From assembly GCF_026409565.1 (NCBI RefSeq), contig NZ_CP112881.1, positions 2,031,501 to 2,095,500 on the forward strand: DNA of 64,000 nucleotides, given 5' to 3'. Made by a program: the position numbers and the translations under genes. The stretch comes from Sneathiella aquimaris. GTDB taxonomy: Bacteria; Pseudomonadota; Alphaproteobacteria; Sneathiellales; Sneathiellaceae. Position 1 is the first letter of the stretch; every line of letters starts with the position of its first letter. The notes below the pieces were generated by a model. That model was not told where the DNA came from. It worked only from the letters and a program-made list of their open reading frames with translations, and ran no database searches. This document shows, piece by piece, positions 1 through 64,000 of the stretch.

Positions 1-15
1 TTTAGCGCAACACAA

Positions 16-576
16 TCATTTTCCAATGTGAGTATCTGGCTGAATTTTTAGCTGTTCGGTAAGCCAGCGTTTGGTGCATCTTTGTTGGGCGGCACCAAGA
101 TCCAGCAGGGCGATGCGGTTTTGATCTGCGCCCCGTTCTATCATTCCGGTGCGAATTTCAGCAAACAGTTTGAGTTTGGTATTTGTTCGTTGCAGATGGG
201 CTGATAATTTTTCGAAGCGTTGTTCTTTTGAAATGCGATCAAAGAACTGCATTTTGACAAAGAACGGATTACCCAGGAAAAAATCGTAGAGAGTTGCCTC
301 TTCCTCATTGGTATCACTTTCCAACCAGTTCATGAACCAGTCCCGGCCTTTCGGAGTCACCGAATAGATTGTTCGGGTTCTGTTGCTGGCACTGACATCT
401 TTGCGGCCGCTGATGATTTCTTCTTTTTCCAATTTTCGCAGCAGTGGATAAAGCACACCGTCATTAATGGTTTCTGACTGTGAGACACGCGGCGCAAGAA
501 GGCGTTTCAGCTTGTAAGCGTGATTGGGATGTTCCAATAACAAGCCCACCAACGCCTCCCGTAGATTTGTTGACAT
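16..576 (-). CDS. PadR family transcriptional regulator
   Basis: Predicted ligand-responsive transcriptional repressor, 186 aa. The first ~85 residues form the PadR winged helix-turn-helix: LREALVGLLLEHPNHAYKL, then YPLLRKLEKEEII with the wing around the TRTIYSVTPKGRDWF stretch. The remaining ~100 residues are helical and charged, as in the dimerising C-terminal domain of the longer PadR (Vir-type) members. The ATG is preceded by AAGGG at a suitable distance. It is the last gene of a minus-strand series after a MATE exporter and a hydrolase. PadR proteins often control linked multidrug exporters, so a role in regulating the MATE gene is a reasonable inference. The family call is firm; target and inducer are unknown. 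Confidence 0.88.
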   Translation of the reverse strand: MSTNLREALVGLLLEHPNHAYKLKRLLAPRVSQSETINDGVLYPLLRKLEKEEIISGRKDVSASNRTRTIYSVTPKGRDWFMNWLESDTNEEEATLYDFFLGNPFFVKMQFFDRISKEQRFEKLSAHLQRTNTKLKLFAEIRTGMIERGADQNRIALLDLGAAQQRCTKRWLTEQLKIQPDTHIGK

Positions 577-671
577 TTCATGCCCTTATCCAAATTTGAC
601 GACGAGCATGGTAGGTTTATGACACCAAGAATGCAAGAGCCCCTCACCGTCAATTGTATAGATCAAATCAG

Positions 672-1484
672 CTAGTGACTTAAAAAATCCCCGACGATTG
701 TGTTGAGTTCTTCTGACGCCAAAATGCGTGTATGGCCATACTCTTCTGTTTTAACGAGAGAAGAGTTTGGATGTAGGGTATGGATTTTGTCACCCTCTGT
801 ATGGGGAACAAACTTGTCTTTTTTGTCATAAATCAATAGCATTTTGGAGGTTGGGTTGGTGTAGAATTCCGATGTTTCCAGCTGATTCCATGGAATTTCA
901 AACTGTTTACTGATATGGGCCTTGTATAAAGACATCACGGAGGCCCGTGGATTAAGCTTGCGCCGCACACCTTCAATCGGCGGGAACGGAAATGAGGGAG
1001 CACATACGCAAATGAGTTTTTTGGCCTGAATGCGACCGTGATGATGGGCGGCCATCATGGTCATGCCTCCGGCAGAATGGCCGATATAAGCATATATTTC
1101 TTCGTTCAAGGAGTTGGACAGGTCGGTGATGTCGCGGATAAAATAGTCCCATTGCGTGTAGTTTTTGCTCGATCTTCCATGACCTGTAACGTCGAATATG
1201 ATACATCGAAAACCGCGCTTGGCGATTTCCATAGCGTGCGGTGCCATCTGACTTGCCTGTCCGCCCCATCCATGAATGAGAACTACGATCGGTCCTGTTC
1301 CCCATTCCCATGCTCGAATCTGCTTTTTTTGGCCCAGATAAATTGGTTTTGCTTGCGAAAGCGCGGCCTGTTCAAATTCGCGGACATCAAGTGGTTTCAC
1401 AATGCCAGCGGCTTTACCGATTATACGCAAAGCGAGCGTATCTGGAAGGATTGGGAGAATCTTTTTTACAATTTTTGTGGGCAT
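672..1484 (-). CDS. alpha/beta hydrolase
   Basis: Serine hydrolase of the alpha/beta fold, 270 aa, with no signal peptide, so probably cytoplasmic. Visible motifs are the oxyanion-hole HGWGG (71-75), the nucleophile elbow GHSAGG with Ser137, an acid residue in IYDKKDKF (Asp220 or Asp223) and the C-terminal His251 in EYGHTRI. The ATG has AAGG upstream at a suitable spacing. It lies 35 nt downstream of the MATE gene on the same strand and 95 nt upstream of the padR-type gene, so co-transcription is likely. The substrate (ester, lactone or other) cannot be told from sequence. A detoxification role beside a multidrug pump is only inferred. Confidence 0.88.
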   Translation of the reverse strand: MPTKIVKKILPILPDTLALRIIGKAAGIVKPLDVREFEQAALSQAKPIYLGQKKQIRAWEWGTGPIVVLIHGWGGQASQMAPHAMEIAKRGFRCIIFDVTGHGRSSKNYTQWDYFIRDITDLSNSLNEEIYAYIGHSAGGMTMMAAHHHGRIQAKKLICVCAPSFPFPPIEGVRRKLNPRASVMSLYKAHISKQFEIPWNQLETSEFYTNPTSKMLLIYDKKDKFVPHTEGDKIHTLHPNSSLVKTEEYGHTRILASEELNTIVGDFLSH

Positions 1485-1519
1485 ATTGGCTCGCCTTTTT
1501 TGAATGAATTAGATTATGT

Positions 1520-2944
1520 TTAGGTTTTTACTGCCAAAGTTTGAGGGGGCGTCGTCGGCTTCCAGTTTGTTTGATAAACAGAAATTGCGGCAAAAATTCC
1601 GTAAATAGACATGCCAATTCCAACAAGCATGAAGAAATGCCGTGGTGTCGCGTCGATTTGCGAGAGGAACAAGCAGCCGATAGTGACAACAATCAGCCGA
1701 ACAGTTCCAGCCAGCACCGGCCCAAGTACTTTTTGAGCCCCTTGGGAGGCAAAGAGCAGACATAGCCCAAGACCAAAAAAAGCATAGGCCGGTCCCGACC
1801 AGATAAGGTACGAATAAGCAACGCCAAGAACTCTGGGATCAGACGTGAATATGTCGGCCCATAAGCCCGGCGCGATTATAACGATCAATCCTATGAGGCC
1901 AACAATGAGCGCCGCCAAACCACCGCCATAGGCAGCTGCTCTGCGCGCGCGCGATACATCTCCTGCCCCGATAGCCATGCCGACAATTGGAACACAGGCG
2001 ACGCCAATGCCAAAGGCAATGGGGATAAGGACCATCTCCAGTCTGGCACCGATCCCATATCCTGCAAGGGCATCCTTGCCATAATGAGCAACGAAACCAG
2101 TGGTGATCAGGACTGTCAAAACAGTCTGCAGGGGGGAAATACAGCTAACTAAGCCTACATACAGGATTTCTTTAAATAGATGCCTTTGAAGTCTAACGTT
2201 GGAAAATGAGAGAGGAATTCTGGATTTTCCGGCCCAAAGATACCAAAACAGGAATAGAAAAGAGCCGGTAAAGGCGATGACATGACCGTAAGCGATACCG
2301 GCCATCCCCAATTCAGGCAAAGGACCAATACCAAATCCCAGGCCACCGCTGATAACCGACTGCATGATCAGAACAAGGAGCAGGATTTGGGAAGGAATTT
2401 TCATATCACCGCAACCTCGGATAATAGACATCAGCATACTGGTTTGCCATACGGCGACGGATCCAAAGAATATGACATTTCCATAGGATAACGCCTCAAC
2501 CACTGCGTCTTCCCGTGCGCCAAGAAAAGAGAATATGGGGCGACCAAAACCCAGCATCAGGCCGCTAAAAACAACGCCGCCAATCAAGCCAATGAGTAAT
2601 GCATGAATGGCAAGATTTTGGGCACGTTCCTCATCCTTCGCACCCAGAGCCCTGCTTATTGCAGAGGACACGCCGCCGCCCATAGCGCCATTGGAAAAGG
2701 ATTGTTGCAAAACTATGATTGGAAAGACAACGGCAATACCAGCGAGCGCTGACGTTCCAAATTTTCCGACATAAGCCATTTCGATAATAGCGGCCAATGC
2801 TGACGCCAGCATAACAGCCATATTGGGCAAACTAAGCCGAACTAGTGTTGGAAAGATCGGGTCGCTAAGAATGTTTGAGGGGGAAGCCGTTTTCAAAGAA
2901 GCTTCTTTTTCCAGATTTTGTAAGGTCATTTTATTTTTATCCAT
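1520..2944 (-). CDS. MATE family multidrug efflux transporter
   Basis: Inner-membrane cation-coupled antiporter of the MATE family, 474 aa, with about twelve hydrophobic segments in two related halves. Typical features are the early PIFPTLVRLSLPNMAVML segment and the repeated SNGAMGGGVSSAISRALGA and GIGVACVPIVGMAIGAG loops. It probably exports drugs or toxic organic cations. It leads a minus-strand group with a hydrolase and a PadR regulator. The first ATG abuts a perfect palindrome and has no Shine-Dalgarno sequence. A second in-frame ATG at codon 6 is an alternative start, and leaderless initiation at the first is also possible. The family assignment is strong; the substrate is unknown. Confidence 0.9.
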   Translation of the reverse strand: MDKNKMTLQNLEKEASLKTASPSNILSDPIFPTLVRLSLPNMAVMLASALAAIIEMAYVGKFGTSALAGIAVVFPIIVLQQSFSNGAMGGGVSSAISRALGAKDEERAQNLAIHALLIGLIGGVVFSGLMLGFGRPIFSFLGAREDAVVEALSYGNVIFFGSVAVWQTSMLMSIIRGCGDMKIPSQILLLVLIMQSVISGGLGFGIGPLPELGMAGIAYGHVIAFTGSFLFLFWYLWAGKSRIPLSFSNVRLQRHLFKEILYVGLVSCISPLQTVLTVLITTGFVAHYGKDALAGYGIGARLEMVLIPIAFGIGVACVPIVGMAIGAGDVSRARRAAAYGGGLAALIVGLIGLIVIIAPGLWADIFTSDPRVLGVAYSYLIWSGPAYAFFGLGLCLLFASQGAQKVLGPVLAGTVRLIVVTIGCLFLSQIDATPRHFFMLVGIGMSIYGIFAAISVYQTNWKPTTPPQTLAVKT

Positions 2945-2965
2945 TATACCTATAATCTAGGTATA
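2945..2965. promoter_or_regulatory. palindromic operator candidate at the MATE promoter
   Basis: Perfect inverted repeat TATACCTA-5 nt-TAGGTATA directly upstream of the MATE start codon. On the minus strand a -35-like TTGATG, a 17-nt spacer and a -10-like GATTAT can be read, with the palindrome covering the -10. A repressor bound here would block transcription. The PadR-type product of the last gene in the group is the obvious candidate, but that is inference. Confidence 0.55.
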
Positions 2966-3011
2966 TGGCTATAACATCAAGTTTTCATATATGTCAAATC
3001 TAAATTTCTCT

Positions 3012-3314
3012 TTAGTTGTAATCGTTTTCTAAATTCAGGTGTGCGATCTGTTTTGTCTCGTTCGATTTAGGATGCTGAAACTTGCGGAGTTTCCCACTAT
3101 TGGATACATCTAATTCATATGTTTGGTATATTGCCTGTTGAAACTCACAAGTTTGCCAAAATTGCGCCTGCAAACAAGGGTTAAACAATCCCATGACATC
3201 TTCCAATAGCACCCACCCAGGGCTACTTGCCTGGTCGCTTCTACTCCAGCTCAGTTTGATTTGAGGGTTTGCATTTGCGTCTGCCGTGACTGGTAATATA
3301 TTAAAGAAGGGCAC
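3012..3314 (-). CDS. hypothetical protein, doubtful
   Basis: Open frame of 100 codons from a GTG with no visible Shine-Dalgarno sequence. I do not recognise the product. It has no signal peptide or membrane segment, and is rich in Gln, Asn and Ser with several Trp residues. It lies between the MATE gene and another unrecognised minus-strand gene, in the least conserved part of the window, and could be a remnant of a longer gene or spurious. The lack of a competing gene on either strand is the main argument for listing it. Confidence 0.25.
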   Translation of the reverse strand: MPFFNILPVTADANANPQIKLSWSRSDQASSPGWVLLEDVMGLFNPCLQAQFWQTCEFQQAIYQTYELDVSNSGKLRKFQHPKSNETKQIAHLNLENDYN

Positions 3315-3437
3315 GTTTTAAGTTATCAAATTGACTATCTTTGCGCGATCGTTCGCTCCTGAGATTATGGATGATGATTGCATTGATGGATGAACGGCAG
3401 CTAAGGGCCGCAAGATATTCAGAATGAGCTGCCCAAA

Positions 3438-4283
3438 TCAGAACCTCTCCAGCAAGCGTGGCTGTACAGAAAAGCGTGGAAAATAGGGTTCACTTCTAAC
3501 GTTATTCATTAGCTCCCAATACATAGAGCGGATAAGCGGATCAGTGATTTCTGTCGGGACGTTAAATCGGTAGGCTTGAATGCCGTCTAACATATAGGGC
3601 TGGTATGCGCGTTGAAACTCGGACCGCAGATAGTAGTAAATACCCCAGCGGATCTCATTCAAAAAAAACGCTACTGTCGTCGAACTAGCCATGAAGACAT
3701 GATCTCGGAACCATTCCTGAAATTCTGGGATCACGAGATAACTTTGACCTTCATTGATGTCAGTGCCATTGTCAGCCAACACTTTCTGAATTTTCCTAAC
3801 TATGTCACCGAGGCGGGTAAAGCCGTGCTTAGACGCAGTACCACATATCTTCAAATAATTCATCCGCTGGACTGTGATGGTTCCTTCTCGGTTAATCGAT
3901 GGAAGCCAGACCTTATCCACGCTGACCGATCCATCGAGCCACTCAGCGAAGGATTTGGCTGACGAAGTTAGTAGTGTTGTGTCTCCCCGGAAATGGGGCT
4001 TAGCGCTAACATCAAGTATGTTTCCCAAATAAGTCCTAGCAAGGCTTCCCGAACCATGCCGGTGGGAGAGACCAAACGTGCCTCTTCTGGGTAGTGAAAG
4101 GAAGTCGGCAAGAATGATCAAGAAAAGTTTGCTACACTCGGAGGTCTGAAACATCAGAATCGTTTCTCTTAGGCTATGCTTTTTTTCGAAATGAGCGTAA
4201 TGCACCATTGACCCGATTAGGTCCCAAACGGCTGAAAGTACGATGATCTCGCGGTCAAGATCTGAATACCGGGCTGGTTTCAT
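3438..4283 (-). CDS. hypothetical protein
   Basis: Uninterrupted 281-codon frame with an ATG start; I do not recognise the family. The product has no signal peptide and no clear transmembrane helix, although the N-terminal third is hydrophobic in places (KLFLIILADFLSL). The middle is mixed alpha/beta in character and the C-terminal third is rich in aromatic residues (EIRWGIYYYLRSEFQRAY). Length and the absence of an opposing gene support it being real. It stands alone between an accessory MATE cluster and a conserved MarC/CDF region, which is the usual place for a strain-specific cargo gene. Confidence 0.55.
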   Translation of the reverse strand: MKPARYSDLDREIIVLSAVWDLIGSMVHYAHFEKKHSLRETILMFQTSECSKLFLIILADFLSLPRRGTFGLSHRHGSGSLARTYLGNILDVSAKPHFRGDTTLLTSSAKSFAEWLDGSVSVDKVWLPSINREGTITVQRMNYLKICGTASKHGFTRLGDIVRKIQKVLADNGTDINEGQSYLVIPEFQEWFRDHVFMASSTTVAFFLNEIRWGIYYYLRSEFQRAYQPYMLDGIQAYRFNVPTEITDPLIRSMYWELMNNVRSEPYFPRFSVQPRLLERF

Positions 4284-4440
4284 AAAATTATATTAGACAT
4301 GTTGCGGCTTACTGCAAACCCTCATTAAAATTGACCAATACTTAGTGCCTACGACATTCACCAATGTCCGCTTCGGGCCGAAAGTGCTGACGAAATGATG
4401 AACGTAACACCCTTTTATTTTAGACAATCGTCTTTCTCAT

Positions 4441-4458
4441 GGGTCCTGATCAGGGCCC
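4441..4458. repeat. GC-rich palindrome in intergenic gap
   Basis: An 18-bp near-perfect palindrome built on CCTGATCAGG flanked by GGG and CCC, with one G-T wobble, in the 284-nt gap between an unknown minus-strand gene and the C39-like gene. There is no U-tract on either side, so it is not a canonical terminator. The rest of the gap shows only a short imperfect hairpin near 4372-4388. Confidence 0.35.
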
Positions 4459-4567
4459 GTACTTCCTGTTAGCGTTGATAAATCAGACTATTGTCTTCGT
4501 TTAAAAGAGGGCTTGTAAAAAGGGAACAGTTTTATGGTATGATTTTCTCTGGTATCAATGGTTTAGA

Positions 4568-5014
4568 TTGGACCGATTTAACGACATTATGGTATTCTCA
4601 CACGCGCCCATTATTCAACAGCATGTAACCGGTTGTGCCCTTGCGAGTACGGCATGGATTGCAGGACTGAGCTATGAGCGGGTTCTGGCCCGCGCTGAAG
4701 CGTTGGACATTGACATAAAGAACCCGACCCTGTGGTCAGAAACAACTGAGGCCCGGCGGCTTTTACAGAGTTATAAGGTGCAATTATCTCCTGACGAAAT
4801 CCCGTTTACAAATTGGGAAAGTCTGCCAGACCGGGCACTTCTGGCGGTGAAGTGGCATTTAGAGAAGGGAAAACCTCATTGGCACTGGGTTGTTTTTACG
4901 CGATTTGGTAACGATCCGATTGTAATGGACCCTAAAAAAGGGCTAAAAAACAACATTCGAAGGGATTTTGGTCGTATAAAACCCAAATGGTTTATCGAAA
5001 TATTCAATCCTTGA
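4568..5014 (+). CDS. C39-like papain-fold protein
   Basis: Small predicted cysteine peptidase-like protein of 148 codons from a TTG. An in-frame ATG at codon 8 (MVFSHAPIIQQ) is an equally likely start, and neither has a good Shine-Dalgarno sequence. The residues fit the C39/papain layout: Gln17 or Gln18 in IIQQHVTGCALAS (oxyanion Gln), Cys23 (nucleophile), His104 or His106 in KPHWHWVVF and Asp121 in VMDPKKG. It has no signal peptide, ABC-transporter domain or neighbouring bacteriocin gene, so it is not a standard leader peptidase. Similar short stand-alone proteins are common but uncharacterised. The fold call is fairly good; whether it is active is unknown. Confidence 0.6.
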   Translation: MDRFNDIMVFSHAPIIQQHVTGCALASTAWIAGLSYERVLARAEALDIDIKNPTLWSETTEARRLLQSYKVQLSPDEIPFTNWESLPDRALLAVKWHLEKGKPHWHWVVFTRFGNDPIVMDPKKGLKNNIRRDFGRIKPKWFIEIFNP

Positions 5015-5053
5015 ACGTATAACACTCGGGGTGCGGCGTGGCGGTACCGTTTT

Positions 5054-5707
5054 TTGGTGAGGGCCCCTAGAATGGATATGATATTTGCGACCAAGTTTTT
5101 TGGGGCGCTTTTTGCAATTATGAACCCTTTTTTGATCTTGCCGATCTTTCTGGCGATGACCAGTAAAGAAACGGTCAAACAGCAACGTGTTATTGCGGTG
5201 CAGACGGTTCTGTCCTGTTCGATCCTGTGTATTGTTGTAGCGTTTGCTGGCCATAATATTATCGGATTTTTCGGTATTACCGTTGATCATTTCAGGATCG
5301 CTGGCGGCATTGTTTTGTTTGGTATTGCTTTTTCCATGCTGAACGGTCGGGAGATGTCGTCTCATACAGGAACAAATACGGAAAAAAACTATCTGGATAC
5401 TGAGGGTGGGGTAGCATTTTATCCAATGTCCTTTCCCATCATTGTTGGACCAGGTACGATTACAACCCTGACCATTTATGCGTATCAGACGAAAAAGATG
5501 GAGCAGTATGTTGCTTACGGTGCATCGTTGTTATTGATCATGGCCATCATGCTGATCGTTCTGTTTTTTGCCAGTGCGATTGGCAAGATGCTCTCCAACA
5601 AGATACGGATCATTGTGACGCGTATAATGGGCATGATGCTGGTTGCGGTATCCGTTGGAATGGTAACAACAGGTTTAAGTGTTTTATTGCCGGGGCTCGC
5701 TGGATAA
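5054..5707 (+). CDS. MarC family integral membrane protein
   Basis: Inner-membrane protein of the MarC family, 217 codons, with about six transmembrane helices. Characteristic stretches are FGALFAIMNPFLILPIFLAMT near the N-terminus and FPMSFPIIVGPGTITTL-like sequence in the middle (here FYPMSFPIIVGPGTIT), both family hallmarks. Some relatives were named amino acid transporters, but function in the family is not settled. The open frame starts at a GTG; the ATG at 5072 (MDMIFATKF) is the likelier start, because the residues before it are not part of the family. It converges with the PAS gene, 18 nt apart, with a weak hairpin at 5706-5726 between them. Confidence 0.88.
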   Translation: MVRAPRMDMIFATKFFGALFAIMNPFLILPIFLAMTSKETVKQQRVIAVQTVLSCSILCIVVAFAGHNIIGFFGITVDHFRIAGGIVLFGIAFSMLNGREMSSHTGTNTEKNYLDTEGGVAFYPMSFPIIVGPGTITTLTIYAYQTKKMEQYVAYGASLLLIMAIMLIVLFFASAIGKMLSNKIRIIVTRIMGMMLVAVSVGMVTTGLSVLLPGLAG

Positions 5708-5725
5708 GCAGACGAAGATCCTGCT

Positions 5726-6226
5726 TTACCTGACTTCAGCGAAAACCCCTAAAATATGAGTGACAATACCGTCCTCGTTTTCGAGCGGGCAATCAACAGA
5801 TTCAAAATTGATAAATTCTTTGTCCAGGATCGCAAGGTCCCCAAAACACTGATACGCCACCTTTTCGGTTGCAACCCTTCGCATATGCTTGGCTAACAGG
5901 CGGTCATCAAGGCTGCCATTCTCGTCAGAAAATTCGTGATTAAGGGTTCTGCGGCCGATCAGATCCGCCACCGTATCACCATGAAGGCGATAGAGAAAAT
6001 GACCAGGCCCCAGAACTTCGATTAAGAATATGTTGGCGGGTAAACTGCGATGCTGTGTGATGTCGAAATCAGTGCGCGAGGGAAGGGCCGGGGCAAACCC
6101 GGCCCACCATTCAAACAACCTGCGGGGTAATGGAGAAACGAACTGATCAGCAGATAGGGCCGGGACCCTTTCTACCTTATTAAAATTTTCTTCGCGTTTT
6201 AGGTCCCGGTTTGGATCCTGCTCCAT
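5726..6226 (-). CDS. PAS domain-containing protein (PAS_5 type)
   Basis: A 166-aa soluble protein consisting of one PAS fold of the PAS_5 kind common in Alphaproteobacteria. The core runs from about residue 35 (RRLFEWWAGF, ALPSRTDFD) through FLIEVLGPGHFLYRLHGDTVADLIGR to the C-terminus. There is no output domain such as a kinase, GGDEF or HTH, so it is a free-standing sensor module whose ligand and partner cannot be inferred. It sits between convergent marC and an upstream same-strand CDF transporter 34 nt or more away. The family is recognisable; function is open. Confidence 0.72.
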   Translation of the reverse strand: MEQDPNRDLKREENFNKVERVPALSADQFVSPLPRRLFEWWAGFAPALPSRTDFDITQHRSLPANIFLIEVLGPGHFLYRLHGDTVADLIGRRTLNHEFSDENGSLDDRLLAKHMRRVATEKVAYQCFGDLAILDKEFINFESVDCPLENEDGIVTHILGVFAEVR

Positions 6227-6259
6227 AGTCTGTACTGCCTCTACTTAATACTAAACGCG

Positions 6260-7189
6260 CTAGGTCGCTAAATTCTGGCGATGCCCAGCAATACTTTGTG
6301 CTTCTATAAAAATACGCCGAATTTGTGGAAACTCAGCCTTAATAAGTCGTTCCAAACGGGATGTGGACGCTTCAACTTCATTTGCCCCCATCTCTTCTTT
6401 AAAGTCGACACTGATGTTCAGCAGGATATCATCAGGGCCTAAATGCATGGTCAGTGTTTCATTAACGGCCAGAATTCCGGGATCACTTTTGATAATGTTT
6501 TCGATTTTCCCGGTTACTTCAATCGATGCACTTTCACCAATTAACAGGCCTTTACATTCTATGGAGAGAATGATGGCGACTGATGCCAGTAGAATACCAA
6601 TGAGGACGGATGCAATGCCATCAAAAACAGGCGCATCGTAGTATTGCGCAATTGAAATACCGACGAGGGCAATCAAAAGACCCAGCATCGCGGCAGTGTC
6701 TTCCAGCAAAACCGTAAAGATGGTCGGATCTTTACTGCGCTTGATTGCCCGCCAAAGACTTTGTTGGCCGATCACTTTTCTGAATTCACGGTAAGCAACA
6801 GACCAAGCCCAGCCTTCAAAGATAAGGCCAAGGCTCAAAATGGCGTAGTTCCAGTTCGGATTTTTGATCGCTGTCGGTGACTGGATCGCATGAATACCTT
6901 CATAAAAGGAGATACCGGATCCCAAAGCAAATATAAGGATCGCCACCATGAAAGACCAAAAATAAACCTCCATACCATATCCAAACGGGTGGAGTTTATC
7001 GGGCTGTTTTTTTGCACGGGACAGGCCAAGCAACATGAGTGTCTGGTTGCCTGTATCCACCAGCGAATGTATGCCTTCACTGAGCATGGCAGAACTGCCA
7101 GTTACCGCGGCTGCCGTAAATTTTGACACAGCAATCAGAAAATTACCAATAAGTGCCGCATAAATAACCTTTTTTGAACCGCTGGCCAA
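6260..7189 (-). CDS. cation diffusion facilitator family transporter
   Basis: Inner-membrane divalent-cation exporter of the CDF family. There are about six helices, with HSLVDTGNQ in the second (the Asp and His ligands of the metal site) and a C-terminal cytoplasmic domain with the VNETLTMHLGPDDILLNISVDF segment. The frame is open back to an ATG at 7273. I prefer the TTG at 7189 because AAGGA lies six bases upstream and translation then begins ASGSKKVIYAALIGN, as in relatives, giving 309 aa, a normal CDF length. The metal (Zn, Fe, Mn or Co) cannot be assigned. It is transcribed away from the gabD-like gene. Confidence 0.88.
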   Translation of the reverse strand: MASGSKKVIYAALIGNFLIAVSKFTAAAVTGSSAMLSEGIHSLVDTGNQTLMLLGLSRAKKQPDKLHPFGYGMEVYFWSFMVAILIFALGSGISFYEGIHAIQSPTAIKNPNWNYAILSLGLIFEGWAWSVAYREFRKVIGQQSLWRAIKRSKDPTIFTVLLEDTAAMLGLLIALVGISIAQYYDAPVFDGIASVLIGILLASVAIILSIECKGLLIGESASIEVTGKIENIIKSDPGILAVNETLTMHLGPDDILLNISVDFKEEMGANEVEASTSRLERLIKAEFPQIRRIFIEAQSIAGHRQNLAT

Positions 7190-7313
7190 AATTTTTCCTT
7201 GAACTTTTATATCAATGGGTCGGACCCGCCGACAACAGATTTGAGAGTAGTTGGACAAAGTTAAAATTTCCATGTGAAATCGAAGAAGTGGCTAATTTTG
7301 TCTGAATAGGCAA

Positions 7314-7342
7314 TTGCGGCTGTGAAAAATCTGCCTTAAACT
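7314..7342 (+). promoter_or_regulatory. sigma-70-type promoter candidate for gabD
   Basis: TTGCGG, a 17-nt spacer and TAAACT, followed 26 nt later by GGAGG and the ATG. Spacing is right and no other gene lies between. This is a hand-read prediction. Confidence 0.4.
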
Positions 7343-7379
7343 CTCGCCTCCTTTTCGCGTTTCTATTCTGGAGGCAGCA

Positions 7380-8861
7380 ATGCTTGACGTCACTGAAAAT
7401 CCCTTGAACCTCAAAGACCCTCAACTTTTTCGTCAGCAGGGCCTGATCGATGGAAAATGGTGCGACGCAGATAGTGGTGCGAATTTCGAAGTTACCAATC
7501 CGGCAACAGGCGATGTGATGGGAACGGTTCCGAAAATGGGCGCTGCAGAAACGAAACGGGCGATCGATGCGGCCAAGAAAGCCATGCCCGCCTGGGCAGG
7601 CCTTACGGCAAAAGCGCGGGCGACGATTTTACGTAAATGGCACGATCTGATGATTGAAAACACGGATGATCTGGCACGCCTGATGACCATGGAAATGGGA
7701 AAACCGCTCGCCGAAGCCAAAGGTGAGGTTGCATATGCCGCGTCATTTATTGAATGGTTTGCCGAAGAAGGGAAACGCATTTACGGCGACACAATTCCTG
7801 AACATCAAAGCGATAAACGGATCATTGTGTTAAAGCAACCGATCGGCGTCACTGCGGCCATTACACCCTGGAACTTTCCGATTGCGATGATTACACGTAA
7901 AGCAGCGCCTGCGTTGGCCGCAGGGTGTCCAATGGTGATTAAGCCAGCGGAAATGACACCGTATTCGGCCTTTGCCATGGCGGTTTTGGCTGAACGAGCC
8001 GGCGTGCCCGCTGGCATTTTAAGTGTAGTAACCGGTGTGCCACAGGATATCGGCGGCGAAATGACCAGTAATCCGGATGTTGCCAAGTTGACCTTTACCG
8101 GATCAACAGCAACAGGAAAGCTTCTGATGGAGCAATGCGCAGCAACCGTCAAAAAAACATCCATGGAGCTGGGCGGCAACGCGCCGTTTATCGTATTTGA
8201 CGATGCAGATCTGGATGACGCTGTTGAGGCGGCTCTGGCGTCAAAATATCGGAATGCCGGTCAAACCTGCGTTTGTGCCAACCGCCTTTATGTTCAGGAA
8301 GGCGTATATGACGAATTTGCAAACCGCTTGGCCGAAAAAGTGAAAGGCATGAAAGTTGGGAACGGACTTGAAGACGGGGTAACACAAGGGCCGCTTATCA
8401 ACGAAAATGCTGTTAAAAAAGTTGAAAGCCACATTGAAGATGCGCTGTCAAAAGGCGCTAAGATCTTGGTCGGCGGTAAACGCCACGAATTGGGCCATAC
8501 ATTTTTTGAGCCAACGATTTTGACCGGCGCCACGACAGATATGAAAGTTGCGCGCGAAGAAACCTTCGGACCCATGGCGCCGTTGTTTAAATTTAAAGAG
8601 GAAGACGAAGTCATTGCCCTTGCCAATGACACGGAATTTGGGCTGGCGGCCTACCTTTGTGCCCGTGATATTGGCAGAATCTGGCGTGTCAGTGAAGGTC
8701 TGGAATATGGAATTGTCGGAATTAATACAGGCATCATCTCAACCGAAGTTGCCCCTTTTGGGGGTGTGAAACAATCCGGAATTGGACGAGAGGGTTCAAA
8801 ATACGGATTGGATGACTATCTTGAGATTAAGTACATGTGCTTGGGTGGCTTGGATAAGTAA
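7380..8861 (+). CDS. gabD: NAD(P)-dependent succinate-semialdehyde dehydrogenase
   Basis: Oxidises succinate semialdehyde to succinate, the last step of the GABA shunt, in the cytoplasm. The protein is 493 aa, the usual length. Aldehyde dehydrogenase motifs are present: WNFPIAM, the nucleotide-site FTGSTATGK, general base Glu263 in MELGGNAPF and catalytic Cys297 in GQTCVCANR. The second Cys (299) in that motif is typical of the GabD subgroup, and the closing FGGVKQSGIGREGSKYGLDDY also fits. The ATG follows GGAGG at five bases. A glutathione reductase gene follows 45 nt downstream. A close relative acting on another semialdehyde cannot be excluded. Confidence 0.9.
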   Translation: MLDVTENPLNLKDPQLFRQQGLIDGKWCDADSGANFEVTNPATGDVMGTVPKMGAAETKRAIDAAKKAMPAWAGLTAKARATILRKWHDLMIENTDDLARLMTMEMGKPLAEAKGEVAYAASFIEWFAEEGKRIYGDTIPEHQSDKRIIVLKQPIGVTAAITPWNFPIAMITRKAAPALAAGCPMVIKPAEMTPYSAFAMAVLAERAGVPAGILSVVTGVPQDIGGEMTSNPDVAKLTFTGSTATGKLLMEQCAATVKKTSMELGGNAPFIVFDDADLDDAVEAALASKYRNAGQTCVCANRLYVQEGVYDEFANRLAEKVKGMKVGNGLEDGVTQGPLINENAVKKVESHIEDALSKGAKILVGGKRHELGHTFFEPTILTGATTDMKVAREETFGPMAPLFKFKEEDEVIALANDTEFGLAAYLCARDIGRIWRVSEGLEYGIVGINTGIISTEVAPFGGVKQSGIGREGSKYGLDDYLEIKYMCLGGLDK

Positions 8862-8906
8862 CACAGGCACGAATAGGGCGGGCGCTCTTTTATAAGGAAT
8901 AGACTT

Positions 8907-10262
8907 TTGGCTTTTGATTATGATCTTTTTGTGATCGGTGCAGGTTCTGGCGGAGTCCGGGCCTCTCGTATTTCGTCTTCCATGGGGGCGAAGGTTGCGA
9001 TCGCGGAAGAATTCAGAGTTGGCGGAACATGTGTCATTCGTGGCTGCGTTCCGAAGAAATTGTTCGTGTATGCAAGCCATTTTGCGGAAGATTTTGAAGA
9101 TGCTGAAAATTATGGCTGGACAGTTCCAAAAGCCAAACACGACTGGAAAACCCTGATCCGTAACAAAGACACGGAAATTGATCGGTTGAACGGCATTTAT
9201 CATACAATCCTGAGCAATAATAATGTTGAGCTGTATGAAAGCCGGGCGACAATCCTGGATAAGAATACCGTTCAGGTGGGCGATAAAACAGTTACTGCGA
9301 AATATATTCTGATTGCTACTGGTGGCACGCCAACCATGCCGGACGTGCCGGGCATTGAACATGCCATTTCGTCCAACGAAGTCTTTCATCTGGACGAAAT
9401 GCCCAAGCGTGTTGTTGTTGTAGGCGGTGGTTATATTGCTGTTGAATTTGCCGGAATTTTTAACGGCCTCGGCGCCGACGTAATCCAACTGTATCGCGGC
9501 GAACAGATTTTGCGGGGCTTCGATCATCATGTGCAGGCCATGGTCGCTCAGGAGATCACGAAGAAAGGCGTGGATTTAAGAACACATGCCAACCCGGCAA
9601 AAATTGAAAAAACCGCCGATGGACTGGCGATTACTTTGGAAGACGGTTCTGTCATCGAAGCGGATGCAATCATGTATGCTACCGGCCGCCGACCAAATAC
9701 CGAAGGCTTGGGCCTTGAGGCGGTAGGGGTCGAAACATCCCTTAACGGTGCGGTCGTGGTCGATGCTTTTTCAAAAACCACCGTGGATAGTATCTATGCT
9801 GTGGGCGACGTTACCGATCGGATCGCACTGACCCCGGTTGCCATTCATGAAGGGATGGCCTTCGCAGAAACAGTGTTTGGCGGCAAGCCGCGTGCATTTG
9901 ATCATAGCAATGTGCCGTCAGCCGTGTTTTCGCAACCCCCTGTTGGGTCTGTGGGTCTGACAGAATTGGAAGCCCGTCTTCAATTTGGTGAAGTGGACAT
10001 TTACAAGTCTGAATTCCGTCCCATGAAGCAAACCCTTACACAGGGAAGCGAACGGGCCATGGTCAAATTGATCGTTGATCGTGCCACGGATCGTGTTCTG
10101 GGTGTTCATATCGTCGGTGCTGATGCAGGTGAAATCATTCAAGGCATTGGGATTGCTGTTAAGTGCGGTGCCACAAAAGAGCAGTTTGACGCCACTGTAG
10201 GGGTGCATCCCACACTGGCTGAAGAAATTGTCACGATGCGCGAAAAATATACCGGGGACTGA
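8907..10262 (+). CDS. gor: glutathione-disulfide reductase
   Basis: FAD-dependent reductase that regenerates glutathione from its disulfide with NADPH, in the cytoplasm. The N-terminal FAD Rossmann motif is VIGAGSGGVRASR. The redox-active pair is Cys42 and Cys47 in GGTCVIRGCVPKK, the glutathione reductase form. The second Rossmann motif is VVVGGGYIAVEFAGIFNGLG, and the C-terminal GVHPTLAEE carries the active-site His. Length (451 aa) is normal. Translation starts at TTG, with AAGGAA nine to ten bases upstream and the second codon encoding the usual AFDYDLFVIG start. It probably shares a transcript with the preceding dehydrogenase. Lipoamide dehydrogenase or mercuric reductase are excluded by the CVIRGC motif. 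Confidence 0.95.
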   Translation: MAFDYDLFVIGAGSGGVRASRISSSMGAKVAIAEEFRVGGTCVIRGCVPKKLFVYASHFAEDFEDAENYGWTVPKAKHDWKTLIRNKDTEIDRLNGIYHTILSNNNVELYESRATILDKNTVQVGDKTVTAKYILIATGGTPTMPDVPGIEHAISSNEVFHLDEMPKRVVVVGGGYIAVEFAGIFNGLGADVIQLYRGEQILRGFDHHVQAMVAQEITKKGVDLRTHANPAKIEKTADGLAITLEDGSVIEADAIMYATGRRPNTEGLGLEAVGVETSLNGAVVVDAFSKTTVDSIYAVGDVTDRIALTPVAIHEGMAFAETVFGGKPRAFDHSNVPSAVFSQPPVGSVGLTELEARLQFGEVDIYKSEFRPMKQTLTQGSERAMVKLIVDRATDRVLGVHIVGADAGEIIQGIGIAVKCGATKEQFDATVGVHPTLAEEIVTMREKYTGD

Positions 10263-10276
10263 AAGTTTACCTCGGG

Positions 10277-10308
10277 TTTGCGCCATAAACACTGATTTGT
10301 GGCGCAAA
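10277..10308. repeat. strong stem-loop after gor
   Basis: Inverted repeat TTTGCGCCATAAA / TTTGTGGCGCAAA with a six-base loop: 13 pairs with one wobble. The downstream flank is A-rich rather than U-rich, so on the plus strand it lacks the tail of an intrinsic terminator, but it may protect the gor mRNA 3' end or act with Rho. Confidence 0.5.
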
Positions 10309-10425
10309 AATGAGCAATTTGTGTGCCTACACACTGCTTAAGCATTGCTTTCATCGTAAAAGCCTGTAGTAATTTGTAAAAAATGCTGTTTTGCAGTGCG
10401 AATATCTGTTTAGGGAATTAAGACA

Positions 10426-11805
10426 ATGTCAAATTTGTGGACACCTGAAAGCTGGAGAGAGAAGCCAATCCGCCAGGTTCCGACATATACCGACGAAGCG
10501 CTTCTACAATCTGTTGAAAAAGATCTGGGCGATTTTCCGCCGTTGGTTTTTGCAGGTGAAGCGCGGAACTTGAAGAAAAAACTGGCTGAAGTGTCAGAAG
10601 GCCGTGGTTTTCTGTTGCAGGGTGGTGATTGCGCTGAAAGCTTTGCCGAGTTCCATCCGAACAATATCCGCGACACCTTCAAGGTTCTGTTGCAAATGGC
10701 GGTTGTCCTGACCTTTGGTGCAAACAAGCCCGTTGTAAAGGTCGGGCGTTTGGCCGGTCAATTCGCGAAACCTCGCTCTTCAGATACGGAAGTGATCGAT
10801 GGCGTCGAGCTTCCAAGTTATCGCGGAGATATCATCAACGGATTTGATTTCACGGAAGAAGACCGTATCCCTGATCCAAAACGGATGCTGACGGCTTATT
10901 CTCAGGCAGCGTCGACGCTGAACCTGTTGCGGGCTTTTGCACAAGGCGGGTACGCGGACCTGCATCAGGTTCAACAGTGGAATATGGGATTTGTTGCCAG
11001 TCGCCCGCAAGGCGCCCGTTACAAAGAAATGGCAGACCGTATTCAGGAGTCACTTGCCTTCATGGAAGCATGCGGCGTCAATTCTGAAAATACACCGGCC
11101 ATGGGCAAAACAGACTTCTTCACGTCGCATGAAGCCTTGTTGCTTCGGTATGAACAGGCCCTTACCCGCATCGATAGCACTTCCGGTGAATATTATGACA
11201 CGTCAGCCCATATGCTTTGGATTGGCGATCGTACGCGCGACCCGGATGAGGCGCATGTTGAATTTTTGCGTGGTGTTTCAAATCCGATCGCAGTTAAAGC
11301 AGGCCCTTCACAGGATCCTGATACACTGCTTCGTCTGATTGACACTTTGAACCCGGAAAATGAAGCGGGCCGAATGACGGTAATCTGTCGTTTTGGCGCG
11401 GGAAATGTTGAGAAGCATTTACCAGCCCTGGTTCGGAAAATTAAGCAGGAAGGCCGCAACGTTGTCTGGTCCTGTGATCCGATGCATGGAAACACCATCA
11501 AATCGGGAACAGGCTATAAAACACGTCCTTTTGATCGTATACTGTCAGAAGTTCGTGAGTTTTTTGATGTTCACGCAAGTGAAGGGACCTATGCAGGCGG
11601 CGTTCACTTTGAAATGACCGGTAAGGATGTTACTGAATGCCTTGGCGGTGCTTTCGAAGTCACTGAAGAACGCCTGAGTGATCGGTATCATACAGCATGT
11701 GATCCTCGTTTGAATGCAAATCAGGCGTTGGAGCTTGCTTTCCTGATTGCCGAAACCCTTAAGAAAGAAAGAGGTAATGACGTTTCAGCTGCGGCTGCGT
11801 CATAA
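10426..11805 (+). CDS. class II 3-deoxy-7-phosphoheptulonate synthase
   Basis: First enzyme of the shikimate pathway: condenses phosphoenolpyruvate and erythrose 4-phosphate to DAHP. At 459 aa it is the plant/actinobacterial-like class II (AroAII) type, not the 350-aa AroFGH type. Motifs are [11 protein letters not shown] (metal-binding Cys), [34 protein letters not shown] and CDPMHGNT. The start ATG matches the family beginning ([17 protein letters not shown]). The nicotinate phosphoribosyltransferase-like gene begins 11 nt downstream, so the two are probably co-transcribed. A tyrosine or tryptophan leader peptide is not evident upstream. Confidence 0.95.
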
Positions 11806-11816
11806 TCTTCGGGCAA

Positions 11817-12968
11817 ATGAATCAGCAATCCATAAAAACCGGCCTGACGGCAGTTGATCAGAGTATATCTGATCATACAGATCAGTATTTTAATAAAACG
11901 AAGAAGGTCGTCCGGGAGTTTGGCGATAAAATAGTCACTTACGCCATTTTTATGCGGCGTCCGGTTATCTTTTGCCCTCGCCTTGTTGTCGAATGGTTGG
12001 AAGAGATCAATCGTCTTCGAGGATATACTTTTCAGGTGGAACCCTGTTTTGAAGAAGGTGACTGGGTTGGGGCAGGCGAGCCGCTGATTTATATCACTGG
12101 CAGTTTTATTGATCTTGTTGATCTTGAGACCTTGTATCTTCAGAAACTTGGTTCCGCCTGCGTTGCCGCTTATAACGCGTATCTGATGTGCGGTCATTTG
12201 CCCAATGCTTCGTTTTTGGCAATGGATGCGCGCCACTGTGCCGGTTCTGAAATGGCAGAAATGATGGCCTATGCTGCATCGGTAGGCAGTAAAGCTGCGC
12301 AAAACGAGCATGGTGCAATCGGTTTTATTGGGAATGCCAATGACAGCACAGCTCATTATTTCGGGAATACAAAAGGGCTCGGCACCATGCCGCATGCCCT
12401 GATTGGATATGCGGGCAGTACGCTCCGTGCAGCCGAAATGTTTATCGAAAGCTTTCCCGGTGAACCGATCACGGTCCTTGTGGATTATTTTGGTAAGGAA
12501 ATCACCGACGCGCTTGCCGTATGTCACCGTTTCCCTGAGATGGCGGCCGATGGCTTGATCTCTATTCGAATGGATACCCATGGCGGGCGATTTATCGAAG
12601 GGCTGGATCCGGCTGGATCTTATGCGGTTGTCGAACGTTACATGCCGAAAGGTATTCGTCAGTATCGGTCTGAAGAAGAATTGAAATGGATCGTCGGGAC
12701 CGGGGTCTCGGCGGCAGCGATCTATCGCATGCGCGAATGTCTTGATGAAGCAGGTTTCGACAAGGTTCGGATTGTTGCTTCCTCAGGTTTTTCAGCAGAA
12801 AAATGTCGGATCATGGGCAGTCTGAATGTGCCGATTGATGTGATCGGGACCGGGTCCTATCTCCCCTCCAGCTGGACAGAGACTTATGCGACCGCAGATA
12901 TCATAGCTTATGACGGTGAACCCAGTGTGAAACTGGGCCGGGAATTTTTGTTGAAAAAGGAAAAATAG
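11817..12968 (+). CDS. nicotinate phosphoribosyltransferase-like protein
   Basis: Predicted to join nicotinate and PRPP in the Preiss-Handler NAD salvage route. The 383-aa protein shows family-like features: ALDxRH-type loop LAMDARHCAG, the phosphate-loop region GTMPHALIGYAGSTL, VLVDYFGKEITDAL and the C-terminal barrel strand VPIDVIGTGSYLP. It is slightly short and diverges from E. coli PncB in the active-site segments, so it belongs to a less studied branch, and activity on nicotinate is inferred. It follows the DAHP synthase by 11 nt and ends just before a terminator. NAD synthetase lies 1.6 kb downstream beyond an MFS gene, giving two NAD-pathway genes in one neighbourhood. Confidence 0.72.
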   Translation: MNQQSIKTGLTAVDQSISDHTDQYFNKTKKVVREFGDKIVTYAIFMRRPVIFCPRLVVEWLEEINRLRGYTFQVEPCFEEGDWVGAGEPLIYITGSFIDLVDLETLYLQKLGSACVAAYNAYLMCGHLPNASFLAMDARHCAGSEMAEMMAYAASVGSKAAQNEHGAIGFIGNANDSTAHYFGNTKGLGTMPHALIGYAGSTLRAAEMFIESFPGEPITVLVDYFGKEITDALAVCHRFPEMAADGLISIRMDTHGGRFIEGLDPAGSYAVVERYMPKGIRQYRSEEELKWIVGTGVSAAAIYRMRECLDEAGFDKVRIVASSGFSAEKCRIMGSLNVPIDVIGTGSYLPSSWTETYATADIIAYDGEPSVKLGREFLLKKEK

Positions 12969-12996
12969 TGTCTCTTTTGGGATAGGGCCGCAAGAG

Positions 12997-13024
12997 GACA
13001 GGCGCTATACCGCCTGTCTTTGTC
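12997..13024 (+). terminator. intrinsic terminator
   Basis: Perfect eight-pair stem GACAGGCG / CGCCTGTC with a CTATAC loop, followed by TTTGTCTT. It closes the DAHP synthase/pncB-like transcription unit 28 nt after its stop codon and just before the MFS gene. Confidence 0.8.
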
Positions 13025-13048
13025 TTATGACGCGTATTATTAGCGTAA

Positions 13049-14476
13049 GTGATCGGATACAGCCCCGTGAGATCAGCTTTATCGGCATGTTGGCCACTAT
13101 TATTTGGAATCGCCTTGATGATGCTCGGCAATGGTTTGCAGGGCAGTCTTCTAGGTGTGCGCGCCAATATCGAAGGCTTTCCGACTGCACTGACCGGTTT
13201 CATCATGTCAGCCTACTATGTAGGCTTTCTTTTTGGATCGATTGTCACTCCAAAAATTTTGGTTACAGTGGGCCATGTCCGTGTATTCGCGGCATTGGCG
13301 TCGCTTGCTTCCACGACCACGTTGTTGCACGCCGTTATTCCCGATCCGTATATGTGGGGGATTTTCCGGATTATTACAGGCTTTTGCTTCGCCGGGCTTT
13401 ATATTGTCAGTGAAAGCTGGCTGAACGATGTTGCGAGCAATGAAACCCGCGGGCAAATCCTGTCCTTTTATATGACAATCATATGGGTTGGTATGGCCGG
13501 CGGACAGTTCCTTCTGACCGTTTCCGATCCGGGCGGATACAACCTTTTCATTATTGTTTCTGTACTGGTTTCGTTTGCGCTTATTCCATCAGCGCTCACC
13601 GCGTCGCCACTCCCGAATATGGAGACGACCCGCAGTCTGGGCTTGAGGCAGCTTTACAAGATTTCTCCGTTGGGGGTAATTGGTGTTTTCTCAGTTGGTG
13701 TTGGACATGGTGCGTTTTTCGCTATGGCCGCGGTATATGCGGGCTTGATCAACCTGTCATTGATTGAAATTTCGACCTTTATCAGTGTGAGCATTATTGG
13801 AGGGGCCCTGTTGCAAATGCCAATCGGTCGACTGTCAGATCATTTCGATCGTCGGCAAGTGATCTTTGGCACGGCCATTTTAGCCGCTGCAACCGGCGCC
13901 ATGATGTTTGTCCTGCAGGATGGCGAGAGTAAACTCCTGTTTTTGTTGGGAGCAGGGGTCTTTGGTGGCTTTTGTATGCCGATCTATTCTTTGTGTCTGG
14001 CGCATACAAACGATTATCTTGAACCCGACGAAATGGTGGCCGCGAGTAGTGGGTTGATTTTGACCAATAGTGTGGGGGCGGTAATCGGCCCGTTGATCGT
14101 CTCTTTTCTGATGTCCAGTTTTGGTGCGTCGGCCTTCTTTGTTTTTCTGGCAACAATCTTTGCGTTTATCGGGTTTTTTACCCTGTACCGCATGAGTATT
14201 AAAGAATCTGTTCCGGTCGATGAACAGGTTGAATTTGTGGCCATGCCAATTCGTTCAGGAACCATGGTTCCAGTCATGAACCCTGAATCAGAGGAATGGA
14301 TTGAAGATGAACCCATCGATTTTGAACATTATGAAAACAAGGATATTACCCATCCGTTCTTTCTGAGCAAAGCGTCCATGAGCATAATGGAAGATTATGT
14401 TGAAGATGATGACGAAGACGATGAGACCGGTAGTATTATGGACGACGGTCCCTCCTTGTGGAACCGAAACGGCTAA
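13049..14476 (+). CDS. MFS transporter with acidic C-terminal tail
   Basis: Major facilitator superfamily permease, 475 aa, twelve predicted helices. The helix 2-3 loop reads GFLFGSIVTPKILVTVGHVRVFA and the central loop has PIGRLSDHFDRRQVIFG, the two MFS signature sites. It starts at GTG. After the last helix (about residue 395) comes a cytoplasmic tail of ~80 residues with dense Asp/Glu (EDYVEDDDEDDETG), longer than usual for a permease. Substrate unknown; its position between a nicotinate phosphoribosyltransferase-like gene and nadE allows, but does not prove, pyridine-compound transport. It is separated from the upstream operon by a terminator. Confidence 0.85.
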   Translation: MIGYSPVRSALSACWPLLFGIALMMLGNGLQGSLLGVRANIEGFPTALTGFIMSAYYVGFLFGSIVTPKILVTVGHVRVFAALASLASTTTLLHAVIPDPYMWGIFRIITGFCFAGLYIVSESWLNDVASNETRGQILSFYMTIIWVGMAGGQFLLTVSDPGGYNLFIIVSVLVSFALIPSALTASPLPNMETTRSLGLRQLYKISPLGVIGVFSVGVGHGAFFAMAAVYAGLINLSLIEISTFISVSIIGGALLQMPIGRLSDHFDRRQVIFGTAILAAATGAMMFVLQDGESKLLFLLGAGVFGGFCMPIYSLCLAHTNDYLEPDEMVAASSGLILTNSVGAVIGPLIVSFLMSSFGASAFFVFLATIFAFIGFFTLYRMSIKESVPVDEQVEFVAMPIRSGTMVPVMNPESEEWIEDEPIDFEHYENKDITHPFFLSKASMSIMEDYVEDDDEDDETGSIMDDGPSLWNRNG

Positions 14477-14571
14477 CAGACTGTTGTCTGCCTGCCGTCT
14501 TTTCCAGCGGATTTGCAAAAAAGACGAAACTCCCCATTGCTGGACGGGCAAAGGAGAGTTAAAACCTTTGC

Positions 14572-16236
14572 ATGACTGATAAATTACGTATTGCAATGGC
14601 ACAGGCCAACCCGACATTGGGTGATATTGCAGGAAACATCAAATTGGCGCGCGAATTTCGGCAGGAAGCTGAAGCGGATGGCGCTGACCTGATCGTTTAT
14701 CCCGAACTTTTCTTGAGCGGATATCCGCCGGAAGATCTGGTTCTGAAGCCCGCTTTTATTCGAAGCATCAAAGCCGCTATTGACGAGCTTACAGAACTGA
14801 CACTGGATGGCGGACCGGCCATGTTGATGTCGGGACCGGTGTCAGAGAACGGGAAGCTTTATAATTCTGTTTTCCTGTTGGAAGATGGGAAAATGTCGGC
14901 CATTCGTCATAAAGCCAAATTACCTAATTATGGCGTTTTTGATGAAATGCGAGTATTTGACGCAGGGCCGTTGCCCGGGCCAATCCCGTTCAAAGGGGTC
15001 CGTCTCGGTGTCATGATCTGCGAAGATATGTGGTTCAATGATGTGGCCGAATGCCTTGCTGAAACGGGTGCAGAATTGCTGATTGTTCCCAATGGCAGCC
15101 CGTTTGATCATGAAAAAAGTGACTCCCGTATCAATTATGCGGTGGAACGTGTAACCGAAACCGGTTTGCCATTGATGTATGTTAATCAGATTGGCGGACA
15201 GGACGAACTTGTGTTCGATGGCGGGTCTTTTATCCTTAATTCGGATCGATCCTTGCCCGTGCAGATGAGTTGTTGGAAAGAGGATCTTCTGATCACGGAT
15301 TGGCGCCGCAATGATGAAGGAGCTTGGCAGTGCGACACGGAGCATCTGAAAGATCCCGGTGCATCATTGGAACGGGTTTATCATGCCATGGTTCTGGGTT
15401 TAAAAGATTATGTGGAAAAGAACAAATTTCCGGGTGTTGTTCTGGGCCTTTCTGGCGGAATTGATAGCGCCCTAAGTGCCGCTGTTTCCGTTGATGCATT
15501 AGGAGCGGACCGGGTTCATTGTGTTATGATGCCGTCCAAATACACCTCACAGGAAAGTCTGGATGATGCCGCGGAATGCGCCCGCCTTCTTGGAACGCGT
15601 CTGGACAGTGTTCCAATTGTTCCCGCTGTTGATGCTTATGAGACCATGCTGGGCGGTCTGTTTGAAGGAACTGAAGCAGATATTACCGAGGAAAACATCC
15701 AGTCCCGTGTGCGTGGCGTGACGTTGATGGCTATTTCCAACAAATTTGGCAAGATGGTTCTGACGACTGGCAATAAATCCGAGATGTCCACCGGCTATGC
15801 AACAATTTATGGGGATATGTGCGGGGGATACTCTGTCCTTAAAGACCTTTATAAAACCCTGTGTTTCGACGTTTCGGAGTGGCGGAATGCGAACATGTCG
15901 ACTTTGTTCAAGGGGCCAGCTGGCGCTGTAATGCCCAGCAATGTGATTACCAAGCCGCCGTCTGCAGAATTGCGTGAAGATCAGAAAGATGAAGACAGTT
16001 TGCCTCCTTATGAGGTTCTGGATGCCATTTTGCATGCGCTTGTGGAGGAAGAGAAATCCTTTGCGGAAATAGTTGCTGCAGGCTATGAACGCGAAACTGT
16101 TAGCCGAATTCAAAACTTGCTTTATATTGCAGAATATAAACGGCGACAGGCTCCTCCTGGCGTGAAAATTACGACCCGAAATTTTGGTCGGGACAGACGC
16201 TATCCTATTACCAACGGATACAGAGATAAAAGATGA
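14572..16236 (+). CDS. nadE: glutamine-hydrolysing NAD+ synthetase
   Basis: Final step of NAD synthesis: amidates nicotinate adenine dinucleotide using glutamine and ATP. Two domains are clear in 554 aa. An N-terminal nitrilase-type glutaminase (about 1-260) has its Glu in YPELFLSGYPPEDL, Lys in RHKAKLPNYGVFDE and Cys in GVMICEDMW. A C-terminal synthetase (about 280-554) has the PP-loop LGLSGGIDSALSA and TGNKSEMSTGYATIYGDMCGG. The ATG follows AGGAGAG. Its TGA overlaps the gltX ATG by four bases, so the two are translationally coupled. Confidence 0.97.
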   Translation: MTDKLRIAMAQANPTLGDIAGNIKLAREFRQEAEADGADLIVYPELFLSGYPPEDLVLKPAFIRSIKAAIDELTELTLDGGPAMLMSGPVSENGKLYNSVFLLEDGKMSAIRHKAKLPNYGVFDEMRVFDAGPLPGPIPFKGVRLGVMICEDMWFNDVAECLAETGAELLIVPNGSPFDHEKSDSRINYAVERVTETGLPLMYVNQIGGQDELVFDGGSFILNSDRSLPVQMSCWKEDLLITDWRRNDEGAWQCDTEHLKDPGASLERVYHAMVLGLKDYVEKNKFPGVVLGLSGGIDSALSAAVSVDALGADRVHCVMMPSKYTSQESLDDAAECARLLGTRLDSVPIVPAVDAYETMLGGLFEGTEADITEENIQSRVRGVTLMAISNKFGKMVLTTGNKSEMSTGYATIYGDMCGGYSVLKDLYKTLCFDVSEWRNANMSTLFKGPAGAVMPSNVITKPPSAELREDQKDEDSLPPYEVLDAILHALVEEEKSFAEIVAAGYERETVSRIQNLLYIAEYKRRQAPPGVKITTRNFGRDRRYPITNGYRDKR

Positions 16237-17564
16237 CTGCAAAATTTAGATTTGCCCCTAGCCCGACAGGTTTCCTTCATGTCGGGAACGCTCGACTGGC
16301 GCTTATTAACTGGTTGTATGCCAAAAAAACGGGCGGCCAGTTTGTCCTGCGTTTGGATGACACAGATGAAGAGCGGTCAACCGAGGAATATGCCGTTGGT
16401 ATTCAAGACGATTTGACATGGCTGGGTCTCGATTGGGATGACCTGAAAAAACAGTCGTCACGGAAAGAGGAATATGATCGGGCAATTGACGCGTTAAAAT
16501 CGTCAGGTCGGGTGTATGCCTGTTACGAAACCGCAGAGGAGCTGGAATATAAACGTAAGCGGCAGATCGCCCGAAAAATGCCTCCCGTTTATGATCGGTC
16601 CGCCTTAAAACTGACCGAAGACGAGATTGAAAAATTCAAAGCAGAGGGTCGTAAACCCCACTGGCGTTTCCTGCTGGATCAGGAAAAAGTGACCTGGCAG
16701 GATGATGTTCGCGGTGAAGTCAGTGTTGATTGTGCCAGCATGTCAGATCCCGTTCTTATTCGGAGTGACGGACGCCCGCTTTACCATCTGCCATCCGTTG
16801 TGGATGATATTGATTTTGGAATTACCCATGTTATCCGGGGCGAAGACCATGTAAGCAACACAGCCCTGCATATCCAGATTTTCAAAGCCCTTGGCGCCGA
16901 TGTTCCCGCATTTGCCCATCTTCCGTTACTGATGGGGCCGGATGGCGGCCCCCTGTCTAAACGGGAAGGCAGTCAAAGCCTGCGGGAGCTTCGAGGCACT
17001 GGATTGGAGCCAATGAGCATCAATAGCCTGCTTGCCCGACTTGGAACGTCTGACAATGTGGACGCGCAGGGAGACCTGGCGGCGGTTGTTGAGGGGTTTG
17101 ATATCAATCGGTTCAGCCGTGCAGCTGCAAAATTTGATCCAGCGGAACTTAAAAACATTAATGCCCGCATCCTTCATGAAATGTCATGGGAGCAGGCGTC
17201 CAAGCGGCTTAACCTTGAAGGGGCCACCGAAGCATTTTGGCTGGCTGTTCGGGGGAATCTTGAGACAATCAAAGATGCTGAAGGCTGGTGGAACGTTGTC
17301 TGTGGTCCGATTACACCGGTTGTTGAGGATCCCGAATTTCTGGCAAAGGCCGCTGAATTGCTGCCAGAAGGGCCGTTGGATGCGGGAAGCTGGAAGATTT
17401 GGACCACTGCAGTGAAGGACGCCCTTGGCGTGAAAGGAAAAGCCCTTTTCATGCCTTTGCGTCAGGCGCTGACCGGACGGTCTCATGGTCCGGAAATGAA
17501 TAATATGTTGGTTTTGATCGGGCGTGAAAAAGCGCTCGCGCGTCTTGCTGGTAAACAGGCCTGA
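16233..17564 (+). CDS. gltX: glutamate--tRNA ligase
   Basis: Class I aminoacyl-tRNA synthetase charging tRNA with glutamate. The HIGH-like signature is FAPSPTGFLHVGNAR (residues 5-19) and the KMSKS-like signature is LSKREGSQSL. At 443 aa it is of the shorter kind found as one of two gltX copies in many Alphaproteobacteria. Such organisms often divide labour between tRNA-Glu and tRNA-Gln, the latter fixed later by GatCAB; whether that holds here needs the rest of the genome. The start overlaps the nadE stop and cysS follows 20 nt after its stop, in an operon-like run. Confidence 0.95.
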   Translation: MTAKFRFAPSPTGFLHVGNARLALINWLYAKKTGGQFVLRLDDTDEERSTEEYAVGIQDDLTWLGLDWDDLKKQSSRKEEYDRAIDALKSSGRVYACYETAEELEYKRKRQIARKMPPVYDRSALKLTEDEIEKFKAEGRKPHWRFLLDQEKVTWQDDVRGEVSVDCASMSDPVLIRSDGRPLYHLPSVVDDIDFGITHVIRGEDHVSNTALHIQIFKALGADVPAFAHLPLLMGPDGGPLSKREGSQSLRELRGTGLEPMSINSLLARLGTSDNVDAQGDLAAVVEGFDINRFSRAAAKFDPAELKNINARILHEMSWEQASKRLNLEGATEAFWLAVRGNLETIKDAEGWWNVVCGPITPVVEDPEFLAKAAELLPEGPLDAGSWKIWTTAVKDALGVKGKALFMPLRQALTGRSHGPEMNNMLVLIGREKALARLAGKQA

Positions 17565-17584
17565 TTGGCTTGAGGAGAAGTAGA

Positions 17585-18982
17585 GTGTCCATTCAGTTAT
17601 ACAATACGGCGAAGCGGCAAAAAGAAGCGTTTGTCCCACGCGATCCCAAAAATGTGGGAATGTATGTCTGTGGACCAACGGTTTATGATACAGCCCATAT
17701 CGGAAATGCCCGGCCAGCCGTTGTGTTTGACGTATTAGCGCGCTTGCTTCGTCACGAATATGGCGACGATCACGTGACCTATGTGCGTAATATAACGGAT
17801 GTAGAAGATAAAATTATTGAAGCCGCGGCCGCCAATAACGAAAGCATTGCTGACCTCACGGCACGGACAACCAAGGCCTATCATGATGATATGGCGGCGT
17901 TAGGTGTTGGGCTGCCGGACCGCGAACCAAAAGCAACCGAGCATATCGACGGCATGATCGAGATGATCGGCGTGTTGATCGATAAAGGGCACGCCTATGA
18001 GGCGGAGGGTCATGTTCTTTTTGATGTCCCAAGTATGCCTGATTACGGAAAACTTTCCGGGCGCAACCGTGAAGAGCTGATCGAAGGGGCGCGGGTGGAA
18101 GTTGCTCCTTATAAGAAGGATCCCGCAGATTTTGTCCTGTGGAAACCGTCTCCGGGTGATATGCCTGGATGGGAAAGCCCTTGGGGCAAAGGTCGGCCGG
18201 GTTGGCATATCGAATGTTCTGTGATGTCCAAGGCCGAACTTGGAGAAGCGTTTGACATTCACGGTGGTGGTCGCGATTTGATTTTCCCTCATCATGAAAA
18301 TGAAGTTGCGCAAAGCTGCTGTGCCAATGAAGACAGTACCTTCGCCCGCTATTGGGTTCATAACGGTTTTCTGACCGTTGAAGGTAAAAAAATGTCCAAG
18401 TCACTGGGCAACTTCTTTACGGTTCGCGATTTATTGGATAAGGCCAGCAAGCTGGAAAACTGCGCCGGTGAAATCTATCGTTTTCTATTGCTCAATACAG
18501 ACTATCGTCAACCCTTGAACTGGACTGAAGTTGGTGTTGAAAATGCTGAAAACTCTTTGAATACGCTTTATACGGCGATGCAGAAGCTGGAAGATGTTGG
18601 CGCGGAATTGTCGGTTGTCCCCGATACGATTGTTGATCATCTGAAAAATGATATCGATACCCCATTTGCGTTGAAAGAGCTGATTGCGATCGCGAAAAAA
18701 GCCAATGTGGCCAGCGATCAAGAAGAACGCGCAATCCTGAAAGGCCAGTTAATCAAAGGCGGGCAATTGCTCGGTGTATTGCAGCAGTCTGTTGACGACT
18801 GGTTTAAAGGGGCTGCTGGCAGCGAATTGGACGGGGCGGCCATTGATGAGTTGATAGAAGAGCGTATCCAATCCAAGAAACAGAAGAATTTTGCACGGGC
18901 AGATGAAATTCGGAATGACCTGATGGAACAGGGAATCATTTTGGAAGACGGACCCGAAGGAACAACCTGGAAGAGGGCATAA
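17585..18982 (+). CDS. cysS: cysteine--tRNA ligase
   Basis: Class I synthetase charging tRNA-Cys. From the GTG chosen here it is 465 aa, the family's normal length. The frame extends to a TTG at 17570, but the GAGGAGAAG ribosome site lies between that TTG and the GTG, which decides the start. Motifs are zinc ligand Cys in MYVCGPTVYD, HIGH as AHIGNARP, second zinc Cys in WHIECSVMS, zinc-site FPHHENE and KMSKS as KKMSKSLGNF. The stop codon overlaps the cimA ATG (TAATG), indicating coupled translation with the isoleucine-pathway gene. Confidence 0.96.
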   Translation: MSIQLYNTAKRQKEAFVPRDPKNVGMYVCGPTVYDTAHIGNARPAVVFDVLARLLRHEYGDDHVTYVRNITDVEDKIIEAAAANNESIADLTARTTKAYHDDMAALGVGLPDREPKATEHIDGMIEMIGVLIDKGHAYEAEGHVLFDVPSMPDYGKLSGRNREELIEGARVEVAPYKKDPADFVLWKPSPGDMPGWESPWGKGRPGWHIECSVMSKAELGEAFDIHGGGRDLIFPHHENEVAQSCCANEDSTFARYWVHNGFLTVEGKKMSKSLGNFFTVRDLLDKASKLENCAGEIYRFLLLNTDYRQPLNWTEVGVENAENSLNTLYTAMQKLEDVGAELSVVPDTIVDHLKNDIDTPFALKELIAIAKKANVASDQEERAILKGQLIKGGQLLGVLQQSVDDWFKGAAGSELDGAAIDELIEERIQSKKQKNFARADEIRNDLMEQGIILEDGPEGTTWKRA

Positions 18983-20586
18983 TGAGCAAAGAACGGCTAT
19001 ATCTTTTCGACACGACGCTACGGGATGGCGCGCAAACCCAAGGCGTGGATTTTAGTGTTGAGAACAAGATTTTTATTGCCGAAGCTCTGGATAAGTTGGG
19101 GATTGACTATATCGAAGGCGGATGGCCCGGCGCCAATCCTGGCGATACGGCTTTTTTCGAAAATCCGCCAAAGTTTAAAAACGCTACCTTTACTGCGTTT
19201 GGAATGACCCGTCGTCCCGGACGCAGTGTGTCCAACGATGTGGGACTTGCGGCTGTTCTTGATGCGAAAACGCCCGCAACCTGTCTGGTCGGAAAAAGCT
19301 GGGATTTTCAGGTTGATGTTGCCCTCGGTATTTCAAATCAGGAAAATGTTGAACTGATCTCGTCCAGTATCGAAGAATGTGTTCGTCAAGGGCGCGAAGC
19401 GATGTATGACGCCGAACATTTCTTTGATGGATATAAGGCCAATCCAGATTATGCGATGGAATGCTTGAAAGCTGCCCATGATGCGGGTGCCCGCTGGGTT
19501 GTCCTGTGTGATACAAATGGCGGGTCCATGCCGCATGAAGTCTCCCGGATTGTAAAAGAGGTCGTTAAAGTCATCCCCGGTGATCATGTTGGTATTCATA
19601 CCCATAATGATACGGAAAATGCGGTTTCAAATACGCTTGCCGCTGTTCTGGCTGGTGCCCGGCAGGTGCAGGGAACCATCAACGGGCTGGGTGAACGCTG
19701 TGGTAATGCCAACATGATGAGCCTTATTCCAACTTTCATGTTGAAAGAGCCGTTTAAATCGCAGTTTGAAACCGGGATATCGGCTGAAGGCCTGAAAAGC
19801 CTGACTTCTGTTTCACGGCTTTTGGATGAAGTGCTAAACCGGGCTGCCAATCGGCACCAGCCCTATGTGGGACCCTCTGCGTTCACCCATAAAGGGGGAC
19901 TGCATGTCTCGGCGGTTCAAAAAGACCCAAGCACCTATGAACATATCGAGCCGTCACTGGTTGGAAACTCGCGTATTATTCCTGTTTCGGATCAGGCTGG
20001 TCGGTCAAATGTTCTTGCACAGTTAAAAGACTTTGGTATGGACGTTGATCCAAAGGATCCGCGGATCGATCGCCTTCTGGAAGAGGTGAAAGAACGGGAA
20101 TTTAACGGTTATAGCTATGATAGTGCGCCGGCCAGCTTTGAATTGATGGCGCGCCGTCGTCTGGGAATGGTGCCTAATTACTTTGAGGTTGAAAGTTTTC
20201 GTACGCAGGTTGAACGGCGCCACAATGCCAAAGGGGACATGATTTCTGTCTCGGATGCAGTGGTAAAAGTGATTGTTGACGGTAAACGATATATGTCTGT
20301 AGCTGAAGGAAATGGTGCGGTGAACGCGCTTGATATGGCCCTGCGAAAAGATCTTGGAAAATATTCTCAATATCTGGAAGACCTCCGGCTGGAGGATTTC
20401 AAGGTGCGTATCCTGACAACCGGGACGGAAGCTGTCACACGGGTTACCATTGAAAGCATTGATGATACCCTTAAGAACTGGACGACGGTCGGGGTTTCCC
20501 CGAACCTGGTGGATGCCGCCTTTGCCGCATTGCAGGATAGTATCATTTACAAACTTCTGAAGGCCGGTGCGCCCGCAGGAAAATAG
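18982..20586 (+). CDS. cimA: (R)-citramalate synthase
   Basis: Condenses acetyl-CoA with pyruvate to citramalate, starting the threonine-independent route to isoleucine. It is 534 aa: a DRE-TIM catalytic barrel (about 1-300) beginning LFDTTLRDGAQTQGVDF, with the metal-binding HTHNDTENAVSN, a linker, and a LeuA-type C-terminal allosteric domain (about 390-520), probably for isoleucine feedback. The pattern TLRDGAQTQGV and the length separate this citramalate branch from 2-isopropylmalate and homocitrate synthases. It is translationally coupled to cysS; trmJ follows 12 nt after its stop. The pyruvate specificity is by family, not tested. Confidence 0.9.
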   Translation: MSKERLYLFDTTLRDGAQTQGVDFSVENKIFIAEALDKLGIDYIEGGWPGANPGDTAFFENPPKFKNATFTAFGMTRRPGRSVSNDVGLAAVLDAKTPATCLVGKSWDFQVDVALGISNQENVELISSSIEECVRQGREAMYDAEHFFDGYKANPDYAMECLKAAHDAGARWVVLCDTNGGSMPHEVSRIVKEVVKVIPGDHVGIHTHNDTENAVSNTLAAVLAGARQVQGTINGLGERCGNANMMSLIPTFMLKEPFKSQFETGISAEGLKSLTSVSRLLDEVLNRAANRHQPYVGPSAFTHKGGLHVSAVQKDPSTYEHIEPSLVGNSRIIPVSDQAGRSNVLAQLKDFGMDVDPKDPRIDRLLEEVKEREFNGYSYDSAPASFELMARRRLGMVPNYFEVESFRTQVERRHNAKGDMISVSDAVVKVIVDGKRYMSVAEGNGAVNALDMALRKDLGKYSQYLEDLRLEDFKVRILTTGTEAVTRVTIESIDDTLKNWTTVGVSPNLVDAAFAALQDSIIYKLLKAGAPAGK

Positions 20587-20598
20587 AAGTAATTTTAC

Positions 20599-21345
20599 AT
20601 GACGAGTAACACACAAGCGCCAGCGATTATTCTCGTAGAACCCCAGATGGGAGAGAATATTGGTGCCGCAGCGCGGGCCATGCTTAATTTTGGTCTCACC
20701 GATCTGCGTCTGGTCGCCCCAAGAGACGGCTGGCCCAATGACAGGGCCATACCGCTTGCGTCCGGGGCGGATGTGGTATTGGAAAAAGCCAGACTGTTTG
20801 ACACGTTGAACGAGGCAATCGCTGACTTGCAGCATGTCTATGCGACCACGGCCCGCCCGCGTGATATGATAAAACGGGTTGTAACCCCCAATGGCGCGGG
20901 CAGGGAGATGCGCAGTTCCATTGACAAGGGCGAAGCGTGCGGGATCTTGTTTGGCAAAGAAAGCTGGGGGCTGTCTAGCGACGATATTACATATGCAGAC
21001 ACAATCATCACGGTTCCTTTAAATCCGGACTTTTCATCGATTAATCTGGCTCAGGCGGTGTTGCTTGTTGGGTATGAATGGTATCAGCAAGCCGATGATA
21101 CGCCTCAGTCCGTAATCAGGAATGAAGAAAGACTGGCGACTAAAAAGGAACTGGTTCATCTGTTCACACGGATTGAAAATGAACTGGATGCCCGCGGCTA
21201 TTTTGATTCAATCATGAACCGACGGCCGGTGATCCTTGCCAATATGCGCAATATGTTCCACCGGTTTAACCTGATGGAAACTGATATCAAGGCGATGCAG
21301 GGCATTATCAAGGGGATATCCCGGCCTAAGAAAAAAGACGATTAG
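20599..21345 (+). CDS. trmJ: TrmJ-type tRNA/rRNA 2'-O-methyltransferase
   Basis: SPOUT-fold methyltransferase, 248 aa, of the TrmJ group that methylates the ribose of position 32 in several tRNAs using S-adenosylmethionine. Family motifs are ILVEPQMGENIGAAARAMLNFG at the N-terminus, LFGKESWGLSSDDI (the knot's Glu-containing motif 2) and VPLNPDFSSINLAQAVLLVGYEW (motif 3). The C-terminal ~80 residues are the helical extension of TrmJ. It closes the nadE-gltX-cysS-cimA run. TrmL-like specificity is less likely because of the extension. Confidence 0.85.
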   Translation: MTSNTQAPAIILVEPQMGENIGAAARAMLNFGLTDLRLVAPRDGWPNDRAIPLASGADVVLEKARLFDTLNEAIADLQHVYATTARPRDMIKRVVTPNGAGREMRSSIDKGEACGILFGKESWGLSSDDITYADTIITVPLNPDFSSINLAQAVLLVGYEWYQQADDTPQSVIRNEERLATKKELVHLFTRIENELDARGYFDSIMNRRPVILANMRNMFHRFNLMETDIKAMQGIIKGISRPKKKDD

Positions 21346-21467
21346 TTAAAGATTTCGTTCTTTTTGCCGGGAAAATCGCCCGATAATTACTTGTTAGTTG
21401 ATAAAATAACAAAAAGCTTATTTACTGTTTCCTGAATTGTTCCTGATTTTTTTTGGGGGGAGGCAGA

Positions 21468-21851
21468 ATGCGCGGAACTCTTGATCTATTTCACCTTAAG
21501 GTCGGTTTTTTGTGGCTCCTGACGGGCGTCACTTTTGGTACATGGATGGGAATTACGGAAAATTTCCAATATGCAAATGCTCACGCCCATGTGGGTCTGT
21601 TAGGGTTTGTTTTGCCCGTAATGTTCGGAATATTGCTTAAACTATATGGGCGCCTGAAGCAGGCAGCGCTGTCGGTCCTGCAGTTCTTTGTTTTTCATAT
21701 CGGGGCGGCGACGCTTATTGCTGGCAAGGTTATTGTGACGAAATCTCCGGAACTTTTCCAAGTTGCAGCAATCGGTTCAATAATCACAATTTTGGGTGTT
21801 TTGCTTTTTCTTGTCATGATCTTTGGGTTAAAACACAAGCATATTGAATAA
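21468..21851 (+). CDS. small four-helix membrane protein with HAH motif
   Basis: Integral membrane protein of 127 aa with four predicted helices. The ATG chosen has a strong GGGGGGAGG upstream; an in-frame TTG 15 bases earlier lies inside that ribosome site and is rejected. The second helix begins with NAHAHVGLLGFVLPVMFG, and another His follows in FFVFHIGAATL. Paired His residues in adjacent helices recall subunit I of haem-copper oxidases, and short proteins of this look are sometimes annotated as oxidase-like. It lacks the six His ligands of an oxidase, so any haem binding is speculative. It stands alone between trmJ and a hydrolase. Confidence 0.6.
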   Translation: MRGTLDLFHLKVGFLWLLTGVTFGTWMGITENFQYANAHAHVGLLGFVLPVMFGILLKLYGRLKQAALSVLQFFVFHIGAATLIAGKVIVTKSPELFQVAAIGSIITILGVLLFLVMIFGLKHKHIE

Positions 21852-21886
21852 GACAAAGATCGGGATAAGCCCGACAGGAGAAGAAT

Positions 21887-22810
21887 GTGACGATAACAAA
21901 TGGTTTTGCTGAATTATCAGATATAACGCTGCATTACGCGGAAGTCGGGCGAGGCCATGACACGCTTGTTATTTTCCTGCATGGTTTTCCTGAATTCTGG
22001 TATACTTGGCGTCAACAGCTGCCGGTAATAGGGACACATTTTCACGCTGTGGCGCCGGATCTGCGCGGGTACAATCTGTCAGATCGGCCAGAAGATCCTA
22101 AAGCCTATACAATTGGTCCCTTAATCAATGATGTTATCGAGCTTGCGCATCATTTCGGACATGAGAAATTCTATCTTGTCTCTCATGACTGGGGGGCTGC
22201 TATTGGCTGGTCAGTTGCCCTTGCGCACCCAGATCGGGTGAAAGGCCTCTGTGTTTTAAACGGCCCGCATCCTTATATTTTCTCAAAACTGTTGGAAGAA
22301 GATGAAACCCAAATTGCCCACAGTCAGTATATGGCAGATTTTCGGGAGCCGGGGATAGAAGAAAAGCTGCAAGCCGATAATTGTGAATGGTTGTGGGACT
22401 GGACCTTCAAAAAACATTTCGAAAATGGGCAAATGACACAGGCCGATAAAAACGCCTATCTGGCCGCGTGGCAAAAACCCGGTGCCATTCGTGCCATGCT
22501 GAATTATTATCGAAACTCGCCGCTGACGCCACGTCCTAAATCGAAAGGCGTGAAGGGCCTTGAACTGGACCCCGATGCCTTCATTGTCAAGGTTCCCACA
22601 CTTTTGGTCTGGGGCGAACAAGATCATGCGCTAGTGCCCGCAAATATTGACGGTATCGAAGTGTTTGTTCCTGATTTGAAGATCCTCAAAATGCCGAATG
22701 TCAGCCATTGGGTAACCCATGAAGCCCCAAAAGAAGTTGCCCGGGAAGTCTTGGCGTTTTTGACCGATTTGCAAAAGCGACAGAATGCAGCCAAAAATGC
22801 TGCAAAGTAA
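21887..22810 (+). CDS. alpha/beta hydrolase, epoxide hydrolase-like
   Basis: Soluble alpha/beta hydrolase of 307 aa with a GTG start preceded by AGGAG. The oxyanion-hole motif is FLHGFPEFWYTWRQQ. The nucleophile is the Asp in VSHDWGAAIGW, so it belongs to the epoxide hydrolase/haloalkane dehalogenase/haloacetate dehalogenase branch rather than the serine esterases. The acid is probably the Asp in WGEQDHALVP and the base is the His in NVSHWVTHEAP. The Trp-rich cap domain spans about 140-220. The choice between epoxides and halogenated acids cannot be made from the sequence. No partner genes are adjacent. Confidence 0.82.
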   Translation: MTITNGFAELSDITLHYAEVGRGHDTLVIFLHGFPEFWYTWRQQLPVIGTHFHAVAPDLRGYNLSDRPEDPKAYTIGPLINDVIELAHHFGHEKFYLVSHDWGAAIGWSVALAHPDRVKGLCVLNGPHPYIFSKLLEEDETQIAHSQYMADFREPGIEEKLQADNCEWLWDWTFKKHFENGQMTQADKNAYLAAWQKPGAIRAMLNYYRNSPLTPRPKSKGVKGLELDPDAFIVKVPTLLVWGEQDHALVPANIDGIEVFVPDLKILKMPNVSHWVTHEAPKEVAREVLAFLTDLQKRQNAAKNAAK

Positions 22811-22811
22811 G

Positions 22812-22839
22812 TTGACTTCTAAAAACGCATGATTATAGT
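22812..22839 (+). promoter_or_regulatory. rpsD promoter candidate
   Basis: TTGACT, a 16-nt spacer and TATAGT, the best consensus-like promoter I can see in the window. It starts directly after the hydrolase stop and about 60 nt before the rpsD ATG, consistent with a strongly expressed ribosomal protein gene. Confidence 0.6.
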
Positions 22840-22898
22840 GCGCGTCTTGTGCAAGCCTCGTCGGCATGCCTTATCCTTTGATTTATTGGAATAAGATT

Positions 22899-23516
22899 AT
22901 GACTAAACGTATCCAAGCCAAGTATAAAATTGATCGCCGCATGGGCGAAAATATCTGGGGTCGTCCGAAGAGCCCTGTTAATTCACGCGAATATGGACCA
23001 GGCCAGCATGGTCAGGGCCGTCGCGGTAAGCTCTCCGACTTTGGTATTCACCTTCGTGCAAAGCAGAAGCTGAAAGGTTACTACGGTAACATCACTGAAA
23101 AATCTTTCCGTCGTTTGTATGCTGAAGCCGTTCGTCTTAAAGGCGATACATCAGAAAACCTGATTGGTTTGCTTGAGCGTCGTTTGGATGCTGTTGTGTA
23201 CCGTATGAAATTTGTACCAACTGTTTTCGCTGCTCGTCAGTTCGTCAACCACGGCCACGTGACTGTAAATGGTAAAAAAGTAAATATTGCTTCTTACCAG
23301 GTTAAAGTTGGTGATGTGATTGAAGTTCGCGAGAAATCAAAACAGATGGCTCTCGTTCTGGAAGCAACCGCAAGCGCAGAACGCGAAATTCCAGAATATA
23401 TGGAAGTGGATCACAAAGCGATGAAAGGAACGTTCAACAACATTCCTGCATTGGCTGATGTTCCTTACCCGGTTGTCATGGAACCAAACCTGATCGTTGA
23501 ATTCTACTCTCGTTAA
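22899..23516 (+). CDS. rpsD: 30S ribosomal protein S4
   Basis: Primary 16S rRNA-binding protein of the small subunit; nucleates assembly and in some bacteria represses its own operon. From the chosen ATG it is 205 aa, the standard length. An upstream in-frame ATG adds 11 residues unlike any S4. The N-terminus [21 protein letters not shown] and the S4 RNA-binding domain (about 95-160, [29 protein letters not shown]) are canonical. It is monocistronic here, with its own promoter and a strong terminator, not in the alpha operon of E. coli. Confidence 0.98.
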
Positions 23517-23533
23517 TTCGAGGGACCACATTT

Positions 23534-23552
23534 ACAACATTTCCGATGTTGT
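23534..23552 (+). other. small hairpin after rpsD
   Basis: Perfect stem ACAACAT / ATGTTGT with a five-base loop, between the rpsD stop and the main terminator. It may stabilise the mRNA 3' end; there is no U-tract of its own. Confidence 0.4.
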
Positions 23553-23558
23553 TATCAG

Positions 23559-23591
23559 AGCCCCGCAGCGTTGTTGCGGGGCTTTTATTTT
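23559..23591 (+). terminator. rpsD intrinsic terminator
   Basis: Nine perfect pairs AGCCCCGCA / TGCGGGGCT around a seven-base loop, followed by TTTATTTTG. A textbook Rho-independent terminator 42 nt after the rpsD stop codon. Confidence 0.92.
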
Positions 23592-24083
23592 GTCCGGTGC
23601 GCTGACCTCTTTGTATTTGCTTGTTCGGAAAGGAGGATGGGGCGCATTATTCACAACAAATCACAGGCAATTATTTATGCAGGAAGGCGTCCTAAGAATG
23701 CCTGTTATAATTGCGAATTGCGTTGAAAAAATTATACATCCCTTTCCAAGATTTAGATCATTTTCGAAGTAACCGGCAATCATAGGCTCGCTACAATTGA
23801 TTGTTTTCTTATGTTGAAAAGTTATATTACTGTTTAGACGATAAAAACCGACCTGTAATTTTATTGTTTTTTGGTTTTATTTTAAAGTTACTGTTTTTTT
23901 GGGGAATGGCGGTTTTTTGAATATTGTATCGGCATTACCGACGTTAAAATGTGACGACAAGTTTTCAGATATATCCTGTAGTTTTAAAATAGATTTATTT
24001 CTGAACAATAGAATGGCACCATTGCGATCTCTGTTCTGAGTGTTTTTGAAATATTGAATCAAAATAAATGAAGGGAGGTTTGG
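23592..24083. other. AT-rich intergenic region, no gene seen
   Basis: About 490 nt between the rpsD terminator and the PAS-GGDEF gene. It is clearly richer in A+T than its surroundings, especially 23800-24060 with many T- and A-runs. I see no convincing coding frame, tRNA or riboswitch. The last bases hold GGGAGG, the ribosome site of the next gene. The promoter of that gene must lie here, but I cannot pick one. Confidence 0.5.
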
Positions 24084-25358
24084 TTGGAACTGGGCAATCT
24101 TGATGCTGAAGCGTTGCTGAGAAGTCTGAATGCAGGCGTCGTCGTGCATAACAATCGAACAGAAATACTTTTTGCAAACCCGAAGGCATTGGAGCTTCTC
24201 CGGCTTTCTAAAGAGCAGGCCTTGGGCAAAGATGCAATGGACCCTAAGTGGCATTTTATTGGCTCTCATGGGGGGACGCTGACTATTGACCAATATCCAG
24301 TCAATCAGGTTCTTCAAAAACGTAAGGGGATTGCAAATCTGGAAATCGGGATATGTGATAGCACAAAAGATGAAGTGACATGGGTCTTGTGCAACGCCTA
24401 TCCAGAATTTGAAAACGGGATCGTCGATAAGGTTATTGTGACGTTTATTGATGTGACCAAAGAACATCAAACAATACCGTACAAAGATATTGTGGATCTT
24501 TCTAACGATGTGATTGTTGTGACAAAAGCACGGCCTATCGATAACGAGGGGCCTGAAATCGTTTATGTAAATGATGCATTTACGGCCCTTACCGGCTACA
24601 CAGCTGAAGAAGCAATCGGCAAAAACCCCAGAATTTTACAACGTGACGAAACTGATCCAGAAACAAGAAAACGCGTTCGAGATGCCTTGATTGCCAACGA
24701 ACCATTACGCGAAGATATTTTGAATTTTTCGAAAAATGGCCGCCCGTACTGGCTGGATATGAATATCGTGCCTCTTAAAGATGAATTTGGCGAAATATCT
24801 TATTTTGCGGCCATTGAACGCGATGTTACTGAGACTAAAAACCTGCAGAACAAACTTCAGGATTTGGCCATCAAAGATCCTTTGACGGGTTTATATAACA
24901 GGCGCGGCTTTAGCGAATTAGGGCAAGAGAGTTTTTATATCGCCCGCCGTGTTCATCAGAAATACGCTGTTGCAATGATCGACATTGATCATTTTAAGAG
25001 TGTGAATGACGCCTATGGCCATGATATTGGTGATCTTGTTATTCAGGATCTTGCAAATTGCCTTAGAAATAGTTTTCGGGAAAGCGACCTTGTGGGCCGT
25101 ATGGGCGGCGAAGAGTTTGCCGTTATTATGCCATCCACCAGTTTGGAGGCGGCCTATAAAAAACTGGATGAGTTACGATTGAAAATTTCCAACCGAAATT
25201 TAAAAGAACTGGAAGGACGTCCCTTTACTGTTAGCATCGGTCTCTGTCCATTAACAGACGAAACCAGAGGATTGGATGAATTGCTGAAAAACGCGGATAA
25301 GGCACTCTATGAAGCAAAAAAATCTGGCAGGAACAAAGTAACCGCCTTTTTTGAATAA
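24084..25358 (+). CDS. PAS-PAS-GGDEF diguanylate cyclase
   Basis: Predicted soluble sensor making cyclic-di-GMP from two GTP. 424 aa from a TTG with GGGAGG five bases upstream. A first PAS (about 5-120, VVVHNNRTEILFANPKALELL) is followed by a second (about 135-260) with YVNDAFTALTGYTAEEAIGKNPRILQ, typical of LOV/PAS folds but lacking the LOV Cys motif, then a PAC segment. The GGDEF domain (about 265-424) starts KDPLTGLYNRRGF and has the intact signature GRMGGEEFAVI. RESD lies five residues before GGEEF and matches the RxxD inhibitory site, so product feedback is expected. No transmembrane helices. Confidence 0.92.
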   Translation: MELGNLDAEALLRSLNAGVVVHNNRTEILFANPKALELLRLSKEQALGKDAMDPKWHFIGSHGGTLTIDQYPVNQVLQKRKGIANLEIGICDSTKDEVTWVLCNAYPEFENGIVDKVIVTFIDVTKEHQTIPYKDIVDLSNDVIVVTKARPIDNEGPEIVYVNDAFTALTGYTAEEAIGKNPRILQRDETDPETRKRVRDALIANEPLREDILNFSKNGRPYWLDMNIVPLKDEFGEISYFAAIERDVTETKNLQNKLQDLAIKDPLTGLYNRRGFSELGQESFYIARRVHQKYAVAMIDIDHFKSVNDAYGHDIGDLVIQDLANCLRNSFRESDLVGRMGGEEFAVIMPSTSLEAAYKKLDELRLKISNRNLKELEGRPFTVSIGLCPLTDETRGLDELLKNADKALYEAKKSGRNKVTAFFE

Positions 25359-25594
25359 ATTATTCACAGCATTGCAGAACGAACCGTCGACACCAAACCG
25401 TTTGTTTGGGTTGATCGGGAACGTGCACTTGCCCGGTGTTGAAGTTCATTTTCAGGGGGTGCAAAGTTTTCGCCTGCAAAATCAAAATCAGTTATGCCCC
25501 AGCGTCTGATTGATCTACAAAGTAAAGCACCTTGATCGACATTGTTCTCTTTAGTACTTATGGCAAACTCTTTCCTAAATGAAGTGTAGAAAAA

Positions 25595-26329
25595 ATGGAA
25601 TTCTTAAGCATTTTTACCAGTCCAGAAGCCATCATTGCTTTGTTGACCTTGATCGTAATGGAGGTTGTTCTTGGGATTGATAATCTTATTTTTGTCTCGA
25701 TCCTGAGTAATAAATTACCAGAACATCAACAGAAAACGGCACGGATGATCGGGATCAGTTTAGCGATGATTATGCGTCTGGGACTGTTGTCCGTGGTTGC
25801 AATCATCGTTAGTTTGACCCAGCCCGTTTTTACGATATTGGACCTTTCTTTTTCCTGGCGGGATCTGATAATGCTGGCCGGCGGCCTTTTCCTTGTCTGG
25901 AAAGCGACTACTGAAATCCATCATCATGTTGAAGGGAAGGACAATGACACGGAGGCGGGAGGGATTGTAAAAATCAGTTTCACGGCCGCTGTTACTCAAA
26001 TTATCCTGCTGGATGTCGTTTTCTCGATCGACAGCATCATCACGGCGGTTGGAATGACAGACCAGATTGCAATTATGGTTATCGCGGTTGTTGTTGCGGT
26101 TTCCGTTATGTTGTTTGCGGCAAATCCGTTATCCGAGTTTATTTCGCGCAACCCAACAGTTGTTATGCTGGCTCTTGGTTTCTTGTTGATGATCGGGATG
26201 ACATTGATTGCCGAAGGCTTTGGCGCTCACGTACCGAAAGGTTATTTGTATGCGGCGATGGCATTTTCCGCGCTGGTTGAACTGCTGAATACATTAACAA
26301 GAAAGAACCGGAAAAAGAAAAGCGCCTAA
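25595..26329 (+). CDS. TerC family integral membrane protein
   Basis: Polytopic inner-membrane protein, 244 aa, seven or so helices. It has the paired acidic motifs of the family, [14 protein letters not shown] near the N-terminus and [17 protein letters not shown] in the middle, thought to bind or move metal ions. Relatives include the YgdQ/YoaE proteins and, more distantly, TerC of tellurite resistance and the Mn exporters Alx/MeeY. There are no CBS domains. A His- and Asp-rich loop ([12 protein letters not shown]) separates the halves. It stands alone; the preceding 236 nt hold no recognisable gene. Metal and direction are uncertain. Confidence 0.88.
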
Positions 26330-26343
26330 GAAGGCGCTTTGTC
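26319..26343. terminator. bidirectional terminator between terC-type gene and purN
   Basis: Perfect stem AAAGCGCC / GGCGCTTT with a six-base loop that contains the stop codon of the plus-strand gene. The plus side continues GTCTATA. The minus side reads GGCGCTTTTCTTTTTC, a better U-rich tail, so it also serves the purM-purN transcript that ends 25 nt away. Confidence 0.75.
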
Positions 26344-26367
26344 TATATTGGATTTTGATGGATGTGT

Positions 26368-27009
26368 TCAAGCTTCGGGGTTTAACAGAGAAGCCTCTGA
26401 CTCAACACATCCCTCAATGCGCGCGATGGACCCATGGATTTTCACTTTTCTCTGGGCCATCAGCTTTAGCGCCAATGGATAAATTTTATGTTCCTGTTCA
26501 AGGATCCGCGCAGCCAGGCTTTCCGGTGTATCTTTTTGTAAAATCGGAACAGCAGCCTGCGCAATAATCGGTCCATCGTCCATTTCGGGCCGAACAACAT
26601 GAACCGTACATCCGGTAAAGCGCGCCCCTGATTCAATAGCGCGTTCATGAACATGCAGGCCTTTGAACGCGGGCAGAAGCGATGGGTGAATATTGATGAT
26701 AGAGTCGCGCCAACGGTTGACGAAGTCGGCCGTCAAAAGACGCATGAAGCCTGCAAGGCAAATAAGGTCAATTTGCATGCCTTCCAGATATTCGTTAATC
26801 GCAGCATCAAAATCATCGCGATTGTCGTAGTCACGATGATTAATCACTTTGGTAGGAATATTATGCGCTTTGGCAAATTCCAGCCCGCCAGCATCTGGAT
26901 TATTTGACAGGATCGTTACGATCTCTGCCGGGAACCCTTCTTCCTGACTGGCTTTAACCAGGGCCTGCATATTTGAACCCCGGGAAGAAATGAAAATTGC
27001 TACTTTCAC
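26368..27009 (-). CDS. purN: phosphoribosylglycinamide formyltransferase
   Basis: Third step of de novo purine synthesis: transfers formyl from 10-formyl-THF to GAR. 213 aa, usual size. Motifs: [13 protein letters not shown] (phosphate loop), catalytic Asn/His region [22 protein letters not shown], and the Asp in [15 protein letters not shown]. The start overlaps the purM stop by four bases (ATGA), the classic purMN arrangement with coupled translation. Confidence 0.96.
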
Positions 27010-28088
27010 TTTAAAAACGCCTCTTCCAAATCAGGAATTGAAACCTGCTCAGCATCGGTCTCTCGGGCAATGAGGCGACCCACTGTCTGAGCGTTCTCTC
27101 CGTGATCGGATAACAATTGCAAGGCAGCCTCTTCATTTTCAGGGGCCACGGCAACAATCATGCCCAGTCCACAGTTAAAGGTTGTCGCCAATTCCCGCGG
27201 CGCAATATTGCCAAGCTCGGCCAGCCATTTAAACAAGGGCGGCAATGTCCAAGCATTCGCGTCAATTTCCGCAGTCAGGGTGTCCGGCAAAATACGCGGA
27301 ATATTTTCATAAAGCCCGCCGCCAGTAATATGAGAAAGGGCCTTGATATGACCCGCACGAATGCTGGCAAGGCAGCTTTTTACATAAATTCGGGTCGGGG
27401 CAATCAAGGCGTCGCCCAAAATAACATTTTCATCGAACGGGGCCGGTGCTTCCAGATCCAGCTTAAAGTCGCTGAGCAGCCGACGGACCAGGGAATAACC
27501 GTTTGAATGAACACCGCTGGATGAAAGACCAATTAAAATGTCTCCTTCATTCAAGGTGTCTGCTTTGAGAAGCTGGTCTCTTTCAACCGCGCCGACTGTA
27601 AAGCCGGCCATGTCATAATCGCCCTTCGCATACATGCCCGGCATCTCCGCGGTTTCACCACCGATCAGCGCGCAGCCAGCCTGCTTGCAGCCTTCGGCGA
27701 TACCGGCAACGATATCCCGGGTTGCTTCGACATCCAATCCACCGGTTGCAAAATAATCGAGGAAGAAAAGAGGTTCTGCCCCCTGAACGACAAGGTCATT
27801 CACGCACATGGCAACCAGATCGATCCCAACCGTGTCATGCTTGTTCATATCGATGGCGACTTTTAGTTTTGTACCAACACCGTCCGTTGCTGAAACAAGC
27901 AGTGGATCTTTGAAGCCTGCCGCTTTAGGATCAAAAATCGCCCCAAAACCACCCAGATCAGCATTAGCGCCCGGCCTGCGGGTCATTGCTGCAAGTGGTT
28001 TGATGGCATCAACAAGAGAATTGCCTGCGTCAATATCGACACCTGCATCTTTGTAATTGTAACTTTTTTTGGAGCTATCGGTCTTCAT
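27006..28088 (-). CDS. purM: phosphoribosylformylglycinamidine cyclo-ligase
   Basis: Fifth step of purine synthesis: ATP-dependent ring closure of FGAM to AIR. From the ATG chosen it is 360 aa beginning [23 protein letters not shown], in line with the family. The frame is open 28 codons further, but that extension would overlap the start of the divergent DUF2066 gene and has no family counterpart. Motifs: [36 protein letters not shown] and [16 protein letters not shown]. purN follows with a four-base overlap. Confidence 0.96.
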
Positions 28089-28154
28089 AAGATATGCTGT
28101 ATCCGGTATCCTGATTCTAGATGCGTCAACATACGTTTTTTCCAGTGGTTTGCA

Positions 28155-29306
28155 ATGACGGAAACGAAACACATTCGAAGTTATTTTGCCTTGCTATCGT
28201 TCATAATAGCGAGTTTTCTCCTTTTCGGCATTAACAATGCGCGGGCAACGGATAGTAAACTCTATTCAGTGAAAGGTATTTCGGTGGACGCCACAGCGGC
28301 TTCTGCAAGTGAAGCGCGGACGCTTGCGGTCGCCGCAGGACAGCGGCGGGCGTATAAAGCATTGTTAAGAAACCTTATTCCAAGGTCTTATCATGATTCC
28401 CTGCCAGAAGTTTCAGATGCCGACTTAACCGCGATGATAACTGGTTTTCAGGTATCCAATGAAAAAACGTCGGCGACGCGTTATCTGGCGGATTTGATCT
28501 TTGATTTCAAACCGGAGAGCGTCCGGCCGATTCTACAGGCCAACAATCTTCCCTATGCTGAGACCCGAAGCAAACCGGTTCTGATCCTGCCCGTGTATGA
28601 CGCATTGGGCGCCAAGACCCTTTGGGGGGAACCTAACCCGTGGCGTGATACCTGGATTGACGTTTTTGAAAATGGAAACGGCCCCATAGGGAACTCCAAA
28701 CGCTTGGACGACTGGGCGCAAACGCGGGTCGTGCCTATCATGGTTCCCAGCGGTTCGCTTGACGATATTCGAACAGTGTCTGTTGAAGATGCGGTCGGTT
28801 TAAACGGTCCAGCGCTTACCGAGATTGCGGATAGTTACGGGGCCGGCGTTGTTATGGTCGTGTATGCCAGCCTGCAAAATCAGGGGGGGATACGTCGTCT
28901 GGATGTATCTATCCAGCGGAATGATGCTTTTAGTACCGCTGTGGTCGAAAGTTACACCGGCGGACAAACAAACAGCGATATTTTCCGAACGGCCATCTTT
29001 GATATTGTCGATAACCTTCAGGAAGGTTGGAAAGATCAATATATTCTGGATCGCAGTATCGAGAACAAGCTGGCCGTTTCTACAACAATTTCCAGTCTCT
29101 CAGAATGGATGGCCATTCAGGAAAAAACAAAATCAGTTCCCGCTGTTCAGCAAATCAAAATCCGGGAATTGTCCGTAGAGAAGGCATTTTGGGAGATTTC
29201 ATTTGTCGGTGAAATTGACCAGCTCTCCAGCGCGTTGGCGCAACGGGATTTGTTCTTGAATTCAGTCGATGGCTTTTGGCTTTTAGAAGCAGCTACACAC
29301 GAATAG
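28155..29306 (+). CDS. DUF2066 domain-containing exported protein
   Basis: Exported protein of unknown role, 383 aa, with a signal peptide (about 1-32; hydrophobic [16 protein letters not shown], cleavage after NARA). The mature part starts with the DUF2066 pattern: [37 protein letters not shown], in which a short domain around repeated Ala/Arg-rich helices is followed by a beta-rich region. The family is widespread in Proteobacteria near purM, a phosphatidyltransferase, an AI-2E protein and hdaA, exactly as here, but no biochemical function is known to me. It is divergent from purM over a 66-nt gap. Confidence 0.82.
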
Positions 29307-29355
29307 TAAGATTGTAAATAGTGTCTCTTCTTTAGAATACAGTTCGGAAAATAGC

Positions 29356-29901
29356 TTGAATATACCCAATAGCATAACTTTGGCGCGTATCCTGACGGTA
29401 CCGTTGATTGTATGGCTGATCCTTAGCGAAGAAATGCTGATTGCCTTTATTGTCTTTGTTTTGGGCGGGCTTTCTGATGCTCTGGATGGTCTGATTGCCA
29501 AACAGTTTAATCTGGTAACCCATCTGGGCAAATATCTGGACCCGTTGGCTGACAAAATCTTGCTGGTTTCCGTTTATGTCACGCTGGGGATCAAGGAATA
29601 TATCCCAAGTTGGCTTGTGATCCTTGTTGTCAGTCGTGATTTACTTATCGTGGGAGGGGTCCTTTTTTCTCATGCAATGGAACGCAACCTGCGGATCCAT
29701 CCTGTTTTGATCAGCAAGATAAATACATTCTTTCAAATTGCATTAGCCGCGGTCGTGTTGGGAACAGCAGGCTTTAATGTTGAATTAGGTGTTTGGCAGG
29801 TGAGTATTGTCTATACTGTTGCAATCACGACGGTTTTGTCTGGATACTACTATCTGTCAAGTTGGATGAAACAATCCGAACAAACTGGAATGAGGGGCTG
29901 A
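29356..29901 (+). CDS. CDP-alcohol phosphatidyltransferase family protein
   Basis: Membrane enzyme of 181 aa, TTG start, with about five helices and the CDP-alcohol phosphatidyltransferase signature. The pattern DG-x2-A-[RK]-x8-G-x3-D-x3-D is satisfied by DALDGLIAKQF followed by HLGKYLDPLADK, with Lys in place of the commoner Arg. The first helix starts NIPNSITLARILTVPLIV, as in PgsA-like phosphatidylglycerophosphate synthases. The acceptor (glycerol 3-phosphate or other) cannot be fixed, and a second pgsA elsewhere is possible. The AI-2E gene follows 6 nt later, so the pair is co-transcribed. Confidence 0.85.
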   Translation: MNIPNSITLARILTVPLIVWLILSEEMLIAFIVFVLGGLSDALDGLIAKQFNLVTHLGKYLDPLADKILLVSVYVTLGIKEYIPSWLVILVVSRDLLIVGGVLFSHAMERNLRIHPVLISKINTFFQIALAAVVLGTAGFNVELGVWQVSIVYTVAITTVLSGYYYLSSWMKQSEQTGMRG

Positions 29902-29907
29902 ACGGAT

Positions 29908-30990
29908 ATGACAATTCAACAACATATGAGGTTTTGGACAGTTCTGATCGCACTGTTTGTCCTTTTTCTCATTCTATTAAGTGACATCCTGCTGCCTTTT
30001 GTTCTTGGCATGGCCGTTGCGTATTTCCTCGATCCTGTTGCGGATAAGCTGGAAGCGAAAGGATTGGGACGGACAACCGCGACATCGATTATTGTGGGCA
30101 TTTTCTTACTGTTAAGTTGCCTCTTTATCATTCTGTTAGTGCCGGCGCTCATTGATCAGCTAATCGGCTTATTGAAAAGATTACCCGGTTATATCACAGC
30201 GCTATACGATTTCTTTAAACCCATCATTGCACGGTTTGTGGATATTGAAATGCTTCAGGCCAGCGAAGAATTCCGCGCGGCCATAAGCAGTTATGCCTCT
30301 AATGCTGTCAAAAATCTGGGATCGTTATCTTCTAATCTTCTCAGCCAGGGGCTTGCACTGGTAAATCTGTTATCGCTGCTTGTTATTACCCCGGTTGTTG
30401 CTTTTTACCTGTTGCGTGACTGGGACCGGATTACCGCGAAAGTGGATAGTTGGATTCCCCGAAGCAAACTGACTGAAATCCGGCAAATCGCAACAGATAT
30501 CGATTTCGTTCTTGCCGGATTTGTCCGCGGGCAGTCGACAGTATGCCTTATCCTTTCAATCTATTATGGAACGGCCCTGTTGGCTGTCGGCTTGGAATTT
30601 GGTCTTGTGATCGGCATTGTAACTGGCTTGATCTCATTCATACCGTTTGTTGGGGCCATCGTCGGTTTTATCGCCTCGGTGGGTGTGGCCATTTTTCAAT
30701 TCTGGCCTGACTTTTTTCAAATTGGCATTGTCGGGGCCATCTTTATTGTCGGTCAGGTTCTCGAAGGATATGTCCTAACACCCAAGCTGGTCGGCGAAAA
30801 AGTGGGGCTTCACCCGGTTTGGGTCATGTTTGGCTTGTTGGCAGGCGGTAGCCTGTTCGGTTTTGTCGGTGTGTTAATTGCGGTGCCCTTGGCTGCTGTC
30901 GTCGGTGTCGTAAGCCGTTTCGCGCTTTCCCAATATATGAGCAGTCCGCTTTATGGGCGAAATCAGGAGCAGTTGGAGGGGGACGAGTGA
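29908..30990 (+). CDS. AI-2E family transporter
   Basis: Inner-membrane protein of the AI-2E transporter/PerM superfamily, 360 aa, about eight helices. Segments include LPFVLGMAVAYFLDPVADKLE in helix 2-3, LLSLLVITPVVAFYLLRDWDRI in the middle, and the C-terminal GLLAGGSLFGFVGVLIAVPLAAV, the most conserved part. Members have been linked to autoinducer export, Na+/H+ exchange and other fluxes, so substrate is left open. Its TGA overlaps the GTG of hdaA. The neighbours purM, DUF2066 and hdaA match a common alphaproteobacterial order. Confidence 0.88.
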   Translation: MTIQQHMRFWTVLIALFVLFLILLSDILLPFVLGMAVAYFLDPVADKLEAKGLGRTTATSIIVGIFLLLSCLFIILLVPALIDQLIGLLKRLPGYITALYDFFKPIIARFVDIEMLQASEEFRAAISSYASNAVKNLGSLSSNLLSQGLALVNLLSLLVITPVVAFYLLRDWDRITAKVDSWIPRSKLTEIRQIATDIDFVLAGFVRGQSTVCLILSIYYGTALLAVGLEFGLVIGIVTGLISFIPFVGAIVGFIASVGVAIFQFWPDFFQIGIVGAIFIVGQVLEGYVLTPKLVGEKVGLHPVWVMFGLLAGGSLFGFVGVLIAVPLAAVVGVVSRFALSQYMSSPLYGRNQEQLEGDE

Positions 30991-31664
30991 AGTCAGAACA
31001 ACTGCCCCTTGACCTTGCGTGGAGAGCCGCACACGGACGGGATGATTTTCTGGTTGCGGGCCCTAATAAAGAGGCGGTTGCCTGGATCGACCGCTGGCCA
31101 GACTGGCCAAGCCGGTTTCTGTTGCTGACTGGCCCTGATGGGTGCGGAAAAACCCATTTGTCTCATGTCTGGATGGAACGGAATAAAGCGGCCCTGATAA
31201 CATCGGAAGAGTTGGGTATGCTACCAATGGACACGCTGTCTAATTTTGCCCGTGCCCCCCTGGTCATTGAAAATATTGGCCCTGATGTGCCCGAAGAAAA
31301 TCTGTTTCACCTGTATAATCTGGTAAAAGAGAAAGGGGGGTCTGTTCTTATGACGTCCCGTTACAATTATTCAGAATGGCCCCTCACGCTCCCCGATCTC
31401 ATTTCGCGCCTTGGTACCGTTCAGGTCGCTAGAATTGAAGAGCCGGATGATGAGTTATTTGCTTCCGTTCTGGTAAAGCTATTTGCCGATAGGCAGTTAC
31501 AGGTCACCCCTGAAATCTTGCAATATCTAATGGTTCGCCTTGAAAGATCGTTTGGGCAGGCACGGCATGTGGTGTCCGCTCTCGACGATCTATCATTGGC
31601 CCATAAACGGCGCATAACCATCCCACTCGTAAGGGATCTATTGGAAAAAGAAGGACAATTATAA
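30987..31664 (+). CDS. hdaA: DnaA-related regulatory inactivator HdaA
   Basis: Short AAA+ protein, 225 aa, equal to the DnaA ATPase core without the DNA-binding domain. With the beta clamp, such Hda proteins promote DnaA ATP hydrolysis and stop over-initiation. Visible: an N-terminal clamp-binding-like QLPLDLAW (residues 5-12), Walker A GPDGCGKTH (49-57), a Walker B-like PLVIENIGPD, and sensor/arginine-finger helices with RLGTVQVARIEEPDD. The GTG start overlaps the upstream stop by four bases and its TAA overlaps the SDR start by one. The alphaproteobacterial HdaA name is used by context. Confidence 0.85.
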   Translation: MKSEQLPLDLAWRAAHGRDDFLVAGPNKEAVAWIDRWPDWPSRFLLLTGPDGCGKTHLSHVWMERNKAALITSEELGMLPMDTLSNFARAPLVIENIGPDVPEENLFHLYNLVKEKGGSVLMTSRYNYSEWPLTLPDLISRLGTVQVARIEEPDDELFASVLVKLFADRQLQVTPEILQYLMVRLERSFGQARHVVSALDDLSLAHKRRITIPLVRDLLEKEGQL

Positions 31665-32443
31665 TGGATTTCGGAATTAAGGGTCGCAGGGCAATTGTAT
31701 GCGCTTCCAGTAAAGGGCTTGGACGGGCCTGTGCGGAAGCCTTGGCAGAAGAGGGGGTAAATCTGGTTTTGACAGCCCGAACAGAAGGCCCCTTGCTAAA
31801 AACCGCAGAGGAAATTCGTACAAAATATGACGTGAATGTTGTCGCCATTGCAGGGGACATTACCACGGAAGAAGGACGGGCTGCTGTTCTGAAGGAATGT
31901 CCTGATCCTGACATCTTGATCAATAACGCGGGTGGCCCACCTCCAGGTGACTTCAGGGACTGGTCTACTGAAGACTGGATGAAAGCGTTGAATGCCAACA
32001 TGTTGACGGCTATCGAATTGATCCGTCAGACAGTGGATGGGATGCAGGAACGTAAATTTGGTCGCATCATCAATATAACATCGGCGGCCGTAAAAGCGCC
32101 GATCGATATTCTAGGGCTCTCCAATGGCGCACGCGCCGGTTTAACGGGTTTTGTCGCCGGGATTTCGCGCAAAACAGTCGCCCATAACGTGACAATCAAT
32201 GGCTTGTTGCCCGGTCCATTTGATACGGATCGGCTGAAATCAACATTGGAACCCGCGGCAAAAGCCACGGGAAAATCCATCAAGGAAGTGGCCGCGGAAC
32301 GCGCCGCACTGAACCCGGCCGGGCGTTTTGGTCAGCCCGAGGAATTTGGGGCCACCTGCGCGTTTTTATGCAGTGACAAAGCTGGTTTCATTACAGGCCA
32401 GAATATTCTCTTGGACGGGGGTGCCTTCCCGGGTACTCTTTAA
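31664..32443 (+). CDS. SDR family protein lacking the YxxxK motif
   Basis: Short-chain dehydrogenase/reductase fold, 259 aa. The NAD(P)-binding turn is CASSKGLGRACAEALA (a variant of TGxxxGxG), followed by GDITTEE and LINNAGGPPPG. Ser140 of the catalytic triad is present in NITSAA. The position 13 residues later, normally Tyr, is Ser153 and the usual Lys is Arg157 (GLSNGARAGL). A recognised sub-branch of SDRs annotated as 3-oxoacyl-ACP reductase-like has such substitutions; activity is unknown. C-terminal GRFGQPEEFGATCAFLCSD and GQNILLDGG are standard. It is coupled to hdaA by a one-base overlap. Confidence 0.85.
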   Translation: MDFGIKGRRAIVCASSKGLGRACAEALAEEGVNLVLTARTEGPLLKTAEEIRTKYDVNVVAIAGDITTEEGRAAVLKECPDPDILINNAGGPPPGDFRDWSTEDWMKALNANMLTAIELIRQTVDGMQERKFGRIINITSAAVKAPIDILGLSNGARAGLTGFVAGISRKTVAHNVTINGLLPGPFDTDRLKSTLEPAAKATGKSIKEVAAERAALNPAGRFGQPEEFGATCAFLCSDKAGFITGQNILLDGGAFPGTL

Positions 32444-32467
32444 CCAACAAACAAGACGGGGGCTCGC

Positions 32468-32902
32468 ATGAAGAAATTAGTACGTGGATTAACTTTTATG
32501 GCCGCTATAGGGATGAGCGGCACAGCATCTGCAAATTCAGGTGTCATCGGCATATGGGAAACGGTCGAGGGTAAAAGTCATGTGCAGATTTCTTCCTGTG
32601 GAGAGAATAAATATTGCGGTGAACTGATTTGGCTCAAGGAACCGAACACTGAAAAAGGCGAGCCAAAAACCGACATTAATAATCAAGACGAAAAACTTAG
32701 AAATAGACCGATTATTGGTATTCAGCTGCTGAATGGGTTGGAAAAAACTGGGCCCAACGAATGGGATGATGGGACAATTTATAACCCGGAAGATGGCAAT
32801 ACCTATAGTTCTGAAATGCGCCTTATCGATACCGATCAGCTACAGGTTGAAGGATGTGTATTGTTTATTTGCAAAGAACAAATCTGGACACGAAAGAAAT
32901 AG
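32468..32902 (+). CDS. DUF2147 domain-containing exported protein
   Basis: Small exported protein, 144 aa, with a signal peptide (KKLVRGLTFMAAIGMSGTASA, cleavage near residue 22). The mature part is the DUF2147 domain: GIWETVEGKSHVQISSCGENKYCGELIWLKEPN, then IIGIQLLNGL and DGTIYNPEDGNTYSSEM, ending in a Cys-containing WTR strand. Relatives are described as periplasmic or lipocalin-like, with no firm function. Four Cys may form disulfides. A GGGGG stretch upstream acts as ribosome site. It follows the SDR gene by 24 nt and precedes ppk by 91 nt. Confidence 0.85.
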   Translation: MKKLVRGLTFMAAIGMSGTASANSGVIGIWETVEGKSHVQISSCGENKYCGELIWLKEPNTEKGEPKTDINNQDEKLRNRPIIGIQLLNGLEKTGPNEWDDGTIYNPEDGNTYSSEMRLIDTDQLQVEGCVLFICKEQIWTRKK

Positions 32903-32993
32903 GAAATACTTGATAAAGCTGCATTTTGTCACAAAATGGTGATATACAGGTGGTATGGGAATGGAACTTATCCCAATCCATTAAGGTGGTGCT

Positions 32994-35147
32994 GTGAATT
33001 CTCCTATTATTGTCTCTGATCAAGAAGAGTTGTCTGATGTAAATCCAGAAAGCCATAGTCGGTTTATAAACCGCGAACTTTCCTGGCTTTCTTTTAACTG
33101 GCGGGTCTTGGAAGAGGCCGAAAATAAGAACCACCCCTTGTTGGAGCGGTTAAGATTTTTGTCCATTTCGGCGACCAATCTTGATGAATTCTACATGGTT
33201 CGGGTTGCGGGGCTTCTCGGCCAGATCAACGCCCGTGTTACAACCTTAAGTTCAGATGGTTTAACGCCGGCACAGACACTGGAACAAGTGGATAAAAAGG
33301 CCGCGCGCCTTATCGATCAGCAGCAGATTATCTGGAAAGACCTTTTGCAGGATATGCAGCGTGAGGGTATTTCTGTCGTCAGTCCAGACGGCCTTTCTGG
33401 CGATGACAAGGCGTGGCTCGCGAATTATTTTGAAGAACAGATCTTTCCGATCCTGACGCCGATGGCAATTGATCCGTCTCATCCATTTCCGTTTATTCAA
33501 AATCTTGGCTTTGGCATGATTTTGCAATTATCGGGTCGAAAAGCAGAAAAACGCCTGAAGGCCCTAATTCTGTTTCCGCAAACCCTGCATCGTTTCATCA
33601 GGCTGCCTGGTAGTGAAATTCGGTATATCACGCTGGAACATACGGTAACCCTGTTTCTGGATCGGCTTTTCCCCGGTTATTCGGTGGATGGGCAAGGTCT
33701 TTTCCGGCTTGTTCGTGATAGTGATATTGAGGTTGAAGAAGAAGCCGAAGATCTTGTGCGACTGTATGAAAGCGCGTTGAAACGCCGACGCCGGGGCAGC
33801 GTTATTCGGTTAAAAGTTGATGCGGGCATGCCTAAGCCCCTCGCGGATTTTTTGGCCGAAGAGCTTAATATTGATGTTCGCGCTATCATGGTGATTGATG
33901 GTATTCTCGGCATTTCAACCATCAATCAGATGATCGGTGAAGAACGACCTGATCTTGTGTTTGAACCGGCGGAGGCGCGTTATCCTGAAAGGGTCAGGGA
34001 TGCCGGTGGTAATGTCTTTAATGCCATCAGTGCCAAAGATTTCATTGTTCATCACCCGTATGAAAGCTTTGACGTTGTCGTCCAGTTTCTCAGGCAGGCC
34101 GCTGCCGATCCCGACGTAGTTGCGATCAAGCATACTTTGTATCGAACATCATCAGACTCCCCGATTATAAAAGCATTGATAGAAGCGGCCGAAGCAGGAA
34201 AGTCGGTCACTGCCCTTATCGAACTCAAAGCAAGGTTCGATGAAGAAGCCAATATCCGCTGGGCGCGGGATCTGGAACGGGCAGGGGCTCAGGTCATTTA
34301 CGGGTTCTTTGATCTGAAAACCCATGCGAAAGTCTCTCTGGTGGTTCGCAGGGAAGGCGGACAGCTGAAAAATTACATGCATTTTGGAACTGGTAACTAC
34401 CACCCGGTGAATGCCCGTATCTATTCAGATTTGTCACTCTTTACGGATGATGCTGACTTGGCAAAGGATGTGGCCCTGATGTTCAATTACATCACCGGGT
34501 ACGCAACGCCCAAAGGATTATCGAAACTGTATTTGTCGCCCTATAGCCTGCGGAATTCACTGATCGAAATGATTGATCAGGAAATCGCCTTTGCAAAAGA
34601 AGGTAAGCCCGCCTCTGTATGGGCAAAAATGAATTCACTGGTCGATGCCAAAATCATCGATAAACTATATGAAGCCAGCAATGCCGGTGTCGATATCCGT
34701 TTGATTGTCCGCGGAATTTGCTGTTTGCGTCCGGGGGTCCCCGGACTTTCCGAGAATATCTATGTGAAAAGCATTGTTGGTCGTTTTCTGGAGCATTCGC
34801 GGGTCGTTTGTTTTGGAAATGGGGCCGAAATGCCGTCTGAAGAAGCCCATGTTTTTATTACTTCGGCTGATTGGATGCCTCGAAATTTCGACCGTCGGAT
34901 TGAAACATTGGTACCGATTACAAACGAGACTGTGAAAAGACAGGTGCTCGATCAAATTATGGTCGCCTGCCTGAAAGATACTGAGCAAACCTGGGTTCTC
35001 GGTCCGGACGGAGAATACCAACGTTTACAGGATGTTAAGAATGAATTTTCTGCGCATAAATATTTTTTAACAAATCCGTCTTTATCTGGGCGCGGAAAAG
35101 CTTTAAAGGTGAATAATCCGGTTCCGATTTTGATTCCACCAAGTTAA
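32994..35147 (+). CDS. ppk: polyphosphate kinase 1
   Basis: Reversibly makes long-chain inorganic polyphosphate from ATP. 717 aa, GTG start preceded by AAGGTGG. The N-terminal domain begins [19 protein letters not shown]. The two phospholipase-D-like C-terminal domains carry [14 protein letters not shown], whose His is the phosphorylated residue of the family, then [21 protein letters not shown] and [14 protein letters not shown]. ppx follows 52 nt later, so synthesis and breakdown of polyphosphate are encoded together. No convincing Pho box is seen upstream, although a TCAC/GTGA inverted pair lies near 32928-32943. Confidence 0.96.
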
Positions 35148-35199
35148 TGGATGTTGCACTTGGGACAGGGTACTGGGTGCCATAGCAAAGAGTAAATTT

Positions 35200-36726
35200 G
35201 TGCAGGATATAGTTGATCATCGAGACAGAAGTCTGGATCCCGAAGTAAAGTCATCCAAGAAACTCACCGCTGTTATTGATATCGGGTCTAACTCGGTGCG
35301 GCTTGTTGTTTTCGATGGGCCTTCACGTGTTCCAATGCCGAAATTCAACGAGAAGGTCCTTTGCGGACTGGGCCGGGATTTGGGGAGCTCTCAACTGTTG
35401 GGACAGGATGCGATGGATCAAGCCATGGCAGCCCTCCGTCGGTATGCGGCACTGGTTAATCAAATGGGAATTGACCGCGTTCTCGTTGCGGCGACCGCCG
35501 CGGTCCGTGAAGCAGATAACGGTTCTGAATTTGTCGCGGATGTCGAACAGGAATGCGATTTCAATGTTCAGGTGTTGAGCGGTAAACAGGAAGCTCGTTA
35601 TGCAGGATTGGGTGTTTTGTCCGGAATGCCATATGCACATGGGCTTGTGGGGGATCTGGGCGGCGGTAGCCTTGAACTTGTTAAGGTTGATGACCACCGC
35701 ATTGAAAACACGGCAACCCTTCCGTTAGGGGCGTTGCGATTGTGGCAAATGGATATGGATAATCAGCAACTTGCTGATTATCTGAATGATTACTTTTCAA
35801 AAGTGGACTGGCTTTCAGAATTGAAGGGCAAAAACTTTTACGTCGTAGGCGGGGCCTGGCGCGCCCTTGCCCGATATCATATCTCGAAAACCGGTCATTC
35901 GCTGAACATAATACACAATTATAAATTGTCGCTTCCAGAAATGCTTGAGACAATTTCCGAAGTAAAAGAGCTGTCTGACGATTATCTTCGGGCGATGCCG
36001 CTTGTTCCTAAATCCCGCGTCAGCACCATGAGAACTGCTGCAATTATCATGGAACAGCTGTTCACTATCATCACCCCGAAGAGCATTATTTTCTCTGCAA
36101 ACGGCCTGCGCGAAGGCATGCTTTTTTCTGAACTAAAAAAACCGGTGCGCAAGCGGGATCCGTTGCTGGAAGCCTGCCGCGATATGGCGGCCCGCGAAGG
36201 TCGTTTTGCCGAACATGGTGAAGAAATATTCAGTTGGATGAAAGGCGCATTTTATCACATCCCTGAGAAAGGGCAGCGTCTGGCACTGGCCTCTGCAACT
36301 TTGTCAGATATTGCCTGGTTGATGAGTACCGATTATCGGGCCCCGCAAGCGTTCAGGCGAATTTTCCGTGCGCCGTTTAGCGGCATTGGTCATAAGGGGA
36401 GGGCGATTGTCGCCCTCGCTGTATATGCCCGATATCGCGGCAATCTGGATGGTAACGCTCCAGAAGACGGATTGGCTCTGGTATCTGAAGAAGAACGCGG
36501 ACACTCGCTTAGCCTGGGTTTGGCTTTGCGCCTGTCTCACACTTTGAGTGGCGGTACCATTGGGATTTTACCGCGTACCAAACTCACAGTGGAGGGTGAT
36601 GTGGTTGTTCTTTATCTTCCTGAAGACCTTTCCATGTTGAGAGGTGTTCACGTTGAAAGCAGACTGAACAGTCTCGCTGCAAGCTTTAACAAGACGTCTG
36701 AAATCCGGATTATGAGAGATCGATAA
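35200..36726 (+). CDS. ppx: exopolyphosphatase / Ppx-GppA phosphatase
   Basis: Hydrolyses terminal phosphates from polyphosphate, and in related enzymes pppGpp. 508 aa from a GTG. The ASKHA-fold motifs are VIDIGSNSVRLVVFDG (phosphate 1), AATAAVREADNGSEF and GDLGGGSLELVKV (phosphate 2). The C-terminal ~200 residues form the HD-like helical domain of the longer Ppx. It is the partner of ppk just upstream. The last codons overlap the last codons of convergent rnd by 17 bases and lie inside a perfect terminator stem. Whether it also acts on pppGpp is not decidable here. Confidence 0.92.
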   Translation: MQDIVDHRDRSLDPEVKSSKKLTAVIDIGSNSVRLVVFDGPSRVPMPKFNEKVLCGLGRDLGSSQLLGQDAMDQAMAALRRYAALVNQMGIDRVLVAATAAVREADNGSEFVADVEQECDFNVQVLSGKQEARYAGLGVLSGMPYAHGLVGDLGGGSLELVKVDDHRIENTATLPLGALRLWQMDMDNQQLADYLNDYFSKVDWLSELKGKNFYVVGGAWRALARYHISKTGHSLNIIHNYKLSLPEMLETISEVKELSDDYLRAMPLVPKSRVSTMRTAAIIMEQLFTIITPKSIIFSANGLREGMLFSELKKPVRKRDPLLEACRDMAAREGRFAEHGEEIFSWMKGAFYHIPEKGQRLALASATLSDIAWLMSTDYRAPQAFRRIFRAPFSGIGHKGRAIVALAVYARYRGNLDGNAPEDGLALVSEEERGHSLSLGLALRLSHTLSGGTIGILPRTKLTVEGDVVVLYLPEDLSMLRGVHVESRLNSLAASFNKTSEIRIMRDR

Positions 36727-36745
36727 TCCGGATTTTATTGTCTTT
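36701..36745. terminator. terminator shared by convergent ppx and rnd, within coding sequence
   Basis: Perfect 13-pair stem AAATCCGGATTAT / ATAATCCGGATTT with a nine-base loop, followed on the plus strand by TATTGTCTTT. Both genes end inside it: the plus-strand arm codes the EIRIM end of Ppx, the minus-strand reading codes the KIRII end of Rnd, and both stop codons lie in the hairpin. The U-rich tail is better on the plus side. Confidence 0.8.
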
Positions 36746-37861
36746 AGCAGTAAAGCCGATTTTACCTTCTTTTAAGGCGAGAGCGTGCTGGCCAAAAACT
36801 TCATGCCGCCACCCTTTCAAGGCTGGTATATCAGCATTGCTGTCACTGGCAATTTTTTCCAGATCGCGGCTGTTACAAACGAGTTTTTGAGCGACGTTTT
36901 CTTCTTCGCATCGTGTTTTTAGTAATACCTTCAGCAGATCCATCAAAGGACCCAAGCCTTTGGGCATTTGTGCTTTCAATGCGACTTGTGGACAATCATC
37001 ATGCGGCATTTCTATGCCTTCATTGATAGCGGACAGCAGACCAGCGCCCATTTTTCCTTCCGCAAATTTCTTTCCGATCCCCCTTACATGAGAGAGTTTC
37101 TCTGCGTTCCGGGGCGGATTTGCTGCAATTTCCAGCAAAGCTTCATCCCTGAGAATGCGATTGCGCGGAATATTCTGATGATGCGCCTGTTTTTCCCGCC
37201 ATGCCGCTGTTGTTTGAAGGATGGCCAGAAAACGTGGCTTGTTATTTCTGGCTTTGATTTTTTGCCAGGCTTTTTCCGGCGGCAGAAAATAGGTCTCTGG
37301 CGATTCAAGGATCGCCATTTCGGATGTTAGCCATTGGGACCGACCCGATTTTTCAAGCTCCGCCTTAAGATGCTGATAAACATCGCGCAGATGGGTTACG
37401 TCGGCTTCGGCATAAGACAACTGCCGCTCAGTCAGGGGGCGGCGTGACCAGTCCGTAAAGCGCGAGGATTTATCAATCCCATGTCCGGTAATTTTTGTGA
37501 CAAGCGTATCATAGCCAACGGATTCGCCAAATCCACACACCATTGCAGCAACCTGAGTGTCAAAGATCGGAATAGGGACATGTCCCGAAAGGTGGTGAAA
37601 TATCTCCAGATCCTGACGGCCTGCATGAAAAACCTTCAACACATTCGTGTTTTGCAAAAGCTTAAACAGAGGAGCTAAATCAATCCCATTGGCTAACGGA
37701 TCAATGATCGCAGATTCATCATCACTGGCAATCTGCACCAGACACAGTTCAGGCCAAAAGGTATTTTCCCTTAGAAACTCGGTATCTATAGTGACATAGG
37801 AATGTTTGGAAAGCCGTTGACATAAGTCTGAAAGAGTATCTGTCGTGGTCACAATCTGCAT
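36710..37861 (-). CDS. rnd: ribonuclease D
   Basis: 3'-5' exoribonuclease trimming tRNA precursors. 383 aa from the ATG chosen (MQIVTTTDTLSDL), which has AAAGAG upstream; 15 further codons are open but unlike the family. DEDD exonuclease motifs: TIDTEFLRENTFWPELCLVQI, VFHAGRQDLEIF and YAEADVTHLRDVY. An HRDC domain follows (about 200-290, WREKQAHHQNIPRNRILRDEAL and KLSHVRGIGKKF). It converges with ppx, overlapping by 17 bases, and is transcribed away from aspS. Confidence 0.94.
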   Translation of the reverse strand: MQIVTTTDTLSDLCQRLSKHSYVTIDTEFLRENTFWPELCLVQIASDDESAIIDPLANGIDLAPLFKLLQNTNVLKVFHAGRQDLEIFHHLSGHVPIPIFDTQVAAMVCGFGESVGYDTLVTKITGHGIDKSSRFTDWSRRPLTERQLSYAEADVTHLRDVYQHLKAELEKSGRSQWLTSEMAILESPETYFLPPEKAWQKIKARNNKPRFLAILQTTAAWREKQAHHQNIPRNRILRDEALLEIAANPPRNAEKLSHVRGIGKKFAEGKMGAGLLSAINEGIEMPHDDCPQVALKAQMPKGLGPLMDLLKVLLKTRCEEENVAQKLVCNSRDLEKIASDSNADIPALKGWRHEVFGQHALALKEGKIGFTAKDNKIRIIDLS

Positions 37862-38057
37862 GAAATTTATTACTCTTTTTAATCGTTGAACAGACGCTTT
37901 TGCCACTGTCCATGACGGTATTTTACAGGAAAGTTGAGATTAGCCCATTTTTTACCACAAAGGAAGGTTGGCCTTTGGAGAAAAAGCATGTAATACAAGC
38001 CCTTTGGTACTCACTATAGAGTATTTTGATCCTTGATAAACGCTTAAGAGAACCGTG

Positions 38058-39842
38058 ATGCATAGTTATCGTACACATACTTGCGCTGAACTTCGTGACA
38101 GTGACGTTGGTAAAACAGTCCGCCTTTCAGGCTGGGTCCATAGAAAACGCGATCATGGCAATCTGCTGTTTGTCGATCTGCGCGATCATTATGGAATTAC
38201 ACAATGCGTTGTTGAAACGGATGTTCCGATTTTCAAACAGGTTGAAGCTGCCCGATCTGAAAGTGTTATCACGGTGACCGGTAAAGTTGTCGCCCGGAGC
38301 GAGGACACGGTTAACCCAAACCTGCCAACGGGTGCAATTGAAATCGATATTACCGATTTTGCTTTGCAGTCTGCCGCCGATGATTTGCCCATGCCGGTCT
38401 TTGGGGAACAGGAATATCCGGAAGATATTCGCCTGCGTCACAGATATCTCGATTTGCGCCGGGAACGGCTGCATAACAATATCATCTTGCGTTCCAACGT
38501 GATCTCAAAACTGCGCAGCAGTATGATCGATCAGGGTTTCATGGAATTCCAGACACCTATTCTGACGGCGTCTTCTCCGGAAGGGGCACGGGACTTTCTG
38601 GTTCCAAGCCGGATGCATCCTGGCCAGTTCTATGCACTGCCTCAGGCACCGCAACAATTCAAGCAGCTGGTAATGATGTCTGGTTTCGATCGGTATTTCC
38701 AGATTGCACCTTGTTTCAGAGATGAAGATGCACGTGCGGATCGTAGTCCAGGTGAATTTTATCAGCTTGATATTGAAATGGCGTTTGTAACGCAGGACGA
38801 TGTTTTTAATGCTGTTGAGCCGGTTTTGACAAATGTTTTTCAGGAATTTGCCGGTGATCGTCGGGTTGAGACACCATTTGTCAAAATTCCTTTTGACGAA
38901 GCAATGCTGAAATATGGTTCTGACAAACCTGACCTTCGTAACCCCATCCTCTTGTCAGACGTCACAGAAATATTCAGAGGCTCCGGCTTCGGTTTGTTCG
39001 CTGGCGCTGTTGAAAAAGGGTCTGTTGTTCGAGCTATTCCTGCACCAGGTGCGGGAAATCGGGCACGGAGTTTCTTTGATAAAATGAACGATTGGGCCCG
39101 TAAGGAAGGGGCCGGTGGTCTTGGCTATATCATCTTCAAGGATGGAGAAGCGAAAGGACCGATTGCGAAAAACCTGGATGCGGAACGTATCGCAAAAATC
39201 CAGGAAACCGCGGGCGTTAAAGACGGTGACGGTATCTTCTTTGCATGCGGAAAAGAATTGGAAGCAGCTGAACTGGCAGGTAAAGCCAGAAATATTGTCG
39301 GCACTGACCTCGATATTTGTGAAAAAGATGTTTTCAAATTCTGTTGGGTCATTGATTTCCCAATGTACGAATATGATGAAAAAGAGAAAAAACTCGACTT
39401 TAGCCATAACCCGTTTTCAATGCCACAAGGTGGCCTTGAAGCATTGGAAACAATGGATCCGCTGGATATCAAAGGCTACCAGTATGATATCGTTTGTAAC
39501 GGTATTGAACTGTCTTCCGGTGCAATCCGGAACCACCGTCCAGACATCATGATGAAGGCGTTTGAAATCGCTGGTTATGATCCCCAGGTTGTTGAAGACC
39601 GTTTTGGTGGCATGTTGAACGCATTCCGTTACGGCGCGCCTCCGCATGGTGGTATTGCCCCAGGTGTCGATCGTATTGTTATGTTGCTTGCTGACGAGCC
39701 AAATATTCGGGAAGTGATTTTGTTCCCAATGAACCAGCAGGCGCAGGATCTGATGATGCAGGCGCCAGCACCGGTTCCAGCGAAAAACCTGCGCGAACTG
39801 CACGTTCGGACGGTTATGCCTGAACCAAAAGCAGAGAGCTGA
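38058..39842 (+). CDS. aspS: aspartate--tRNA ligase
   Basis: Class II synthetase charging tRNA-Asp. About 594 aa, bacterial type: N-terminal anticodon-binding OB fold ([23 protein letters not shown]), class II core with [16 protein letters not shown] (motif 1 region), [20 protein letters not shown] (motif 2), the bacterial GAD insert around 290-400, and [14 protein letters not shown] (motif 3). GTG and ATG are adjacent at the start; the ATG is preferred. As in most bacteria without asnS it might be non-discriminating, which needs a genome-wide check. It is followed by a strong terminator. Confidence 0.97.
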
Positions 39843-39850
39843 TTATTTAA

Positions 39851-39888
39851 GTTGAAAGCCTGGAAAAACCGGGCTTTCAACTATTTTA
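39851..39888 (+). terminator. aspS intrinsic terminator
   Basis: Stem GTTGAAAGCCTGG / CCGGGCTTTCAAC, 13 positions with one wobble, loop AAAAA, then TATTTTACC. It starts nine bases after the aspS stop. Confidence 0.88.
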
Positions 39889-39939
39889 CCAAAATTTTAA
39901 TTTTGTTAATGATTTGCCGCATAATATTAGCGCTTCTCA

Positions 39940-41640
39940 ATGAAGGGCTGTACTGTGGTTGCATCAGAAAAACTAAACTCCCTAAAAGATGATAAAGAAC
40001 GCTTTGTGGCCTTTTCGTTTGCCGCAGCCGACTTGCTTATCGAGTTGGATGACAAGGGAAAGATTTGTTTTGCGTCTGGTGCCGCAAAAGGGATTACCGG
40101 AAAAACATCAGAAGAACTTCATGGAACCGATTTTACGGATGTTCTGGACCCGCTTGATCAACGAGTGATTTCGTACCTTTTCAAGAATATGAAAGAAGGG
40201 GAGCGTATCAGTCCTGTTGCTGCCCGGATGAAAAAATCCAATGTGACTGCCGTTGTCGGTGCCTGCAGTTTACCGCGAACGCACGGACATTTATATCTGA
40301 CCCTCAATGTTACTGGATTGCCCGCTGCACAATCTTTGGCCGTCAATCGGGACGAAGACACGGGTTTGCTTGACAAAAATGACTTTATCACGCTGGCCAA
40401 TGATCAATTATCAATTGCATCGGAAACGGGACAAGACCTCGAACTCACCCTTTTAAATCTGTCCAATCTTGGGGATATGGCGGCAAATGTCTCGGAAAAC
40501 GACATGGGCGAGTTTCTGCACAAAATTGGTGCCGTCATGCGTAGCTATTCCTTCGGGGGCGATTCTGCGGGCCGTATTGATGAAGATAAATATGGTGTAC
40601 TGCACAATAAAAGCTTTGATGAGTCCCTTCTAAAAGAGAAGGTAGAGACGATTTCGAACGAGATGGCACCGGGTCACGGAGTGAAAGTAACCCCGAGTAC
40701 GGTTGATCTTGATAAAGGGAATCTCTCCTCAGAAAATGCCAGCCATGCTCTGATGTTTGTGATCAATAGTTTCGTTGCAAAAGAAAATGGTAGCTTTAGT
40801 ATTGAAAACCTGGCCGATGGCTTACAGGGCCGGATGGAATCGACAATGAACAGGATTTCAAGCCTGAAAAATGTTTTCAAACGTCATGATTTCAGCCTCG
40901 TCTATCAGCCCATTATTGACCTGAAAACAGAAGACATACATCACCACGAGGTCTTGTGCCGATTTGCGGATGGTGAATCACCATTTGAAACAGTGACCTT
41001 TGCCGAAGAAGTTGGAATTATCCTGGATTTGGACCTTGCTGTATCCAAAAAAGCCATCGATTACGTTTCAGGCTTTCGCCAGAAAGGGTACGAACATCCT
41101 AAAGTTGCCATTAATATTTCCGGCCATTCAATAGAATCTGATGGGTTCGTTGACTCGCTCTTATCAATGCTGATGACGGCACCAGACCTACATCCCTTTA
41201 TTGGGTTTGAAATTACTGAATCAAGTCAAATAAAGGATCTTGTGAGGGCTGAACGTGTTATTCAACAGATCCGAAAAAATGGTATTGAAGTCAGTCTGGA
41301 TGACATGGGAGCAGGGGCAGCCTCTTTCCAATATATTCGGGCGATTAGTGTCGATCATGTAAAAATTGACGGGGCTTATGTTCGCGATGTTCTGAACAAT
41401 GAAAAAGACGCCGCAATTTTACGCTGCATGGCCCGCCTGTGCCAGGAACTCAAAATCGGCACCATAGCCGAAATGGTCGAAACCAAAGAACAGGCAAACT
41501 ATCTTAAATCACTGGGGGTTGATTATGGACAGGGTTGGCTTTTTGGAAAGCCACAACCTGAAATCGTAACATCCAAGAAAAAAAGAAAGATTTCCATGAA
41601 TGCCCGAAAAAAAGGAGTTACCTTGAGTTGGGGATCCTAA
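39940..41640 (+). CDS. PAS / degenerate GGDEF / EAL protein
   Basis: Soluble cyclic-di-GMP signalling protein, 566 aa. Residues ~20-115 look like a PAS fold (LIELDDKGKICFASGAAKGITGK). Residues ~140-290 align with a GGDEF domain, but the signature reads GRIDEDKYGVL, so cyclase activity is unlikely. The EAL domain (~310-555) keeps the expected residues: Glu in HHEVLCRF, Asn in AINISG, Glu in FEITES, Asp-Asp in LDDMGAGAASF, Lys in VKIDG, Glu in IAEMVET and Gln in GQGWLFGKPQPE. I therefore predict a c-di-GMP phosphodiesterase with an inactive, perhaps GTP-sensing, GGDEF. It converges with nrdJ. The C-terminal ~15 residues are basic. Confidence 0.88.
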   Translation: MKGCTVVASEKLNSLKDDKERFVAFSFAAADLLIELDDKGKICFASGAAKGITGKTSEELHGTDFTDVLDPLDQRVISYLFKNMKEGERISPVAARMKKSNVTAVVGACSLPRTHGHLYLTLNVTGLPAAQSLAVNRDEDTGLLDKNDFITLANDQLSIASETGQDLELTLLNLSNLGDMAANVSENDMGEFLHKIGAVMRSYSFGGDSAGRIDEDKYGVLHNKSFDESLLKEKVETISNEMAPGHGVKVTPSTVDLDKGNLSSENASHALMFVINSFVAKENGSFSIENLADGLQGRMESTMNRISSLKNVFKRHDFSLVYQPIIDLKTEDIHHHEVLCRFADGESPFETVTFAEEVGIILDLDLAVSKKAIDYVSGFRQKGYEHPKVAINISGHSIESDGFVDSLLSMLMTAPDLHPFIGFEITESSQIKDLVRAERVIQQIRKNGIEVSLDDMGAGAASFQYIRAISVDHVKIDGAYVRDVLNNEKDAAILRCMARLCQELKIGTIAEMVETKEQANYLKSLGVDYGQGWLFGKPQPEIVTSKKKRKISMNARKKGVTLSWGS

Positions 41641-41673
41641 AAAAAGGCGACATCCAAAAGTTTAGATGCCGCC
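41639..41673 (-). terminator. minus-strand terminator, nrdJ side
   Basis: Read on the minus strand: GGCGGCATC, ten-base loop, GATGTCGCC (one mismatch), then seven T. The T-run overlaps the stop codon of the plus-strand EAL gene. It should stop transcription from nrdJ before it runs into the EAL gene. Confidence 0.7.
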
Positions 41674-41820
41674 CAAATAATCACAGACTCAAGTAAAGAA
41701 ACTAACAAGCTCGTGAATCAAATCATTGTCGGAGTAAAACAGGTTCTGCAGGTCCTGCAAACAACAACTTGATCCCTACAAACACGCTACATTACCAGGT
41801 ACACAACGTTAATTTTATAC

Positions 41821-41851
41821 TGGGTTCTTTGTAACTGACTTACAAAGCCCA
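41821..41851 (-). other. hairpin abutting the nrdJ stop codon
   Basis: Perfect CTTTGTAA / TTACAAAG stem with a five-base loop, extended by TGGG / CCCA across a two-base bulge, immediately after the nrdJ stop. The tail (GTATAAAATTAA on the minus strand) is only weakly U-rich, so it is a 3'-end stabiliser or a weak first terminator. Confidence 0.45.
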
Positions 41852-44800
41852 TTAAGAACAACCGCTTGTGGAGCCACATGTATCACATTTCATACAGGTT
41901 CCGTTCCGCACCAAAGTGAAGTTACCACATTCTCCGCAACTATCCCCTTCATATCCTTTCATTCGCGCTTCGCGAACCTTATCCATTCGGCTTGATCCGG
42001 CTGAACCGGCTTTTTTGCCGCTGGACGCAGGTTTTGACCCTGACCCCGGTGTAGATGTTGGCGGTGGCGTCATAGTTGTCGCTGCTGGGGCCGCCGTTTC
42101 GGTCTGACCGACTGCCATGGACATGTTATTCAATCCGCCTTGCAAGACCTGAAAATTGTTAGAGCGCACATAACCGGTGGAGGCAAGATTGATGACATTA
42201 CCCAAAGGGCTGGAAGTTTCCTTGACTTCCTCGTCAGAGATTTCCGCCTGTGACTCACCGCCGCCCATGGCGTCAATATGCAGATCATCAACAACAACAT
42301 GTGCCAGATCATTTCTGCCAAGATAAGAAATCGCCAGTTCACGGAACAGATAATCCAAAATTGAGGTAGACATCTTAATGGCATCGTTTCCTTCAACAAT
42401 CCCTGACGGCTCAAACCGCGTGAAGGTGTAGGCCTCGACAAATTCCTCAAGTGGAACGCCATACTGCAAGCCAATGGAGATTGCGATAGCGAAATTATTC
42501 ATCAAGCTTCGGAAGGCTGCGCCTTCCTTATGCATATCAATGAACAACTCACCAATAGAGCCATCATCATATTCACCGGTTCGCAGATATACTTTATGAC
42601 CGCCGACGACGGCTTTCTGTGTGTATCCCTTACGGCGCGTTGGCAACTTACGACGTTCGTTCGATAGACGTTCAACAATCCGTTCGGCAATAACCGTGCT
42701 TGCGACCGCTGGTGCCTCCTGAAGTTTTTCTTCCAGCTCCATCTCGTCCTCTTCATCAATTGATATGGCGGAGAGAGGCTGACTGAGTTTAGATCCATCC
42801 CGATAAAGGGCATTTGCTTTCAGACCCAGTTTCCAGGACAGAAGATAGGCGTCTTTACAATCTTCTACGGTAGAGGCGTTCGCCATATTGATCGTCTTGG
42901 AAATAGCACCGGAAATAAACGGCTGCGACGCGGCCATCATTTTAATATGGCTATCAACAGACAGGTAGCGTTTACCAATGCGGCCACATGGGTTGGCACA
43001 ATCAAATACCGGCAGATGCTCTTCTTTTAAAAGAGGCGCGCCTTCCAGTGTCATGGAGCCACAGCAATATGTGTTTGCCTGTTCAATCTGAGCGCGGGTA
43101 AAGCCGATGGCAGCCAGTAAATCAAAGTTATAATCATCGAGATCATCGGCATTCAGGCCAAGGATATCGGTGCAGAATTCTTCCCCAAGGGTGAATTTGT
43201 TAAACACAAACTTGATATCAAAGCTTGCGGCCAGTCCTTTTTCGATTTCCTGCAGAATATCGTCGGTAAAGCCTTTTTCACGAAGTGCTTCATGATTAAC
43301 GCCCGGCGCATCCTGCAAAGTTCCATGCCCAACGGCATAATTGATAATGTCCCGAACTTCCGAACGGCTATACCCCAGATTATCCAGTGCTTCCGGAACA
43401 ACCCGGTTGATGATCTTGAAATATCCGCCGCCTGCAAGTTTCTTGAATTTCACAAGGGCAAAATCGGGTTCGATCCCTGTGGTGTCACAGTCCATCACAA
43501 GTCCGATGGTTCCGGTTGGCGCAATTACGGTTGACTGAGCATTGCGGAAGCCATGTTTTTCGCCAAATTCTAGGGCTTCGTCCCATGAACGGATGGCGGC
43601 ATCTACCAATGTGGCATCCGGGCAGTTTTCAATATCAAGGGGAACCGGTTTTACGGTCAGGCCTTCATAATTACTGGATTTTCCATAAGCGGCCGTCCGA
43701 TGGTTTCGGATAACGCGCAGCATTTCAGCGGAATTTTTCTTGTATCCCGGGAAGGGGCCAAGTTCAGATGCCATTTCAGCACTTGTTTTATATGCTGTAC
43801 CAGTCATCAGAGCCGTAATAGAGCCACAAAGAGCCCGACCTTCGTCTGAATCATAGGACAGGCCCTGTGACATCAGAAGGCCACCAATATTGGCAAATCC
43901 TAAACCAAGTGTCCGGAATTTATAAGAAAGTTTGGCGATTTCTTCTGATGGGAACTGTGCCATCAAAACCGAAATCTCCAATGTAATTGTCCAGATCCGA
44001 ACAGCATGTTCAAACCCTTCAACATCGAAACTTTTATCCGGACGGCGGAAATTCATCAGGTTAAGAGACGCCAGATTACACGCTGTGTCATCAAGGAACA
44101 TATACTCTGAGCAAGGATTGGACGCATTAATGCGGCCATCTTTCGGACAGGTATGCCATTCGTTGATTGTTGTATCATATTGCAGACCAGGGTCGGCGGA
44201 CTGCCAGGCGCTTTCGCCAATCATTTCCCAAAGGTCGCGGGCTTTGATGGTTTTCGCGACTTTACCGTCAACACGGCGAATAAGATCCCAGTTTCCATCT
44301 TCCAGAACGGCTTCCACAAACTCGTTGGTAATCCGAACAGAGTTGTTGGAGTTCTGACCGGAAACTGTCAGATAAGCTTCAGAATCCCAGTCTGTATCGT
44401 AAGTGGCAAATTCAATTTCTGTGTAACCTTGCTTGGCAAACTGAATAACCCGCTGGATATAGTTTTCAGGGACCATTGCCTTACGGGCGCCAATAATCGC
44501 CTTTTTCAGTTCCGGATTTTCTGAAACATTAAAGGCTTCATCCCCCTCTGCGGAGTGACAGGCTTTAATAACGTTATTCAGGTGACGACCACAGAGTTTT
44601 GAACCTGCGACAAGCGCAGCCACTTTTTGCTCTTCTTTGGCTTTCCACTGAATATATTCTTCAATATCAGGGTGGTCGATGTCCAGTGTGACCATCTTAG
44701 CAGCACGGCGCGTTGTACCGCCGGACTTGATCGCGCCGGCAGCCCTATCACCGATTTTAAGAAAGCTCATCAAACCAGAGGACTTGCCGCCGCCAGAAAG

Positions 44801-45532
44801 GCTTTCACCTGCACTTCTTACATTTGAAAAGTTTGTGCCTGTTCCAGAGCCATATTTAAACAGTCGCGCTTCACGCACCCACAAATCCATAATCCCGCCT
44901 TCATTGACGAGATCATCGTCAACAGACTGGATGAAGCAGGCATGGGGCTGAGGATGTTCATAAGAATTAACGGATTTCTTCAGCTTGCCTGTCTTGTAAT
45001 CCACATAGGAATGACCTTGTGCGGGGCCTGAAATACCATAAGCCCAATGCAAACCCGTGTTAAACCATTGCGGTGAATTCGGCGCGCCCATCTGACGGGC
45101 CAACATATAGCGCATTTCATCAAAATACGCTGAAGCGTCGGCTTCGGTATCGAAATATCCGCCTTTCCAACCCCAATAAGTCCAAGTTCCTGCAAGACGA
45201 TCAAATACTTCAGTCGCAGATGTTTCCGGAACATACCGTTCTTCTTCTGGGAGATCTTTCAACGCTTCTTCGTCAGCAACCTGACGGGACAACCAATCAG
45301 GCACATCCGCTTCTTTATCGGATTTCAGACGGGCAGGGACACCGGCTTTACGAAAATACTTTTGCGCAATGATATCGCAGGCAACCTGAGACCAGTCAGA
45401 CGGTACATCGATATTGTCGAGCTTGAAAACGATCGAGCCATCCGGATTCCTGATTTCACTCGACGCCTGACGAAATTTGATCTTGGCATAGGGTGAAGAG
45501 CTTTCATCGGTAAATCGCCGTGTAATCCGCAT
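41852..45532 (-). CDS. nrdJ: vitamin B12-dependent ribonucleotide reductase
   Basis: Class II ribonucleotide reductase making deoxyribonucleotides with adenosylcobalamin, with or without oxygen. About 1226 aa from [11 protein letters not shown], with AAGGAC upstream; a further upstream ATG is rejected. Features: [24 protein letters not shown]-terminal region, [16 protein letters not shown], the catalytic-site [45 protein letters not shown], a TSCPD-like C-terminal domain ([24 protein letters not shown]) and a Cys-rich zinc-ribbon tail with four CxxC-like pairs ([15 protein letters not shown]). I found no cobalamin riboswitch upstream. An ATATCTTGT at 45713-45721 resembles half an NrdR box, but no second box at the usual distance is clear. 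Confidence 0.96.
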
Positions 45533-46016
45533 GTTAATCGTCCTTAAAGTAATCCCCAATTCTTGTGTCTTAAAAGGTGAATGAATACTCAGAACGCGAC
45601 CCGTGCACAGTCAGTAAAACTGATCTTAATGCACTACATCTGGTAGGCCTCCCCCTTCGAGACGCTAGGATGGTGCCAATGACATTCCCTTAAGTCAACC
45701 ACCTCATAATCCATATCTTGTAGTGAGATGTCCGTTAGTCGTCCACATGTCGTGGAATGTCGCAGTTTTGTTTCGTTTTTCTTTGGCAAGTAAAAAACGC
45801 CGTTCTCACATTTTTTTTATGGGGTGACCGAAAAACAACAGTTCGGTTAATCAGACTGAATTTCACAAGAATCAAAACCGCAAAAAGGGACACTGGAATA
45901 TAGATGTCACAGATTCATCGAAAATTGATCTTCTCTGGGTAAAGTTTGGCTGGACTGACAGGAAGTTGGATGCCATATTCCTGCAAATTATTGAGTTTCA
46001 GACGGAAGAGAACGCT
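45533..46016. other. divergent intergenic region nrdJ / NDUFA12
   Basis: About 480 nt holding the promoters of nrdJ (minus) and the NDUFA12 gene (plus). It contains a palindromic CCACATGTCGTGG at 45743-45755 and a hairpin ACCGAA / TTCGGT at 45827-45847 next to a run of eight T. There is no cobalamin riboswitch B12-box-like sequence on the minus strand, no tRNA and no credible reading frame. A weak -35-like TTGACT can be read on the minus strand (complement of about 45691-45697). I cannot define either promoter with confidence. Confidence 0.4.
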
Positions 46017-46382
46017 ATGGCTACGCTGGGCACAAGACTGTTTACCTGGAGAAAAGGGGAACAGGTTGGTGAAGATCAGTTTGGTAATCGCTACTATAAA
46101 GAAAAAGGAAAGCCGACAGGTCCATTGGGCCGGGAGCGCCGCTGGGTCCTTTATAAAGGGAAGCCGGAAGCGTCAAAAGTCCCTGCGGCCTGGCATATCT
46201 GGCTTCACTACACGACCAATAACCTTCCTTCAGAACAAGCCGTTGAGGCGAATAAGTGGGAAGAAGAGCATTTGCCAAATTTGACCGGTACAGACTATGC
46301 TTACCGTCCGGGTGGATCTGTTGTTTCACCTGGTGAACGACAGAAGGCAACAACCGATTACGAAGCTTGGAAACCAGAATAA
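46017..46382 (+). CDS. complex I accessory subunit NDUFA12 family (B17.2-like)
   Basis: 121-aa protein of the NDUFA12 family, a supernumerary subunit of NADH:ubiquinone oxidoreductase shared by mitochondria and Alphaproteobacteria. The core is GEDQFGNRYYKEKG followed by RRWVLYKGKPEASKVPAAWHIWLHYTTNNLP, typical of the family, and a Pro/Gly-rich tail YRPGGSV. The ATG chosen has GGAAGAG upstream; 17 further codons are open. mlaD and DUF2155 genes follow on the same strand within 50 nt each, a conserved alphaproteobacterial order. It supports assembly or stability of complex I and has no catalytic residues. Confidence 0.93.
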   Translation: MATLGTRLFTWRKGEQVGEDQFGNRYYKEKGKPTGPLGRERRWVLYKGKPEASKVPAAWHIWLHYTTNNLPSEQAVEANKWEEEHLPNLTGTDYAYRPGGSVVSPGERQKATTDYEAWKPE

Positions 46383-46427
46383 GGTTTGTTTGCGTCGGAA
46401 ACATTACGTTAAGCGGGAGGCTTGGGT

Positions 46428-46892
46428 TTGGGAAATAATATTGTTGAAACCATTATCGGGGGCGTGGTCCTCGCTTTTGCAACGATTTTTCTTGTCTTCG
46501 CCTATCGCACCGCTGATATCGGCACGACCGGTAATGGCCTTAACCTCACCGCCCGTTTTGATAAAGTGGATGGCCTTCAGGTCGGCAGTGACGTCAGGAT
46601 GAGTGGTATCAAGGTCGGTACCGTTGTCAGTCAGGTGCTGGATACAGAAACGTTTCAGGCAATCATTGGGATCAGTATCCGTGATGAAATCGCCTTACCA
46701 GAGGACACAGCCGCCAAAGTCGCGTCAGAAAGCCTGCTGGGGGGAAGCTATCTTGATCTTGAACCCGGCGGCGCGGAAACTGTACTGCAAAGTGGCGACG
46801 AAATCACATATACGCAAAGTTCTGTCAGTTTGATGGATCTTATCGGGCAAGCCATCTTCAGTGCCGGTTCCGGTGACGATAAAAGTGATTGA
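46428..46892 (+). CDS. mlaD: outer membrane lipid asymmetry protein MlaD
   Basis: Periplasmic MCE-domain protein anchored by one N-terminal helix, part of a retrograde phospholipid transport system. About 154 aa. The helix is NIVETIIGGVVLAFATIFLVFAY, and the MCE domain reads TARFDKVDGLQVGSDVRMSGIKVGTVVSQVL and ESLLGGSYLDLEPGG. Of two in-frame TTG codons, I prefer the second, since GGGAGG is seven bases before it and only one base before the first. The ATPase and permease genes mlaF and mlaE are not adjacent, so mlaD is split from them, as in many Alphaproteobacteria. Confidence 0.92.
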   Translation: MGNNIVETIIGGVVLAFATIFLVFAYRTADIGTTGNGLNLTARFDKVDGLQVGSDVRMSGIKVGTVVSQVLDTETFQAIIGISIRDEIALPEDTAAKVASESLLGGSYLDLEPGGAETVLQSGDEITYTQSSVSLMDLIGQAIFSAGSGDDKSD

Positions 46893-46940
46893 TATCTCCG
46901 TATATTCTTCAAAAAGATTGGGTAGGGAGTGCAATTCTAA

Positions 46941-47357
46941 ATGCCTCTGAAACGCCGTTTCCTATTCTGTTTGCCTGTTGTTTTTGCCGGGTTTATTGTT
47001 GCTGCAGATCACGCAAATGCAGGGTCTCTGGTTGGGGAGGCATCGATTGTTCGCGCGTTGGACAAGGTGACAGCCCGAACACTTGACCTGATCATCCCAA
47101 TTGGTGAAAGCGTGCAGTACGGCACGTTGGAAATCACAAGTCGTAAATGCCTGAAACGTCCTCCTGAGGAGCCACCTGAGACATCCACATTTTTGGAAAT
47201 TCGGGAAACCAAACAGGAAGAAGAAACGGTAGAATTGTTCAGTGGATGGATGTTTGCGTCAAGCCCTGCATTAAATGCTCTTGAACATCCTGTTTATGAT
47301 GTTTGGGTGATCGATTGCAAAATGGCGGAAGACGATAAACCGCCTTCTAAAGAATAA
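46941..47357 (+). CDS. DUF2155 domain-containing exported protein
   Basis: 138-aa exported protein with a signal peptide ([21 protein letters not shown], cleavage after about residue 27). The mature DUF2155 domain reads [38 protein letters not shown], then [28 protein letters not shown]. Two conserved Cys could pair. The family is alphaproteobacterial and of unknown function; related domains in GerN-like contexts have been discussed, but I attach no role. The 3' end overlaps the convergent aat gene by 64 bases. Confidence 0.88.
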
Positions 47358-47944
47358 AAATCACCTTCAACGTCCAGAGCCTGATCCAACCGACGATGAT
47401 ATTCTTCTCTAGAGATTTCAATCGCCCCCATCGAGGCTAGGTGGTCGGTTAAGAACTGGGTATCAAGAAGCTTGAACCCGCCTCGTTTCAAGCGGGCAAC
47501 GAGATATACCAACGCAATTTTGCTGGCATTGGTCTGACGGGAAAACATGCTTTCTCCGCAAAAAACTCCGGCAAAGGATACACCATACAATCCGCCCACC
47601 AACGTATCGCCGTCCCAGCATTCGATTGAATGGGCATGGCCTTCTTGATGAAGTTCCGTATAGAGATCAAGGATGGTTCGATTGATCCAGGTTGTCTCGC
47701 GCCCGTTTTGCGATGCTGCGCATTCCTTCATAACCTGCCGAAAACAAGTGTCCGCCGTGATTTTGAAAGGGTCCTTGCGGATCGTTTTGGCGAGACTTCG
47801 CGGAACATGAAAATCATCTAGTGGAAAAATGCCACGGCGCTCAGGGTCGACCCAGAAAATTTCTGGATCGTCCTGAGATTCCGACATTGGAAAGATACCG
47901 TGTGAATAGGCACTCAACAAAATTTCTGTCGTCAGCGCGGTCAT
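47294..47944 (-). CDS. aat: leucyl/phenylalanyl-tRNA--protein transferase
   Basis: Adds Leu or Phe to N-terminal Arg/Lys of proteins, marking them for ClpAP by the N-end rule. 216 aa, full length. Characteristic: [85 protein letters not shown]. It is the last gene of the minus-strand aroQ-accB-accC-aat run (26 nt after accC). Its last 21 codons overlap the convergent DUF2155 gene, and the family C-terminus is intact, so the overlap is real. Confidence 0.95.
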
Positions 47945-47970
47945 TATACTATGTGATCAATCAATAAAAA

Positions 47971-49314
47971 CTATTGTCGATCCTCAATGAATTTTTCCAG
48001 CCAGTGAATATTGTATTCGCCTTTGATAAATTCATCGTTCTTGATGAGGTCCTGATGCAGTGGCAACGTGGTTTTAATGCCTCCGACAACAAACTCCTCC
48101 AACGCGCGATCCAGGCGCATCAGGCATTCTTTCCGATTGGCACCATGAACAATAAGCTTCGCGATCAGGCTGTCATAGTAAGGCGGAACATTGTAGCCGG
48201 AATACAACGCGGAATCGACCCGAACCCCTAAGCCACCTGGCGCATGAAACTCCAGCACAGGGCCAGGGGATGCCGCAAAGGTGTTAGGGTCTTCTGCCGT
48301 GATCCGACATTCAATCGAATGCCCATTGAAGGAAATATCCTCTTGAGACAGGCTAAGTTTCTGACCGGCCGCAACATTAATCTGTTCGCGCACAAGATCA
48401 ATACCCGTAACCATTTCTGTAACCGGATGTTCCACCTGAAGACGGGTGTTCATTTCAATGAAATAAAATTCATCATTTTCAAACAGGAACTCGATAGTGC
48501 CGACGCCTTCATAGCGCATTTCCCGGATCGCATCAGACACCGTTTTACCAATGCGTTCCCGCAAAGTATCGTTCAGCGCAGGGGATGGGGTTTCTTCCAG
48601 TGCTTTCTGATGACGGCGCTGCAGAGAACAATCCCGTTCCCCCAGATGCACTACATTGCCCTGTCCATCAGCCAGAACCTGTATTTCAATATGCCGAGGT
48701 GTGCCCAGATATTTTTCGATGTAAACCGCATTGTCGCCAAAGGCCAGTTGCGATTCAGCCCGTGCAGAAGAAAAGGCTTCTGAAATTGAGGCATCGTTAA
48801 GAGCAACCTTCATGCCGCGCCCACCGCCACCGGCAGAAGCCTTGATGATCACGGGATATCCGATATCCGCTGCAATCTTACGGGCTTCTTCCAGCGTTTT
48901 AACTTCGCCGTCTGAGCCAGGGACACAAGGAACACCAAATTTTTTCATGGTATCCTTTGCCGCGATCTTATCTCCCATCAGGCGGATATGATCAGCAGAC
49001 GGGCCAATGAACTTGATGCCGTGTTCCGTGACGATATCGACGAATTTAGCGTTTTCAGACAAAAATCCATACCCTGGATGAATGCCGTCTGCATTGGTTA
49101 CTTCGGCTGCAGCGATAATTGACGGAATATTCAGGTAACTTGCTGTCGACGAAGGCGGCCCAATACACACACTTTCGTCTGCAAGACGCACATGCATGGC
49201 AGCGGCGTCTGCTTCGGAATGGACAGCGACTGTTTTGATACCCATTTCACGACAGGCGCGGTGAATTCGAAGGGCTATTTCGCCGCGATTTGCGATGAGA
49301 ATTTTTTTAAACAT
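47971..49314 (-). CDS. accC: acetyl-CoA carboxylase, biotin carboxylase subunit
   Basis: ATP-grasp enzyme carboxylating biotin on AccB, first half-reaction of fatty acid synthesis. 447 aa from [20 protein letters not shown], the canonical N-terminus; 35 upstream codons are open but spurious. Motifs: glycine-rich ATP loop [41 protein letters not shown] and [14 protein letters not shown]. accB lies 13 nt upstream and aat 26 nt downstream on the same strand. Confidence 0.97.
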
Positions 49315-49327
49315 CAAGTATGTCCAC

Positions 49328-49792
49328 TCACTCGATAATAACGAGAGGTTGACCGAATTCGACTGGTTGCGAATCTGAAACGAGAACATCCAGGATTTTG
49401 CCGCCTTTTGGCGCTGCAATCGGGTTCATTGTTTTCATAGCTTCAACAATCAGCAGGGTCTGCCCCTGAGAAACAGAATCACCAACTTTGATAAACTCGG
49501 CAGCGCCGGGCTCTGGTGACAGATACGCTGTGCCGACCATTGGTGATTTCACAGCGCCCGGATGAGAGGCGGCATCCGCAGCAGGGGCCGCTTCAACAGC
49601 TGCAGGAGCCGCTGGAGCCAATGGAGCAGGGGCAGCCACCATTTGAGGTACTGCCTGACTTGCAACAGAAGAATTACGGGAAACACGTAGTCTGCTGCTT
49701 CCATGCTCAACTTCAATTTCACCCAGTCCGGTTTCATTCATGATTTCGGCCAGTTCCCGGATGACGTCCTTGTCGATGTCAAGTTTACTCAT
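49328..49792 (-). CDS. accB: acetyl-CoA carboxylase biotin carboxyl carrier protein
   Basis: 154-aa carrier with biotin on Lys120 in [10 protein letters not shown], the alphaproteobacterial variant of the EAMKM motif. Three parts: an N-terminal helical segment (1-45) for subunit contact, an Ala/Pro linker (46-75, many APA repeats), and the biotinyl barrel (80-154) with the thumb-containing [20 protein letters not shown]. Between aroQ (20 nt upstream) and accC (13 nt downstream), the standard accBC arrangement. Confidence 0.96.
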
Positions 49793-49812
49793 AATTGTTC
49801 GACTTTTCGTTT

Positions 49813-50253
49813 CTATTGATCAAAAATTTCGGAAAGCGCGTCTAAAGCCAGAGTATATCCTTTTGCTCCAAACCCACAAATCACGCCAGTGGCGGCAAAA
49901 GAAATGTAACTCGTGTGGCGGAAAGACTCGCGTGAAAATACATTAGACAGATGAACTTCTACACATGGCAGGTTCACTGCTTTTAACGCATCCATTAACG
50001 CCACGGATGTGTGCGTATAAGCGGCTGCATTAATAATTATACCGGAATGCGTCTCTCCGGCTGCTTGAATGGCATTAATCATCTCGCCTTCAAGGTTACT
50101 TTGCATGAACGCACAATCCATTCCCAGGGTTTTTGCATGGACGCGGCACAGTTCTTCAATATCTGACAGTGTTGTACTGCCATATATTTCTGGTTCACGC
50201 TTCCCCAACATATTGAGGTTCGGACCATTTACTATCAGAACTGACTTTCCCAT
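49813..50253 (-). CDS. aroQ: type II 3-dehydroquinate dehydratase
   Basis: Third step of the shikimate pathway by trans-dehydration; 146 aa, dodecameric flavodoxin-like type. Motifs: VNGPNLNMLGKREPEIYGS (with the flexible-loop Arg and active-site Tyr), INAAAYTHTSVALMDAL (catalytic Asn and His region) and EVHLSNVFSRESFRHTSYIS (catalytic His). First gene of the minus-strand run to aat. The association aroQ-accBC is common in Proteobacteria, and DAHP synthase of the same pathway is encoded 38 kb away in this window. Confidence 0.97.
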   Translation of the reverse strand: MGKSVLIVNGPNLNMLGKREPEIYGSTTLSDIEELCRVHAKTLGMDCAFMQSNLEGEMINAIQAAGETHSGIIINAAAYTHTSVALMDALKAVNLPCVEVHLSNVFSRESFRHTSYISFAATGVICGFGAKGYTLALDALSEIFDQ

Positions 50254-50454
50254 TTCCTCTCCCTAAGGGCCTGTGGCCATTTAGTAGACGGCTCACTTAT
50301 ACTCAAGTTTTAGAGATTGATAAAGCCGTAGCATAGTTAATTATGAATAAAGTATGACAGAAACAAGGTTGATGGTTGCAACAGTGGCGTGTGAGCACCA
50401 TAATCGCCGAAATTGTCACCCTGATTATGAACTGCAGAGTAAAGGTTGAGTTAC

Positions 50455-51432
50455 ATGAACCTCACAATAAATGGCGAAAAGAGAGTCTATGACCGCTCTT
50501 TGTCCATTGACGAGCTGTTGAATGACCTTGAATTGGATGGTCAGAAAGTAGCGTTAGAACGAAATCTGGAAATTGTCCCTAAATCGAGCTACAGCACAAC
50601 GATGCTGGAAGAGGGCGACAAACTTGAAATAGTTCATTTTATTGGAGGTGGTTCCGTGGATACGGATGATGTTTTTGAAGTCGCAGGCCGTAAGTTAAAC
50701 TCCCGGTTAATTGTAGGCACAGGAAAATATAAAGATTTTGAAGAAACCAAACTGGCGATCGAGGCATCGGGCGCTGAAATGGTCACCGTTGCTGTTCGGC
50801 GTGTGAATATTACAGATCCCAAACAGCCAATGCTGGTCGATTATGTGGATCCGAAAAAATATATTTATCTGCCAAACACGGCATTTTGCTATACGGCAGA
50901 TGAAGCCCTTCGTACCTTACGCCTCGCACGGGAAGCGGGAGGCTGGGATCTGGTGAAACTGGAAGTCCTCGGTCACGAAAAAACACTCTATCCCAATATG
51001 CCCGAAACCCTGAAAGCCGCACAAACCCTTATAGATGAAGGGTTTAAGGTTATGGTTTATTGTTCAGATGACCCTATTCAATGCCAGATGCTGGAAGACA
51101 TGGGCTGCGTGGCCATTATGCCTTTGGGGGCACCTATCGGCTCTGGATTGGGTATTCAGAACCCTGTCGGGATCGGCATTATCAAAGATCAGGCGAAAGT
51201 GCCGGTGATCGTTGATGCAGGGGTAGGAACTGCATCAGATGCGACAATTGCAATGGAACTGGGATGTGACGGCGTGCTTATGAATTCTGCCATTGCACAT
51301 GCAAAAAATCCGATCATCATGGCCTCAGCAATGAAAGACGCTGTAACAGCAGGTCGCAAATCCTTCCTGGCAGGCCGGATGCCGGTCAAAAAATATGCGG
51401 ATCCTAGTTCTCCTCTCGCAGGATTGATATAG
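50455..51432 (+). CDS. thiSG: fused sulfur carrier ThiS / thiazole synthase ThiG
   Basis: Bifunctional protein for the thiazole half of thiamine. Residues 1-66 are ThiS ([13 protein letters not shown], ending FIGGG); 68-325 are ThiG with the Schiff-base Lys in [12 protein letters not shown], the phosphate site [13 protein letters not shown] and GVGTASDA. The ATG is preferred over a TTG nine bases upstream, because AAAGG fits it. Natural ThiS needs a free C-terminal Gly-Gly for adenylation and thiocarboxylation. Fusions of this type are known in databases as a provisional family. Here GGAGGT within the Gly codons, six bases before an in-frame GTG (50656), could start separate ThiG. No TPP riboswitch seen upstream. 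Confidence 0.93.
50644..50658 (+). promoter_or_regulatory. internal ribosome site and GTG at the ThiS-ThiG junction
   Basis: GGAGGT encoded by the ThiS Gly-Gly codons, six bases, then GTG in frame. This is ideal spacing for initiation and would yield a 258-aa free ThiG. Seen in sequence; use is inferred. Confidence 0.45.
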
Positions 51433-51497
51433 TTTCGCCTTACTCTTGACGGATTGATACGGTCTCCTCATCTTTATATTAATGGATGAGGAGACGA

Positions 51498-52244
51498 ATG
51501 AAACGCACGCTCATTAAAATTCTGGCAGGGTTCGTTCTGGTTTTATTTCCATTTCTGACCCCCCAGTTCATTTCGTTCGCCAGCGAATATGGTGTTGAAA
51601 CCAAACACTGGTCAAACGCGCGGTATGATCGCACCTATCTTTCCCCTGATCCCCAGATCATCAAGGAAGCCGTTGTTCAGGTTATGGCCGCTCGCACATG
51701 GGGATGGCGTGGCAGTTTCGCCGTTCATACATGGATATCCGTCAAAGCCGCAAATGCCCCCGGCTTTACACGCTATGAAGTCATCGGCTGGCGGCACACC
51801 CCACTTACCATTCGCATTGGTGTGCCTGATAATTACTGGGCCGGTAACCGTCCGTTTCTTATAACGGATATCAGGGGCCAAAAGGCGGCAGACATCATTG
51901 AAAAACTGGATAAGGTCGTTGATCGGTATCCCTATAAAGACAGCTATAAGGTCTGGCCCGGGCCCAATTCCAATACGTTTATCGCTTATATCAGCCGCGA
52001 AATCCCGGAGTTGGAGCTAGACCTTCCCCCAACTGCAATCGGAAAAGACTATCTGGTGGGCGATGGGGTGATCGGGAAAGCCGTCAGCGGACGAGGGGTG
52101 CAGTTTTCGGCCGGTGGGTATGGCGGATTTGCGTTCAGTCCGGTAGAAGGGCTCGAATTTCATCTTCTGGGATTAACAACGGGATTTGATTATGGGGATA
52201 TGGCGTTAAAGTTACCGGGGTTTGGACGGGTGCCCTTGTTTTGA
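51498..52244 (+). CDS. DUF3750 domain-containing protein
   Basis: 248-aa protein of the DUF3750 family with one N-terminal hydrophobic segment (TLIKILAGFVLVLFPFLTPQFI), a signal or anchor. The domain has HWSNARYDRTYLSPDP, the strongly conserved-looking RTWGWRGSFAVHTWISVKAANAPGFTRYEVIGWR, and WPGPNSNTFIAYISREIPEL, a pattern with His, Trp and Asn that suggests a possible enzyme or binding fold. Function is not known. The ATG chosen has GAGGAG upstream; another lies four codons earlier. It converges with the marR gene 18 nt away. Confidence 0.82.
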   Translation: MKRTLIKILAGFVLVLFPFLTPQFISFASEYGVETKHWSNARYDRTYLSPDPQIIKEAVVQVMAARTWGWRGSFAVHTWISVKAANAPGFTRYEVIGWRHTPLTIRIGVPDNYWAGNRPFLITDIRGQKAADIIEKLDKVVDRYPYKDSYKVWPGPNSNTFIAYISREIPELELDLPPTAIGKDYLVGDGVIGKAVSGRGVQFSAGGYGGFAFSPVEGLEFHLLGLTTGFDYGDMALKLPGFGRVPLF

Positions 52245-52261
52245 AACTCTCCAAAGGGGGG

Positions 52262-52738
52262 TTAGTCACTGTTCTTTTTCAGATGCGGGATCAATTCATC
52301 GGCCCGTTTGTCCAGCCGATTTAAAAAGCCATCAAGCATTTCAATCTCGGAAGGGGAAAATTCTTCTAACAATAGATCCTCATATTCGGACGCCAACGGA
52401 ATTATTTTTTCAAGGACCGCTTTGCCGTCTTCCGTCAGGATCAACGAAAATGCGCGGCGGTCTTCGGCAACAACCTGACGGGTAATGCGCCCTGATTTTT
52501 CGAGTTTTTCAGTGGCACGGCTCATATTAACTTTATCAAGAGACGCCAAAACGCCCACTTCACGGGCAGTTAATCCGGGTTTTTCGCCCAAGATAGCCAG
52601 AATGCGCCACTCCTGAATGGTAAGGTCAAACTGACGGGAATACCGCTCTGCCAGGCTTCGGCTGATAACGCCGGAAAGCTTTGTCAGGCGATAAGGCAAA
52701 AATCGTTGCAGGTTAAGTTTACTTGACTCTTTCTTCAT
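52262..52738 (-). CDS. MarR family transcriptional regulator
   Basis: 158-aa winged-helix regulator of the MarR family, expected to act as a dimer. DNA-binding part about 35-105: LTIQEWRILAILGEKPGLTAREVGVLASLDKVNMSRATEKLEKSG (recognition helix) and the wing ITRQVVAEDRRAFSLILTEDGKAVL, where the DxR signature is DRR. Helices at both ends form the dimer interface. It is transcribed divergently from hppD, with a palindrome in between, so regulation of tyrosine breakdown is a strong inference. Confidence 0.9.
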   Translation of the reverse strand: MKKESSKLNLQRFLPYRLTKLSGVISRSLAERYSRQFDLTIQEWRILAILGEKPGLTAREVGVLASLDKVNMSRATEKLEKSGRITRQVVAEDRRAFSLILTEDGKAVLEKIIPLASEYEDLLLEEFSPSEIEMLDGFLNRLDKRADELIPHLKKNSD

Positions 52739-52774
52739 CCGCCTATCTTGACTTTTAAGCGAGCAAAGAACAAC

Positions 52775-52803
52775 TTGAAAAATAATAGTTTCATATGTAA
52801 CTA
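52775..52803 (+). promoter_or_regulatory. hppD promoter candidate
   Basis: TTGAAA, 17-nt spacer, TAACTA; the palindrome at 52786-52803 covers the spacer and -10. About 30 nt before the GTG start of hppD. Confidence 0.45.
52786..52803. promoter_or_regulatory. MarR operator candidate between marR and hppD
   Basis: Inverted repeat TAGTT-T-CATATG-T-AACTA: an 18-bp palindrome broken only at two symmetric positions, in the 97-nt divergent promoter region. Size and place match MarR sites. The binding protein is inferred. Confidence 0.6.
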
Positions 52804-52835
52804 TATACCTACTGAAATTTGTGATGGAGGCTTTT

Positions 52836-53894
52836 GTGGCTGATTTATGGGAAAACCCGATGCAAACCGACGGGTTTGAGTTTGTGGAATATGCGGCACC
52901 GGATCCGGAAGCTCTGGGAAAATTATTTATCCAGATGGGTTTTCGTCCCGTCGCGAAACACAGATCAAAGGATGTAACCCTTTATCGCCAGGGTGATGTT
53001 AATTTTATTGTGAACGCAGAGAAAGACAGCTTTGCGCAGGCCTTCGCCCGGATTCATGGCCCTTGCGCCTGTGCGATGGCCTTTCGGGTAAAAGATGCAG
53101 CAAAGGCAGTTGAACAAGCCCGTGCTGGTGGTGCATGGGTAGTGGACGCGACACCCGGCCCAATGGAGCTCAGTATTCCAGCAATCAAGGGAATTGGCGA
53201 CTCGCTGATCTATCTGGTTGATCGGTATGGCGACAAAGGCTCCATTTATGATGTGGATTTTGTGCCGATTGAAGGAGAAGAACGCAACCCGGTTGGAGCA
53301 GGTCTTACTTATATTGATCACCTGACCCATAATGTACATCGCGGTCGCATGGATGAATGGTCAGAATTCTACGAACGTCTGTTTAACTTCAAGGAAATTC
53401 GGTATTTCGATATTGAAGGCAAATTGACCGGGCTTAAAAGTAAAGCCATGACCAGCCCATGCGGTAAAATCCGGATACCGATCAATGAAAGTTCCGATGA
53501 TAAGTCACAAATTCAGGAATATCTGGATGCGTATCATGGGGAAGGTATTCAACATATCGCTTTGGGAACAGATGACATCTTTAATTCAGTTGAGGTCATG
53601 AAAGCGCAGAATGTCGAATTTCAATCCTCACCGGATACCTATTATGATCTTCTGGATGAACGGGTTAAAGATCATGGGGAAGACACGGCACGGCTGAAAG
53701 ATTTGAAAATCCTTCTGGACGGTGCCCCAACTGAAGGGCAGGGCCTGTTGCTTCAGATATTTACACAAAATGTCATTGGACCGATTTTCTTTGAACTTAT
53801 TCAGCGAAAAGGGAATGAAGGATTTGGGGAAGGCAACTTCCAGGCCTTGTTTGAATCAATAGAACTGGACCAGATTAACCGAGGCGTCATCTGA
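52836..53894 (+). CDS. hppD: 4-hydroxyphenylpyruvate dioxygenase
   Basis: Non-haem iron enzyme converting 4-hydroxyphenylpyruvate to homogentisate in tyrosine catabolism. 352 aa from the GTG, where GGAGG sits five bases upstream; an earlier GTG/ATG pair is rejected because the ribosome site lies inside that extension. The 2-His-1-Glu iron triad is visible: His162 in YIDHLTHNV, His240 in GIQHIALGTDD and Glu320 in PIFFELIQRKG. The substrate-gating C-terminal helix GFGEGNFQALFESIE is present. Divergent from marR. Homogentisate dioxygenase and later genes are not in this window. Confidence 0.96.
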   Translation: MADLWENPMQTDGFEFVEYAAPDPEALGKLFIQMGFRPVAKHRSKDVTLYRQGDVNFIVNAEKDSFAQAFARIHGPCACAMAFRVKDAAKAVEQARAGGAWVVDATPGPMELSIPAIKGIGDSLIYLVDRYGDKGSIYDVDFVPIEGEERNPVGAGLTYIDHLTHNVHRGRMDEWSEFYERLFNFKEIRYFDIEGKLTGLKSKAMTSPCGKIRIPINESSDDKSQIQEYLDAYHGEGIQHIALGTDDIFNSVEVMKAQNVEFQSSPDTYYDLLDERVKDHGEDTARLKDLKILLDGAPTEGQGLLLQIFTQNVIGPIFFELIQRKGNEGFGEGNFQALFESIELDQINRGVI

Positions 53895-53911
53895 TCCAGC
53901 TTGCATGATAC

Positions 53912-54685
53912 TTAGTTGGTTGCGGATGATTTTTTGGATCTTGCTTCCGCAACCAACCTTTTCATGGTGTCTGCAGGTATGGCACCGGGGGCTAATTGGC
54001 CGCCAATTACAAAGGCTGGTGTCCCTGTAATATTCAGTGCCTGCGCTAATTCGTAGGTTTGACTGAGACTCTTTGAAATCGTGTCTGACCCCATGTCTTT
54101 GGCCAGTTGCTGAACATTCAGCCCAAGACCTTGCGCATAGGACATGATTTTGTCCAAAGACAGACCCCCACGGGATTCCATCAGGACTTTATGAAACTCG
54201 TTATATTTCCCCTGTTTCTCTGCCGCCATAACAGCCCGGGCTGCTAAAACTGACTCGTCTCCCAAAATTGGAAACTCTTTCATCACCAGGCGAATATTTC
54301 CGTCTTCTTCAACGGTCTTCATCAGGTCAGGATAACTTCGTTTGCAGTATCCGCATTGGTAGTCGAAAAATTCGACAATCGTAATATCGCCGTCTGGATT
54401 CCCAGCGACAAAACTGTATCCATCATTTTCCAGCTCGTTCAAACGGGAAGCCAGTTGCTCTTTTGCTTTTTGGCGGGCTTCTGCGGCTTCCGTCGCGCTG
54501 AGCACTTGAATGGCTTCGCGAATTACCGCGGGATTTTCCAAAAGGTAAGCTCTTACCTGTGCGCCAAATATATCCTTGGTATCTTCTTCAGGTTTTTGCA
54601 TTTGATAGAGGTTAAGACCAACCATCGCTGCCAGACCAAGACATAAAACACTGATGAGGGCCACAGTACCCTTCGAATTTTGCAT
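53912..54685 (-). CDS. DsbA family thioredoxin-like protein
   Basis: Periplasmic disulfide oxidoreductase, 257 aa, held or exported by an N-terminal hydrophobic helix (VALISVLCLGLAAMVGLNLY). Active-site Cys111-Gly-Tyr-Cys114 in FFDYQCGYCKRSYPDLM and the cis-Pro loop GTPAFVIGGQL are intact; an N-terminal helical segment (about 40-85) is typical of the DsbA/ScsC-like group. Start ATG has AAAGG at eight bases; six upstream codons are dropped. It lies 92 nt downstream of an M48 protease on the same strand. Oxidase versus isomerase role is open. Confidence 0.9.
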   Translation of the reverse strand: MQNSKGTVALISVLCLGLAAMVGLNLYQMQKPEEDTKDIFGAQVRAYLLENPAVIREAIQVLSATEAAEARQKAKEQLASRLNELENDGYSFVAGNPDGDITIVEFFDYQCGYCKRSYPDLMKTVEEDGNIRLVMKEFPILGDESVLAARAVMAAEKQGKYNEFHKVLMESRGGLSLDKIMSYAQGLGLNVQQLAKDMGSDTISKSLSQTYELAQALNITGTPAFVIGGQLAPGAIPADTMKRLVAEARSKKSSATN

Positions 54686-54777
54686 AGAATAAACCTTTAA
54701 CAATAGAACTGAATTGTAAAGGTATACAAAGACACCTTCTATTCAAAGCACAAGGTTGTGAGTACAAAGTTATTTGA

Positions 54778-56127
54778 TCAACGACGGCTTTCCAACTGGG
54801 CCGCAATTGTGATGATATCATCGGCGCGAAGAAAGCCGGGGGTTCCCGTTCCCAGGTTTTCCTGAGCCCGTTTCGCATGAAATATGGCTTTATCGAATTT
54901 TCCGATTAACAGAAAACGTTCTGCTGTTGCGAGGGCCAAATTACCCGTATCACCAATACGACTGTAACCGGTCGCCAATTGATGCCAGCTTTCAGAATTA
55001 TTCGGATCATAAGAAACACTGGTGCGCAGAACCTCGACGGCCTTTAAGTCATCTTCCCGGCGACCGGACGCCAGTAAAACGCGGCCATACAAGGTTAGAA
55101 TAAGAGGTTCAAACGGGGCTGTCTCTACGGCCGCTTCCAGAGAGGGAAGGGCACCGAAGATATCTCCATTTTCATATAACATTTGCCCTTTTAACTCGTA
55201 AAAATAGGGATTTCCGGGAAATTCAGCGATCAAAGAGTCAATTTCTACAGTCGCTTTGGCAATGTCAGGTCTGCGGAAATATCCAACCGCGCGCGCATAA
55301 CGCGCCTCAACCGATTGATCTTCCACTGGATATTTTTTCAATGTCTTGGCGAGGCTATTGGTAAAACCAAAAAGCTTGCCCTGTATCCGTTTCAGGGCCG
55401 CCACTTCGTGCGGCGGATCTTTGACATCTTTAAACGGTGAGTTATTCACCTGTTGTTCCAAGGCCTGAATTCGCTCACTGCTGATCGGGTGACTTCTCCA
55501 GTAGGGATCGATTTTCCCATAATTGGCCCGATCTGATTCCCCCAGAATTTTTAAAAATTCCAGCATTCCAACACCGGATACGCCCACTTGGTTTAGATAG
55601 GCCATCGCGGCCTGATCCGCAGATGATTCTTGCGTACGGTTATATTTTAGAAAATTTTTGGTTGCGAGCGCTTGTGAGCCCATAATAATTCCTTGTCCAC
55701 CCGCACCGCCTCCCGCGATAATTGCGGCAGCACCCAGCAGATACCCGATGATACTGGCGGTTGTCGCTTTCTCCAGGGCTTCCTGTGTTCGTGCAAGATG
55801 TCCACCGGCGATATGTCCGGTTTCGTGGGCAATAACTCCTTTTAACTGACTGGGATGTTCGACCCGTTCCAAAAGCCCGGTGAAGAAAAACATACGTTGC
55901 CCGCCAGCGACAAAGGCATTTAGTGTTTTATTGTTAATCAGGTGAATGGACACATCATTTGCATTTAGTCCCGCTGTGGTGAAGAGGGGGCTTGCGTAGG
56001 ATCGCAGGGTATGTTCAATTTCAGCATCACGAATGTAGGACAGCTTCGTCTGTTGAGCATAAGCGCGCACAGAAGGCAGGGTCGCAAATACTATGGCTAA
56101 AAAAGATATAAGTATGCGTTTAATCAA
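54778..56127 (-). CDS. M48 family metalloprotease with TPR repeats (BepA/YfgC-like)
   Basis: Periplasmic zinc protease, 449 aa, with a signal peptide (IKRILISFLAIVFATLPSVRAYA). Catalytic HETGH at 101-105, third zinc ligand probably the Glu in QESSADQAAMAYL, and AGGGAGGQG-rich loop after the active helix. The C-terminal half (about 270-449) is a set of TPR-like helices (YFYELKGQMLYENGDIFGALPSLEAAV, NSESWHQLATGYSRIGD). This architecture matches BepA, which oversees outer-membrane protein assembly, but that role is inferred. Its start overlaps divergent ggt-like gene by 35 nt. Confidence 0.92.
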   Translation of the reverse strand: MIKRILISFLAIVFATLPSVRAYAQQTKLSYIRDAEIEHTLRSYASPLFTTAGLNANDVSIHLINNKTLNAFVAGGQRMFFFTGLLERVEHPSQLKGVIAHETGHIAGGHLARTQEALEKATTASIIGYLLGAAAIIAGGGAGGQGIIMGSQALATKNFLKYNRTQESSADQAAMAYLNQVGVSGVGMLEFLKILGESDRANYGKIDPYWRSHPISSERIQALEQQVNNSPFKDVKDPPHEVAALKRIQGKLFGFTNSLAKTLKKYPVEDQSVEARYARAVGYFRRPDIAKATVEIDSLIAEFPGNPYFYELKGQMLYENGDIFGALPSLEAAVETAPFEPLILTLYGRVLLASGRREDDLKAVEVLRTSVSYDPNNSESWHQLATGYSRIGDTGNLALATAERFLLIGKFDKAIFHAKRAQENLGTGTPGFLRADDIITIAAQLESRR

Positions 56128-57634
56128 GAACTCTTTCCCATTGTTTCAAAGTAAACCTAAGAACAGAACAGGCCCACGTCAATGGTTGAGAAAAACCAGT
56201 TTGTTATTGGCCGGTGGCGTCTTTCTACTTGCGGCCTGCGATACGCCAGCAACGAAACAGGTCGGAGAAATTGACAGCGTTGATGGACCTTTGGGTGGCG
56301 CGGCTTCAGACGAGCCCCGGGCGACCTTGATCGCGCAGGATATTCTATCTGCAGGCGGGACCGCTGCTGATGCGGCCACGGCACTTTATTTTACCTTGGC
56401 AGTTACCTATCCTATTGCAGGATCACTCGGCGGCGGCGGTGAATGCATTGTTTATAACAACGAGAAAAACCGTCTGGAGAATTTGAAGTTTCCGGTCGGT
56501 GTTCCGGCTGCGGGCGGCAGTGTTGGAATTCCCGGTAATATTCGGGGCTTTGCCGCCCTGCATGCGCGCTATGGCCGCTTTGAATGGTCCGCACTACTGT
56601 CTTACGCCGAAAAGTTTGCCAATTTTGGAGAGAATATCTCTCGAGCCCAAAGTATGGCAATGATTTCAAGCAGTGCCAAATTCCGTCTCGGTTCCCGGCT
56701 TCAGGAAATCTATATGGATGAAAAGGGCGACTTCAAAAAAGAAGGCGAAAAAATTCAGCAAATCCGATTAGCCAGTGTACTGACAACGTTGCGAACAAAT
56801 GGTGGAGCGCATTTCTATAGCGGAAATCTCGCTCGATCATTTTCAGAAGATGCGAACGCCATTGGCGGGGCCATTACCAGTCAGGATATGTTTAATTATC
56901 GGCCAACCTGGGAAACAGCGATTACTTTTAATGTTGACGCCAACACGGTGGGCGTTTCAAACAGTCCTTACGGCGAGTTATTTAAAAACGTTTGGACTGA
57001 TACCTTTGAAGGCAAAGGATTTCTGTACCTTTCAGATGATGTCACGTTACCGAAATTGATCGAGTCAAACGGCAAGAATTTTTCCAAATACCAATCCCAT
57101 TCTCCCTTTGTGTCGCATGCGACAACGTCTTTTGTAACCTCTGACAATGAAGGAAACGCGGTTTCCTGTGTTGTTGGCATGAAAAAGCCGTTCGGAACCG
57201 GTTTTGCCGGTGGCATTACCGGAATTGTCATGGCACCTGTGGTCCCGGATGAAAAAGCTGAATTCCCGACCACACCGATCCTGATGGTCAACGAACCCAA
57301 CAAGGACTTTTATTTTGCCAGTGCTGCGTCAGGCGGGGCGGCGGGAACGGTTGCTTCGGTTTATACAGCGCTTCAGGTGTTCGCGAACGAGAATAATCTG
57401 GAAGCGGCCATCAGTGCTCCGCGGGCCTTTACTATGGGGCCAGGTTTGCCTTTGTTATTTGAAAGCCAAACCGATCGGTCGATGATATCTAATCTTGCCG
57501 GAGCGCATCCGGTTCAGTTAGAAGTTGAACGCCTGGGGCGCGTGAATGCAATTCACTGCAAAAACGGCAAACTGTTTAACTGTCAGTCCTATACCGATCC
57601 AAGAGGGTATGGCCTGTCGATGATCCGGCGTTAA
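56093..57634 (+). CDS. gamma-glutamyltransferase-like lipoprotein
   Basis: 513-aa Ntn-hydrolase-fold protein of the GGT family. A hydrophobic stretch and lipobox LLAACDTP (Cys49 or so) suggest a lipoprotein, an unusual feature. GGT-like segments: DEPRATLIAQDILSAGGTAADAATALYFTLAVTYP, SLGGGGE, then SPFVSHATTSFVTSDNEGNAVSCVV, where the first Thr of the TT pair would be the autocleavage nucleophile, and ASAASGGAAGTVASVY. The usual His after TT is Ser. Divergence makes substrate uncertain. The ATG overlaps the M48 start by 35 bases; an ATG seven codons later would reduce this to 14. The aminotransferase follows 24 nt on. Confidence 0.8.
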   Translation: MAKKDISMRLIKNSFPLFQSKPKNRTGPRQWLRKTSLLLAGGVFLLAACDTPATKQVGEIDSVDGPLGGAASDEPRATLIAQDILSAGGTAADAATALYFTLAVTYPIAGSLGGGGECIVYNNEKNRLENLKFPVGVPAAGGSVGIPGNIRGFAALHARYGRFEWSALLSYAEKFANFGENISRAQSMAMISSSAKFRLGSRLQEIYMDEKGDFKKEGEKIQQIRLASVLTTLRTNGGAHFYSGNLARSFSEDANAIGGAITSQDMFNYRPTWETAITFNVDANTVGVSNSPYGELFKNVWTDTFEGKGFLYLSDDVTLPKLIESNGKNFSKYQSHSPFVSHATTSFVTSDNEGNAVSCVVGMKKPFGTGFAGGITGIVMAPVVPDEKAEFPTTPILMVNEPNKDFYFASAASGGAAGTVASVYTALQVFANENNLEAAISAPRAFTMGPGLPLLFESQTDRSMISNLAGAHPVQLEVERLGRVNAIHCKNGKLFNCQSYTDPRGYGLSMIRR

Positions 57635-57658
57635 TCACGCAATTGCAAAGGTAAAAAC

Positions 57659-58807
57659 GTGACTTATCCGTCTCGGGGAAAGCTTTCCCCATTTTTTGCT
57701 ATGGAAGTATTGAAATCGGCTAACCAGAGGGAAGCCGAAGGAAAAACTGTCTTTCATATGGAAATCGGGCAACCCGCAACATCCGCCCCGTTGGCTGTGA
57801 AAGAAGCAGCCGCCAAGGCCCTTCAGGATCAGCCGATCGGATATACTGAGGCGCTGGGCATCCCGCCTTTGCGGGCAGCCATTGCCAACCATTACAGCGA
57901 TATGTACGGGCTGGATGTTGATCCGTCCCGGGTCGTTGTAACGACAGGATCCTCGGGAGGGTTCCTACTGTCTTTTTTAAGTTTATTTGCAGCCAATGAC
58001 CGGGTTCTTCTGGCAGAACCTGGTTACCCTGCCTACCGGAATATTCTGCAATCTCTGGATATCATTCCTGTCGGCCTTCCCTGTGGGCATGAAACCAATT
58101 TTCAACCAACACCACAGTTAATCGATGCGGTGCCGGGAACACTTGATGGCCTGCTGGTTGCCAGCCCTGCCAATCCAACCGGTACAATGCTTACACCAAC
58201 TGAATTAAACGCATTGGTTCAGTATTGTGATGAAAAAGAGATGCATTTCATTTCTGATGAAATCTATCACGGCCTGACATACGGCACGGAAACCGTCTCT
58301 GCGCTCTCATTTTCTCAAAATGCAGTCATTATCAACTCATTTTCCAAGTATTTCTCCATGACCGGATGGCGGCTTGGTTGGATGGTCGTGCCAGAGGCAT
58401 TGGTCCCGCGGATCGAAAAAATCGCCCAAAGCCTGTTCATATCGGCACCCGCCTTAAGCCAGTATGCGGCGCTGGCAGCCTTTGACTGTAAAGATGAGTT
58501 GGAAGAGTATAAGGCGAATTATGAAATAAACCGACGCCTGTTGCTGGACGAACTCCCTGCTATGGGGCTTGATAAATTAGCAGCGGCCGATGGCGCTTTC
58601 TATATCTACGCTGATGTTCGTCATTTAACGGATGACAGCATGGTGTTCTGTCAGGAAATGTTAGAAGGATGCGGTGTCGCGGCTACTCCCGGTCTGGATT
58701 TTGATCCTGTTCGGGGGAAACATTATGTCCGGTTCTCTTTTGCTGGTGCGACAGACGTCATTGAAAAAGCAGTGGAAGCCTTGAGGCTCTGGCTTGCAAA
58801 ACGATAA
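57659..58807 (+). CDS. class I/II PLP-dependent aminotransferase
   Basis: 382-aa fold-type I aminotransferase from a GTG with a suitable upstream AAAGG. PLP Lys230 in NSFSKYFSMTGWRLGW; Asn in SPANPTGTM; Asp/Tyr in HFISDEIYHGLTYG; substrate-carboxylate Arg in VRFSFAG near the C-terminus. Closest by eye to AspC/AlaT-like aspartate or aromatic aminotransferases; the amino acid is not decidable. With tyrosine-degrading hppD 5 kb away an aromatic role is conceivable. Probably co-transcribed with the ggt-like gene. Confidence 0.88.
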   Translation: MTYPSRGKLSPFFAMEVLKSANQREAEGKTVFHMEIGQPATSAPLAVKEAAAKALQDQPIGYTEALGIPPLRAAIANHYSDMYGLDVDPSRVVVTTGSSGGFLLSFLSLFAANDRVLLAEPGYPAYRNILQSLDIIPVGLPCGHETNFQPTPQLIDAVPGTLDGLLVASPANPTGTMLTPTELNALVQYCDEKEMHFISDEIYHGLTYGTETVSALSFSQNAVIINSFSKYFSMTGWRLGWMVVPEALVPRIEKIAQSLFISAPALSQYAALAAFDCKDELEEYKANYEINRRLLLDELPAMGLDKLAAADGAFYIYADVRHLTDDSMVFCQEMLEGCGVAATPGLDFDPVRGKHYVRFSFAGATDVIEKAVEALRLWLAKR

Positions 58808-58839
58808 CCGGAACGTTGATTATCTGAACATCGATAAAC

Positions 58840-58876
58840 TGTTTAGAGGGTTCTTGAAAAAAACGACCCTCTAAAC
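58840..58876. repeat. perfect 11-bp inverted repeat after the aminotransferase gene
   Basis: GTTTAGAGGGT / ACCCTCTAAAC with a 15-base loop, 33 nt after the stop codon. Flanks are A-rich, so it does not end in a U-tract on the plus strand. It lies just before the bidirectional terminator. Confidence 0.5.
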
Positions 58877-58893
58877 AAACAGAAACAAAAAGC

Positions 58894-58923
58894 AAAAAAG
58901 GCGCCGTGAAAGGCGCCTTTTTT
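58894..58923. terminator. bidirectional terminator between aminotransferase gene and rne
   Basis: Six G/C pairs GGCGCC / GGCGCC around loop GTGAAA, flanked by AAAAAA before and TTTTTT after, so it reads as a full intrinsic terminator from both strands. It sits 20 nt from the end of rne and 87 nt after the aminotransferase stop. Confidence 0.92.
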
Positions 58924-58942
58924 AGTCAGCTTTTTCAACTTC

Positions 58943-61723
58943 TCAGCTTTTACGGCGCCACCAGCCAGACCGGCGAGGGCCTTTTGGTTTTGCTGTTTCT
59001 TCAGGTTCGGAAGAAACAGGAGATGTTTCTGGAACCTCGGTAATAACCGGTTCAGCCTTCACTTCAGGTGTGTTGGCAACTGAAGGTGTTTCAACTTTTT
59101 CTTTTCTCGCCCGCGTACGTTTTGGTTTTACAGACGCTTCCGCAGGGGCCGTTTCACCTTCCACTACCGGCGACGACACTGTTGTCACCACTGCTTCTGT
59201 TGCCACCGCAGAAGTTTCTACGTTCGCTTCAGAAGCCGGTTCAGCAGTTTCGCCACTCTTTTTACGGGGTGAACGGCGCCTTCGGGGACGCACCTTTTCA
59301 GGTTGTTCTTCAGGGGCCTCTTCCGTAGATTGCTGTATAGTAGAAGCCTCAGCCTCTGTTGCAGGAGCGTCCGCAGATACTGTTTCAGTATCATCACGGG
59401 CAGTATCCGGCTTTTTACGAGTGCGAGGTCTGCGGCGACGTGGCGTTTTCGGCTTTTCAGCTTCTTCGCTTGTCTCCTCTGATTTCTGTGTTGGTGTTTC
59501 ATCAGAAGGTTCATCTGAATCACCAGATTTCAGGATAATACCGCCTTCATCAGTTTCCGGCATGGTAATCGGAATAAGAAGAACTTCCTGATTTTCCGGG
59601 TTTTCAGTGGCCACTATGGCTTGGTTTTCATCACCATTTTCGGAAGAAGGCTGACGTGACCGACGACGACCACCCCGTTTTCCACGGCGGCGTTTGCGCG
59701 GCTCTTCATCCGTTTCCTCAGATTTTGCTTCTGTCTTATCGGACTCGTTTTCTTCTGAAGTTTCAGCATTTTCAGCATTTTCAGCATTACCATCAGCATC
59801 ATCACGTGGCTTCCTCCGCCTACGACGACGACGACGTTTGGCTGAGTTGCTTTCACTCTCTTCGTTATCCGCTGTTTCCTCAGTGGTTTCGTCTTCTTCT
59901 TCTGGTTCTGAAACAGCAGGAGGAAGAACAGACTGGGTCGGTGCGTTTGGCTTGCCACGCTCACGTTCAATCTGGTGATCGTTCAAATTGGTTGTTGGAT
60001 CCGCAAGAATGACAATTGTCAAACCATACAAACCTTCGAGTTCCTGAATGACACCACGTTTCTGGTTGAGCAGATAAATTGCAACATCCGTATGAACCGT
60101 AATTGTAATCTTTGCACTCCGCTCGCGAACCCCTTCTTCTTCAAGGGCACGAATGATCAGCAAAGCTGTCGATTCAATTGACCGAACAAAACCGGAGCCA
60201 CCACAGGTATGGCAGATATTTGTACTTGCTTCGAGGAAAGAAGGACGCAGACGCTGACGCGACATTTCCATAAGCCCGAACGGACTGATGCGACCAACCT
60301 GGATCCGTGCCCGATCAGATTTCAGACAATCTTTCATCCGACGTTCAACCGCTTTGTTATTTCGGTTGTCGTCCATATCGATAAAATCGATAACGATCAG
60401 GCCAGCAAGGTCACGCAGTCGAAGCTGACGGGAAATCTCTTCAGCCGCTTCCAGATTAGTTTTAAGGGCTGTTTCCTCGATGCTTCTTTCTTTCGTCGCC
60501 TTACCAGAGTTGACGTCGATTGAAACAAGCGCTTCGGTAGGATTGATAACAATATAGCCACCGGATTTCAGATGAACTTCCGGTAAATACATTGATGCAA
60601 ACTGCTGCTCTACCTGAAAACGATGGAATAGGGGGATGCGATCCCTGTAAGGCTGAACCTTTTTGGCATGGCTTGGCATCAGCTTGCGCATGAAGTCCTT
60701 GGCAATCCGATAGCCGTTATCACCTTCAATCAGGATTTCGCTGACCTCTTTGGAATACAGGTCGCGAATAGATCGTTTGATCAGATTTGCTTCTTCGTAA
60801 ACGCAGCAGGGGGCAATGGATTTCAGCGTTGTCTCGCGAATGTCGTCCCAAAGGCGCATCAGGAATTCATAATCCCGGCGAATTTCCACTTTTGTCCGAT
60901 TTAGACCGGCTGTTCTGATAATAACGCCAATCCCATCCGGAACATCCAGCTCCGTCGCGATTTTCTTTAACCTCTTGCGATCCGCTGGGTTACTGATTTT
61001 ACGGCTGATACCACCGCCGCGGCCTGTATTCGGCATAAGCACGCTATATCGGCCGGGTAAGGAAATATATGTTGTAAGCGCGGCGCCTTTATTGCCCCGT
61101 TCTTCCTTAACCACCTGAACCAACAGGATTTGCCGACGCTTGATGACTTCCTGAATTTTATAGTGGCGTTTAACATTTACCTTGGGTGCAAGGTCAACAT
61201 CATCTTCGCCGCCGATATTCTCAACAGAATCGTCTTCGTCGTCTCCAACAGTTTCAAGACCGCCCAATGTGTCGTCTTCATCATCGACAACACCTTCTTC
61301 GTCGTCTTCGTCGCTGGTGGAGGTTTCACTATTTTTTGCGGATGAATTATTTGGTTCGTCATCGGTATCGGACGGAGCGGCAGATGTTGTATCCTCGTCT
61401 TCGTCTTCGTCCTCTTTACTCAGCGCCTCTTTTTCAGCAACACTTTCCTGCTCAATCAGCTCTTCGCGGTCAGAAACCGGGATCTGGTAATAATCAGGAT
61501 GAATTTCAGAGAAGGGAAGGAAACCGTGGCGATTTCCGCCATATTCCACAAACGCCGCCTGCAGCGACGGTTCTACTCTCGTTACTTTGGCAAGGTAGAT
61601 ATTGCCTTTTAGTTGTTTCTTCGAAGCAGTTTCATAATCAAACTCTTCAAGGCGAGTACCTTTAACAATTACGACGCGCGTCTCCTCATCGTGAGTCGCG
61701 TCGATTAGCATACGCGTAGCCAT
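58943..61723 (-). CDS. rne: ribonuclease E/G
   Basis: Endoribonuclease core of the RNA degradosome, 926 aa. The S1 domain (about 35-225) is interrupted by an acidic insert at 92-180 (runs of Asp/Glu), as in other Alphaproteobacteria. Catalytic metal ligands are Asp403 (SIDVNSG) and Asp446 (VIDFIDMDDN); the zinc link is Cys504-x2-Cys507 in NICHTCGGSG. After ~residue 600 comes a long disordered scaffold of alternating Arg/Lys-rich (KRRRRRRRRKPR) and Glu-rich blocks for RNA, RhlB or membrane partners. The ATG has GGAG eight bases upstream. Transcribed towards the aminotransferase from a ~440-nt leader/promoter region shared with the amidase. Confidence 0.97.
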   Translation of the reverse strand: MATRMLIDATHDEETRVVIVKGTRLEEFDYETASKKQLKGNIYLAKVTRVEPSLQAAFVEYGGNRHGFLPFSEIHPDYYQIPVSDREELIEQESVAEKEALSKEDEDEDEDTTSAAPSDTDDEPNNSSAKNSETSTSDEDDEEGVVDDEDDTLGGLETVGDDEDDSVENIGGEDDVDLAPKVNVKRHYKIQEVIKRRQILLVQVVKEERGNKGAALTTYISLPGRYSVLMPNTGRGGGISRKISNPADRKRLKKIATELDVPDGIGVIIRTAGLNRTKVEIRRDYEFLMRLWDDIRETTLKSIAPCCVYEEANLIKRSIRDLYSKEVSEILIEGDNGYRIAKDFMRKLMPSHAKKVQPYRDRIPLFHRFQVEQQFASMYLPEVHLKSGGYIVINPTEALVSIDVNSGKATKERSIEETALKTNLEAAEEISRQLRLRDLAGLIVIDFIDMDDNRNNKAVERRMKDCLKSDRARIQVGRISPFGLMEMSRQRLRPSFLEASTNICHTCGGSGFVRSIESTALLIIRALEEEGVRERSAKITITVHTDVAIYLLNQKRGVIQELEGLYGLTIVILADPTTNLNDHQIERERGKPNAPTQSVLPPAVSEPEEEDETTEETADNEESESNSAKRRRRRRRRKPRDDADGNAENAENAETSEENESDKTEAKSEETDEEPRKRRRGKRGGRRRSRQPSSENGDENQAIVATENPENQEVLLIPITMPETDEGGIILKSGDSDEPSDETPTQKSEETSEEAEKPKTPRRRRPRTRKKPDTARDDTETVSADAPATEAEASTIQQSTEEAPEEQPEKVRPRRRRSPRKKSGETAEPASEANVETSAVATEAVVTTVSSPVVEGETAPAEASVKPKRTRARKEKVETPSVANTPEVKAEPVITEVPETSPVSSEPEETAKPKGPRRSGWWRRKS

Positions 61724-62186
61724 TTAAAAGCTCCGTCAGTTACAAATTTCCTGGTGAGACAGGGGCAAAGTAACCAAATTTTTTAAGGAAGTCGTTGGCG
61801 CCGGTCCCCCTCTAACCGGAGGGAAAGGAATGTCCTATTTAACACTGGACCCTAAATCGGCTGCCGATCCCGCCAATGTATGTCAAAGACGGAACAACTT
61901 CTGTTTCAACCATTTTTCTGCATTGTCTTTAGCGCTGTTTCCAGACGCTTTGGGGGATCGAAAAGTCGATGCCAGCAAAAGCTGTCGAAAACGGCGCCGC
62001 CTCCATATATTTTTATATTCGAGGACTGACCACAGAAACTCACACCCAGATGATAGTTACTTGGCAGCAACATAACAAACGAATAATTACATATGGTTAA
62101 AAAAACTTTTGACGAATAAGATGCTTTGGTCGATTGCCTACTAGTAGGCGTTTTAAGAGATGTCGTTTTACCAAGGGGTTTGTAGT
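61724..62186. other. divergent region rne / amidase with leader hairpins
   Basis: About 460 nt. Near the rne side, 61801-61823 can pair in two exclusive ways (CCGGT/ACCGG at 61801-61819 or CCCTC/GAGGG at 61808-61823), a simple switch-like leader for an autoregulated rne. The rest is unremarkable. Plus-strand reading frames in it are unlike any protein. The SD AAGGGG for the amidase is at 62173-62178. Promoters are not readable with confidence. Confidence 0.4.
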
Positions 62187-63374
62187 TTGAGATATAGGCG
62201 TGTAACAGGTTTACTGAGTGTTCTGTTGCTTTGTTTTCTTTTCGGTGAAACAGCAATTGCAAAACCAGAAGTGACTTCTGTTCGGCTTGGCTTACACAAA
62301 GACAAAACCCGCTTTGTAATGGAGATGTCCGAGAAGCCGGAATACAAAATATTTTTCCTGCCCAACCCCTATCGTATCGTCATTGATATGCAGGAAGTTT
62401 CCTGGAAACCGGGGAACAAAAAAGTTCGAAAAACAGGGGTTATCGAAAATTATCGTTACGGGTTGTTTCGTCAAGGTACGTCTCGGGTTGTGCTTGATTT
62501 GAACCGCCCTGTTAAGGTCCTTCGAAAAGTAATTCTGCCCCCCTCAGAAGGGAAGCCCTATCGATTTTTCATTGATGTCCAGAAAACCGACCAGTCGACA
62601 TTCCAAACCGCCGTAACAGAATCGCGAAAACGTCAGGTAGCGATGACCGTTCCGGCCATTAAAACGGCGCCGCCCCCGAAAAATGAGAAGCAGTTAAACA
62701 TTATTATTGATGCCGGGCATGGCGGGATTGACCCAGGGGCTATTGGCAAAAGCGGCGTTTATGAAAAACAGCTTACCTTGGCCGTGGCCCGTAAACTGAA
62801 ACAGAAACTTTCGCTGAATAAGCGATATCATATTCTGATGACCCGCTCGAACGACACCTTTGTCAGTTTGCGTGAACGAGTGAATTTTGCCAGAAAGAAC
62901 GAAGCAGATCTGTTCATATCCATTCACGCCGATTCTATTGGCCGTTCAGACATCCGCGGATCGACTGTCTATACCCTGTCCGAAAATGCATCGGATGACG
63001 AAGCGGCCGCCCTTGCCAATACGAATAATAAATCGGATGTTATTGCCGGTGTAGATCTGGAAGAACAGGACGATACGGTTCAGGGAATCCTGATTGATCT
63101 TGCGCAGCGGGAGACAATGAATTTTTCGGTAAAATTTGCCAAGATGCTGATCCCGGAAATTGCCCGTTCAGGAATGAAGGTCGGTGGCCATTCTCATAGA
63201 TTTGCAGGATTTCGGGTTTTAAAGGCCCCGGATGTTCCTTCAGTTCTGGTTGAGTTGGGATATCTTTCCAATAAAAAAGATGAACAGATTTTAAAATCCG
63301 AGATTGGTCAACGAAAGCTGGCAAATTCCATTGCATTGGCAATCGATAAGTATTTTGAAGCAATCAAGCCTTAA
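62187..63374 (+). CDS. N-acetylmuramoyl-L-alanine amidase
   Basis: Periplasmic zinc amidase cleaving the muramoyl-L-alanine bond in daughter cell separation; 395 aa from a TTG. The TTG has AAGGGG eight bases upstream and starts a good signal peptide (RYRRVTGLLSVLLLCFLFGETAIA). The earlier ATG at 62160 lacks proper spacing. An AMIN domain (about 30-125, SVRLGLHKDKTRFVMEMSEKPEYKIFFL) precedes the Amidase_3 domain (about 165-395) with zinc ligands in IIDAGHGGIDPGAIG, Glu in YEKQLTL and the His in FISIHADS; catalytic Glu in LVELGYLSN. AmiC-type order, followed by mrcA, as in many Alphaproteobacteria. Confidence 0.95.
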   Translation: MRYRRVTGLLSVLLLCFLFGETAIAKPEVTSVRLGLHKDKTRFVMEMSEKPEYKIFFLPNPYRIVIDMQEVSWKPGNKKVRKTGVIENYRYGLFRQGTSRVVLDLNRPVKVLRKVILPPSEGKPYRFFIDVQKTDQSTFQTAVTESRKRQVAMTVPAIKTAPPPKNEKQLNIIIDAGHGGIDPGAIGKSGVYEKQLTLAVARKLKQKLSLNKRYHILMTRSNDTFVSLRERVNFARKNEADLFISIHADSIGRSDIRGSTVYTLSENASDDEAAALANTNNKSDVIAGVDLEEQDDTVQGILIDLAQRETMNFSVKFAKMLIPEIARSGMKVGGHSHRFAGFRVLKAPDVPSVLVELGYLSNKKDEQILKSEIGQRKLANSIALAIDKYFEAIKP

Positions 63375-63390
63375 AATCGCCACTCGGAAC

Positions 63391-63402
63391 GCTAATATTA
63401 GC
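63391..63402. repeat. short perfect palindrome
   Basis: GCTAATATTAGC in the gap between the amidase and PBP genes. Too short to be a terminator; perhaps a protein site or chance. Confidence 0.3.
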
Positions 63403-63487
63403 AATATAAACGAAAAATAGACAAAGTTGCCGTTAAGTATGCAAACGATAAAAAACGCAGGCGTTCCTTTGTTAAGTGTTGAGCTCT

Positions 63488-64000
63488 ATGAATAGATTTT
63501 TGAAAATATTTTTGATTTTATCTGGTTTGGGTCTGCTGGGTCTTTTGATCGGTGTCAGTGCGATTTTTTACGGGTTCTGGCATTTCGGCAAAGGGTTACC
63601 CAATTACGACCAGCTTGCTGGCTACGAACCTCCCGTTATGACACGGGTTCACGCCGCAGACGGTAGCCTGATTGCGGAATATGCGCGCCAACGACGACTT
63701 TTTGTCCCCGTGGATGCTATTCCAAAAAAGGTAAAACAAGCTTTTCTTGCAGCAGAAGATCAAAATTTCTACGAACATATCGGAATTGATTTTCAAGGCA
63801 TTGCCCGCGCCTTCTTCGTGAACCTTAAAAATTTGGGGCAGGGGCGTCGCTTGGTTGGCGCGTCAACAATTACCCAGCAGGTCGCAAAAAATATGCTGCT
63901 GACCAACGAAGTATCCTATGAACGCAAGGCAAAGGAAGCGATCCTTGCCATCCGTGTCGAACGGATCCTGCCGAAAGATCGCATTCTGGAACTGTATTTA
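63488..64000 (+). CDS. mrcA: penicillin-binding protein 1A, partial
   Basis: Start of a class A PBP; 171 codons are visible before the window ends. The N-terminal helix (5-30, LKIFLILSGLGLLGLLIGVSAIFYGF) anchors it in the inner membrane. The glycosyltransferase (GT51) domain is clear: catalytic Glu90 in FLAAEDQNFYEHIGIDFQGIARAF, GASTITQQVAKNMLL at 124-138 and RKAKEAILAIRVERILPKDRILELYL. The transpeptidase domain must lie beyond the window. It polymerises and cross-links peptidoglycan and pairs with the amidase upstream. ATG start, no strong Shine-Dalgarno sequence visible. Confidence 0.95.
   Translation, partial: MNRFLKIFLILSGLGLLGLLIGVSAIFYGFWHFGKGLPNYDQLAGYEPPVMTRVHAADGSLIAEYARQRRLFVPVDAIPKKVKQAFLAAEDQNFYEHIGIDFQGIARAFFVNLKNLGQGRRLVGASTITQQVAKNMLLTNEVSYERKAKEAILAIRVERILPKDRILELYL

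Follow-up and report, generated by a model that had tools for sequence, protein, structure and literature searches.

A ThiS–ThiG fusion in Sneathiella aquimaris with an invariant glycine junction, and a JAMM metallopeptidase as the candidate for its proposed processing

The window analysed here, a 64,000-nucleotide stretch of the Sneathiella aquimaris chromosome, contains a gene in which the sulfur carrier ThiS is joined to the thiazole synthase ThiG through three glycines that are invariant among related fusions, and comparative evidence makes it likely that the product is a proprotein, which would be opened by a JAMM metallopeptidase cutting after Gly66 to give free ThiS and ThiG. The first-pass annotation of this DNA had suggested that ribosomes also bind at the glycine codons to translate free ThiG, a role for which we found support in separate thiS and thiG genes with close ends but not in fusions.

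The fused gene and its glycine junction

A single open reading frame on the forward strand (50455-51432, 325 aa plus the stop codon at 51430-51432) starts at ATG 50455, with an in-frame TTG upstream at 50446, and joins ThiS to ThiG. Pfam ThiS (PF02597) matches residues 4-66 with 44.3 bits (cut-off 22.5) and TIGR01683 (ThiS) scores 73.1 bits, above its curated threshold of 37.45, while Pfam ThiG (PF05690) matches residues 76-320 with 355.6 bits, above its cut-off, and spans profile positions 2-247 of 247, that is, the whole domain. The predicted structure has a pLDDT of 85, with values below 50 at residues 64-69, 309-313 and 321-325, the latter two being C-terminal stretches of ThiG. Its best Foldseek matches are solved ThiG structures, including the ThiG chain of the ThiG–ThiS complex 1tyg, which we take to be from Bacillus; that complex has the same domains, but they come from two genes and the ThiS tail is free from the start. 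The established tail chemistry of separate ThiS is expected to apply to fused ThiS as well. The host chromosome is a single contig of 3.94 Mb, the closest named relatives of the protein come from Sneathiella and Sneathiellales assemblies (83-90% identity), and in databases such fusions presumably go under names like 'bifunctional sulfur carrier protein/thiazole synthase'. The features are as follows.

50441-50445, + strand: AAAGG, 9 nt ahead of ATG 50455, likely Shine-Dalgarno sequence of the fused gene (judged from the sequence)
50455-51432, + strand: fused thiS-thiG gene, 325 aa and stop (open reading frame, Pfam)
50455-50652, + strand: sulfur carrier part (ThiS, residues 1-66), with Gly-Gly-Gly at its end (PF02597, TIGR01683)
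50644-50652, + strand: GGA GGT GGT, Gly64-66, invariant GGG and putative processing site, also a Shine-Dalgarno-like GGAGG (151/151 distinct fusions; free ThiS of most relatives ends there)
Between 50652 and 50653, + strand: predicted cut after Gly66 and ahead of Ser67
50653-50679, + strand: beginning of the hypervariable linker (GGG-to-SRL distance 16 residues here, 13-32 across fusions; low pLDDT)
50656-50658, + strand: GTG (Val68), the free-ThiG start proposed at first, not conserved (comparison of fusions)
50680-51414, + strand: ThiG (thiazole synthase) domain, residues 76-320 (PF05690; Foldseek)

The annotated arrangement was confirmed in that the junction glycines are coded by GGAGGT, which ends six bases before an in-frame GTG whose use as a start would yield a 258-aa ThiG; the glycines it described are present, but they number three and not two. 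A terminator-like hairpin followed by T-rich DNA (50653-50666) spans the linker and the GTG, and it is probably due to chance, since two such sites were found in the region against 1.2 expected. No TPP riboswitch or other Rfam RNA reached the gathering score within the window. The next gene downstream on the same strand (51486-52244) encodes a DUF3750 protein (162.8 bits).

Sulfur-carrier chemistry demands a free C-terminal glycine. As encoded, the fusion lacks a free C-terminal Gly-Gly, as Gly64-66 run on into ThiG, and solely after cleavage would it have one. For MoaD, the same requirement is stated in the available text of PMC4326299. The one-contig genome contains two ThiS-family genes, the fusion and an unfused MoaD gene adjoining that of MoaE; a search of this genome for a second free ThiS returned only the MoaD, and one ThiF-family E1 was found. 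Therefore, if the known route is used, free ThiS must derive from the fusion.

Gly-Gly-Gly stands at the junction in all 151 distinct fusions (168 sequences in total), a set whose filter demanded the GGG and SRL motifs, dropped just four sequences (L170, L171, L172 and L175, each split by a stop) and excluded matches not beginning within the first three residues. Open frames of 465-845 aa considered as ThiO-ThiS-ThiG triple fusions were rejected, given that by eye their upstream part looks unassigned and is followed by an ordinary ThiS start. Near the end of the ThiS part, the three glycines are invariant in 151/151 fusions, as are an Asp, a Glu and a Val; per-site entropy is 0 at GGG, rises at once to 2.6-3.6 bits after the third glycine, and positions are not constrained again until close to the ThiG core. 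Among free ThiS proteins, a first batch of 61 loci, 10 of which were omitted for having no JAMM call or no ThiS match, gave 42 of 51 ending exactly at GGG (34/36 in JAMM-negative and 8/15 in JAMM-positive genomes). Because the GGG is invariant, coincides with the end of free ThiS and is followed by hypervariable sequence, and because JAMM accompanies the fusion, proteolytic release fits better than internal initiation; of the options first listed for this gene, cleavage after glycine is the one that the comparison favours.

ThiC (HMP synthase, PF01964) had no match in this one-contig genome, rated 100% complete, and TMP-TENI (ThiE-type) proteins were found with 198 bits and, for the second, 73 bits. 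Given the absent ThiC match and the presence of TMP-TENI proteins, thiazole may be made while the pyrimidine half of thiamin is imported. Fourteen of 25 Sneathiellales genomes, incomplete ones among them, show no ThiSG fusion and give at best weak matches near 1e-4, so thiazole synthesis seems to be patchy within one genus.

Glycine codons and the translation of ThiG

If the glycine codons of the fusions were kept as a ribosome binding site, so that full-length protein and free ThiG are made together, both GGAGG and a start codon should be retained across fused thiSG genes. The first glycine codon of the 151 distinct fusions is GGC in 92, GGT in 46, GGG in 10 and GGA in 3, where 13.5 GGA would be expected for an average glycine site. 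GGAGG within the glycine codons was detected in 17/151 fusions against 25.0 expected from each gene's own glycine codons (P(<=17) 0.03), and an in-frame ATG, GTG or TTG lies in the linker of 63% of fusions and of 64% in shuffles. Junctions combining a start with a Shine-Dalgarno duplex of -8 kcal/mol or below number 15/151, compared with 14.3 +- 2.9 in synonymous shuffles; the counts were 42 against 36.1 at -5 and 68 against 61.2 at -3. At -4 there were 55 fusions against 44.7, a value reached by 2/200 shuffles and the sole excess among six thresholds, by which there may be a slight surplus of weak Shine-Dalgarno sites at fusion junctions.

In the present gene the duplex energy of the GGAGGT site is -10.6 kcal/mol, and GGAGG with an in-frame start 4-12 nt 3' of it occurs in 9/151 fusions, including this one and its close relatives L003 and L084. 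Within the window, GGAGG followed after 5-9 bases by ATG or GTG, in any frame and on both strands, occurs 15 times against 15.5 in shuffles. Since this pattern is at shuffle frequency in the window and Shine-Dalgarno-plus-start sites in fusions are near background, the site in the present gene is probably for the most part a coincidence at this locus. The fusions thus show no conserved internal start of translation, with Shine-Dalgarno sequence and start beyond what the protein imposes, and neither the synonymous shuffles nor per-gene glycine codon use supports a ribosome binding site kept there. The result comes close to what the first-pass annotation had named as contrary to its proposal, namely full-length protein only, together with random glycine codons and no start codon at this place.

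In separate thiS and thiG genes the glycine codons behave otherwise. A rule-based count of all 77 scorable loci among 101 unfused ones showed that, where thiG starts at most 10 nt from the thiS stop, GGAGG is present in the last glycine codons of 22/46 pairs with 9.1 expected, and none of 100,000 draws was as high. By distance of the thiG start, the counts were 18/33 (7.7 expected) at up to 6 nt, 22/48 (9.8) at up to 15 nt and 23/55 (11.3) at up to 20 nt, falling to 1/22 (4.5) when the start was more than 20 nt away or not found; a smaller set of 27 close pairs, chosen by eye and unevenly, gave 15 with 7.6 expected. These counts support the glycine codons doubling as a Shine-Dalgarno sequence in unfused pairs whose ends lie close together, and this clear signal means that the test applied to fusions has power. 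The idea that the same bases serve tail chemistry and translation holds for the separate close-ended genes and is not supported for the fusions as a class, where, as far as sequence comparison can tell, the dual role is relaxed.

Terasakiella-like genomes contain both arrangements. In L017 and L020 the genes are fused (junction GGA GGA TCA CAA GAC GTG), and in Terasakiella brassicae (L030) they form a split pair (GGA GGA TGT TAA GAC GTG), in which ThiS ends in GGG-Cys, ThiG presumably starts at that GTG, and JAMM is retained. The two junctions differ by the stop codon and neighbouring bases; on the ThiG tree the three loci are one clade (support 0.98), with L030 beside L017 (0.70).

The JAMM peptidase and its co-occurrence with the fusion

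The genome has one clear Prok-JAB gene, of 141 aa, plus a weak second match below cut-off. The clear gene is located outside the window (G000:C1:3074235-3074552), scores 71.6 bits with PF14464 (Prok-JAB) and encodes an intact metal motif, Glu plus HTHx7SxxD (E..HTHPEGNARPSKTD), in agreement with what we take to be the JAMM/MPN+ motif, Glu plus H-S/T-H-x7-S-x2-D. Its product is predicted to be a metal-dependent peptidase and is the best candidate for the proposed ThiSG cut. The best NCBIfam model is that of the haloarchaeal desampylase (NF041370, 68.2 bits against a cut-off of 130), which places the protein as a relative of that enzyme outside the equivalog. An RluD homologue was detected (tblastn, 1e-5) at this locus and at all 42 other alphaproteobacterial JAMM loci inspected, 12 from the order survey (L145 and L148 without a found fusion), 10 from named fused genomes and 20 from fused genomes of the class survey; at L254 the JAMM motif is present solely in a longer open reading frame. 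At the loci examined, including its own, the JAMM gene is apart from the thi genes. In the conserved neighbourhood (L136 and the 42 others) rluD is often joined by a threonine aldolase-like gene, and most Sneathiellales also have a DUF6476-like gene there.

Four surveys indicated that the fusion is nearly always accompanied by JAMM, which can also occur without it. Across 385 genomes of the class, with a PF14464 match of at least 43 bits counted as positive, JAMM is present in 68/73 fused genomes, in 11/120 unfused genomes with ThiG and in 7/192 without clear ThiG, the latter defined by a best E above 1e-40 and taking in G249, a contaminated assembly with a ThiG fragment and JAMM. In this survey G363 was scored as fused although its gene (L177) is cut by a contig end; like the fused genomes G075, G246, G286 and G334, it showed no JAMM match. 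In five JAMM-positive unfused genomes (G139, G235, G292, G301 and G386) JAMM is not beside rluD. Among 25 Sneathiellales genomes JAMM was found in 11/11 fused and in 2/14 others, namely G007, a one-contig Sneathiella genome 99% complete with JAMM and without ThiSG, and G014, which is 70% complete. In named genomes (49 of 80 loci) it accompanies 42/47 fusions and the split pair L030, and the split pair L080 is without it. In the phylum survey (398 genomes), whose counts, like those by family, were made by reading tables, JAMM occurs in 31/34 of the fusion-bearing genomes from other classes, and the three without it are 57-76% complete; G658 (L353) was scored as having no JAMM match. JAMM was also found in most genomes of family f188, which has only unfused thiG among its listed matches, and in those sampled from f207 and f208; in family f13, JAMM is present in 11/11 fused and 5/7 unfused genomes. 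As JAMM also occurs apart from fusions, it may have further functions.

To take relatedness into account, a Pagel-type model was fitted to 155 ThiG tips (96 fused with JAMM, 4 fused without, 15 unfused with and 40 unfused without), and the dependent model beat the independent one with a likelihood ratio of 54.1 (53.1 in a repeat fit), compared with 0.5-13.0 in 24 null simulations. The tips were hand-chosen, so that only L017, L020, L030, L056 and L080 represent the 49 named genomes and remote unfused ThiG genes were omitted; the fit allows for JAMM being falsely scored as absent in 4% of cases and uses the ThiG gene tree rooted at its midpoint, and three of its eight rates ran to the limit. 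G139 was coded JAMM-negative because its JAMM is not beside rluD. In the fitted model the fused-without-JAMM state is left very fast, with rates at the limit, and by parsimony the fusion changes 19 times on the ThiG tree and JAMM 18 times.

Some free ThiS proteins extend beyond GGG. Among JAMM-positive unfused genomes there are tails of Cys (L030), ALS (L184) and NNA (L304), and one JAMM-positive family (L320-L323) has SLF, AR, AV and ASSPNIS; three JAMM-negative genomes have a single residue, Met (L185), Cys (L300) or Phe (L345). The tails of L184, L185, L300, L304 and L345 may stem from gene overlap, since there the thiG-frame start overlaps the thiS stop. Tailed ThiS was found in 7/15 JAMM-positive and 2/36 JAMM-negative genomes of the first batch (51 genomes), with no excess in a second (38 genomes; 0/19 against 1/19), which pooled gives 7/34 against 3/55 (p 0.04). 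Tails of at least two residues occur in 6/34 against 0/55 (p 0.002) and come from three lineages only; both p values are uncorrected for relatedness, and 15 of the 34 JAMM-positive genomes belong to the one family f188. The tails are suggestive of JAMM trimming a masked ThiS C terminus.

Proposed maturation of ThiS and its implications

While joined to ThiG by its C terminus, ThiS could be neither adenylated nor thiocarboxylated, and for this reason we propose that a protease cuts after Gly66. The cut would give ThiS the -Gly-Gly-Gly end that most unfused relatives encode directly and would release ThiG with a few extra, probably disordered residues at its N terminus; the 141-aa JAMM (Prok-JAB) metallopeptidase encoded beside rluD would be its most plausible agent, and the single ThiF-family E1 would then activate both the fusion-derived ThiS and free MoaD.

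Similar processing has been described in the molybdopterin pathway. In MoaX, a MoaD-MoaE fusion of Mycobacterium tuberculosis, cleavage between Gly82 and Ser83 is required, according to the available text of PMC4326299, and there too a ubiquitin-like sulfur carrier is N-terminal to the enzyme that it feeds, with Gly-Gly at the join; ThiSG differs in belonging to thiamin synthesis, in having three glycines and in being widespread in Alphaproteobacteria, and that text names no protease for MoaX. For another MoaD-MoaE fusion, DR2607 of Deinococcus radiodurans, cleavage by DRJAMM is reported in the part of PMC8832034 that cites Yang 2018, a case in which a JAMM/MPN+ metallopeptidase opens a linear sulfur-carrier fusion, although in another pathway; for ThiSG the evidence is comparative. 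ThiSG has the same layout, with the carrier ahead of its partner and GGG at the join in 151/151 fusions, and by analogy it would be cut after the last glycine and need that cut. The ThiS–ThiG fusion itself is previously noted and widespread: the accessible text of Iyer and colleagues 2006 (PMC1779556) describes this architecture 'in several cases', suggests JAB cleavage of fused ThiS or MoaD and finds JAB genes absent from thiamin and Moco operons, just as JAMM in Sneathiella is unlinked to thi genes, but contains no co-occurrence survey for the ThiS–ThiG fusion. A 2007 paper (PMC1949818) treats, in the text seen, the freeing of C termini by proteolysis as primarily eukaryotic, and the text seen of PMC12452182 merely names a Bacillota operon. 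In the open-access literature we recognised by title or abstract no study of ThiS–ThiG processing or test of the 2006 JAB proposal, in a search where 'ThiS' also matches 'this'.

It is conceivable, but in our view unlikely, that another protease cuts after GGG and that JAMM tracks the fusion because each is ancient and the two are often lost at the same time. This would agree with JAMM being syntenic with rluD and apart from the thi genes, with PMC4326299 naming no protease for MoaX, and with the 13 fused genomes in three surveys that have no detected JAMM (5/73, 5/47 and 3/34; G286 among them is rated 100% complete). However, these 13 are multi-contig or metagenome assemblies, where genes can be missed, the correlation of JAMM with the fusion survives the phylogenetic test, and Sneathiellales without the fusion are mostly without JAMM. 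More doubtful still is internal initiation, with ribosomes binding GGAGGT and starting free ThiG at GTG 50656 beside the full-length fusion: the good spacing and strong duplex in the present gene, the equivalent arrangement in a few other fusions and the use of glycine codons by separate close-ended genes speak for it, yet across fusions such sites are about as frequent as background and are not conserved, their pattern in the window is at chance frequency, and the product would be ThiG, leaving the missing part, free ThiS, unaccounted for. Internal initiation may nevertheless take place in the Sneathiella strain as a by-product.

The least probable reading, to which we give almost no weight, is that the fusion works uncut by a sulfur route without ThiS thiocarboxylate, or that programmed frameshifting at the join sets ThiS free. 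Full-length fused frames do persist in more than one class, but a tail without a function should hardly keep GGG invariant. Frameshift release was rejected, given that stops in the shifted frames past GGG are no more frequent than in synonymous shuffles (54 against 57.6 for -1 stops within 6 codons, 14 against 11.9 for +1) and a six-G run occurs in just 2/151 fusions.

Proteolytic maturation by JAMM, the reading we prefer, can be extended, tentatively and with more doubt than confidence, to the proposal that across much of Pseudomonadota ThiS is, or ancestrally was, made with a masked C terminus, either by fusion to ThiG or by a short tail past GGG. JAMM, linked to rluD in Alphaproteobacteria, might then mature ThiS much as deubiquitinases process ubiquitin precursors. 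Thiazole synthesis would be under control at this step, and it would mainly be lineages with a thiS stop directly after GGG that could lose the protease. The comparison of separate and fused genes indicates that the codons of a glycine tail can also act in ribosome binding and that this role is lost on fusion. If the proposed cleavage is true, a widespread bacterial JAMM peptidase gains a concrete candidate substrate, many environmental bacteria would use ubiquitin-precursor-style processing in a core vitamin pathway, and such bacteria without JAMM should require thiazole.
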